From Litorilinea aerophila (GTDB lineage: Bacteria > Chloroflexota > Anaerolineae > Caldilineales > Caldilineaceae): 33,687 nt of DNA. The DNA is taken from positions 1-33,687 of the forward strand of contig CAMDEX010000038.1 in NCBI GenBank assembly GCA_945897075.1, in the 5' to 3' direction. Shown here piece by piece: positions 1 through 33,687 of this stretch (its first letter is position 1; every line of letters starts with the position of its first letter). A program made the position numbers and the translations under genes. The notes under the pieces are model-generated. The model made no database searches and was not told where the DNA came from. It worked only from the letters and a program-made list of their open reading frames with translations.

Positions 1-3000
1 GCGCCGACTTCTTCAGCCGCGGTGATGCTGCGCGCCCACCAGTCGCGGGCAGCTTTGACTTTGCCGCGCTGGTATTCATAGATGCCCTGCAAGCGATAGG
101 CTTCGGGCTGCCAGGGGCGGTAGCTCTTGGCCCAGCGTCGCGCCTGACGACAGGCCGCTTGCGCCTTGACCAGCCACTGCTTGCAGATCTCTGCGCTGGT
201 AGCCTCGGCTTGACGCAGAGAACCATCGGCCAACCCGCAATAGACCCGGCCCAGAAAGCGTCCGCCCTGTACGTCGTGTTCCTGGGCAACCGTCAAACTG
301 CGTTCCAGCAAAACCAGACCCTCGTCCAGTTTGCCTTGCCACAGAAGCGTCTGTCCCCGTTCCGCCAGGGCTACGACGACACTGATATAGTCGGGAATGG
401 CGTGGGCCAGCTCCAGATAGCGCTGAAAGGAGTCACAGGCCGCATCGAGGCGTCCTTGCATACGCTGGGCTGGACCAAGCACGGAATAGCCCCAGGCCAG
501 GACTTGGACATCGCCACCGTCCTCGCCTAGACGGATGAGTTCCTCGGCGTAGCTGGTGGCCTGGGCCACATCGCCCATATAGACGAGAGTTTCGCCGCCG
601 AGCATTGTGGGCGCGCCCCAGCCGCGCAGATTGCCCACTTGCTGGTAGGCCGCAGCCGAACGGCGGCCAAAGTCCACGGCTGCTTGGGGTTGTCCCTGCC
701 AGGATGCGTGCATTGTCAACCCCTGCATCGCGTAGCTGGTGATGACCGGTTCGTCCATCTCCGCAGCCAGAGTTTGCCCTAAACGTCCGTAGAAGCCGCC
801 GATTGGGTAAAGTCCAAAAAAATCGGCCACAGTAAGCATCCCCATATAGCCCATGACACGGAAGCGAGTGTCGTTGGCGCGCTCGGCCAGATTCAGGCTA
901 CGCATGGCAGAGAGCAGAAAGCGCTCCGGATGGCTGACGATATTGATCCAATTGACCGCTTCCAGGACGCGATTTTGCTCGATCACAATCTCTGGGCTGG
1001 GCGGCGGAAAGAGGGCAATCGCCAACCGCGGGCTAAGACGGTAGAGCAGTTGGCGTCCCACCTCGGCCAGGATGGCGCGGCGGACTGCCCACTGCGCGGT
1101 GGGCAGGGGCGCGCCCAGCAGACGCAGCGCGCCCAGCAGATGTTCTTCGGCCTGGGCGTGTTTGCCCCGCCGGTAATAAGCTTCGCCGATCTTGCGTTCC
1201 AGCCGTGCCCGCTGGATTGGGTCCCATTTGTCGCCAAAGAGACGGCTGTAGACCGCCAACGCTTTTTCGTAGTGGGCCAGGGCCTCGGCGTCGGCAGCCA
1301 CTTGCACGGCTTTGTCTCCGGCCTTGAAGAGATAGTCCTGGGCTTTCTCCCACTGCTCGGCCTGGGCAAAGTGCCAAGCCAGCAGAGCAGAAAATTCATC
1401 CAGCCGGTCGGCAAAGAGGCTCTCGATGGCCTCGCCTACCTGGGCGTGGAGTTCCCGTCGCCGCTGCATGAGGGTATTTTCGTAGGTGGCCTGCTGGGCC
1501 AGGGCGTGTTTGAAGACGTATTCCAACTCCGGCTGGCTCTGCCGCTCGCGGATCAGTTCCACCGCCAGCAGACTCTCCAACCGGCGGTCAATCTCCTCAC
1601 CGCTACGGGCCACTTCACGCAAGATACGATAGAGAAAGCTACGCCCGATGACCGCGGCCATACGCAGCACTTCCTTCACATCCTCGTCCAACCGATCCAC
1701 CCGGGCCATAATCACGCCCTGGATGTTGTTGGGAATTTGCACCGCATCAATCAGACCCGTGGCGCGCCATTGACCCGTCTCCCGGCTGCGCACGATCAGC
1801 CCGGCGCTGATCAGCGTGCGGATCACCTCCTCGACAAAGAAGGGGTTGCCATCGGCCTGTTGCACAATTCTATCGCGCGCGTGGATGGGCAGCGCTTCGA
1901 TCTCCAACAGATTGCGGATCAGTTGGGTGCTATCGCTCTGGGAAAGGGGGGTAAGCAGAATCTCCGTGTAGCGGTTGGCACTCTGTTCCTGGGCCAGGGC
2001 GCGCAGAGGGCCGATGGGCGTCTCCCAATCCGGGCGGCTGACCCCGACCAGCAGCAGGGGCACACGCTCGCTCAACGGCAGCAGATGCTCCAGCAGCCGG
2101 GCCGAGGATTCGTCCATCCAGTGGATGTCCTCAAAAACCAGAACGAGGGGGTGACTCTGGGCCAGCCGCTCGAAGAAGCGCCGGGAAGCCAGAAAAATCT
2201 GCCGCCCTAACCCTTCGCTGTCCAGATGGCGCACCCGCTCGGAAAACTGTTGGGGGATCGCAATCGTGAGCAGGCTGGCCAAATAGGGCAGAATCTCCTG
2301 ACTGGCGTCGCCAAAGAGCGGTCGCAGGTTAGCGGCCAGCTTTTCCCAGGCCGAAGCTTCGGTGTCGTCTTCGCCGATCTGGGCAAAGCGACGCAGCATC
2401 TCCTGGAAGGGCCAATAGCTGATGCCCTGCCCAAAGGAGAGGGTTCGCCCTTCCAGCCAGCGGATGGCCGCCAGATCGGTTGAGCGCTGGGCGTCTTCCC
2501 GGCTTTCGGCCAGCAGCCGGGACTTGCCCAATCCGGCTTCGCCCAGCAGGAGGAGCAGACCGCCTTCTCCGCCGCTCAACCGTTGCAACGCCCCAGCCAG
2601 GGCGGCCGACTCGGCGGCGCGCCCCACCAGCGGTGAACGAATGCCGTGGGATTCCAGCCCGCGCAGCCGGCCCGTTGCTTCCTTACGGCGCAGAGGGCGG
2701 TAGGCGGCCACCGGTTCGGTTTTGCCTTTGAGTTGAATTTTGCCCAACTCCTGCCAGTCGAAAAGGGGCGCGGCCAGCCGCCAGGTCTCCTCAGCCACCT
2801 GCGCCGTGCCTGGTTCGGCGGTCTGTTCCATACGCGCGGCCAGGTTGATGGCGTCACCCATCGCGGTGTATTCCATGCGCAGGTCGGAACCGACGGCACC
2901 GACGACGACGAGGCCGGTGTTGATGCCGATGCGGGGGAGGAGGGGGGGAAATTGTGAATTGTGAATTGTGAATTGTGAATTGTGAATGGGGAGGTTACGA

Positions 3001-3458
3001 AAGTTGTCGAGAATATCCAGGGCGGCGAGGACGGCGCGCTGGGGGTCGTCTTCGTGGGCGATGGGCGCGCCGAAGAAGGCGAGGATGCCGTCACCCATCA
3101 GCCGGGCGACTGTACCCTCGTATTGGTAGACCGGGCGGATCATCCGCTCGAAGGCGGCGTTGATAATCTCCGTCCACTCCTCCGGGTCCATCTGTTCGGC
3201 CAACGCGGTGGAGCCTTTCACGTCGCAGAAAAGCATTGTGACGACACGCCGTTCGCCCTGCATTGCGCCACTGCTGCGGGCTGCTTGCAGCTTGGCGGCC
3301 AGTTCCGGGGGGAGGAAGCGGTCAGCCGGGGAAGAGGAAGGTATGACAGGAGGAAGGGAGGAAGGGAGGAGGGCAACAGGCAGCGCGCCTCCGCAGCTAT
3401 CGCAGAATTTTGCCCCATCTCGGTTGACAGCGGCGCAGGTTGGACAGATTGTCATCAT
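1..3458 (-). CDS. Class III cyclase / AAA ATPase / TPR-like signalling protein (C-terminus beyond window edge)
   Basis: The reading frame is open from 3458 to the window start (1152 codons visible), so the C-terminus is missing. In order: a zinc ribbon (C5, C8, C19, C22); a low-complexity Pro/Ser linker (about 27-45); a class III nucleotide cyclase domain (about 70-255) with metal aspartates D79 and D123 and with N205 and R209 retained; then an AAA/NACHT-like ATPase with Walker A GEAGLGKS (306-313) and a Walker B-like LVLVFEDIH near residue 441; then long helical TPR-like repeats to the edge. The purine-selecting positions hold V117 and T198 rather than Lys and Asp, as is seen in this multidomain cyclase type, so cyclase activity and specificity are uncertain. 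GGAGG lies 2 nt before the first of two adjacent ATGs and 5 nt before the second (3455), which may be the real start. A heptanucleotide repeat encodes residues 158-170, inside the cyclase domain. It is probably a cytoplasmic signal-responsive ATPase or regulator. Confidence 0.88.
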   Translation of the reverse strand, partial: MMTICPTCAAVNRDGAKFCDSCGGALPVALLPSSLPPVIPSSSPADRFLPPELAAKLQAARSSGAMQGERRVVTMLFCDVKGSTALAEQMDPEEWTEIINAAFERMIRPVYQYEGTVARLMGDGILAFFGAPIAHEDDPQRAVLAALDILDNFRNLPIHNSQFTIHNSQFPPLLPRIGINTGLVVVGAVGSDLRMEYTAMGDAINLAARMEQTAEPGTAQVAEETWRLAAPLFDWQELGKIQLKGKTEPVAAYRPLRRKEATGRLRGLESHGIRSPLVGRAAESAALAGALQRLSGGEGGLLLLLGEAGLGKSRLLAESREDAQRSTDLAAIRWLEGRTLSFGQGISYWPFQEMLRRFAQIGEDDTEASAWEKLAANLRPLFGDASQEILPYLASLLTIAIPQQFSERVRHLDSEGLGRQIFLASRRFFERLAQSHPLVLVFEDIHWMDESSARLLEHLLPLSERVPLLLVGVSRPDWETPIGPLRALAQEQSANRYTEILLTPLSQSDSTQLIRNLLEIEALPIHARDRIVQQADGNPFFVEEVIRTLISAGLIVRSRETGQWRATGLIDAVQIPNNIQGVIMARVDRLDEDVKEVLRMAAVIGRSFLYRILREVARSGEEIDRRLESLLAVELIRERQSQPELEYVFKHALAQQATYENTLMQRRRELHAQVGEAIESLFADRLDEFSALLAWHFAQAEQWEKAQDYLFKAGDKAVQVAADAEALAHYEKALAVYSRLFGDKWDPIQRARLERKIGEAYYRRGKHAQAEEHLLGALRLLGAPLPTAQWAVRRAILAEVGRQLLYRLSPRLAIALFPPPSPEIVIEQNRVLEAVNWINIVSHPERFLLSAMRSLNLAERANDTRFRVMGYMGMLTVADFFGLYPIGGFYGRLGQTLAAEMDEPVITSYAMQGLTMHASWQGQPQAAVDFGRRSAAAYQQVGNLRGWGAPTMLGGETLVYMGDVAQATSYAEELIRLGEDGGDVQVLAWGYSVLGPAQRMQGRLDAACDSFQRYLELAHAIPDYISVVVALAERGQTLLWQGKLDEGLVLLERSLTVAQEHDVQGGRFLGRVYCGLADGSLRQAEATSAEICKQWLVKAQAACRQARRWAKSYRPWQPEAYRLQGIYEYQRGKVKAARDWWARSITAAEEVG
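2951..2985. repeat. Five tandem copies of the 7-mer ATTGTGA inside a coding sequence
   Basis: Five perfect head-to-tail copies of ATTGTGA lie in the cyclase domain of the first gene, encoding IHNSQFTIHNSQF. The frame is open on both sides and continues into the conserved RIGINTG strand. Because the unit is 7 bp, gain or loss of one copy would shift the frame. Confidence 0.95.
3330..3372. repeat. GGAAGGGA-type purine-rich low-complexity tract within coding sequence
   Basis: A GGAAGGGAGGAAGGGAGG-like tract encodes the Pro/Ser/Leu linker between the zinc ribbon and the cyclase domain. Much the same purine-rich motif recurs between genes at about 25105-25217, which suggests that an intergenic-type repeat was absorbed into the coding sequence. 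Confidence 0.6.
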
Positions 3459-3466
3459 TTCCTCCT

Positions 3467-4726
3467 TCAGGACGGATGCGCGTAACGAACCACCACATCC
3501 TCCAAAAACCAGGTCTGCATGGGACCTTTGCCTTTGACTTCGATCCAGCCGCGCGCTTCGCAAACAAAGGCATCTTTGATCAGTTCGTAGGTGGCGTGGC
3601 CGATCTGAATTTTGCCCGCCACGCCGTGCGATTCCATGCGCGCCGAAACATTCACCGCATCCCCCCACAGGTCGTAGTGAAATTTGGTTGTGCCGATCAC
3701 CCCCGCCACGGCCGCGCCGGAGTTAATGCCCACGCGAATCTCCAGATCGAGGAGACTGCCGTTGACATTGCGGCTTTGCATATAGGCGCGCATCTCCAGG
3801 GCCATACTACACAGCGCGCTGGCGTGGCTGGGGTGGGGACGGGGCACACCGGCCGCGGCCATATAGCCATCGCCGATCGTGCGAATCTTCTCCACGCCGT
3901 GCTTTTCGGCCAGGCTGTCGAAGTGGCTGAAAATCTCGTTGAGTACATCCACCGTCTGGCGGGGGGTCAGCATCTCCGAGAGCGGGGTAAAGCCAACCAC
4001 ATCGGCAAAGAGGACGCTCACATTGTCGAAGGCGTCGGCAATAGACTGGTCGCTCTCTTTGAGAAGCAGAGCAATCTCTCTAGGCAGCACGTTGAGCAGC
4101 AGCCGCTCGGTCTTCTCCTTTTCGTGTGACAAAAGATGCAGGGCAGTGTCGCGCTGGGCGACGAAATAAGAGAGCAATACAAAAATGACAGCGGCAGGTA
4201 TACCCACATCAATCACAAAGAAGATATCGCGCACCAGCGGCGACAAAAAATTGTCTGTACGCAAAAAGGGGCCAATCAGGGCGCTGAGAATGATTAAGCC
4301 GAGAAAGCCTAAAAACCAGTAAAGGGCAGTACGCGGTGTCGTGAGCAAAAGCGCGAGGAGAGGAACCAACATCGCCCAAGCAGCCACCACGCTGCCCAAC
4401 ACAAAGCCGCCCAACGACCACATCAACAAAAAGGGCAGCAAGAGCAGGATAGTCAGCAATACACGGCGCAAAAACCGGACGTTGCCCGTGATAGAAAAGA
4501 TAAGCACGCTCAAGTGGATGATCACCCCGTAGGCAAAGGGAATCGTGCCGGGCAGCCATTCGCCAAAAGCGAAATAGATCAGCCCCCACACAAAGCCAGC
4601 CATCCCGGTCATCAATGCAGTAGCGCTCGTCAGTCGTTTGCACAGCCGTTCGTCTTCCGTATCCGCCGGGCGCGCGCCGATACGTTCCACCAACGATACC
4701 TGATTATTTAAGAATTTTCTGAACAC
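3467..4726 (-). CDS. Membrane-anchored class III adenylate cyclase
   Basis: About 419 residues if translation begins at GTG 4726, which has GGAG 5 nt upstream; an ATG at 4831 is possible in frame but lies before a 15-bp inverted repeat and would add non-conserved sequence. About six hydrophobic segments (roughly 36-190) precede a helical linker (190-224, containing LLLNVLPREIA) and a C-terminal cyclase domain. Both metal aspartates (D242 in LFADVVGF, D286 in TIGDGYM), adenine-selecting K280 and D352 (in YDLWGD), and transition-state N359 and R363 are present, so ATP to cAMP activity is expected. It lies just upstream of the multidomain cyclase gene on the same strand, with 8 bp between stop and start, so the two are probably co-transcribed. 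The membrane part probably senses or transmits a signal; its ligand is unknown. Confidence 0.9.
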   Translation of the reverse strand: MFRKFLNNQVSLVERIGARPADTEDERLCKRLTSATALMTGMAGFVWGLIYFAFGEWLPGTIPFAYGVIIHLSVLIFSITGNVRFLRRVLLTILLLLPFLLMWSLGGFVLGSVVAAWAMLVPLLALLLTTPRTALYWFLGFLGLIILSALIGPFLRTDNFLSPLVRDIFFVIDVGIPAAVIFVLLSYFVAQRDTALHLLSHEKEKTERLLLNVLPREIALLLKESDQSIADAFDNVSVLFADVVGFTPLSEMLTPRQTVDVLNEIFSHFDSLAEKHGVEKIRTIGDGYMAAAGVPRPHPSHASALCSMALEMRAYMQSRNVNGSLLDLEIRVGINSGAAVAGVIGTTKFHYDLWGDAVNVSARMESHGVAGKIQIGHATYELIKDAFVCEARGWIEVKGKGPMQTWFLEDVVVRYAHPS

Positions 4727-4753
4727 AAGGACTCCAATCCTCCTGGGAACGCC

Positions 4754-4797
4754 GCCATCCCTGGCGGCCAGTGGTGACATCTGCCGCCAGGGATGGC
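4754..4797. terminator. 15-bp perfect inverted repeat between PIG-L and cyclase genes
   Basis: Arms GCCATCCCTGGCGGC and its exact complement are separated by 14 nt, just after the stop of the PIG-L gene (4812) and before the cyclase start (4726). No T-run follows, so it could be a weak terminator, an mRNA-stabilising hairpin or a dispersed palindrome. Confidence 0.5.
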
Positions 4798-4811
4798 AGT
4801 GCGCCCAATCG

Positions 4812-5639
4812 TTATAGACCGGCGTTGACAAACGGAAAGAGGATTGCCTTCTTCTCCGCTGTCAAAGGAGAACCATACTCGCACGCCTCAAAGGCTTCGG
4901 CAAATTCTACCCGCCGCCCGCGCTCCTCGCCGTAGTCGGCCACCAGCATCTCCCGATACAGCTCGGCGGCGCGGCGGAAACGGGGGGCGCGGAAGCCACG
5001 CAGCCAGGCCCGGCGCTCCTTCTCCCCCGCTGGCACTTGGGCCAGAGAGCCGTCGTTGTAGGGCAGCCATTCGTACATCTGCGAGACGTGGCAGTGCAGA
5101 GCATCGATCTTCTGTTCAAACACTTCGTCAATGTCCACCACCACATTGGGCGCAAAAGGATAGGGGCGCTGAAAGTGATCCCAGGTGTAGACGATCACCG
5201 GCATCGTCATCAGATGGGGGACATGGGAGACGACGTTGGGCACAGTCAGCAGATAGGAGGCGTCCTGCACCAGTTGGGAGGTATAGCGGTGATCCGGGTG
5301 ATAGTCGTTGGGGCGGTGGGTGGTCATCAGGTCGGGCTGGAACTCGCGGATGAGCGCGATAAGCTGGTGGCGCACTTCCAGCGAGGGCAGCAGGCTGCCG
5401 TCGTGGTTGTCCAGGGTGATGTACTCTGCGCCCACACAACGCCCCGCGTTGGCGGCTTCGATCCGCCGCCGCTGGGCCAGGGGGCCGCCGCCCATCTCGT
5501 GGTGGCCGGCGTCGCCGTTGGTCACGCTGACCATTTTTACGGTGTGGCCCAGACGGCTGTAGAGCGCGGACAGCCCGCCCGCGCCAAAATCCGCATCGTC
5601 GGGATGCGCGCCGATAATCAGAAGACGGAGGGAAGTCAT
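4812..5639 (-). CDS. PIG-L/LmbE family deacetylase (copy 1)
   Basis: A 275-residue zinc-dependent N-acyl deacetylase fold. The Rossmann-like N-terminus LRLLIIGAHPDDADF carries the metal motif HPDD, and the second metal motif NDYHPDHR lies near the middle; these define the PIG-L family, which removes acetyl groups from GlcNAc-type substrates. ATG 5639 is preceded by AAGGAG at 8 nt; the frame could extend to 5720 but that stretch is a palindromic repeat. It is the last of four same-strand genes (PIG-L, UBP finger, UBP finger, PIG-L). A hairpin repeat separates it from the upstream zinc-finger gene, so it may be transcribed independently. The family is clear but the substrate is not: mycothiol or bacillithiol synthesis, antibiotic modification and glycan deacetylation are all possible. 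Confidence 0.9.
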   Translation of the reverse strand: MTSLRLLIIGAHPDDADFGAGGLSALYSRLGHTVKMVSVTNGDAGHHEMGGGPLAQRRRIEAANAGRCVGAEYITLDNHDGSLLPSLEVRHQLIALIREFQPDLMTTHRPNDYHPDHRYTSQLVQDASYLLTVPNVVSHVPHLMTMPVIVYTWDHFQRPYPFAPNVVVDIDEVFEQKIDALHCHVSQMYEWLPYNDGSLAQVPAGEKERRAWLRGFRAPRFRRAAELYREMLVADYGEERGRRVEFAEAFEACEYGSPLTAEKKAILFPFVNAGL

Positions 5640-5676
5640 GGGGTATACTCCTTGCGGATGGTTTGTTGTGGTTGCC

Positions 5677-5732
5677 GAAACGTGAAAGATGAAACGTGAG
5701 TGTACGTGAGGTGATCTCACGTTTCACGTTTC
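5677..5732. repeat. GAAACGTGAAACGTGAG-type inverted repeat, copy 1
   Basis: Arms GAAACGTGAG (5691-5700) and CTCACGTTTC (5716-5725) pair perfectly, with further GAAACGTGA / TCACGTTTC sequence outside. It lies immediately after the stop of the zinc-finger gene at 5735. The same arm sequence forms longer hairpins at 9585 and 18271, always at gene ends, so it may terminate transcription. Confidence 0.75.
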
Positions 5733-5734
5733 TG

Positions 5735-6097
5735 TTATCGCATCGGTCTGTCCAGTTGCTTTGACCGCGAGCCGATGAAGGCGTCGTCGGCGTAACACCA
5801 GATCCAGCCCTGGCCTGGTTGGATGGTGCGCACGAGCGGATGGCCGGTGGCTTCCACGTGCTGCTTCATATGTTTGTTCTTGCTCCCATCACAGCAGCCC
5901 ACATAGCCGCAGATCAGACACATGCGCAGTTCGGGCCAGTCGTCGCCCAGCTTCACACAATCTGCGCAGACAGTGACCCCTGTCTCGCGCACGGCGATTT
6001 GACCCAAATGGCTGCACTTCCTCTCCGTCCACTGTCGGGTGAACTCCCAGCGCAGATACCATTCGGGAAAGCGAAACTTCTTGACTTTCTGGGGCAT
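5735..6097 (-). CDS. Small UBP-type zinc-finger protein (copy 1)
   Basis: A 120-residue protein that is mostly one UBP-type zinc finger (ZnF_UBP), the fold that in eukaryotic deubiquitinases and HDAC6 binds the free C-terminus of ubiquitin. Visible ligands: C and H in KCSHLGQI, C-x-x-C in VCADC, C-x-x-C in CLICGYVGCC, then HMKQH and the GH of ATGHP, and a WIWCY motif near the end. AGGAG lies 6 nt before the ATG. The N-terminus (KVKKFRFPEWYLRWEFTRQW) is charged and unlike the other copy. Bacterial ZnF_UBP proteins have no settled function. It sits between a second ZnF_UBP gene and a PIG-L gene on the same strand. I infer binding of a peptide C-terminus or small ligand, without direct support. 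Confidence 0.85.
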   Translation of the reverse strand: MPQKVKKFRFPEWYLRWEFTRQWTERKCSHLGQIAVRETGVTVCADCVKLGDDWPELRMCLICGYVGCCDGSKNKHMKQHVEATGHPLVRTIQPGQGWIWCYADDAFIGSRSKQLDRPMR

Positions 6098-6117
6098 AGA
6101 ATACTCCTGTTTATCAA

Positions 6118-6193
6118 GTTAAGGCGGACTGGCAGTCCGCCCTACGGAAAGCACCGTCTGGACGTAAGGCGGACTGGCAGTCCGCCTTACGTC
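6118..6193. repeat. Two copies of a GGCGGACTGGCAGTCCGCC palindrome
   Basis: Near-perfect 19-bp palindromes occur at 6123-6141 and 6168-6186, 45 bp apart. The second extends to a 33-bp palindrome (6161-6193) bounded by GACGTAA and TTACGTC and overlaps the stop codon of the zinc-finger gene ending at 6192. It fills the gap between the two zinc-finger genes. Confidence 0.9.
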
Positions 6194-6500
6194 AACGCTT
6201 TTGGTTGCGACCCGCGGGATGATCGGTGATGGCCGTCTGGTCCACGTAGCACCAAATCCAACTCTCGCCCGGCTGCAAGGAACGAAGCAGAGGGTGGCCG
6301 CTGGCGTGAAAGTGCGTAGTGGCATGGCGGTTCTTGGAATTGTCGCAGCAACCCACCTGCCCGCAGACGAGACACTGGCGCAAATGTACCCAACCGTCAC
6401 CCCGCGCCACACATTGGGGGCAGACGCTCTGATCGCTGGGAAAGTCGCCGATCTGGTCGAGATGGCTGCACGGGCTGTCAACGGGCGTGGTCATCGTCAT
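6192..6500 (-). CDS. Small UBP-type zinc-finger protein (copy 2), coupled to PIG-L
   Basis: A 102-residue paralogue of the neighbouring zinc-finger protein, with the same ligand order: CSHLDQI, VCPQC, CLVCGQVGCC, then HATTHFHASGHP, and WIWCYVD. Almost the whole protein is the finger domain. Its start overlaps the end of the upstream PIG-L gene (stop at 6478) by 23 bp, which points to translational coupling and a shared role. GGAG lies 3 nt before the ATG at 6500 and 9 nt before an in-frame ATG at 6494, so 6494 is a credible alternative start. Its stop codon overlaps a palindromic repeat. Function unknown; a ligand-binding adaptor for the deacetylase is inference only. Confidence 0.87.
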   Translation of the reverse strand: MTMTTPVDSPCSHLDQIGDFPSDQSVCPQCVARGDGWVHLRQCLVCGQVGCCDNSKNRHATTHFHASGHPLLRSLQPGESWIWCYVDQTAITDHPAGRNQKR

Positions 6501-7341
6501 TTACTCCGTGGCAAAGGTCTTCGATGAGAGGCGCGCCCGGCGTGGGCGTCAAGGGCGGTTGCACCTGGACAAAGTGTTCATGCCCAAACGCGGCGCGGAA
6601 TACGGCGTCGGGCACACGCATCATCTGGTGCTCCCCGCCAAATTGGGTGCGGTGACAGGCCAAGCCCTGCCGCTTCAGAGGTGCGTCTGCGCTACAGTCC
6701 AGGCCGTGGGTGATGAGCGCGGCCATCGGGTCTGGTTCGTCCAAACGGAAAGCGCCAAATGAGCTGACGTCCATGCCCTGGCTGACCTGCCACTCCACAA
6801 AAGCGCGCCAGCCCTCCTTCAGAATCGCCGCATAGAAAAGACGCTGGGGCTGCCACGCCGTCCCCGCCTCCGGGTAGGCCGTCGCATCCCCGGCTGCGGC
6901 ATAGGCGGTTGTGGTGTGGCGGCTGGCCGCGATGTGGTCCGGGTGGCCGTACCAGCCGCCCGGTTCAAAGGTGATGACGATATGCGGGCGCAATTCACGG
7001 ATCAACGCCACAATTCTCCCGACTGCTTCGGTGGCCGGGGATTGCACAAAGGCACGCGGATCGTCGTTCTCGGCGCTGCCCGCCATCCCCGAATCCCGGT
7101 AGCCCAGAAAGCGCAGTTGCTGGATGCCCAGCGTCTTCACCGCGCATTCCAGTTCGCCCTGGCGCACCTGGCCCATCGTCTCCCGTGTCGCCAAAGCGGG
7201 ATCGCTGCTCTCCCCCACCTCGCCGCGGGTGACAGAGCAGAGGGTGACGTGGCTGCCGGAGCGGGCATAGCGGACAAGAGAGCCGCTCACCGCGCCCTCG
7301 TCGTCCGGGTGGGCAAAGATCGCAAGCAAACGATAGGGCAT
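6478..7341 (-). CDS. PIG-L/LmbE family deacetylase (copy 2)
   Basis: A 287-residue zinc-dependent deacetylase of the LmbE/MshB/BshB group. The N-terminus has AIFAHPDDE (metal motif HPDD, with the general-base Asp next to it) and the mid-protein motif WYGHPDH supplies the other metal ligand. ATG 7341 has AGGAA 7 nt upstream; an upstream ATG at 7395 lies in a mobile-type palindrome and is less likely. It overlaps the next gene, a UBP zinc finger, by 23 bp. It is clearly diverged from the other PIG-L protein nearby, so this is not a recent duplication. A role in low-molecular-weight thiol synthesis or conjugate cleavage (MshB/Mca/BshB-like) is possible, but no other thiol-pathway gene is in the window. 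Confidence 0.9.
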   Translation of the reverse strand: MPYRLLAIFAHPDDEGAVSGSLVRYARSGSHVTLCSVTRGEVGESSDPALATRETMGQVRQGELECAVKTLGIQQLRFLGYRDSGMAGSAENDDPRAFVQSPATEAVGRIVALIRELRPHIVITFEPGGWYGHPDHIAASRHTTTAYAAAGDATAYPEAGTAWQPQRLFYAAILKEGWRAFVEWQVSQGMDVSSFGAFRLDEPDPMAALITHGLDCSADAPLKRQGLACHRTQFGGEHQMMRVPDAVFRAAFGHEHFVQVQPPLTPTPGAPLIEDLCHGVNDDDHAR

Positions 7342-7380
7342 TGGGTGATTCCTGGTGGCGTGTGGATTGGATGGAAAAGA

Positions 7381-7527
7381 ATTGGGTCTCTTCAAAATCA
7401 GTTAAGGACTCTATAGCCGCGGATAGTGGGTAGCGCGGATTTGTCTCGTCTCACACAGACCCATTCGCGCTGCCCATTATCCGCGGCTATCACACCCGTC
7501 TTGTAACTAACTTTGCATAGACCCAAT
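7381..7527. mobile_element. 147-bp palindromic MITE-like element
   Basis: Outer ends match as inverted repeats (ATTGGGTCT, then CAAA and AGTTA in register), and an inner pair of 28-bp arms (7413-7440 and 7463-7490, built on ATAGCCGCGGATA) matches with about four differences. It encodes nothing and lies between the DinB-like gene and the PIG-L gene. No target duplication is obvious. It could also act as a terminator for the DinB-like gene. Confidence 0.6.
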
Positions 7528-7532
7528 AACCT

Positions 7533-8039
7533 TTAGAACGCGTCACCCTTCAGCCCAAAGGTGCCTTTGACTGCTGCAATCTCGCCGCTCAGGGCAGCCA
7601 GATGTCCCGCCATCAGATTGGCAATACACCAGGCATGACTCTGTGTACCCGCGCCGATCATCGAAAGATCGATCATCCGCTCCAAGTCTGCCCCGCCCGC
7701 ATAGGCCATAGCCGCCCCAAAGACGGCCTGGGCGTAGGCGTTCAATTGGGCGAAGTCCACTTGCACGCTCTTGCCCCACTCTGCTGTAATATCGGGGCGC
7801 ACAACACTCACACCGGTCTTGCCCGCCCACTCGCCTTCATAGAGCGCCGGCTGGCCATTAAAAAAGCTGTGAATCTGCCAATCTGTGCTGATCACTCCGT
7901 GGGCATAAGTGGCGGCAATCGTCTGCATCGTGCCGCCGGGGTCGCGGTGGGCAATTTCGGACGACACATCAGCCATCACCTGCTGGATGTAATAGCTGGC
8001 AAAACCGACAGCCTGCTGGAGTACTTGGTTTCCATTCAT
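7533..8039 (-). CDS. DinB-like four-helix metal-binding protein
   Basis: A 168-residue mostly helical protein resembling the DinB/YfiT superfamily of bacterial metal-dependent enzymes and thiol S-transferases. Supporting features are the metal-type histidine in TYAHGVISTDW and the C-terminal helix AGHLAALSGEIAAVKGTFGLKG, where the H...GEI pattern followed by a Gly-Lys end is typical. The full three-His set is not clear to me, so catalysis is uncertain. ATG 8039 has AGGAG 9 nt upstream. It is transcribed away from the Gfo/Idh gene. DinB-like enzymes often use mycothiol or bacillithiol, and a PIG-L deacetylase follows on the same strand, so a thiol link is conceivable but not shown. Confidence 0.65.
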   Translation of the reverse strand: MNGNQVLQQAVGFASYYIQQVMADVSSEIAHRDPGGTMQTIAATYAHGVISTDWQIHSFFNGQPALYEGEWAGKTGVSVVRPDITAEWGKSVQVDFAQLNAYAQAVFGAAMAYAGGADLERMIDLSMIGAGTQSHAWCIANLMAGHLAALSGEIAAVKGTFGLKGDAF

Positions 8040-8176
8040 TGTGGGTTTCTCCTGTGGTGCTAAACGGATCGAAGTTATCTGTACAACGTCTTCAATGTAC
8101 CCTAATTCGCCCCGCCTGTACAGTCCAAAAAATGTTCATCCACTGCTCACTTGGGCGTGTACTTTGTCAGAGCCTC

Positions 8177-8185
8177 TGCTACAAT
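8177..8185 (+). promoter_or_regulatory. Possible extended -10 promoter for the Gfo/Idh gene
   Basis: TGCTACAAT matches an extended -10 (TGnTATAAT) with one base changed; no good -35 is seen. It lies 54 bp before the ATG at 8239, in the 199-bp gap between divergent genes. Confidence 0.35.
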
Positions 8186-8238
8186 AACCCGAATCTTTCT
8201 TTTCCTACAAATCAACTGACGGATGGGAGAACAGTGCA

Positions 8239-9552
8239 ATGACACGACCACTTGAACTGGCGCTGCTTGGTGCGGGCGCACGCGGCGCACACGCCTACGC
8301 ATCCTATGCCTTTGCCCACCCGGACGAGGTGCGCTTTGTGGCTGTGGCCGAGCCGGATCCGCTGCGCCGACGCCGCTTTGCCGACGAACACGACCTGGAC
8401 GCCAGCCAGGTTTTTGCCTCCTGGGAAGAACTGATCGCCGCGGGCAAGCTGGCCGACGGCGCGCTCATCACCACCCAAGACCAGATGCACGTAGAGCCAG
8501 CCATCGCTGCCCTGGAAGCAGGCTACGACGTACTCCTGGAAAAGCCAATGGCCGACTCGCTGGCAGGCTGTGTGCGGCTGGTGCAGGCCGCCGAGCGCAC
8601 AGGGCGCAGCCTGCAAATCTGCCACGTTCTGCGCTACACCCCCTTCTGGCAGACGTTGCACGGGATTCTGACCAGCGGGCGGCTGGGACGCATCATCACC
8701 GTTGAACACCGGGAGAATGTGGCCTGGTGGCACATGGCGCACAGCTTTGTGCGTGGCAACTGGCGCAGCCGCGCGCTCTCCACGCCGATGATCCTCGCCA
8801 AATGTTGCCACGACCTGGACCTGCTCGTCTGGAATCTGAACGACCCGGTGCTGCGCCTCTCGTCCGTGGGCAGTCTGATCCACTACACGCCCGAAAGCGT
8901 CGGCCCCACAATTCCCCTGCGCTGTACCGACGGCTGTCCGATTGAGAGTGAATGCCCCTTCTCTGCGCTGGGCATCTATCTGGATTCCCGGCTGCTGCCC
9001 AGTCGTCCTCGTCTGGCCGAGGGCGAGGGCGCGCCGCGCGTCTGGCCCTATCTGACAATCTCAGACGACCTGAGTTGGGAAGGGCGCTTGCAGGCATTGA
9101 AGAGCGGCCCTTACGGGCGCTGCGTCTACCGCTGCGACAACGATGTGGTCGATCACCAGACGGTGCTGATGGAGACGGCCAGCGGCGCATCGGTGACGCT
9201 GGTGATGCACGGTCACTCTAACGAGGAGCATCGCAGCCTGCGTTTCGATGGCACACAGGCCAGTCTGCGCGCCCGTTTTGGCGGTAAATCAGAGATTGTC
9301 ATCTACAATCACGGGGGCGGCGAGGAGGTAGTGGCGATTCCCGCCGCGTCCAGCGGTCACGGCGGGGGCGACTGGGGTACTTTCGCGGCCTTCTTGCGGG
9401 TGCTACGTGGCGAAGAAAAGGCGCTGACCGACGTGCGCGCCTCGTTGGAAAGCCACCTGCTCGCCTTTGCCGCCGAAGAAGCCCGGCTCAGCCGCCAGGT
9501 GATTGATATGGCTGCTTTCCGCGCCCAGGCAGAGGGGATGGCTAAGGAGTAG
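8239..9552 (+). CDS. Gfo/Idh/MocA family NAD(P)-dependent oxidoreductase
   Basis: A 437-residue dehydrogenase. The N-terminal Rossmann fold has the dinucleotide motif GAGARG (11-16). The hallmark EKP motif (101-103) supplies the catalytic/structural Lys, and HDLD (191-194) supplies the usual His/Asp pair. It is longer than the typical 330-390 residues because of an insert after the catalytic helix holding three cysteines (C229, C233, C239; CTDGCPIESEC), which could bind a metal. It is near intact at both ends, with GGGAG about 8 nt before the ATG. It probably oxidises a hydroxyl of a sugar or cyclitol; the substrate cannot be read from sequence. It is a stand-alone gene facing a convergent helicase gene, with a strong hairpin between them. 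Confidence 0.88.
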   Translation: MTRPLELALLGAGARGAHAYASYAFAHPDEVRFVAVAEPDPLRRRRFADEHDLDASQVFASWEELIAAGKLADGALITTQDQMHVEPAIAALEAGYDVLLEKPMADSLAGCVRLVQAAERTGRSLQICHVLRYTPFWQTLHGILTSGRLGRIITVEHRENVAWWHMAHSFVRGNWRSRALSTPMILAKCCHDLDLLVWNLNDPVLRLSSVGSLIHYTPESVGPTIPLRCTDGCPIESECPFSALGIYLDSRLLPSRPRLAEGEGAPRVWPYLTISDDLSWEGRLQALKSGPYGRCVYRCDNDVVDHQTVLMETASGASVTLVMHGHSNEEHRSLRFDGTQASLRARFGGKSEIVIYNHGGGEEVVAIPAASSGHGGGDWGTFAAFLRVLRGEEKALTDVRASLESHLLAFAAEEARLSRQVIDMAAFRAQAEGMAKE

Positions 9553-9584
9553 CTGCGAAAAAGCGAGAATTGCCCCAACGAGGC

Positions 9585-9636
9585 GTGAAACGTGAAACGT
9601 GAGAGTGTACGAATGCTCTCACGTTTCACGTTTCAC
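9585..9636. terminator. Perfect 21-bp stem hairpin between convergent genes (GAAACGTGAAACGTGAGA family, copy 2)
   Basis: Arms GTGAAACGTGAAACGTGAGA(G) (9585-9605) and the exact complement (9616-9636) flank a 10-nt loop; TTTTCTT follows on the plus side. It sits between a plus gene ending at 9552 and a minus gene ending at 9676, so it probably serves as a bidirectional terminator. Confidence 0.75.
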
Positions 9637-9675
9637 TTTTCTTATCGAAGAAATGGGATTTGTTGAGCCGTTTCC

Positions 9676-11001
9676 CTACCCCGCTCGTCGCGTACCCGGC
9701 GAACGCTGCGGGCGGGGGTTGTTCCAGTTCTGGCGGTTGTTGCGGGCGGCGTCACCACCGACGCGGGCGGGACGGGCGGTGTTGCTGCCCAGGAGGTTGT
9801 GGCCTCCCCGCTGGCTGCGCAGGGAAGCGGGCTGGTTTTGGTGGGCGTGGGCGATGGCCGTCTGACGTTCAGGCACAAAATCCCCGTAGTCAAAATCGGG
9901 CAGCCGTCGCCGTTCCAGAGGCTCGCCCAACACCTTTTCGATATCGCGCACCATCACCTCGTCGCTCTCCGTGACAAAGGTAAAGGCATCGCCGAGCTGC
10001 TCGGCCCGCCCCGTGCGCCCGATGCGATGGGTATAGGCATCCACCGTGTCGGGGATGTCGAAGTTGATGACGTGGGAAATATCCGTCACATCAATGCCCC
10101 GGGACGCGATATCCGTCGCCACCAGAATGTCGTACTTGCCCTCGCGGAAGCCGTCAATGGACTCCTGGCGGCGGTTCTGGGCCATATTTCCTTGCAAAGC
10201 AGAGGTGTTGAAACCCTCGTTGGCGAGGAGCAGGGCCAGATTGCGCGCCCGCCGTTTGGTGCGGGTGAAGACCAGCACGCGGCCGGTGGCGGTCTGCGCC
10301 AGCATCGCCAGCAGCAGTTTGTTTTTCAGCTTTTCGGGGATGGGGTAGATGGCGTGGGAGACGGTCTCCGCCGGTGCGATCATCCCAATCTGCACAGTGG
10401 CCGGGTTGTTCAGAATCTCCGCCGAAAGGATGCGGATGTCGTCGGGCATGGTGGCCGAGAAGAAGAGGGTCTGGCGCTGTTTGGGCAGATGTTGCAGAAT
10501 GCGCCGGATGTCGGGCAGGAAGCCCATATCACACATGCGGTCGGCCTCGTCCAGCACCAGCACCTCCACAGCCGAGAGGTCAATGTCGCGCTCGCCGATG
10601 TGGTCAAGCAGACGGCCCGGACAGGCGACGACAATATCCACGCCAGCACGAAGCGCGGCCAACTGGGGGCGCTTGCTTACCCCGCCATAGATGGGTGTGC
10701 TGCGCACTTTTGTGTTCTTGCCCAGGTCAACAAATGTCTGGTGGATCTGCTCGGCCAGTTCGCGGGTGGGCGCAACGATCAGCACGCGAATTTTGCGCTG
10801 GGGTCCGCTGAGCAGCCGTTGGAGGATGGGCAGGGCAAAGGCGGCGGTCTTGCCTGTGCCCGTCTGGGCCAGACCCAGCACATCGCGCCCTGACATGACG
10901 AGGGGGATGGCCTGTTCCTGGATGGGGGTGGGCGCTGTGTAACCGGCGGCTTCGATGGCCGTGTTCAGGCGCGCGTCAAGAGAAAAATCAGCAAAGTTCA
11001 T
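9676..11001 (-). CDS. DEAD-box ATP-dependent RNA helicase, RhlE-like
   Basis: A 441-residue helicase with all core motifs: Q-motif region (PTPIQEQAIP, about 25-34), motif I AQTGTGKT (45-52), PTRELA (78-83), DEAD (151-154), SAT (182-184), and motif VI HRIGRTGR (325-332). A basic, Asn/Arg/Gly-rich tail from about 380 is typical of RhlE/CsdA-type helicases and aids RNA binding. It unwinds structured RNA in ribosome assembly or mRNA turnover, often in the cold. ATG 11001 has AGGAG 6 nt upstream. A promoter at 11120-11149 implies a leader of about 110 nt, which may carry regulation. The final residues are encoded near a palindromic terminator. Confidence 0.93.
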   Translation of the reverse strand: MNFADFSLDARLNTAIEAAGYTAPTPIQEQAIPLVMSGRDVLGLAQTGTGKTAAFALPILQRLLSGPQRKIRVLIVAPTRELAEQIHQTFVDLGKNTKVRSTPIYGGVSKRPQLAALRAGVDIVVACPGRLLDHIGERDIDLSAVEVLVLDEADRMCDMGFLPDIRRILQHLPKQRQTLFFSATMPDDIRILSAEILNNPATVQIGMIAPAETVSHAIYPIPEKLKNKLLLAMLAQTATGRVLVFTRTKRRARNLALLLANEGFNTSALQGNMAQNRRQESIDGFREGKYDILVATDIASRGIDVTDISHVINFDIPDTVDAYTHRIGRTGRAEQLGDAFTFVTESDEVMVRDIEKVLGEPLERRRLPDFDYGDFVPERQTAIAHAHQNQPASLRSQRGGHNLLGSNTARPARVGGDAARNNRQNWNNPRPQRSPGTRRAG

Positions 11002-11119
11002 GGGGTGCTCCTAGACTCCATTGAGCCAAGTCGCACTCTCAGCCCGAATGATACGTGGCACGGCTTCAGCAAGGCTGCCCGTGCAAATTTCATGGCGAAA
11101 CAGTATTCACCACCTAAGA

Positions 11120-11149
11120 AGTATGAGCCATAGATAGGCGCTCTGTCAA
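11120..11149 (-). promoter_or_regulatory. Sigma70-type promoter of the helicase gene
   Basis: On the minus strand, TTGACA (11149-11144) is followed after 18 bp by CATACT (11125-11120). It faces the helicase start at 11001 and implies a leader of about 110 nt. Confidence 0.5.
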
Positions 11150-11295
11150 TTTCTGGGGTTCATTCGATTGTACGCGCTATTGTCGCGCAAGTTGACAGCT
11201 TGCGCCTTATCAACGCGTTGACGAATCGGCGAAAATACGCGAAAATCAGCTTGGTTTGCCTTGACACCATTCCATCCACGAAAGCGAAAACCGCC

Positions 11296-12186
11296 ATGCC
11301 AAACGCCTATTTTCTCTCTTTTGATCTGCTGATGCTCGTCCTCTTGGCTCTCTGCGCGCGCCACGCCTGGCAGGCGGGCGGCGCGGCCCGTCTCTGGCAA
11401 TTGTTGGCCGGGGTGATCTTCGGCCTGCTCCTGGAATGGGCCACCATTCAACAGTTGCACGCCTACAGCTATGGCCGTTTTGCCCTGATGCTGGGCGGGG
11501 AAGTACCGGTCGCCATCGGCATCGGCTGGGGCGTGATCATCTACAGCGTGCGTCTCTTTTCCGACGCCGCGGCCATGCCCGGCTGGGCCAGACCTATGCT
11601 GGATGGGCTGTTGGCGCTCAACATTGACCTGGCGATGGACGCTATCGCCATCCGTCTGGGTTTCTGGGATTGGGGGCAAGGGATGAACTACGAGTATTTC
11701 GGCGTGCCCTACCCAAACTTCTGGGCCTGGTTCTGGGTGGTCTTCTCGTTTTCCGTGGGAATGCGCTGGTTGACCCGTTCGGGGAGCTGGTCGTCAGCCT
11801 GGGTTGGCCCGCTGGGCGCAATCGTCGTGGGGGTGGTCGGCGTGCTGGCGACGAACCGGTTGATAACCGCCGGCGTGCCCGACGGCATGCAGAGCGAAGT
11901 GGTCTGGGGAACGTTGCTGGTGGCGCTCTTCCTTGTGCGGGCTGTGCGCCCGCGCTTGAACCGCACAGAACTACCGGCGCTGGTCTTTTGGGTGCCCTTC
12001 GCCATCCACGTCTACTATTTGGCCGCGGGGCTGTTGAGCGGGGTCTTTGCGCCCGCGCCCTTCCTGCTGCTGGTCAGTCTGGCCATGCTGGCGCTGGCGC
12101 TCTGGCTGCACGGGCCGACCCTGCGCCGGATGATGGGAGAGAACGCAAGCCAGGCGGACGCTGTTACAGCTCCGCCCCACGGATAA
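11296..12186 (+). CDS. Carotenoid biosynthesis family (CruF/DUF422-like) membrane protein
   Basis: A 296-residue polytopic membrane protein with about eight hydrophobic segments. The family-like blocks [18 protein letters not shown] and [16 protein letters not shown] resemble the Caroten_synth family, which includes carotenoid 1,2-hydratases such as CruF and bisanhydrobacterioruberin hydratase; these act on acyclic carotenoid ends in the membrane. ATG 11296 is chosen because hydrophobic sequence begins there; the frame extends upstream to 11200 without a good ribosome site. No phytoene synthase or desaturase is near, so a different lipid substrate is possible. The last 23 bases overlap the convergent rsmI gene. 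Confidence 0.7.
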
Positions 12187-12831
12187 CGACAATATACTCG
12201 CCTTTGAGCGTCTGCCCCTCCACCCCGGCCAGCAATGCGGAGAGCGCGCCCCGCTCCACCTTTTCGTAGAGTTTGGTCAGGTCGTTGGCCAGGGCCGCGG
12301 GCCGGTCGCCGTAGACAGCCAGGGCGTCGGTCAAAAAGGCGGCCAGCCGGTGCGGGCTTTCGTAGAAGACGAGGGTGTGGGGGGAAGCCGCGTCCACCTC
12401 CAGAAAGCGGCGACGCGCGCCACTCTTGCGCGGGGGAAATCCCCGGTAGGTGAAGCTGTGCAGGGGCAGACCGGAGAGGACGAGGGCCATCACCAGCCCA
12501 GTGGGGCCGGGAATCATTGTGACGGGCAGCCCTTCTTCGATGGCCCTCCGCACAGCCGTGTAGCCCGGATCAGAGATGCCCGGCGTGCCCGCGTTGGTGA
12601 CAAGCGCCACCGATTGCCCCGCCCGCAACAGGCCGACGATGCGCTCGACGGCCTGTTGTTCGTTGTGTTCGTGAAAAGGTATCTGGTTGGCGCTGATCTC
12701 GAAATGGGCCAACAGACGGCCTGTCTTGCGTGTGTCTTCCGCGGCGATCACATCCACTTTGCGCAGGGTTTCCAGGGCGCGCAGGCTGATGTCGTCCAGA
12801 TGGCCGATGGGGGTCGCCACGAGATAGAGCA

Positions 12832-12832
<1 letters not shown>
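12164..12832 (-). CDS. rsmI: 16S rRNA (cytidine 1402-2'-O)-methyltransferase RsmI
   Basis: A 222-residue SAM-dependent methyltransferase of the tetrapyrrole-methylase fold, which 2'-O-methylates C1402 in 16S rRNA. Hallmarks: [15 protein letters not shown] at the N-terminus, [12 protein letters not shown], the SAM-binding [12 protein letters not shown] (usually SDAGTP), [16 protein letters not shown], and FYESPHRL. It is slightly short because it lacks the C-terminal extension of longer RsmI proteins. Its ATG overlaps the stop of the corrinoid gene by 1 nt (TGATG), indicating translational coupling. Coupling an rRNA methylase to a corrinoid protein is unusual and is probably just operon stacking. 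Confidence 0.93.
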
Positions 12833-13512
<680 letters not shown>

Positions 13513-13546
13513 TGTATCTCTCCAAAGTGGTTGGATAATTGTAATA

Positions 13547-13568
13547 GGGATTGGGGATTGGGGATTGG
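13547..13568. repeat. Three tandem copies of the 7-mer GGGATTG
   Basis: Perfect GGGATTG x3 between the aminotransferase stop and the corrinoid start, with partly complementary CCAATATCCCAATATC sequence about 45 bp further on. It resembles the GGGACTG x3 tract at 26292. Confidence 0.85.
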
Positions 13569-13626
13569 TTACTTCGGCGGCGTGTTGTCGTGTGCCAAAT
13601 ACCCAATATCCCAATATCTAATATCT

Positions 13627-14748
13627 TTACAGCCCCGCAAACTCCTCGATTGCCGCCAACAGCCGCTCCAAATCCGCGTCCCAGCACTCGCCCATGTGGG
13701 CAATGCGGATGGCCTTGCCTTTGTACTCCCCATAGCCGTCGGAGAGTTCCATCTCCCGCTCCGCCAGAAAAGCGTTGAGAGCGTCGATCTCCCAGCCGTA
13801 GCTGTTGGCGATGGTACTCACTGTGGGCGAGGCGTAGCCCTCCTCTGCCATCAGCCCCAGCCCGTTGGCAACGGCCCAGGCGCGGGTGTGCGCGGCCAGC
13901 CGGTGGTGACGGGCAAAGCGCGCCTCCACCCCCTCGGCGTAGATGCGGTCGAGTTGGACGCTGAGCGCCTGCATCAACGAAATGGCGGGCGTGGCCGGTG
14001 TGGTACTGCGTTTTAGATAGCGTTCCAGCAGCAGAAAGTCGAAATACCAGCCCCGGCTTGTGACTGTTTTGGCTTTGGCAAGGCCGCGGTCGCTGACCGC
14101 GGCGAAGCAAAGACCGGGCGGCAGGGCCAGCGCCTTCTGGCTGGAAGTCAGGCAGATGTCCAGCCCCCATTCGTCCACGGGGATGCGCGTGCCGCTGAAG
14201 GAGGAGACTGCATCCACCAGGACGAGCGTCTCTGGGCTAATAGAGCGCACGACCGCGGCGATCTCGCCCGCCGGGCTGGTGACACCTGTGCTGGTCTCGT
14301 TGTGGACGACGGTAATCGCGTCCACCGGGCCATCGGCCAGAGCAGTTGTCAGCGCATCGGTCACCTGCGCCGGCTTGACAGCCGTACACCAGGGCACATC
14401 CACGCGGATGGCCTCTTTGCCGCAGCCCACAGCCACGTCATACCAGCGCTGGCTGAAGGCGCCGTTGACAAAGCTGATCACCCGCCCACCCACACAGTTG
14501 CGGATGGCGGCCTCGTGCATGGCCGAGCCGGTCGCGGCCAGAATATAGACGCGCGAGGCGGTGAAGAAAAGCTGCTGCAACTGCGCTTCACACTTGGCGT
14601 AAAGCGACTCGAAGCCGTCCGAGCGGTGGCCGATCATCGGCAGAGTCTGCGCGGCCAGCACAGCGGGATGAACGTCCGTAGGGCCGGGGATAAAGAGACG
14701 CTGGCGCGGTTTGTCCGCGGGTGCAGTCATCACAGCGTAGGGATTCAT
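13627..14748 (-). CDS. Class V PLP aminotransferase (alanine-glyoxylate/serine-pyruvate type)
   Basis: A 373-residue fold-type I PLP enzyme. The N-terminus LFIPGPTDVHPAVLAAQ is the characteristic start of alanine-glyoxylate / serine-glyoxylate aminotransferases; ATGSAMHEAAIRN binds PLP phosphate; LVLVDAVSSFSGTRIPVDEW contains the PLP Asp; and SSQKALALPPGLCF has the Schiff-base Lys. It interconverts amino acids and 2-oxo acids such as glyoxylate. ATG 14748 (MNPYAVM) or ATG 14730 could be the start; neither has a strong ribosome site. It leads a probable operon with the corrinoid and rsmI genes. A possible promoter lies at 14911-14940, and two 40-bp repeats occupy the leader. Confidence 0.9.
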   Translation of the reverse strand: MNPYAVMTAPADKPRQRLFIPGPTDVHPAVLAAQTLPMIGHRSDGFESLYAKCEAQLQQLFFTASRVYILAATGSAMHEAAIRNCVGGRVISFVNGAFSQRWYDVAVGCGKEAIRVDVPWCTAVKPAQVTDALTTALADGPVDAITVVHNETSTGVTSPAGEIAAVVRSISPETLVLVDAVSSFSGTRIPVDEWGLDICLTSSQKALALPPGLCFAAVSDRGLAKAKTVTSRGWYFDFLLLERYLKRSTTPATPAISLMQALSVQLDRIYAEGVEARFARHHRLAAHTRAWAVANGLGLMAEEGYASPTVSTIANSYGWEIDALNAFLAEREMELSDGYGEYKGKAIRIAHMGECWDADLERLLAAIEEFAGL

Positions 14749-14756
14749 TTGCCTGT

Positions 14757-14878
14757 CTTTCTTTGTGGCTTTGTGCCTTTGTGGTTGCGATCCCACTGTG
14801 AACCACGAAGACACCAAGACACGAAGCAACGGATTCCTGTCTTTCTTTGTGGCTTTGTGCCTTTGTGGTTGCGATCCC
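14757..14878. repeat. Two 40-bp direct repeats (CTTTGTGGCTTTGTGCC type) around a diverged inverted copy
   Basis: Nearly identical stretches built on TTTCTTTGTGGCTTTGTGCC begin near 14757 and 14838. The sequence between (CCACGAAGACACCAAGACAC) is a diverged reverse complement of the same motif. It fills the leader of the aminotransferase gene. Confidence 0.85.
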
Positions 14879-14910
14879 CAATGATCGGTGTGACGCTGCG
14901 CTGCCAGAAC

Positions 14911-14940
14911 AGTATAGTAGGAAAAGCGGATTCTCCCCAA
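14911..14940 (-). promoter_or_regulatory. Possible promoter of the aminotransferase operon
   Basis: Minus-strand TATACT (14916-14911), 18 bp after a weak -35 TTGGGG (14940-14935), faces the aminotransferase gene. The leader would be about 155 nt and would include the 40-bp repeats. Confidence 0.35.
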
Positions 14941-15004
14941 AAAAAACCAGGGAAAAGGTAGTAATTTGCATTCTGGCCGATTCGGTGTAGGCTATAGGGG
15001 ATTG

Positions 15005-15028
15005 TTGATTGGTTGATTGGTTGATTGG
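15005..15028. repeat. Three tandem copies of the 8-mer TTGATTGG
   Basis: Perfect TTGATTGG x3 just before the TMEM43-like gene. Four copies of the similar TGATTGGG unit occur at 19101-19132. Confidence 0.9.
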
Positions 15029-15053
15029 TTTGTCAAGTACGAGCGGCTTGTTT

Positions 15054-16160
15054 ATGACCCAACTGCTGAATCTTTTCACCCGCCGCGGTCAGGCGCGTTC
15101 TGGCTGTTCACTGTTGTTTCTGATCGTCGGCTCGATTCTGGCCTTTATCAGCGCAACTGCCATTCTGTGGACAAACGAAGGCCGTGTGGACTTTGGGCGC
15201 ATCGGCGCAGGGAGCATCCCGCTGGAGACAGCCGCCATCGATCCCGGCGTAGCAGACGCATTTGTGGCGGCCAACGGGGTGTTGGTGGGGGATGCACCCG
15301 TGGGCGACGGGTCGTTTCTGCGTCCCGGCAACTGGCTGGAAGTGCAACGGCTGGTGGAGATGTACGCTTGGGAAGAGAAGGCCAAGAGCGATGCAAGCTC
15401 CGGGACGCGCACGCCGGACGACTACGAATATCGCACGGCGCGGAGCGACGAGCCAGCAGATTCTTCTGCCTTTGCCGCGCCCGCTGATCACGCCAACCCG
15501 TCGTTGACGGTCAGCGGCGGCACGTTCCGCCCGGAGAGCGGTCATATCGGTGCGTATGTCGTGGATTTGCGCTCTCTGGACCTGCCCGACCCGGCCCCCC
15601 TCATTCTGGAGCGGGAAGCCGTCGTCCTGCGTGAGGAGCGTACCCTCTCCGGCGAGTACATTTTCATCGGCAAAGGTAGACTGGAGCAGCCGCAGGTGGG
15701 CGATCTGCGTCTGCGCTTTCAGACAGTGGCGGGCGGCAAGCAGGCGACTCTTTTTGGGCAGGTAGATGGAAACGGCATCGGCCCCTATTTTCACCGGGAG
15801 CGGAATCGGCTTTACCGCACCTTTTTCAGCGGGCGGGCCGATGCGTTGGCAGAAATGAGCGCTGAGTATCGTTTTGCTCTGTGGGGGATGCGGGTGGTCG
15901 GGCTGACGCTCTATTGGGTCAGCCTTCTCCTCGTCTTCAGCCCGCTCACCCGGCTGTTGGGCGGCGTGCCTCTGCTGGGCGGGCTGGGCAAAGGGCTGAT
16001 CGCCGTCGTCACATTTGTCGTGGCCGCGCTGCTGGCGTTGCTGGTGGCGGGGATCGCCTGGTTCTTGCACAACCCGCTGGCCCTGCTCATTCTGCTGGTT
16101 CTGGCCGGAATGATCTTTGTCGTTGTCAGGCTTCTTTGGCCGCGTATACAAAAAACCTGA
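15054..16160 (+). CDS. TMEM43-like membrane protein
   Basis: A 368-residue protein resembling the TMEM43/LUMA family: an N-terminal hydrophobic segment (about 19-40, LLFLIVGSILAFISATAILW) followed at once by the family-like NEGR motif, a long extracytoplasmic region (about 45-275), then three hydrophobic segments near the C-terminus. The bacterial family has no known reaction; the eukaryotic protein is an inner nuclear membrane/ER protein. ATG 15054 is the first good start, though its ribosome site is weak. The gene stands alone between a minus aminotransferase operon and the downstream isomerase-like gene (start 16247), with which it may be co-transcribed. Confidence 0.75.
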   Translation: MTQLLNLFTRRGQARSGCSLLFLIVGSILAFISATAILWTNEGRVDFGRIGAGSIPLETAAIDPGVADAFVAANGVLVGDAPVGDGSFLRPGNWLEVQRLVEMYAWEEKAKSDASSGTRTPDDYEYRTARSDEPADSSAFAAPADHANPSLTVSGGTFRPESGHIGAYVVDLRSLDLPDPAPLILEREAVVLREERTLSGEYIFIGKGRLEQPQVGDLRLRFQTVAGGKQATLFGQVDGNGIGPYFHRERNRLYRTFFSGRADALAEMSAEYRFALWGMRVVGLTLYWVSLLLVFSPLTRLLGGVPLLGGLGKGLIAVVTFVVAALLALLVAGIAWFLHNPLALLILLVLAGMIFVVVRLLWPRIQKT

Positions 16161-16246
16161 TGCGGCCACACACGGCGGGCCGTCGTCTGCCGTCTGCGGT
16201 CGCTTGCCTCTATCGTCACGGTTTCAAATTCAAAAGGGAGAATGCT

Positions 16247-17110
16247 ATGCGTTTGGGTGTTGTGGGGATGATGCCGTCGGACTTTCGCACGATCAACAGC
16301 GAACATTTGGCGGCGGTGCGGGCGTTGGGGTTGAGCGGCGTGGGCTTTCACGCGGCGGGGCGCGGGCTGGCGGATGTGACCAGCGCGCAATGCAGCCAGG
16401 TGCGCAACGTCTTTGCCAGCGCGGGGATGGATATTGCGCAGTTTGGCATCGGCTATGCAGATTGTCTCTTTGCGCCGGAAAGGTCAGCGCGGGATGAAGT
16501 CGTCGGGGTGATCGGGCGGGGGATCGAAGTGGCTGAGGAATTGGGGGCGCACGTCTGTCTGATCCGCACAGGCAGTCTGAGTTCGCGCGGCTCTTACTTT
16601 CCCGCGGCCGAGAATCACAGCCCGCAAAGCTGGCAGCGGCTCGTGGAAAGCCTGCGCCGCGTCGCCGACAAAGCCGAGAGCGTCGGGCAGACAATCGTCA
16701 TCGAAACCCATCTGCTCACCATTCTGAACTCGCCGGAGGCCAACCAGAAGGTGATCGCCGAAGTCGCTTCGCCCCGGATGAAGGTGGTGATGGATTTCGT
16801 CAACCACTTCCCCACTGTGCAGCACGTCTTTCACAGCACAGAACGGCTTAATCACATCTTCGATTTGATGGGGCCGATTGCGGGCGTGGCCCACTGCAAG
16901 GACATCCGCTTTGGCGACGGGCTTGTCCTGCATATTGACGAGGCCATCCCCGGCGAAGGATTGTTGGATATGGCTACGGCCCTGCGCCGTTGGCACACGC
17001 TCGATCCCGACGGTTATATGCTGCTGGAGCATCTGCCCGACGCCCAGTATCCGCTGGCCGCGGCCAATACGCGGCGCATCGCAGCCGAGGCGGGGGTAGA
17101 GATACATTGA
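16247..17110 (+). CDS. Sugar phosphate isomerase/epimerase-like TIM-barrel protein
   Basis: A 287-residue protein of the AP endonuclease 2-like / xylose-isomerase-like barrel family, many members of which isomerise or epimerise keto-sugars or dehydrate inosose. Seen are MRLGVVGMMPSDFRTI at the N-terminus, IVIETH (a metal Glu), VVMDFVNHF (Asp/His near the metal), AHCKDIR (a His-x-x-Asp strand), and GEGLLDM and LLEHLP near the end, where Glu completes the metal site. ATG 16247 has AAGGGAG 6 nt upstream; the frame is open upstream to 15881 but overlaps the TMEM43-like gene. Exact substrate unknown. Confidence 0.85.
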   Translation: MRLGVVGMMPSDFRTINSEHLAAVRALGLSGVGFHAAGRGLADVTSAQCSQVRNVFASAGMDIAQFGIGYADCLFAPERSARDEVVGVIGRGIEVAEELGAHVCLIRTGSLSSRGSYFPAAENHSPQSWQRLVESLRRVADKAESVGQTIVIETHLLTILNSPEANQKVIAEVASPRMKVVMDFVNHFPTVQHVFHSTERLNHIFDLMGPIAGVAHCKDIRFGDGLVLHIDEAIPGEGLLDMATALRRWHTLDPDGYMLLEHLPDAQYPLAAANTRRIAAEAGVEIH

Positions 17111-17115
17111 GTTAT

Positions 17116-17176
17116 GAGTTAGGAGTTAGGAGTTATGACGCACCGACGGCGACTCGTAACTCCTAATTCCTAACTC
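17116..17176. terminator. 20-bp inverted repeat (GAGTTAGGAGTTAGGAGTTA) at a convergent junction
   Basis: Left arm 17116-17135 pairs with 17157-17176 with one mismatch, across a 21-nt loop. It lies between the isomerase-like gene (plus, ends 17110) and the HicB gene (minus, ends 17163), overlapping the latter's last codons and stop. It is probably a bidirectional terminator made from a short-tandem repeat. Confidence 0.65.
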
Positions 17177-17450
17177 TTTCCGGCACTACGTCTTTGGTAG
17201 CGATATGGGCAATCAAATACTCTTCCCCTTCAGAATCCCTTTCGGCATCGAGGTAAGACGCAACTCGACGCGGCTTCGGGATTTCTTCGCCATCCTCTAG
17301 CAACCCCCGCAGATGAAATGCCAGGGCCGATTGCATATTCGCTATCGTCTGGTTGGGCGTTTTACCTGTAGTGATACACCCTAAAACATCAGGAGAATAG
17401 GCCGAAAACCCTGTCTCACTTTTTTCGATAACAATCAAATATCTTTCCAT
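17163..17450 (-). CDS. Solitary HicB-family antitoxin-like protein
   Basis: A 95-residue protein with the HicB N-terminal partial RNase H-like fold: YLIVIEKSETGFSAYSPDVLGCITTGKTPNQTIANMQSA, ending in the EIPKPR block that is common in the family. In type II HicAB systems HicB neutralises the HicA mRNase and represses the operon, but no HicA-like gene (small, GHxK motif) lies next to it. The C-terminal part has no clear DNA-binding helix-turn-helix, so it may only be the partial fold. The last residues (ERVRN) and the stop are encoded by an inverted repeat. Its ATG is only 12 bp from the start of the divergent gene, so their promoters must overlap. Confidence 0.8.
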   Translation of the reverse strand: MERYLIVIEKSETGFSAYSPDVLGCITTGKTPNQTIANMQSALAFHLRGLLEDGEEIPKPRRVASYLDAERDSEGEEYLIAHIATKDVVPERVRN

Positions 17451-17462
17451 TGGAGCATCCCT

Positions 17463-18251
17463 GTGCAATTTGACCCCACTTTCCGCGATGACCTGTTGGG
17501 CGACGACCTGTGGCGGCGGGCGATGATCGATCTGCTTCTCTCTGCGCCGGGGGAGTATGCCGGGCTGCGCGTGGATCAGGAAGCGGTGACGGCTGTGCCC
17601 CTCTACGAACGGCAGTTGACCTTCCCCCAACCGACGCTCTGGACGCGTCTGTATGAAGGCGACAGGCTTTGGATGAGCGACACGCCCCAGGAGCGGCTGA
17701 TGATGCTGCGCGGGACGACGGGGATGCAGGGGCATGTGCTGGTGGCGGGGGGCGGGCTGGGTCTCTATCCCCAACTCCTGCGCCGCTATGCCCCTGTGCA
17801 GCGGGTGACGGTTGTCGAACGCCATCCCGTTGTGGCGGGTCTGCTGGCAGAGACACTGGCCGGTGACAAGGCCATCCAAATCATCCACGCATCCTTTGCC
17901 GAGTACATCGCCGGGCAAACCCCTGCCGCCTTTGATGGTTGTTACATTGACATCCACCCCACCCTCGACCCGCGTTGGCTGCCGGGGCTGAATTGGTTGC
18001 GCGACCGCTGCGCCGGGATTGTGAAGGGAACGTTGCGTATTTGGGGCTATGACTGGATGGCGCGGGAGTTGGTGAAAGGGCTGGAGAAAGAGTATATCTC
18101 CCTGCTGCGGCAAAATCTCACCTTTGACGATCCCTTCGGGCGCGGTCTGCGGCAGGAGCTACCCAGCGGGTGGCGCGCTTGGCCGGAGGAAGAGCTACGC
18201 GCGTGGCTGACAGAGTACGCCTATCGCGCGGCCTGGCCTGTCGAGTGGTGA
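17463..18251 (+). CDS. SAM-dependent methyltransferase-like protein
   Basis: A 262-residue protein with a likely Rossmann-fold SAM-binding segment: HVLVAGGGLGLYPQLLRRY (motif I, about residues 95-115) followed by VTVVERHPVVAGLL (acidic end of strand 2) and AFDGCYIDIHPTL (post-II). This resembles spermidine synthase/class I methyltransferases; substrate unknown. GTG 17463 is the annotated start and MIDLL at about 17523 is an alternative. The start lies 12 bp from the divergent HicB gene. The C-terminal half contains many Trp/Glu residues and no recognised domain. Confidence 0.65.
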   Translation: MQFDPTFRDDLLGDDLWRRAMIDLLLSAPGEYAGLRVDQEAVTAVPLYERQLTFPQPTLWTRLYEGDRLWMSDTPQERLMMLRGTTGMQGHVLVAGGGLGLYPQLLRRYAPVQRVTVVERHPVVAGLLAETLAGDKAIQIIHASFAEYIAGQTPAAFDGCYIDIHPTLDPRWLPGLNWLRDRCAGIVKGTLRIWGYDWMARELVKGLEKEYISLLRQNLTFDDPFGRGLRQELPSGWRAWPEEELRAWLTEYAYRAAWPVEW

Positions 18252-18270
18252 AAACAGGAAACGGGAAGAG

Positions 18271-18319
18271 TGAAACGTGAAACGTGAGATCGTAGGCCGC
18301 TCTCACGTTTCACGTTTCA
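18271..18319. terminator. Perfect 19-bp stem hairpin between convergent genes (GAAACGTGAAACGTGAGA family, copy 3)
   Basis: Arms TGAAACGTGAAACGTGAGA (18271-18289) and the exact complement (18301-18319) flank an 11-nt loop, between a plus gene ending at 18251 and a minus gene ending at 18323. The arm sequence matches the hairpin at 9585, while the loop differs. Confidence 0.75.
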
Positions 18320-18322
18320 TTT

Positions 18323-19078
18323 CTAGCGCGTAAAGAGCGTCCGGCGCACGTAATCCCCGTCGTCCGAAGCCAAGTAGGCGAGCAGACGGGCCACGCCAAT
18401 GGGTTCGCCCAGATTGGAATTGGCGAGCATCTCCTCGTAGGGGCGGCCCTGTTTTTCGGCCGCGTCTTGGATGTTCGTCAGCTTCATCTCCGTGGCGATA
18501 CCACCGGGACAGACCGCATTGACCCGAATGTTACGCGAGGCCAGGTGGCCGGCCAGCACCATTGACATCCCATTGACAGCGCCTTTGCTTGTGCCATAGG
18601 CGATGGACGAGCTGCCGCCCAGCACCCCCGCACCGGAAGCGATGAGAATCATCACCCCGCGCTTGGATTTGGCGATCAGTGGCGTGGCATATTTTGTGCA
18701 GAGGAATGTCCCCCGTACATTGACCGCCATCACAAAATCGAAAATATCGGTCGGGAATTCTTCCGGCTGCAGAAACGCGCCCAACAATACCCCTGCTGCG
18801 CAAATGATCACATCCAAATGGCCGTGGCTGGCTTCGACCTGGGCAAAGAGCGCCTGGACAGCCGCCTCGTCGCGCACATCCAGGGCGTGAAAAGTGGCCT
18901 GACCGCCGCTTTCCCGGATAGAGGCGGCCACAGCTTCGCCCTTCTCCGCCTTTACGTCTACGAGCAGGACGCTTGCGCCGCGCTGCGCGCAGAGACGGGC
19001 CGTGGCCTCGCCAATGCCCTGGGCTGCGCCGGTGATGAGAATTTTCTTGCCGCGGATGTCTGCGATTGTGTAGTCCAT
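18323..19078 (-). CDS. Short-chain dehydrogenase/reductase (SDR, classical)
   Basis: A 251-residue SDR. The cofactor loop TGAAQGIG (16-23), D39-V40 at the end of strand 2 (favouring NAD), N120, and the catalytic S148, Y161 and K165 (YxxxK in AYGTSKGAVNG) are all present, with the normal 13-residue Ser-Tyr spacing. The NNAG motif reads CAAG. The late CPGGIATEM block is typical. The C-terminus ends in RRTLFTR, unlike the usual D-G-G region, and so may be altered. AGGAA lies 7 nt before ATG 19078. It oxidises or reduces a sugar or alcohol; the substrate is unknown. Confidence 0.9.
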   Translation of the reverse strand: MDYTIADIRGKKILITGAAQGIGEATARLCAQRGASVLLVDVKAEKGEAVAASIRESGGQATFHALDVRDEAAVQALFAQVEASHGHLDVIICAAGVLLGAFLQPEEFPTDIFDFVMAVNVRGTFLCTKYATPLIAKSKRGVMILIASGAGVLGGSSSIAYGTSKGAVNGMSMVLAGHLASRNIRVNAVCPGGIATEMKLTNIQDAAEKQGRPYEEMLANSNLGEPIGVARLLAYLASDDGDYVRRTLFTR

Positions 19079-19100
19079 TGGGGGTTTCCTGGGGGTGAGG

Positions 19101-19132
19101 TGATTGGTTGATTGGGTGATTGGGTGATTGGG
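19101..19132. repeat. Four tandem copies of the 8-mer TGATTGGG/T
   Basis: TGATTGGT followed by three TGATTGGG copies upstream of the SDR gene, continuing into a diverged ATCCGCG-type repeat to 19203. Confidence 0.9.
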
Positions 19133-19207
19133 TGATTAGCGCAGCAAAATCCGGGTTCTTCTTATCCGCGCCGATCCGCTTAATCAGCGCAATCCGCGTT
19201 CCATTCT

Positions 19208-19873
19208 TCAGATCGGCACAACGCAGGCCGGGTCTTCGTTGCGGGCGTTGTTGACGTGGCTGCTGACCGGTGTGTAGGCCATCCGTTCGCCGGGGAACGA
19301 ACGCAGCAGATGGAGCAGCGGGTCGGCCTTTTGGACATTCCGATCCAGCCACTCGTCGTAATCCTCCGGATGGAGGATGACGGGCATACGGTCGTGGATG
19401 GGGGCGAGCAGTTGGTTGGGTTCGGTGGTCAAAATCGTGCAGGATTCAACGACGGAACCCTCGCGCTCCCAATGCTCCCACAGCCCGGCAAAGCCGAAAA
19501 GACCGCCCTCTTTCAGCCCGATCAGTTGGGGCTGTTTGCCGCTCCCGATCTTCTGCCATTCGTAAAAGCCATCAGCGGGTATGATACAGCGCCGGTATTT
19601 GAAGGCGGCCCGGAACGAGGGCTTCTCCGCGGCGGTCTCGGCGCGGGCGTTGATCATCCGGCTGCCGATGCTGGGGTCCGTGGCCCAGGAGGGGATCAGC
19701 CCCCAATTGAGAAAAGTGGCTTCGCGCCCGTTGCCCGCGTAGCTCTCGCGGATCGCCAGCACAGGCTGGGTGGGCGCAATGTTGTAGCGGGCCGCCACGG
19801 GCGGCATCTGTTCTATAGAGAAGAGATCGGCGATCTGGTCTGGCGTCACGCGCAGGGTAAAACGTCCACACAT
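19208..19873 (-). CDS. yedK: SOS response-associated peptidase YedK/HMCES
   Basis: A 221-residue SRAP-domain protein. After Met removal, the catalytic Cys2 (MCGRFTL) forms a thiazolidine crosslink with abasic sites in single-stranded DNA, shielding them from breakage. All key residues fall at the usual places: C2, N75 and R77 in NARAE, E105 in FYEW, and H160 in HDRMP. The length is normal. AAGGA lies 7 nt before the ATG at 19873; upstream in-frame sequence to 19942 is repeat DNA. Any SOS control is not visible: I found no LexA-like site upstream. Confidence 0.95.
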   Translation of the reverse strand: MCGRFTLRVTPDQIADLFSIEQMPPVAARYNIAPTQPVLAIRESYAGNGREATFLNWGLIPSWATDPSIGSRMINARAETAAEKPSFRAAFKYRRCIIPADGFYEWQKIGSGKQPQLIGLKEGGLFGFAGLWEHWEREGSVVESCTILTTEPNQLLAPIHDRMPVILHPEDYDEWLDRNVQKADPLLHLLRSFPGERMAYTPVSSHVNNARNEDPACVVPI

Positions 19874-20216
19874 AGGAAAGTCCTTCGTAGTGCATAAGGT
19901 GGCGGAGCCACAAGCCAAAGATGCGCATATTTCGTAGTGCATAGTGCGTGAACTGGTAGTGAAGTTGGTTCACGCACCACGCACTACGCACTACGGTCAT
20001 CGGCGAGCGACTAACGCATAAGACGTCGATCTTGCGATAGTACGGAGTAGTGCGTGAACCGGTCTGGACAAGCCCACGCGTCTCGAAATTGTTCGGGTAT
20101 CTTACCGCCTGCCGGTCAGAATGTCAACAAAAACTAGAATTGACAGGCTACACCTTCTCTATTACACTGCTTGCAACTTCCCACCCGTTGCGCCGCCCTC
20201 CACCCAATGCCTAGCG
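19874..20216. repeat. 343-bp gap with a GTAGTGCGTGAAC inverted repeat
   Basis: Contains an inverted repeat at 19933-19995 whose inner arms GTGCGTGAAC and GTTCACGCAC pair exactly, with GTAGTGC / GCACTAC outer arms, and a partial third copy (GTAGTGCGTGAAC) near 20048. The right end carries the promoter of the ABC operon. I see no gene here. Confidence 0.7.
20140..20168 (+). promoter_or_regulatory. Sigma70-type promoter of the sugar ABC operon
   Basis: TTGACA (20140-20145), 17 bp, then TACACT (20163-20168). Initiation near 20175 would give a leader of about 42 nt to the ATG at 20217, which supports that start over the longer upstream frame at 20121. Confidence 0.5.
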
Positions 20217-21728
20217 ATGACAGAACCGGTTCTGGAAATCCGCCATATCTCCAAACGCTTTGACAACACCCAGGCGCTGGACGATGTATCGCTGTCCCTT
20301 TTTCCGGGCGAAATCCACGCACTCCTAGGCGAAAACGGCGCGGGCAAGTCCACGCTGATCAAAATTATGACAGGCATCTATCGCCCGGATCAGGGCGAAA
20401 TGCTCCTGGACGGCGCGCCGGTTTCCATCCGCAACTCGATTGACGCCCAACGCGTCGGCATTGCCGCCATTCACCAGGAGCCTATGATCTTCCCCGATCT
20501 CAATGTGGCCGAGAATATCTTCATCAGCCACCGGGATCAGGGCGCGCTGCTCAACTGGGGCAAGATGTTCCGCGAGGCCGAGGCGATTCTGGACAAACTC
20601 GACATCCATTTGGACGTGCGCAGCCAGGCCCGGGGGCTGACTCTGGCCGCGCAGCAGGCTGTGGAGATCGCCAAAGCCATCTCGCTGAATGTGCGTGTGC
20701 TGATTATGGACGAGCCGACCGCCTCGCTCTCTGCCCACGAAGTCGAGCAGCTTTTTGCTCTGGCCCGTACATTGCGCAGCCAGGGGGTCTCCATCCTCTT
20801 TATCAGCCACCGCATGGAGGAGGTCTTTTCCATCGCCGACCGGGTGACGGTTCTGCGCGACGGCAAGTGGATTTCCACCAAAGAGCGGGCGCAGGTGACG
20901 GCAGAGAGCGCGATCCGGGATATGGTGGGGCGCGCCATGGACGAATTTTTCGCCAAGACGAATGTGCCCCAGAGCGAAGTTTTGATGCAGGTGACTGGGT
21001 TGGGGCGGGAGAATGTCTTTTCCGATGTCAGTTTTGACGTACACGCGGGCGAGATTCTGGGCTTTGCCGGGCTGGTGGGGGCGCGGCGCACCGATGTGGG
21101 GCTGGCGCTCTTTGGCATCCAGCCCGCGGACAGCGGCGCAATCGTCTTTCAGGGCGCAAGGGTGCAGGTGCGTTCGCCCGAACAGGCGCTGCGTCTGGGC
21201 ATTGCCTACGTCACCGAAGACCGCCGCCAGCTTGGGCTGACAATGCCCATGTCCATCGCCACCAATATCACTTTGCCAATGCTGCCCGAATATCTCAACC
21301 GGTTGGGGCTGGTGCGCCGCGGCCAGGAAGCCGTCACCGCCGAGAGCTTTCGCGAGCGTCTCTCTATCCGCACCCCCTCGGTACATCTGGAAGCGGGCAA
21401 ACTCTCCGGCGGCAACCAGCAAAAAGTGATGCTGAGCAAATGGCTCAACACCCGCCCCCAATTGTTGATTTTGGATGAACCGACGCGGGGCATTGACGTG
21501 GGGGCCAAAGCCGAGGTCCATCATATCATCAGCGACCTGGCCGCCCAGGGGTTAGGGATTATCCTCATCTCGTCGGATCTGCCCGAAGTGCTGGCGATGA
21601 GTGACCGCATCCTCGTCATGCGCGAGGGCAGGCAGATGGGCATCTTTGGCCGGAACGAGGCGACGCAGGAAGTGATCCTCGGCGCGGCAATGGGTCAGAC
21701 GCAAAATGCAGTGAACAGTAAGCAGTAA
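20217..21728 (+). CDS. Sugar ABC importer ATPase with two nucleotide-binding domains (RbsA/MglA-like)
   Basis: A 503-residue fused ATPase that powers a CUT2-type sugar importer. NBD1: Walker [10 protein letters not shown] (38-46), a degenerate signature at about 141-147, Walker B IMDEP (D165, E166), and a switch His in SHRME. NBD2: the Walker A is degenerate (GLVGARRTD) as usual in RbsA, the signature is LSGGNQQK, and Walker B is [15 protein letters not shown] 20217 fits the promoter at 20140; a longer frame from 20121 adds unconserved residues. First gene of ATPase-permease-permease-lipoprotein, the order known from lsrACDB. Together with the lipoprotein and rhamnosidase, rhamnose or a rhamnose-like sugar is possible. 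Confidence 0.93.
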
Positions 21729-21769
21729 TCAGTTCCCCAGATGCAATTACACGACATGGGGAATGAAAT

Positions 21770-21841
21770 TTTGTATACACAGATTAAAAGGAACACGGAA
21801 AGTCAGACTGATCCGTGTTCCTTTCAATCTGTGTATACAAA
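21770..21841. repeat. 30-bp near-perfect inverted repeat inside the ABC operon
   Basis: Arms 21770-21799 and 21812-21841 (starting TTTGTATACACAGATT and closing TCCGTGT) match at 29 of 30 positions around a 12-nt loop. It lies between the ATPase and first permease genes, 36 bp before the permease ATG. Confidence 0.95.
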
Positions 21842-21876
21842 CCTTATTTTATGGCAGCATTTTTGGAGAAGTGGTA

Positions 21877-22905
21877 ATGGAGCGGATCAAACGGTTGTTG
21901 CGCCCGGAACAGATACGGGAATTGAGTCTGGTATTGCTGATCGCGCTGGCTGTGCTCTTTTTCAGCACCCAAATCGACGGCTATTTCAGCGGGCGCACCT
22001 TCAACCGCATCGCCACCAGTGTTGCCATTTTGGCTGTGGTGGCTGTGGGACAGACGCTCGTCGTCCTCACCCGCAACATCGATCTCTCTGTCGGCTCGAT
22101 TGTGGGCTTCACCGCCTATTTTGTGGGGACGCAACTGGCGGCCAACCCGGAGATGTCGCCTCTGGCCGCAGTGCTGCTGGCCGTGGCTGTGGGCGGGCTG
22201 ATGGGTGTGGTCAACGGTCTGCTCGTGGCCTACGGACGCGTGCCCGCCATCATCACAACGCTGGGCACGCTGGCGCTCTATCGCACCTTTCTCGTCTCCT
22301 TCTCCGGGGCGCAGACGGTCATCACTGCCTCCCTGCCCGAATGGTTGCTGGAACTGCCCAGAACCAATCTCTTCTCTTTAGGCGGTCTGGAGTTCCGTCT
22401 GATTGTGGGCATTGCGCTGGCCTTTGTCCTGCTCTTCCAACTGCTTATCACCTATTTGCCCTACGGCCGTCGTCTCTACGCCATCGGCTCCAACCCGGAC
22501 GCGGCCCGGCTGGCTGGCCTGCCCGTGCAGCGCACACTGATGAGCGCCTTTGTCCTCTGCGGTGCGCTGTCGGGACTGGCGGGTTTTCTCTTTCTGGCCC
22601 GCTTTGGCAACATTACAGTCGTAGCCGCGCAGGGGCTGGAGTTGCAGGTGGTGGCCGCGGTGGTGGTGGGCGGCGTCAATATCTTTGGCGGGTCGGGCAC
22701 AATGCTGGGCGCGCTGCTGGGCACCGTTCTCATCGCCACCCTGGAACAGAGCCTGCTCCGTTGGGCGCAGATCAGCGAATTCTGGCGGGATGCCCTGCTG
22801 GGGCTGCTCATCCTTCTGGCCGTGGCGTCGGATGCGGTGATCATCAACCGTCTGCGCACGATCTGGGCGCAGGGCGGGATTCAGCGCGGCGGGTTGAAGA
22901 CGTAG
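21877..22905 (+). CDS. Sugar ABC importer permease 1 (RbsC-like)
   Basis: A 342-residue integral membrane protein of the CUT2 permease family with about nine or ten hydrophobic segments. Family motifs: [17 protein letters not shown] (about residues 62-78), [39 protein letters not shown] (the cytoplasmic coupling loop), and [23 protein letters not shown] 21877 with GGAG 9 nt upstream; the frame is open upstream to 21763 but that part is the palindrome. Its TAG stop is the first three bases of a TAGTTTTGTAG end that resembles the ends of the palindrome interrupting the res gene. Confidence 0.93.
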
Positions 22906-22980
22906 TTTTGTAGTGATGTGGCGGGCGCAGCAAGCAGCACCCCTACGGTTTTACGCCTTTCAAGCATCAAACGTCACTAC
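22903..22980. repeat. Decayed palindromic element related to the one in the res gene
   Basis: GCGGGCGCAGCAAGCA (22921-22936) continuing to CCCCTACGG shares almost the whole right arm of the 30987-31095 element. TAGTTTTGTAG at its left resembles that element's ends. GTAGTGATGT at 22911 and ACGTCACTAC at 22971 pair as an outer inverted repeat with one mismatch. Confidence 0.6.
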
Positions 22981-23016
22981 TACTCAATACGATTCAGAAC
23001 AGATTTTGGAGCTACA

Positions 23017-24003
23017 ATGACCCGTCGATTCGATTGGCTGCGCAGTTGGGAAGGGCTGCTGCTGGTGATTTTGGTGGCGGTCGTGGGGATGAATGTGGTC
23101 CAATCGCCCTTCTATCTGGGCATCGGCAATCAGATCAATCTCTTCCAACTCTCCATCGAAAAGATTATTGTAGCGTTGATGATGACGCTGATTATCATCA
23201 ACGCCGAGATCGATCTCTCCGTGGCTTCGGTGATGGGGTTGGCGGCCTGCACCCTGGCTTGGCTACACGAAATGGGTGTGCCCCTGCCGCTGGGGATCGC
23301 TGCGGCGCTGGGAGCGGGCGTGCTGGCGGGCGCTTTCAACGGCTTCTGGGTGGCCTACGTGGGGCTGCCCTCCCTGGCCGTCACCCTGGCTGGGCTGATC
23401 GGCTACCGGGGCATAGCGCGCATCCTGGTAGAAGATCGTTCCATTGGCAACTTTCCCGAATGGTTCAACCGCTTGGGCCAGCAACCACTGCTCGGCCCCC
23501 TGCCCCTGGCGCTGATTCTCTTTTTCCTGCTTCTGGCCCTGACACTTGTGCTCCTCCAATCGTCGGCTTTTGGCCGCTATGTTTATGTCATCGGCAACAG
23601 CCTGGAGGTCGCCCGCTACTCCGGCGTGAAGGTGAAACGGGTCAAGATGCTGCTCTTTATCGCCTCCGGCACAGTGGCGGCGCTGGCCGGTCTGCTGCTG
23701 ACAGCCCGCCTGGGCGCGGTGCGCGGCAACACCGCCGACGGCTTTGAACTGGACATCATTACGATGGTTCTGCTGGGCGGCGTGAGCATCTTTGGCGGGC
23801 GGGGCACACTGACGGGCGTGCTTCTCTCGATTCTGATCATTCTCAACCTGCGCAACGGTCTGTCGCTGATCAACGTGACCAGCAACACCCAGACCGGCGT
23901 CATCGGCATTCTACTGATTCTCTCTGTGCTACTCCCCAATCTGGCTGCCAGTTTCCGGGATCGCTGGCAGCGCTCTGCATTTCGGGCATCCCAATCTCAC
24001 TAA
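23017..24003 (+). CDS. Sugar ABC importer permease 2 (RbsC-like)
   Basis: A 328-residue CUT2-family permease, distinct from permease 1, with about nine hydrophobic segments. Matching family blocks: [60 protein letters not shown] (coupling loop) and [22 protein letters not shown] pair of different permeases points to a heterodimeric channel as in LsrCD or RhaPQ. GGAG lies 5 nt before ATG 23017. The gap from permease 1 holds a decayed palindromic repeat; the lipoprotein gene follows after 11 bp, so the four genes probably form one operon. Confidence 0.93.
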
Positions 24004-24014
24004 AGGAGCGTCGT

Positions 24015-25100
24015 ATGTCGAAAGTCCGCAGTACCCTACTCTTTGCGCTGATAGCAGCACTTCTCCTCACCGGCTGTGTGGCCCCGGCTGCGCCCGCGGC
24101 TGCCCCAGCCGCGGCCGAACCCACCGCCGCGCCCGCTGCCGAAGACACCGGCGTCAATATGGTGCTGATGCCCAAGTTCCTGGGGATTCTGGTCTTTGAC
24201 CAGGCCCACCAGGGCGCGCTGGAAGCCCACGCCGAAGTTGGCAACACAGGCACGCTGGATTTTCTTGGCCCTACCCCCGAAAATAGCGTAGCCGGGCAGA
24301 TCGAAATCCTGACCACCGCTACCACCCAGGGCGTGGACGCCATTATGATTTCCAACAACGCGGGCGAGCAGTTGGCCCCCGCGGCCAAAGCCGCGCGTGA
24401 CGCCGGCATGACCGTCGTCACCTGGGACTCGCCCATTCCTTCGTCCGAAGGCGAGCAGGTCTTCGTGGCCCAGGTTGACTTCGACGAGACCGGGACGGTC
24501 ATGGCCGATATGGCGCTGAACATTCTGGGCGCGGAGGGCGGTCAACTGGCGATTCTCTCGGCCTCGCCCGATGCGGCCAACCAGAACGCCTGGAACGCTG
24601 CCTTCCAGGAAGTCTTGAAGAACGATCCCAAATACGCCAGCCTGGAGATGGTCGATCTGGTCTACGGCAACGACCAATCGGAGGACAGCTACAACCAGGC
24701 CCTGGCCCTGGTGGACAAATACCCGGACCTGAAGCTGATTATGGCCCCCACGACTGTCGGCATTGCGTCGGCGGCCAAGGCCATGCAGGACGAAGGGCTG
24801 TGCGACAAAGTGAAGATCAGCGGTCTGGGTCTGCCCGCCGAGATGGTCAGCTATACGCTGAACGGCTGCGCCCCTGAGTTCGCCCTGTGGAGCTTTGTCG
24901 ATCTGGGCTATCTCTCCTATCAGGTAGCCTATCAGTTGGCCACAGGGATGATCGAAGCCAAAGAAGGCCAGGTCTTTGAGGCCGGACGTATGGGCAGCTT
25001 TACAATCACAAAAGACCCGACGCGCGATGCGGGTCTGCGTGTATTGATGGGGCCGTTCACCGTCTACAATGCAGAAAACGTAGAGGCGGCGTCGAAGTAA
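24015..25100 (+). CDS. Sugar-binding lipoprotein of the ABC importer (RhaS/LsrB-like)
   Basis: A 361-residue periplasmic-binding-type protein. A signal peptide ends in the lipobox LLTG-C21, then an Ala/Pro/Glu linker (22-45) typical of Chloroflexota lipoproteins. The mature domain has a sugar-binding type I fold: [79 protein letters not shown], and [10 protein letters not shown] near the end. This looks closest to rhamnose-binding RhaS or AI-2-binding LsrB types, so rhamnose is favoured given the rhamnosidase downstream. AAAGGAG is 6 nt before the ATG. Confidence 0.9.
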
Positions 25101-25104
25101 GAGA

Positions 25105-25217
25105 CAAGAGGAGGGGAGGAAGGGAGGACAGGAGGACAAGAAGAAGGGAAGACAAGAAGACAAGAGGAGACGATCTCCCTTCCTCCCGTCCTCCCTTCCT
25201 CCCTTCCTCCCTTCCTC
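25105..25217. repeat. Purine-rich GGAAGGGAGGA tract facing its pyrimidine-rich complement
   Basis: The left half is GGAGGAAGGGAGGACAGGAGG and similar; the right half is CTCCCTTCCTCCCTTCCTCC. They form a long imperfect inverted repeat between the lipoprotein and DUF4037 genes. It resembles the tract inside the first cyclase gene. Confidence 0.8.
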
Positions 25218-25239
25218 CAGCCAATCGAGGGGTTTGCCC

Positions 25240-26292
25240 GTGTCCGACTCCATCATTGACGTAAGCAGAACCTTCTTTCATCAGATCGTTCTGCCCATTC
25301 TGCAGGAACATTTCCCCGCCGAGACGGGCCAGACCGCGTTCGGCGTCTACGGCTATGGCTCCGAAGCCCTGGGGCTGGACGACGAACTGAGCCGGGATCA
25401 CCACTGGGGGCTGCGCATCGACGCGCTGATGCCAGAGGCGATCTTCCAGCAGCGGCGGGCTGAGATGATGCGGGTTTTGTCCAGCCGTTTGCCCACCAGC
25501 TACCTGGGACACTCCCTGCGCGCGGGCCATCTGGCCGGCGCGGGGCTGGCACCCGACAGTCTGCCCGCTTTTCTGCGGCGCACTGTCGGCATTGACCACG
25601 CCCCGGTCACAGCCCAGGAGTGGCTGGCTATTCCAGAAGAGGACATCATCCACATCGTCAACGGCGAAGTCTGGCACGACCCCGCGGGCACATTCAGCGC
25701 GCTGCGCGCCCACTTTGCCGGATACTACCCGGAAGCGGTGCGTCTGCGCCGCATCGCGCACTGGTGCCGCTTTTATTCGGGGATGGGAACATACGCGCTC
25801 AAACGGGCCATCCTGCGCGACAACGACTTCTACGCCACCACCCGTTTCAGCAACGCCATCCGTCTGGGCGTGCAACTGGCCTTTCTGCTCGACAAGCGCT
25901 ACTTTCCCTACGACAAGTGGCTGATGGCCTGGTTTCGCAGATTGCCCCGCATGTATGGGCGGATGGGCGGCCTGGTGGAGGAGGCCGTGCGTCTCTCCAC
26001 AGGCTGGGAGCGCAAACTGACGATACTGGACGAGATCTCCGACATCCTCGACAGTACACTGGTGGAGGACGGCATCATCCCGCCCCACCCCCGCTTCCGG
26101 GGATCGCCCACCTCCGGCTACCGTCTGCTGGAACACGCCTACGCCGCCATCATCCAACAACTGCCCACCGACCTCAAATCCGTCGTCCCCGTCTGGGATC
26201 AGATTTATATGGAGCGCTTTCACAGCGGCTATGTGGACAGCGTACCATTGGACGAGTGGGATCGGATACTCAATTTGAAAATGGAGGAATAG
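25240..26292 (+). CDS. DUF4037 (nucleotidyltransferase-like) protein
   Basis: A 350-residue protein whose N-terminal VYGYGSEALGLDDELSRDHHWG matches the DUF4037 hallmark: a nucleotidyltransferase-type G-S with DD and DH residues that could bind metal and NTP. The rest is helical and unassigned; the reaction is unknown. GTG 25240 has GAGGGG 7 nt upstream; TTG 25234 is the alternative. It follows the sugar transporter and precedes a URO-D-family gene; its role there is unclear. Its TAG stop shares its final G with a GGGACTG tandem repeat. Confidence 0.75.
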   Translation: MSDSIIDVSRTFFHQIVLPILQEHFPAETGQTAFGVYGYGSEALGLDDELSRDHHWGLRIDALMPEAIFQQRRAEMMRVLSSRLPTSYLGHSLRAGHLAGAGLAPDSLPAFLRRTVGIDHAPVTAQEWLAIPEEDIIHIVNGEVWHDPAGTFSALRAHFAGYYPEAVRLRRIAHWCRFYSGMGTYALKRAILRDNDFYATTRFSNAIRLGVQLAFLLDKRYFPYDKWLMAWFRRLPRMYGRMGGLVEEAVRLSTGWERKLTILDEISDILDSTLVEDGIIPPHPRFRGSPTSGYRLLEHAYAAIIQQLPTDLKSVVPVWDQIYMERFHSGYVDSVPLDEWDRILNLKMEE

Positions 26293-26312
26293 GGACTGGG
26301 GACTGGGGACTG
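26292..26312. repeat. Three tandem copies of GGGACTG
   Basis: Perfect 7-mer repeats begin at the last base of the DUF4037 stop codon. Complementary ATCCCCAATCCCCAATC sequence follows at about 26340, making an imperfect inverted repeat upstream of the URO-D gene. Confidence 0.85.
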
Positions 26313-26369
26313 GGCAGTATCGCCCCATCACCCGATCCCTGATCCCCAATCCCCAATCACCAATCACCT

Positions 26370-27353
26370 ATGAACTCAAAACAACGCATCCTCGCCACCA
26401 TCCGCCGCCAGCCCGTTGACCGCACGCCCATTGACTGTATGCTCTACCAGAAGCAGTTTGTCGAGAATCTGGCCAGCCAATGGGGCAGCCGGGAAGAGTT
26501 TCTCGACGAGTTCGGCATTGATATCTTCGCCGGTTTTGTGCCCTATCCCAACCAGTACGGGCGCAAATTTGATGTAACCGAACTGGCCGACCTGCCGCTG
26601 AAAGACCCCCGCGACCCGGCCTGGATCACCCACAGCGACTGGAACTACGACTTCGCCGGGGTGAATGTGGCCCAGGCCGTGGAGTGGTACGGCGACAAGC
26701 GCGCCATCCGCGCCCATCTGTGGGGGATTGTCGAGGGGACGAGTACCTTTCTGGGCATTGAAAAATGCTGGATGAACCTGGGCATGTACCCGGAGCTGAT
26801 GACGGCCTGGTTTGACCGCTACGCCGATTGGTTGTGCGGGTTGGTGGACAACTGCGCCGACGCCGGTGTGGATTTCCTCACCCTCTCCGACGATTGGGGC
26901 AGCAACAATACAATGCTCTTTTCGCCGCGCATGTGGCGGCGGATGATCCGCCCTTACAGCGAACGGGTGGTGCAGCACGCGGCCAGCCGCGGTCTGCCGG
27001 TGATGCTGCACAGCGACGGCTATCTGATGCAAATTCTGGATGACATTGTGGAGATGGGTTACAGTCTTTTCCACCCCATTCAGGAGAGCGCGGGGATGGA
27101 CCCCCAGACGATCAAAGACAAATACGGGGAGCGTATCGTCCTCTACGGTTCGCTGGATGTGGTGGACGGGCTGCTGGCCTACGACGGGGATGTACTGGAC
27201 GAGTACATCCGCCGCCGTTTTGAAATCTACGCGCCGGGCGGCGGCTTCATCTATTGCACCGGTCACTTTGTGCAGAACGATATTCCGCCGTTGCGTCTGG
27301 TGCAAGCCTATACAACCGTCGCCCAACTGGCCGCGACCTACGGCACGCAATGA
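26370..27353 (+). CDS. Uroporphyrinogen decarboxylase (URO-D) family protein
   Basis: A 327-residue URO-D-type barrel protein. N-terminal MNSKQRILATIRRQPVDRTPID and the C-terminal zinc-type His and Cys (LHSDG and YCTGHF) resemble the MtaA/CmuA methyltransferase branch and related sugar-operon URO-D proteins more than true HemE, as the Arg-rich HemE N-terminus is absent. The family transfers methyl groups from corrinoids to thiols, or has other functions in carbohydrate operons. A corrinoid protein is encoded at 12832-13512 but is not adjacent. ATG 26370 follows repeat DNA with no clear ribosome site. Confidence 0.85.
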   Translation: MNSKQRILATIRRQPVDRTPIDCMLYQKQFVENLASQWGSREEFLDEFGIDIFAGFVPYPNQYGRKFDVTELADLPLKDPRDPAWITHSDWNYDFAGVNVAQAVEWYGDKRAIRAHLWGIVEGTSTFLGIEKCWMNLGMYPELMTAWFDRYADWLCGLVDNCADAGVDFLTLSDDWGSNNTMLFSPRMWRRMIRPYSERVVQHAASRGLPVMLHSDGYLMQILDDIVEMGYSLFHPIQESAGMDPQTIKDKYGERIVLYGSLDVVDGLLAYDGDVLDEYIRRRFEIYAPGGGFIYCTGHFVQNDIPPLRLVQAYTTVAQLAATYGTQ

Positions 27354-27423
27354 GTCGCCCCCCCCGGCATGCCTGTGCTGCACCCGCATGAAGCGCTGGG
27401 AAATGGGCGCAGGTGTGATGCTG

Positions 27424-27452
27424 TTGTCCTGCAGGGAATCTTTGTGTATACT
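27424..27452 (+). promoter_or_regulatory. Possible promoter before the antitoxin-rhamnosidase pair
   Basis: TTGTCC (27424-27429), 17 bp, then TATACT (27447-27452). It would give a leader of about 95 nt to ATG 27555. Confidence 0.4.
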
Positions 27453-27554
27453 CTACTCAATTCGTCACGGCGGGGCAAGAGCCGGTACGAATCCGCAACT
27501 TCTGGCCCGTATCTGCTTTCTTGGCGGTCCACTACGCCGCCAAAAGGAACAGAA

Positions 27555-27821
27555 ATGCTGAAAACAATCGATATTGACAGAGGAGAGTTCAGTCTTTCCG
27601 AAATGGTGCGTTTGATCAAAGAGGGCACAGAAGTGTTGCTGGTGGATAAGGAGACGCCGCTGGCGCGCCTTACACCGGTAGATAGCACCGCACCAAAGCG
27701 CGTTCCCGGCCTGTTCGCTGGTCAGATTTGGATTCGCGACGACTTTGACGATCCACTACCTGAATCCTTCTGGCTGGGTGAAGATGAACCTTTTCACTGC
27801 CTCAACACACTCTGGCAATGA
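27555..27821 (+). CDS. Solitary Phd/YefM-type antitoxin-like protein
   Basis: An 88-residue protein. The N-terminal half (FSLSEMVRLIKEGTEVLLVDKETPLARLTPV) has the Phd/YefM antitoxin pattern of a DNA-binding fold that represses its own operon; the C-terminal PGLFAGQIWIRDDFDDPLPESFWLG is the typical disordered toxin-binding tail, often paired with a PIN-domain VapC toxin. No toxin follows: its stop (TGA) overlaps the ATG of a rhamnosidase gene (ATGA), so it is translationally coupled to that gene instead. AAGGA lies 7 nt before the ATG. Confidence 0.8.
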   Translation: MLKTIDIDRGEFSLSEMVRLIKEGTEVLLVDKETPLARLTPVDSTAPKRVPGLFAGQIWIRDDFDDPLPESFWLGEDEPFHCLNTLWQ

Positions 27822-29941
27822 CAGAGTTTTCTTCCATCCCCGCCCACGCCCGCTGGATCGGCTCGGATCACCCCTTCGATCTCCACGAAGTCTACCTGGA
27901 CTTTCGCTCGCCTGCCGATTTTTCCCTGGACCCACAGCTCGCCAGTGCCCAACTTTTCATCAGCGCAGACAGCCGCTACAAAGTCTGGGTCAACGGTGTC
28001 TTTGTCGGGCGTGGCCCTGCCCGCTCCTGGCCGCACGCCCAACAATTCGACAGCCACGACATTGCGCCGCTTCTGCACACCGGGAAGAACAGTATCGCTG
28101 TGCAGGTCTACCAGCCCGGCTACTCCCACTTTGCCTACCTGCACCGGGGCGCGGCCGGGCTGCTGGCCTGGCTGGAATGCGACAGCACAATCGCACTCGT
28201 CAGCGATCAGAGCTGGCGGGTGCGCCGTGACCCCTCCTTCTCTGCTGCGGTAGAGCGGGTCTCCATCTACAGCAGCGGTGTGGAAGAGCGCGACCTGCGT
28301 CTGGCCGACGACTGGAGCGCGCCTGACTACAACGCTGCGGCCTGGGCCGCGGCGCGTATCGTCGCGCCAGCCGAGAGTCCGCTCTGGTCGGGCCTACGCC
28401 AACGCACGACGCCACTGCTCGGCGAGGAGCGCACGATCTTCACCAGCCAGCCGCTTTGTAGGCTGGGTTCGATGGTGACGGAAAGCGACGATCCCCACGC
28501 GCAGATACGCACCGGCTGGCCCGCGGCCCCTCCGCTAACGCTGGCGATGGACAAAGCAGGCTGGTTTACACCGACAATAAAAGTTGGCGAGACGGCCTAC
28601 TGGCTTTTCGATCTGGGCCACGGGCATACCTGCCAGGGCATCGCCGAGGTAGAGGGAGCGGGCGGCGCAGAGTCTCTGCTGGTCAGCTACGGCGACAAAC
28701 GGAGGGATGGGGAACTGGTCATCTCCGATCCGACCACCTACTGCCGGGTACACCTGACCGACCGTACCCATCTGCAAGCGGGCGATCAGATAGTCGAGGG
28801 CTTTTCGCTGCGCGGCGGGCGCTTTCTGCTCTTTGCCCTGACTGGACCCGCCTGGCCCGGTCTGCGCATCCGCTTTGGTGTGCGCACAGCCGCCTATCCC
28901 CTGCTCGACGACCGACCGCTGACCACAGACGACCCAGAGTTGGATGCCATCATTCGGCTATGCGAAACAACGCTGCGCGCCTGTTTGCAGGATACGTTTG
29001 TGGATGGCGTCTGGCGGGAATCGTCCCAATGGCTGGGGGATGCGCTGGTGCAGGCACAAGCGCTCTGGGCGATGAGCAGCGACGCCCGCCCGATGCGCGC
29101 TACACTGGAAATGGCGGCGCAGGGCGCTTATGCCGATGGGGTGCTGCCCAGCATTCTGCCCGGCGAAGTGCATTCCTATTGTGTGGTGGATTATAACTTT
29201 TCCTGGGTGGAGCTGCTGGCCTTTTACTTCAGCGCAACCGATGACCAGGATTTTGTGGTCAGGCAGTGGCCGACGCTGACGAAACTGCTTGAACGCTTCC
29301 ACCAGGACAGCGCAAGCGACGGGCTGATCCGCAGCCAACCCGGGCGACGCCTCTTTCTGGACTGGTCGCCCCAATCCCGGCAGGAACCCAACGCGGTTTA
29401 CAACCTGCGCTATCTCTACGCGCTGCAACAGGCGGCGGGGCTGGCCGAAGCGCTGGGAGGGGCAGAAGCGCAGTGGGTGGAGGTGTGGGGAAAACGGGCA
29501 AAAGCGCTGCGCCTCTGCGTGGCCGCGGCCTTCCGCTCCGACGAGCGCTGGTGGGATGACAGCCAGCGTTCCACCCGTTCCCAACTGGCCGCGGCTCTGG
29601 CGCTGCTCACCGGCGCGGCCGAAATGGACGAGTGGAACGGTCTGGCGGCGGCGCTGGTGGCCCGCTCCCTGAATCTGGACGATAGCCAGCGGGACGGTCA
29701 ACTGGTGCTGGCCAGCCCCTTTATGCACCACTACATTTTCGAGGCGTTGCACCGGGCCGGGCAGAACGACGCGGTCGTGGAGATCATCCGCTGCCGCTGG
29801 GGGCGCTGGGCCGCCGGCGGCTTCCCCACCACCTGGGAAAACTGGAACGTGGACTTCCCCGACGGTTCGCAATGCCACGCATTCTCGGCCCATCCGCGCT
29901 ATCATCTGGCGCGGATATTGGGTGAGCGGGTGAGCGGGTGA
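27818..29941 (+). CDS. Alpha-L-rhamnosidase-like glycoside hydrolase (GH78-like)
   Basis: A 707-residue protein. Its N-terminus (about 1-200) is beta-sandwich-like (RYKVWVNGVFVGRGPA, LHTGKNSIAVQVYQPG), followed by an (alpha/alpha)6 barrel. DTFVDGVWRESSQWLGDALVQAQ matches the GH78 general-acid region (R/E followed by W-x-GD), and TTWENWN followed by HAFSAHPRYHLARIL resembles the general-base and C-terminal helices. GH78 releases terminal L-rhamnose from plant or bacterial glycans. No signal peptide is visible, so it probably acts in the cytosol on imported oligosaccharides or glycosides. The TGA stop lies inside a GAGCGGGT-type repeat. Unusual fusion of reading: the start overlaps an antitoxin gene. 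Confidence 0.85.
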   Translation: MTEFSSIPAHARWIGSDHPFDLHEVYLDFRSPADFSLDPQLASAQLFISADSRYKVWVNGVFVGRGPARSWPHAQQFDSHDIAPLLHTGKNSIAVQVYQPGYSHFAYLHRGAAGLLAWLECDSTIALVSDQSWRVRRDPSFSAAVERVSIYSSGVEERDLRLADDWSAPDYNAAAWAAARIVAPAESPLWSGLRQRTTPLLGEERTIFTSQPLCRLGSMVTESDDPHAQIRTGWPAAPPLTLAMDKAGWFTPTIKVGETAYWLFDLGHGHTCQGIAEVEGAGGAESLLVSYGDKRRDGELVISDPTTYCRVHLTDRTHLQAGDQIVEGFSLRGGRFLLFALTGPAWPGLRIRFGVRTAAYPLLDDRPLTTDDPELDAIIRLCETTLRACLQDTFVDGVWRESSQWLGDALVQAQALWAMSSDARPMRATLEMAAQGAYADGVLPSILPGEVHSYCVVDYNFSWVELLAFYFSATDDQDFVVRQWPTLTKLLERFHQDSASDGLIRSQPGRRLFLDWSPQSRQEPNAVYNLRYLYALQQAAGLAEALGGAEAQWVEVWGKRAKALRLCVAAAFRSDERWWDDSQRSTRSQLAAALALLTGAAEMDEWNGLAAALVARSLNLDDSQRDGQLVLASPFMHHYIFEALHRAGQNDAVVEIIRCRWGRWAAGGFPTTWENWNVDFPDGSQCHAFSAHPRYHLARILGERVSG

Positions 29942-29942
29942 T

Positions 29943-30192
29943 TGGGGCTGGTACTTACACGGCCGCGATATCCTCACCCGGCAAGCCGAACAGGGCTGGG
30001 GGGCGAAGGTAATTGACCGGCTGGCCCACGATCTGCGCAACGCCTTCCCGGAGATGAAAGGCTTTTCTCCCCGCAATCTCAAATACATGCGCGCTTTTGC
30101 CGAAGCCTGGCCCGATGCCGAATTTGTGCAAGAGGCGCTTGCACAATTGCCCTGGGGGCATAATCTGGTGCTATTGACCCGGCTGAAACAAT
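29943..30192 (+). pseudogene. Fragment of a DUF1016/YhcG (PDDEXK nuclease) gene
   Basis: An open stretch encodes DUF1016 N-terminal-domain sequence (YLHGRDILTRQAEQGWGAKV, then LAHDLRNAFPEMKGFSPRN, LKYMRAFAEAWPDAEFVQEA and LPWGHNLVLLTRLK), but it lacks the usual start and all of the C-terminal nuclease. At its left the frame comes out of the GAGCGGGT repeat, with a stop in frame at 29931-29933. At its right, similarity ends at about 30190, just before the res gene. Full-length YhcG-type proteins are often next to restriction-modification genes. Confidence 0.75.
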
Positions 30193-30213
30193 CCACAGGA
30201 CCAGAGCAACACA

Positions 30214-33200
30214 ATGACAGAACAATTCTTCGAGAAGCCCATCCTCAACTCGCCCTACGCCTACCCAGCCCACCATTGGGAACTGGACGCGGACGGCCAG
30301 CCGACCAACCGGATTCTGGAATTTCGGCGCACGGCCAGGTTTGTGACGCCTGTGCCCAAGCCTAAGAAGCGGCGGCAATCCCAGGATCAGCAGTTGGCGC
30401 TGGTGCTGGGTGAGGGCGCGGGCGTCTCCACCGCGGAACAACTCTACGACCCGACCGGCAATATCAACGCCATTCGCGCCCACGTGGACCGCTGGCGGCA
30501 GATTCCCGACCCCAGCCAGTGGGGGGTGACGCCGGAGACGCAACGGCTGTTGCAGCACTGGCGCAGCCATCCCTTCCAGGGGGTGCGCCCCTTCTTCTGC
30601 CAGGTAGAGGCGGTGGAGACGGCCATCTGGCTGGCCGAGGTGGCTCCGAATTCTGCCCAGGGCAAGGCGACGCTGGAATTGCTCCAACGGGCCAGCGAAC
30701 AGGCGAACCCAGCATTGGAGCGGATTGCTCTGAAGCTGGCCACGGGCGCGGGCAAGACGACGGTGATGGCCATGCTCATCGCCTGGCAGACCATCAACGC
30801 GGTGCGCCGCCCCCAGAGCAGACGCTTCACACGGGGCTTTCTGATTGTGACGCCGGGGATCACCATCAAAGACCGGCTGCGGGTGCTGCAACCCAGCGAC
30901 CCGGACAGCTATTACAAAAGCCGGGAACTGGTGCCCGGCGATATGCTGGACGATCTGAACCGGGCCAAAATTGTGATCACCAACTATAGTTTTTCAGATA
31001 ATCATTTGTAGGGGCGCTGCTTGCTGCGCCCGATGCACAGGAGCGGGCGCAGCAAGCAAGCGCCCCTACACGGAAAATCTTTACCTGTAAAACTATACCA
31101 CGCCTTCAAGCTGCGCGAGCGGATGGAGGCGGCCGCGGGGACGCGGGCGCTGCTGCAAGGGCGGGGGCCAGCCTTGCAGACCACCGAGACCGAAGGCCAG
31201 ATGATCCAGCGGGTGATGCCGGATTTGATGGGCATGAAGAATGTGCTGGTGATCAACGACGAGGCCCACCACTGCTACCGGGAGAAACCGGACAACGATG
31301 ATGTTGACGAGCTGACCGGGGACGAGCGTAGAGAGGCGGAGAAGGCCAACGAGGCGGCCCGGCTCTGGATTTCCGGGCTGGAAGTGGTGAAGCGCAAACT
31401 GGGCGTGCCGAAGGTCTACGATCTCTCGGCCACGCCCTTTTTTCTGCGCGGCTCCGGCTACGCTGAGGGCACACTCTTCCCGTGGACGGTGAGCGATTTC
31501 TCCCTGATGGACGCCATCGAGTGCGGGATTGTCAAGCTGCCCCGTGTGCCCGTGGCCGACAACATCCCCGGCGGCGATATGCCCAAATTCCGCAACCTGT
31601 GGGAGCACATCGGCAAGAAGATGCCCAAAAAAGGGCGGGGCAAGGCCAAGACGCTGGACCCACTGAGCCTGCCCGCAGAGCTTCAGACCGCGCTGGACGC
31701 GCTCTACGGCCACTACGAAAAGATTTTTGGCCTGTGGGAAGCCGCGGGGATTGGGGTGCCCCCGGTCTTTATTGTGGTCTGCAACAATACCTCCACCTCC
31801 AAGCTGGTCTACGACTACATCGCTGGTTTTCACCGCCTGGGGGAAGACGGGGAGACGGAAGCCTACAACGCGGGGCGGCTGGCCCTCTTCCGCAACTACG
31901 ACGAGGCGGGCAACCGGCTGGCCCGGCCCAATACCCTGCTGATTGACAGCGAGCAGCTTGAATCCGGCGACGCCCTGGACGCGGACTTTCGGGAGATGGC
32001 CGGGGACGAGATCGAGCGCTTTCGCCGGGAGATTGTGGAGCGCAGCGGCAACCAGGCCGATGGACAGAACATCAGCGACCAGGAGTTGCTGCGCGAGGTG
32101 ATGAACACCGTGGGCAAGGAGGGGCGGCTGGGCGGGGGCGTGCGCTGTGTGGTTTCGGTCTCCATGTTGACCGAAGGCTGGGACTGCAACACAGTGACCC
32201 ACGTCCTCGGCGTGCGCGCCTTTGGCACCCAACTGCTCTGCGAGCAGGTGGTGGGGCGCGCCCTGCGCCGCCAATCCTACGAACTGAACGAAGAGGGACT
32301 CTTCAATGTGGAGTATGCGGATGTCTTTGGCATCCCCTTCGATTTTACAGCCAAGCCGGTGGTGGTGGCGCCCAAGCCGCCCAAGCAGACGGTGCAGGTG
32401 CTGGCTGTGCGGCCAGAGCGGGACGCCCTGGAAATTCAGTTCCCGCGTGTGGATGGCTACCGGGTGGAGCTGCCCGCGGAGAAGCTGACCGCCCGCTTTG
32501 GCCCCGACTCTGTGCTGGAACTGACGCCCCTGCTGGTCGGCCCTTCGGTGACGCGCAACGAGGGCATCATCGGTGCGGGGATTGACCTGAATGTGAAGCA
32601 TCTGGCCCAGACGCGCCAGGCCACCATCCTCTACCACCTGACCCACCGCCTGCTCTACACCAAATTCCGCGACCCAGGCGAAGAACCGAAACTGCACCTC
32701 TTCGGCCAGTTGAAGGGGATAGCCCGCCAGTGGCTGGAAGGGGGCTACCTGCGCTGCACCGGCGGCACCTACCCGGCCCAACTGCTCTACCAGGAGATGG
32801 CAGACCTGGCCTGCGAGCGCATCCGGGCGGCCATCAGCGCATCCATGGCAGGCGACAGGCCCATCAAAGCGATTTTGGACGCCTACAACCCCACGGGGTC
32901 CAGCATCCACGTCAATTTCAACACCTCCAAAGAGACCCGCTGGCAGACCGACCCGCGCAAGTGTCAGATCAACTGGGTGGTGTGCGACAGCGATTGGGAG
33001 GCGGAGTTCTGCCGGGTGGCCGAGGCGCATCCCCGTGTGCGGGCCTATGTGAAGAACCAGGGGCTGGGGCTGGAAGTGCCCTATCTCTACGGCTCGGTCA
33101 AGCGCGCGTACATTCCCGATTTCATCGTGCAGATCGACGACGGGAGGCCCGACCCGCTCAATCTGGTGGTGGAAATCAAGGGCTTTCGGGGCGAGGATGT

Positions 33201-33348
33201 GAAGGACAAATCCAACACCATGCGCAACTATTGGGTGCCGGGGGTGAACAACCTGGGCACGTATGGCCGCTGGCAGTTTGCCGAATTTAAGGCAGACTTC
33301 GAGATCGAGGCGGATTTTGAGAAGTTGATCCAAGCCGCCAGCGCGTAG
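30214..33348 (+). pseudogene. Type III restriction enzyme subunit (Res, BPTD_3080-like), split by a palindromic insertion
   Basis: The gene spans about 1044 codons but has a TAG at 31009-31011. The first part (265 residues) carries the N-terminus MTEQFFEKPILNSPYAYPAH and helicase motif I ATGAGKT (176-182), ending after VITNY. The second part (from 31012 in the same frame) has motif II DEAHH, motif III SATPFF, motif VI EQVVGRALRRQ, and a C-terminal PD-(D/E)xK-type region (YIPDFIVQ ... VVEIKG). Restoring the presumed sequence (NY joined to HAFKLRE) gives a normal helicase-endonuclease. Res cuts DNA with the Mod methylase; no mod gene is near. Reinitiation (TTG 31021 or ATG 31033) has no ribosome site. 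Probably inactive, unless TAG is read through. The stop is the TAG of the repeat at 33345. Confidence 0.88.
30987..31095. mobile_element. 109-bp palindromic MITE/REPIN-like insertion in the res gene
   Basis: Ends TAGTTTTTCAG and, on the other strand, TAGTTTTACAG match at 10 of 11 bases. TA is duplicated outside (30985-30986 and 31096-31097), as in IS630/Tc1-type insertion. The core is a pair of inverted imperfect palindromes with a GTAGG head (TGTAGGGGCGCTGCTTGCTG and its near complement) across a short loop. The insert adds 111 bp, a multiple of three, and its TAG is the only stop in the res frame. It encodes no transposase. Confidence 0.85.
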
Positions 33349-33687
33349 GTGCGGTTTGTAACCGCACAGGCAACGGTTGTAGACAAATGACCGGGTACGC
33401 AGAGACCGTGCGGTTACAAACCGCACCTACAAAACCACCACCCGCAGGTGCGGTTTGCAACCGCACAGGCATCGGTTGTAGGCGAATGACCGGGTACGCA
33501 GAAACCGTGCGGTTGCAAACCGCACCTACAAAACCATCACCCGTAGGTGCGGTTTGTAACCGCACAGGCATCGGTTGTAGGCGAATGACGGGATACTCGG
33601 AGAATGTGCGGTTGCAAACCGCACATCCAAAACCATCACCCGTAGGTGCGGTTTGCAACCGCACAATGACGGGACGCGCGAAGATGT
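33345..33687. repeat. 99-bp tandem array of GTAGG-headed paired palindromes
   Basis: Units start at 33345, 33444, 33543 and 33642 (exactly 99 bp apart); the fourth is cut by the window end. Each starts GTAGGTGCGGTTTGTAACCG (one unit GCAGG) and ends with the inverse TGCGGTTGCAAACCGCACCT (or a close variant), around a spacer of about 35-40 nt. TAG at 33346-33348 is the stop codon of the res gene. Confidence 0.95.

Follow-up and report, generated by a model that had tools for sequence, protein, structure and literature searches.

The closest described counterpart of the zinc fingers analyzed here is RPA1320 from Rhodopseudomonas palustris (PDB accession no. 2IDA), a small bacterial ZnF_UBP protein of the type that NCBI names “UBP-type zinc finger domain-containing protein.” The ZnF_UBP domains of HDAC6 and USP5 are readers of the ubiquitin C terminus; in HDAC6, the arginine of a CGRY motif grips the carboxylate. 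On plasmids of Rhizobium, Agrobacterium, and Rhodococcus, a small ZnF_UBP gene lies tight against the next gene and directly 5' of an FAD-dependent oxidoreductase or a cNMP-binding thioredoxin reductase, a redox/cNMP setting. The PIG-L proteins of our locus, in turn, compare with MshB and Mca (PIG-L A) and with BshB1 and diacetylchitobiose deacetylase (PIG-L B), with which they have the PIG-L fold family and the HPDD and HPDH motifs in common. Nothing in the literature that we searched pairs zf-UBP with PIG-L, be it in an operon or in bacteria, so that the remark of the preliminary description that no system with this content has been described still stands.

The window, that is, the whole stretch of 33,687 nucleotides analyzed here, belongs to a Caldilineaceae MAG of 6.38 Mb and carries four genes on one strand, in the transcription order A, A, B, B:

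7341-6478, minus strand: PIG-L A, 287 aa (PF02585, 97.9 bits)
6500-6192, minus strand: ZnF_UBP A, 102 aa (PF02148, 52.8 bits)
6097-5735, minus strand: ZnF_UBP B, 120 aa (PF02148, 55.6 bits)
5639-4812, minus strand: PIG-L B, 275 aa (PF02585, 95 bits)

All four score above the Pfam cut-offs of their families (28.2 bits for PIG-L, PF02585; 22.7 bits for zf-UBP, PF02148), and the single-strand order PIG-L, ZnF_UBP, ZnF_UBP, PIG-L reported at the outset is confirmed. The same is true of the 23-bp overlap between PIG-L A and ZnF A (6478 to 6500), provided that translation of ZnF A begins at the first ATG; with the next ATG, the start used by the orthologues, the overlap shrinks to 17 bp. This overlap is compatible with co-translation in two genomes, an observation that counts against the explanation favored below. 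PIG-L A and PIG-L B are 32% identical over 141 aa, and the two ZnFs, at 46% identity, belong to separate clades. Together, the low PIG-L identity and the different clades of the ZnFs rule out that a ZnF/PIG-L pair was recently duplicated, in agreement with the earlier statement that the locus is no simple tandem duplication. The MAG has two zf-UBP genes in total—both at this locus—and eight PIG-L genes, and the probability that a given ZnF lies within 1.5 kb of a PIG-L gene is about 0.004 within this genome, where a chance layout is therefore unlikely. Purifying selection on all four (dN/dS of about 0.03 to 0.22 against orthologues) indicates that they are maintained genes. We also considered an assembly chimera, given the 8.8% contamination of the MAG; this is excluded because G374, G377, and G379, independent MAGs of the genus, have orthologous contigs with parts of the same arrangement.

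The four genes are embedded in the following surroundings:

8239-9552, plus strand: Gfo/Idh/MocA oxidoreductase (PF01408), divergent, at the edge of the island
7533-8039, minus strand: putative DinB_2-superfamily protein, the constant upstream neighbor of ZnF A in the genus
6165-6191, no strand: second copy of a palindromic interspersed repeat, in the gap from ZnF A to ZnF B
6120-6146, no strand: first copy of this palindromic repeat, in the same gap
5684-5732, no strand: inverted repeat, imperfect, with arms at 5684-5700 and 5716-5732, in the gap from ZnF B to PIG-L B
3467-4831, minus strand: class III nucleotide cyclase (PF00211, 205.6 bits), the next gene past PIG-L B
3-3668, minus strand: second cyclase (zinc ribbon, class III cyclase, AAA, TPR), truncated by the contig end

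The DinB-like protein scores 18.8 bits (E = 0.0023) against the Pfam DinB_2 gathering cut-off of 24.8, which its L051 orthologue passes with 26.9 bits; its structure model is helical and of low confidence (pLDDT 54), too weak for a structure search. Both cyclases start just past PIG-L B. The true start of the first is probably downstream of 4831, and its orthologues occupy the same place in G379 (84%) and G374 (76%). The second is an open-ended reading frame of 1,222 aa with its real start near 3458, and it is 46 to 49% identical, over about 780 to 880 aa, to three cyclases of relatives: the one beside ZnF B in G377, G379 C87, and the ZnF-fused one in G379 C83. The Gfo/Idh/MocA gene is found at the same place in G377, G378, and G379, and the core of the palindromic repeat has nine exact copies genome-wide.

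The explanation we favor, which we regard as about evenly balanced between right and wrong, is that the locus is a genus-local, gene-swapping island and not a conserved PIG-L/ZnF_UBP system, with the ZnFs serving as cNMP/redox adaptors and the PIG-Ls separable from them. The content of the island is mosaic across seven genomes. G374 carries the order DinB, ZnF A, ZnF B, PIG-L B, cyclase; G379 has DinB, PIG-L A, ZnF A, PIG-L B, and three cyclases and is missing ZnF B; G377 has DinB, ZnF A, ZnF B, and a cyclase/AAA/TPR gene with neither PIG-L. Two further genomes retain PIG-L B without any zf-UBP gene, next to DinB in G375 and next to MocA in G378. Across the four ZnF-bearing islands of the genus, DinB and a cyclase are each present in 4/4, PIG-L B in three, and PIG-L A in two. 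In addition, G379 has a zinc-ribbon/cyclase/AAA/TPR protein, of the same kind as the one at 3-3668 of the window, whose C terminus is a ZnF_UBP from the clade of ZnF A; the locus of this fusion also holds a second ZnF and response-regulator/Pyr_redox_2, cNMP-binding/HATPase, and DinB/MDMPI_N proteins. Less probable, yet to be taken seriously, is plain hitch-hiking, by which ZnF, PIG-L, DinB, and cyclase genes unrelated in function would share a recombining island with MocA and the cyclases at its borders. The mosaic content, the interspersed palindromes between the genes, and the unequal synonymous divergence within one genome pair (0.19 for PIG-L A, 0.31 for DinB, 0.57 for ZnF A, and 0.61 for PIG-L B) are all consistent with it, but the constancy of the DinB-ZnF-cyclase frame in all ZnF-bearing islands and the existence of a cyclase-ZnF fusion argue against it.

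The preliminary description had proposed that the ZnF_UBP and PIG-L products act together, and that conserved PIG-L partners of ZnF_UBP genes in Chloroflexota would reveal this. In 96 ZnF_UBP neighborhoods from other Chloroflexota (1.275 Mb of flanks), a single PIG-L gene was found versus 1.4 expected by density, with no PIG-L gene closer than 2.5 kb to any ZnF_UBP, so that a conserved phylum-wide system is rejected and the pairing is limited to this genus. Outside the genus, the result is thus the lack of co-occurrence that the preliminary description had named as refuting its proposal. Similarly, eight ZnF_UBP matches on plasmids from four other phyla had no PIG-L among their listed surrounding features, and no PIG-L/ZnF fusion was seen. 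Even within the genus the families come apart: PIG-L B, whose orthologues are 84 to 91% identical in five genus-mates, is kept without zf-UBP in three of these five, and also in other genera, while G377 shows the converse. Hence, the proposed joint action was not borne out, and we consider it unlikely that the four genes are a true functional unit, in which the ZnF_UBPs bind or regulate the PIG-L deacetylases or bring them substrate, even though such a unit would account for the tight single-strand packing with its overlap, the selection on all four genes, the improbable layout, and the PIG-L genes beside ZnFs in several islands of the genus.

Other partners did recur in this survey. Within 2.5 kb of a ZnF outside the genus, TrxR-like genes numbered 12 versus 5.2 expected from the outer flanks and cyclases 9 versus 1.7, the latter enrichment not being free of kinship, since one family (f31) supplies six of the nine loci with a nearby cyclase. 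When each family is counted once, the tally is 4 near versus 1 far for cyclases and 11 versus 6 for any signaling gene. TrxR-like flavoproteins, cNMP-binding proteins, and cyclases are thus recurrent neighbors of ZnF_UBP genes in Chloroflexota and on some plasmids of other phyla, and L104 features a ZnF-cNMP-histidine kinase fusion. Across the phylum there was no dominant immediate same-strand neighbor family (none in more than four of the 96 neighborhoods), and DinB was not found near a ZnF outside the genus. Compared with the plasmid pairs, the ZnFs of the window abut PIG-L genes, with the cyclases farther out and no TrxR or cNMP-binding gene in the island.

Judged from its sequence, PIG-L B is a zinc-dependent N-deacetylase of the PIG-L/LmbE family, with the motifs AHPDD (residues 11 to 15) and HPDH (114 to 117) and with diacetylchitobiose deacetylase (3we7) and BC1534 (2ixd) as the closest solved structures; PIG-L A, with AHPDD at residues 10 to 14 and HPDH at 133 to 136, appears as an MshB/Mca-like PIG-L protein that matches MshB (1q74) at 3.5e-30 and has an orthologue within the genus in G379 only. 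Both proteins stay under every curated subfamily cut-off: PIG-L A reaches 162 of the 224 bits required for MshB and 154 of 277 for Mca, and PIG-L B reaches 112 of 182.5 for BshB1. Partner enzymes of the thiol pathways were not found, as BshC is absent from 10/10 genomes of the family and no MshC passed its cut-off, including the sole CysRS-like gene of the window genome. Membership in the mycothiol (MshB/Mca) and bacillithiol (BshB) pathways is rejected on these grounds, and the initial hint at thiol metabolism was not substantiated. A low-molecular-weight thiol locus with MshB/BshB-type PIG-Ls, DinB as thiol transferase, and ZnF_UBP as redox-sensitive partner is accordingly very improbable, notwithstanding that MshB/Mca and BshB1 are the closest NCBIfam models of PIG-L A and PIG-L B, that a DinB-like gene lies upstream, and that TrxR-like genes recur near ZnF_UBP.

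Both ZnFs match 2ida, ZnF A at 5.3e-25 and ZnF B at 2.4e-23 (phmmer), and share with RPA1320 the size, the zinc-ligand spacing, the WxWCYxD motif, and the fold. The structure model of ZnF B (pLDDT 70) likewise has 2ida as its top Foldseek match (E = 7.6e-7), followed by HDAC6. The window differs from the RPA1320 type in having two fingers in a row from different clades, and in the N-terminal extension of ZnF B, which is conserved across its clade. With HDAC6 and USP5 the fingers have the fold in common, as well as the Trp and Tyr of the pocket. However, the carboxylate-gripping arginine of CGRY was found in none of the 109 Chloroflexota fingers, all of which have S, D, N, G, another residue, or a gap at this position (N in ZnF A, G in ZnF B), and most of them have Asp in place of the last Cys of CYxC. 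The loss of this arginine argues that the ZnFs are not canonical ubiquitin-tail readers.

In the gene-swapping island that we favor, the stable frame would run from the DinB-like protein through the small ZnF_UBP proteins to the class III nucleotide cyclases, with both PIG-L deacetylases as separable passengers. The RPA1320-type ZnFs would act as zinc-folded, protein-binding adaptors in a cyclic-nucleotide/redox signaling branch, without canonical ubiquitin-tail reading, and may dock on or regulate the adjoining cyclase, as the fused form in the relative would do in cis. The PIG-Ls would be ordinary zinc-dependent N-deacetylases that carry out their own separate reactions, presumably on acetylated amino-sugars, and the island may be co-transcribed. 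Since these genomes have many class III cyclases, the cyclase next door in the window may be a chance neighbor. A bolder proposal, which we think improbable, is that small bacterial ZnF_UBPs serve class III cyclases as detachable regulatory subunits, fused to the enzyme in one relative and free in the window; they would read a non-ubiquitin peptide or C terminus and link redox state to cNMP production, with PIG-L deacetylation added in this genus.

The analysis thus removes a tempting but unsupported PIG-L and ZnF_UBP “system.” What emerges in its place is a pattern that has been little described: bacterial ZnF_UBPs, from which the ubiquitin-tail arginine has been lost, are repeatedly found alongside cyclases, cNMP-binding proteins, and TrxR-like reductases. 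The fused cyclase-ZnF protein makes the unsettled role of bacterial ZnF_UBPs testable.

The preliminary description had placed two PIG-L deacetylases (PF02585) and two small ZnF_UBP proteins (zf-UBP, PF02148) on one strand, and gene calls and Pfam confirmed all four in that order, with scores far above the cut-offs. The 23-bp overlap between PIG-L A and ZnF A is also present, or 17 bp if ZnF A begins at the next ATG, as in an orthologue. The window is one entire contig (C38) of a 6.38-Mb Caldilineaceae MAG (397 contigs, 95% complete, 8.8% contaminated), and its island is laid out as follows.

3-3668, downstream side: zinc-ribbon/cyclase/AAA/TPR protein, second class III cyclase, 1222 aa, open-ended
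3467-4831, downstream side: class III cyclase
5639-4812, minus strand: PIG-L B
6097-5735, minus strand: ZnF_UBP B
6120-6146 and 6165-6191, between ZnF A and ZnF B: palindromic interspersed repeat, two copies
6500-6192, minus strand: ZnF_UBP A
7341-6478, minus strand: PIG-L A
7533-8039, upstream: DinB_2-superfamily gene, under the gathering score here and over it in an orthologue
8239-9552, upstream side, divergent: MocA oxidoreductase

The repeat core, GGCGGACTGGCAGTCCGCC, has nine exact copies in the genome; the repeat also occurs in three genus-mates, and some copies are closely paired. Elsewhere in the window (30214-33348, plus strand), a stop divides a restriction/helicase-like gene into parts of 265 and 775 aa in the same frame, possibly an in-frame stop or a sequencing error.

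Since the genome holds only two zf-UBP genes, the window's pair, against eight PIG-L genes, a ZnF pair between two PIG-Ls is, for this genome, improbable by chance (computed as ~0.004 per finger for placement beside a PIG-L). The dN/dS values against genus-mates (0.03-0.22) indicate that the genes are under selection.

The proposal that PIG-L and ZnF_UBP products act together as a system nevertheless fails outside the genus. zf-UBP genes occur in 85 of 350 Chloroflexota genomes, and we collected 100 ZnF_UBP neighbourhoods (up to 8 kb per side), 96 of them from outside the genus (1.275 Mb). In these 96, the PIG-L profile found a single PIG-L, versus 1.4 expected from the background density in 40 of these genomes (176 per 161.3 Mb); it is 3.2 kb from its ZnF, and there is none within 2.5 kb. 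Likewise, no PIG-L was among the features listed near ZnF_UBP in the incomplete gene tables for eight regions on plasmids of Pseudomonadota, Actinomycetota, Bacteroidota and Deinococcota. Conversely, PIG-L B orthologues in four other genera (68-76% identity) and PIG-L A relatives in five (43-48%) do not adjoin a ZnF.

Within the genus, synteny comparison of six further genomes (G374-G379) showed islands that are mosaic in gene content. G374 reads DinB-ZnFA-ZnFB-PIG-L B-cyclase, without PIG-L A; G379 reads DinB-PIG-L A-ZnFA-PIG-L B-cyclases, without ZnF B and with PIG-L A divided between two contig ends; and G377 reads DinB-ZnFA-ZnFB-large cyclase, without any PIG-L. PIG-L B is retained in G375 (DinB-PIG-L B) and G378 (MocA-PIG-L B), where zf-UBP is absent genome-wide, and in G376, where zf-UBP is also absent. 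From these orders, a DinB gene and a cyclase always flank the ZnFs, with the PIG-Ls variably present. Synonymous divergence between the window genome and G379 varies threefold across island genes (0.19-0.61; PIG-L A 0.19, PIG-L B 0.61), consistent with recombination inside the locus.

What does adjoin ZnF_UBP was counted with home-made profiles, comparing a near zone (≤2.5 kb) with the outer flanks. Cyclases (9 versus 1.7 expected, Poisson 8e-5) and TrxR-like genes (12 versus 5.2, Poisson 0.007) are enriched, an enrichment weakened by kinship among loci: six of the nine near-ZnF cyclase loci belong to one family, and collapsing to families leaves 4 versus 1 for cyclases and 11 versus 6 for any signalling gene. 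Stronger support for the company of ZnF_UBP comes from direct links. In G379, a zinc-ribbon/cyclase/AAA/TPR protein of 1345 aa carries a ZnF A-type finger as its C-terminus and lies in an operon-like run (locus L053 on contig C83, 1091-9736) with a second ZnF_UBP and with response-regulator/Pyr_redox_2, cNMP-binding/HATPase/CoA-binding and DinB/MDMPI_N genes. A further locus (L104) encodes a ZnF-cNMP-histidine kinase fusion. On a Rhodococcus plasmid (locus L213 from NZ_CP142144.1, 3501-5909), clpB is followed by trxA, ZnF_UBP and a cNMP-binding thioredoxin reductase with overlapping ends, and in Rhizobium and Agrobacterium an FAD-dependent oxidoreductase directly follows ZnF_UBP. Pairs of unlike fingers recur: three loci from a family distinct from the window's (in G278, G155 and G211) carry tandem ZnF_UBP genes of two different clades ~1.5 kb apart.

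Both fingers are nearest to 2IDA (RPA1320 of Rhodopseudomonas palustris), then to HDAC6/USP fingers, and the predicted ZnF B model (pLDDT 70) resembles 2IDA and HDAC6. Most of 109 Chloroflexota fingers retain the Trp and Tyr of the pocket. The arginine of HDAC6 CGRY, which in the HDAC6/USP5 structures grips the ubiquitin carboxylate, is in none of the 109, so canonical reading of a ubiquitin tail is unlikely, and the ligand is possibly some other peptide.

The PIG-Ls keep both HPDD and HPDH motifs and are thus probably deacetylases, the family's default substrate being an acetylated amino sugar. PIG-L A most resembles MshB/Mca, and the closest matches of PIG-L B are BshB1 and diacetylchitobiose deacetylase, yet both PIG-Ls fall under the curated cut-offs; of the thiol-pathway enzymes, BshC was absent from all ten family genomes searched and no MshC candidate reached its cut-off. 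In another Caldilineaceae genome (G389:C32:159713-160870), a 438-aa MshC-like CysRS paralogue (393 bits, cut-off 485) occurs in addition to the ordinary CysRS and is perhaps a separate cysteine ligase.

The genes and their layout are real, but the layout is a genus-local mosaic and no conserved system. The PIG-Ls are separable from the ZnFs, whose best-supported function is a predicted adaptor role in a cNMP/redox signalling context. Because kinship limits the neighbour statistics, our confidence in this reading is moderate.
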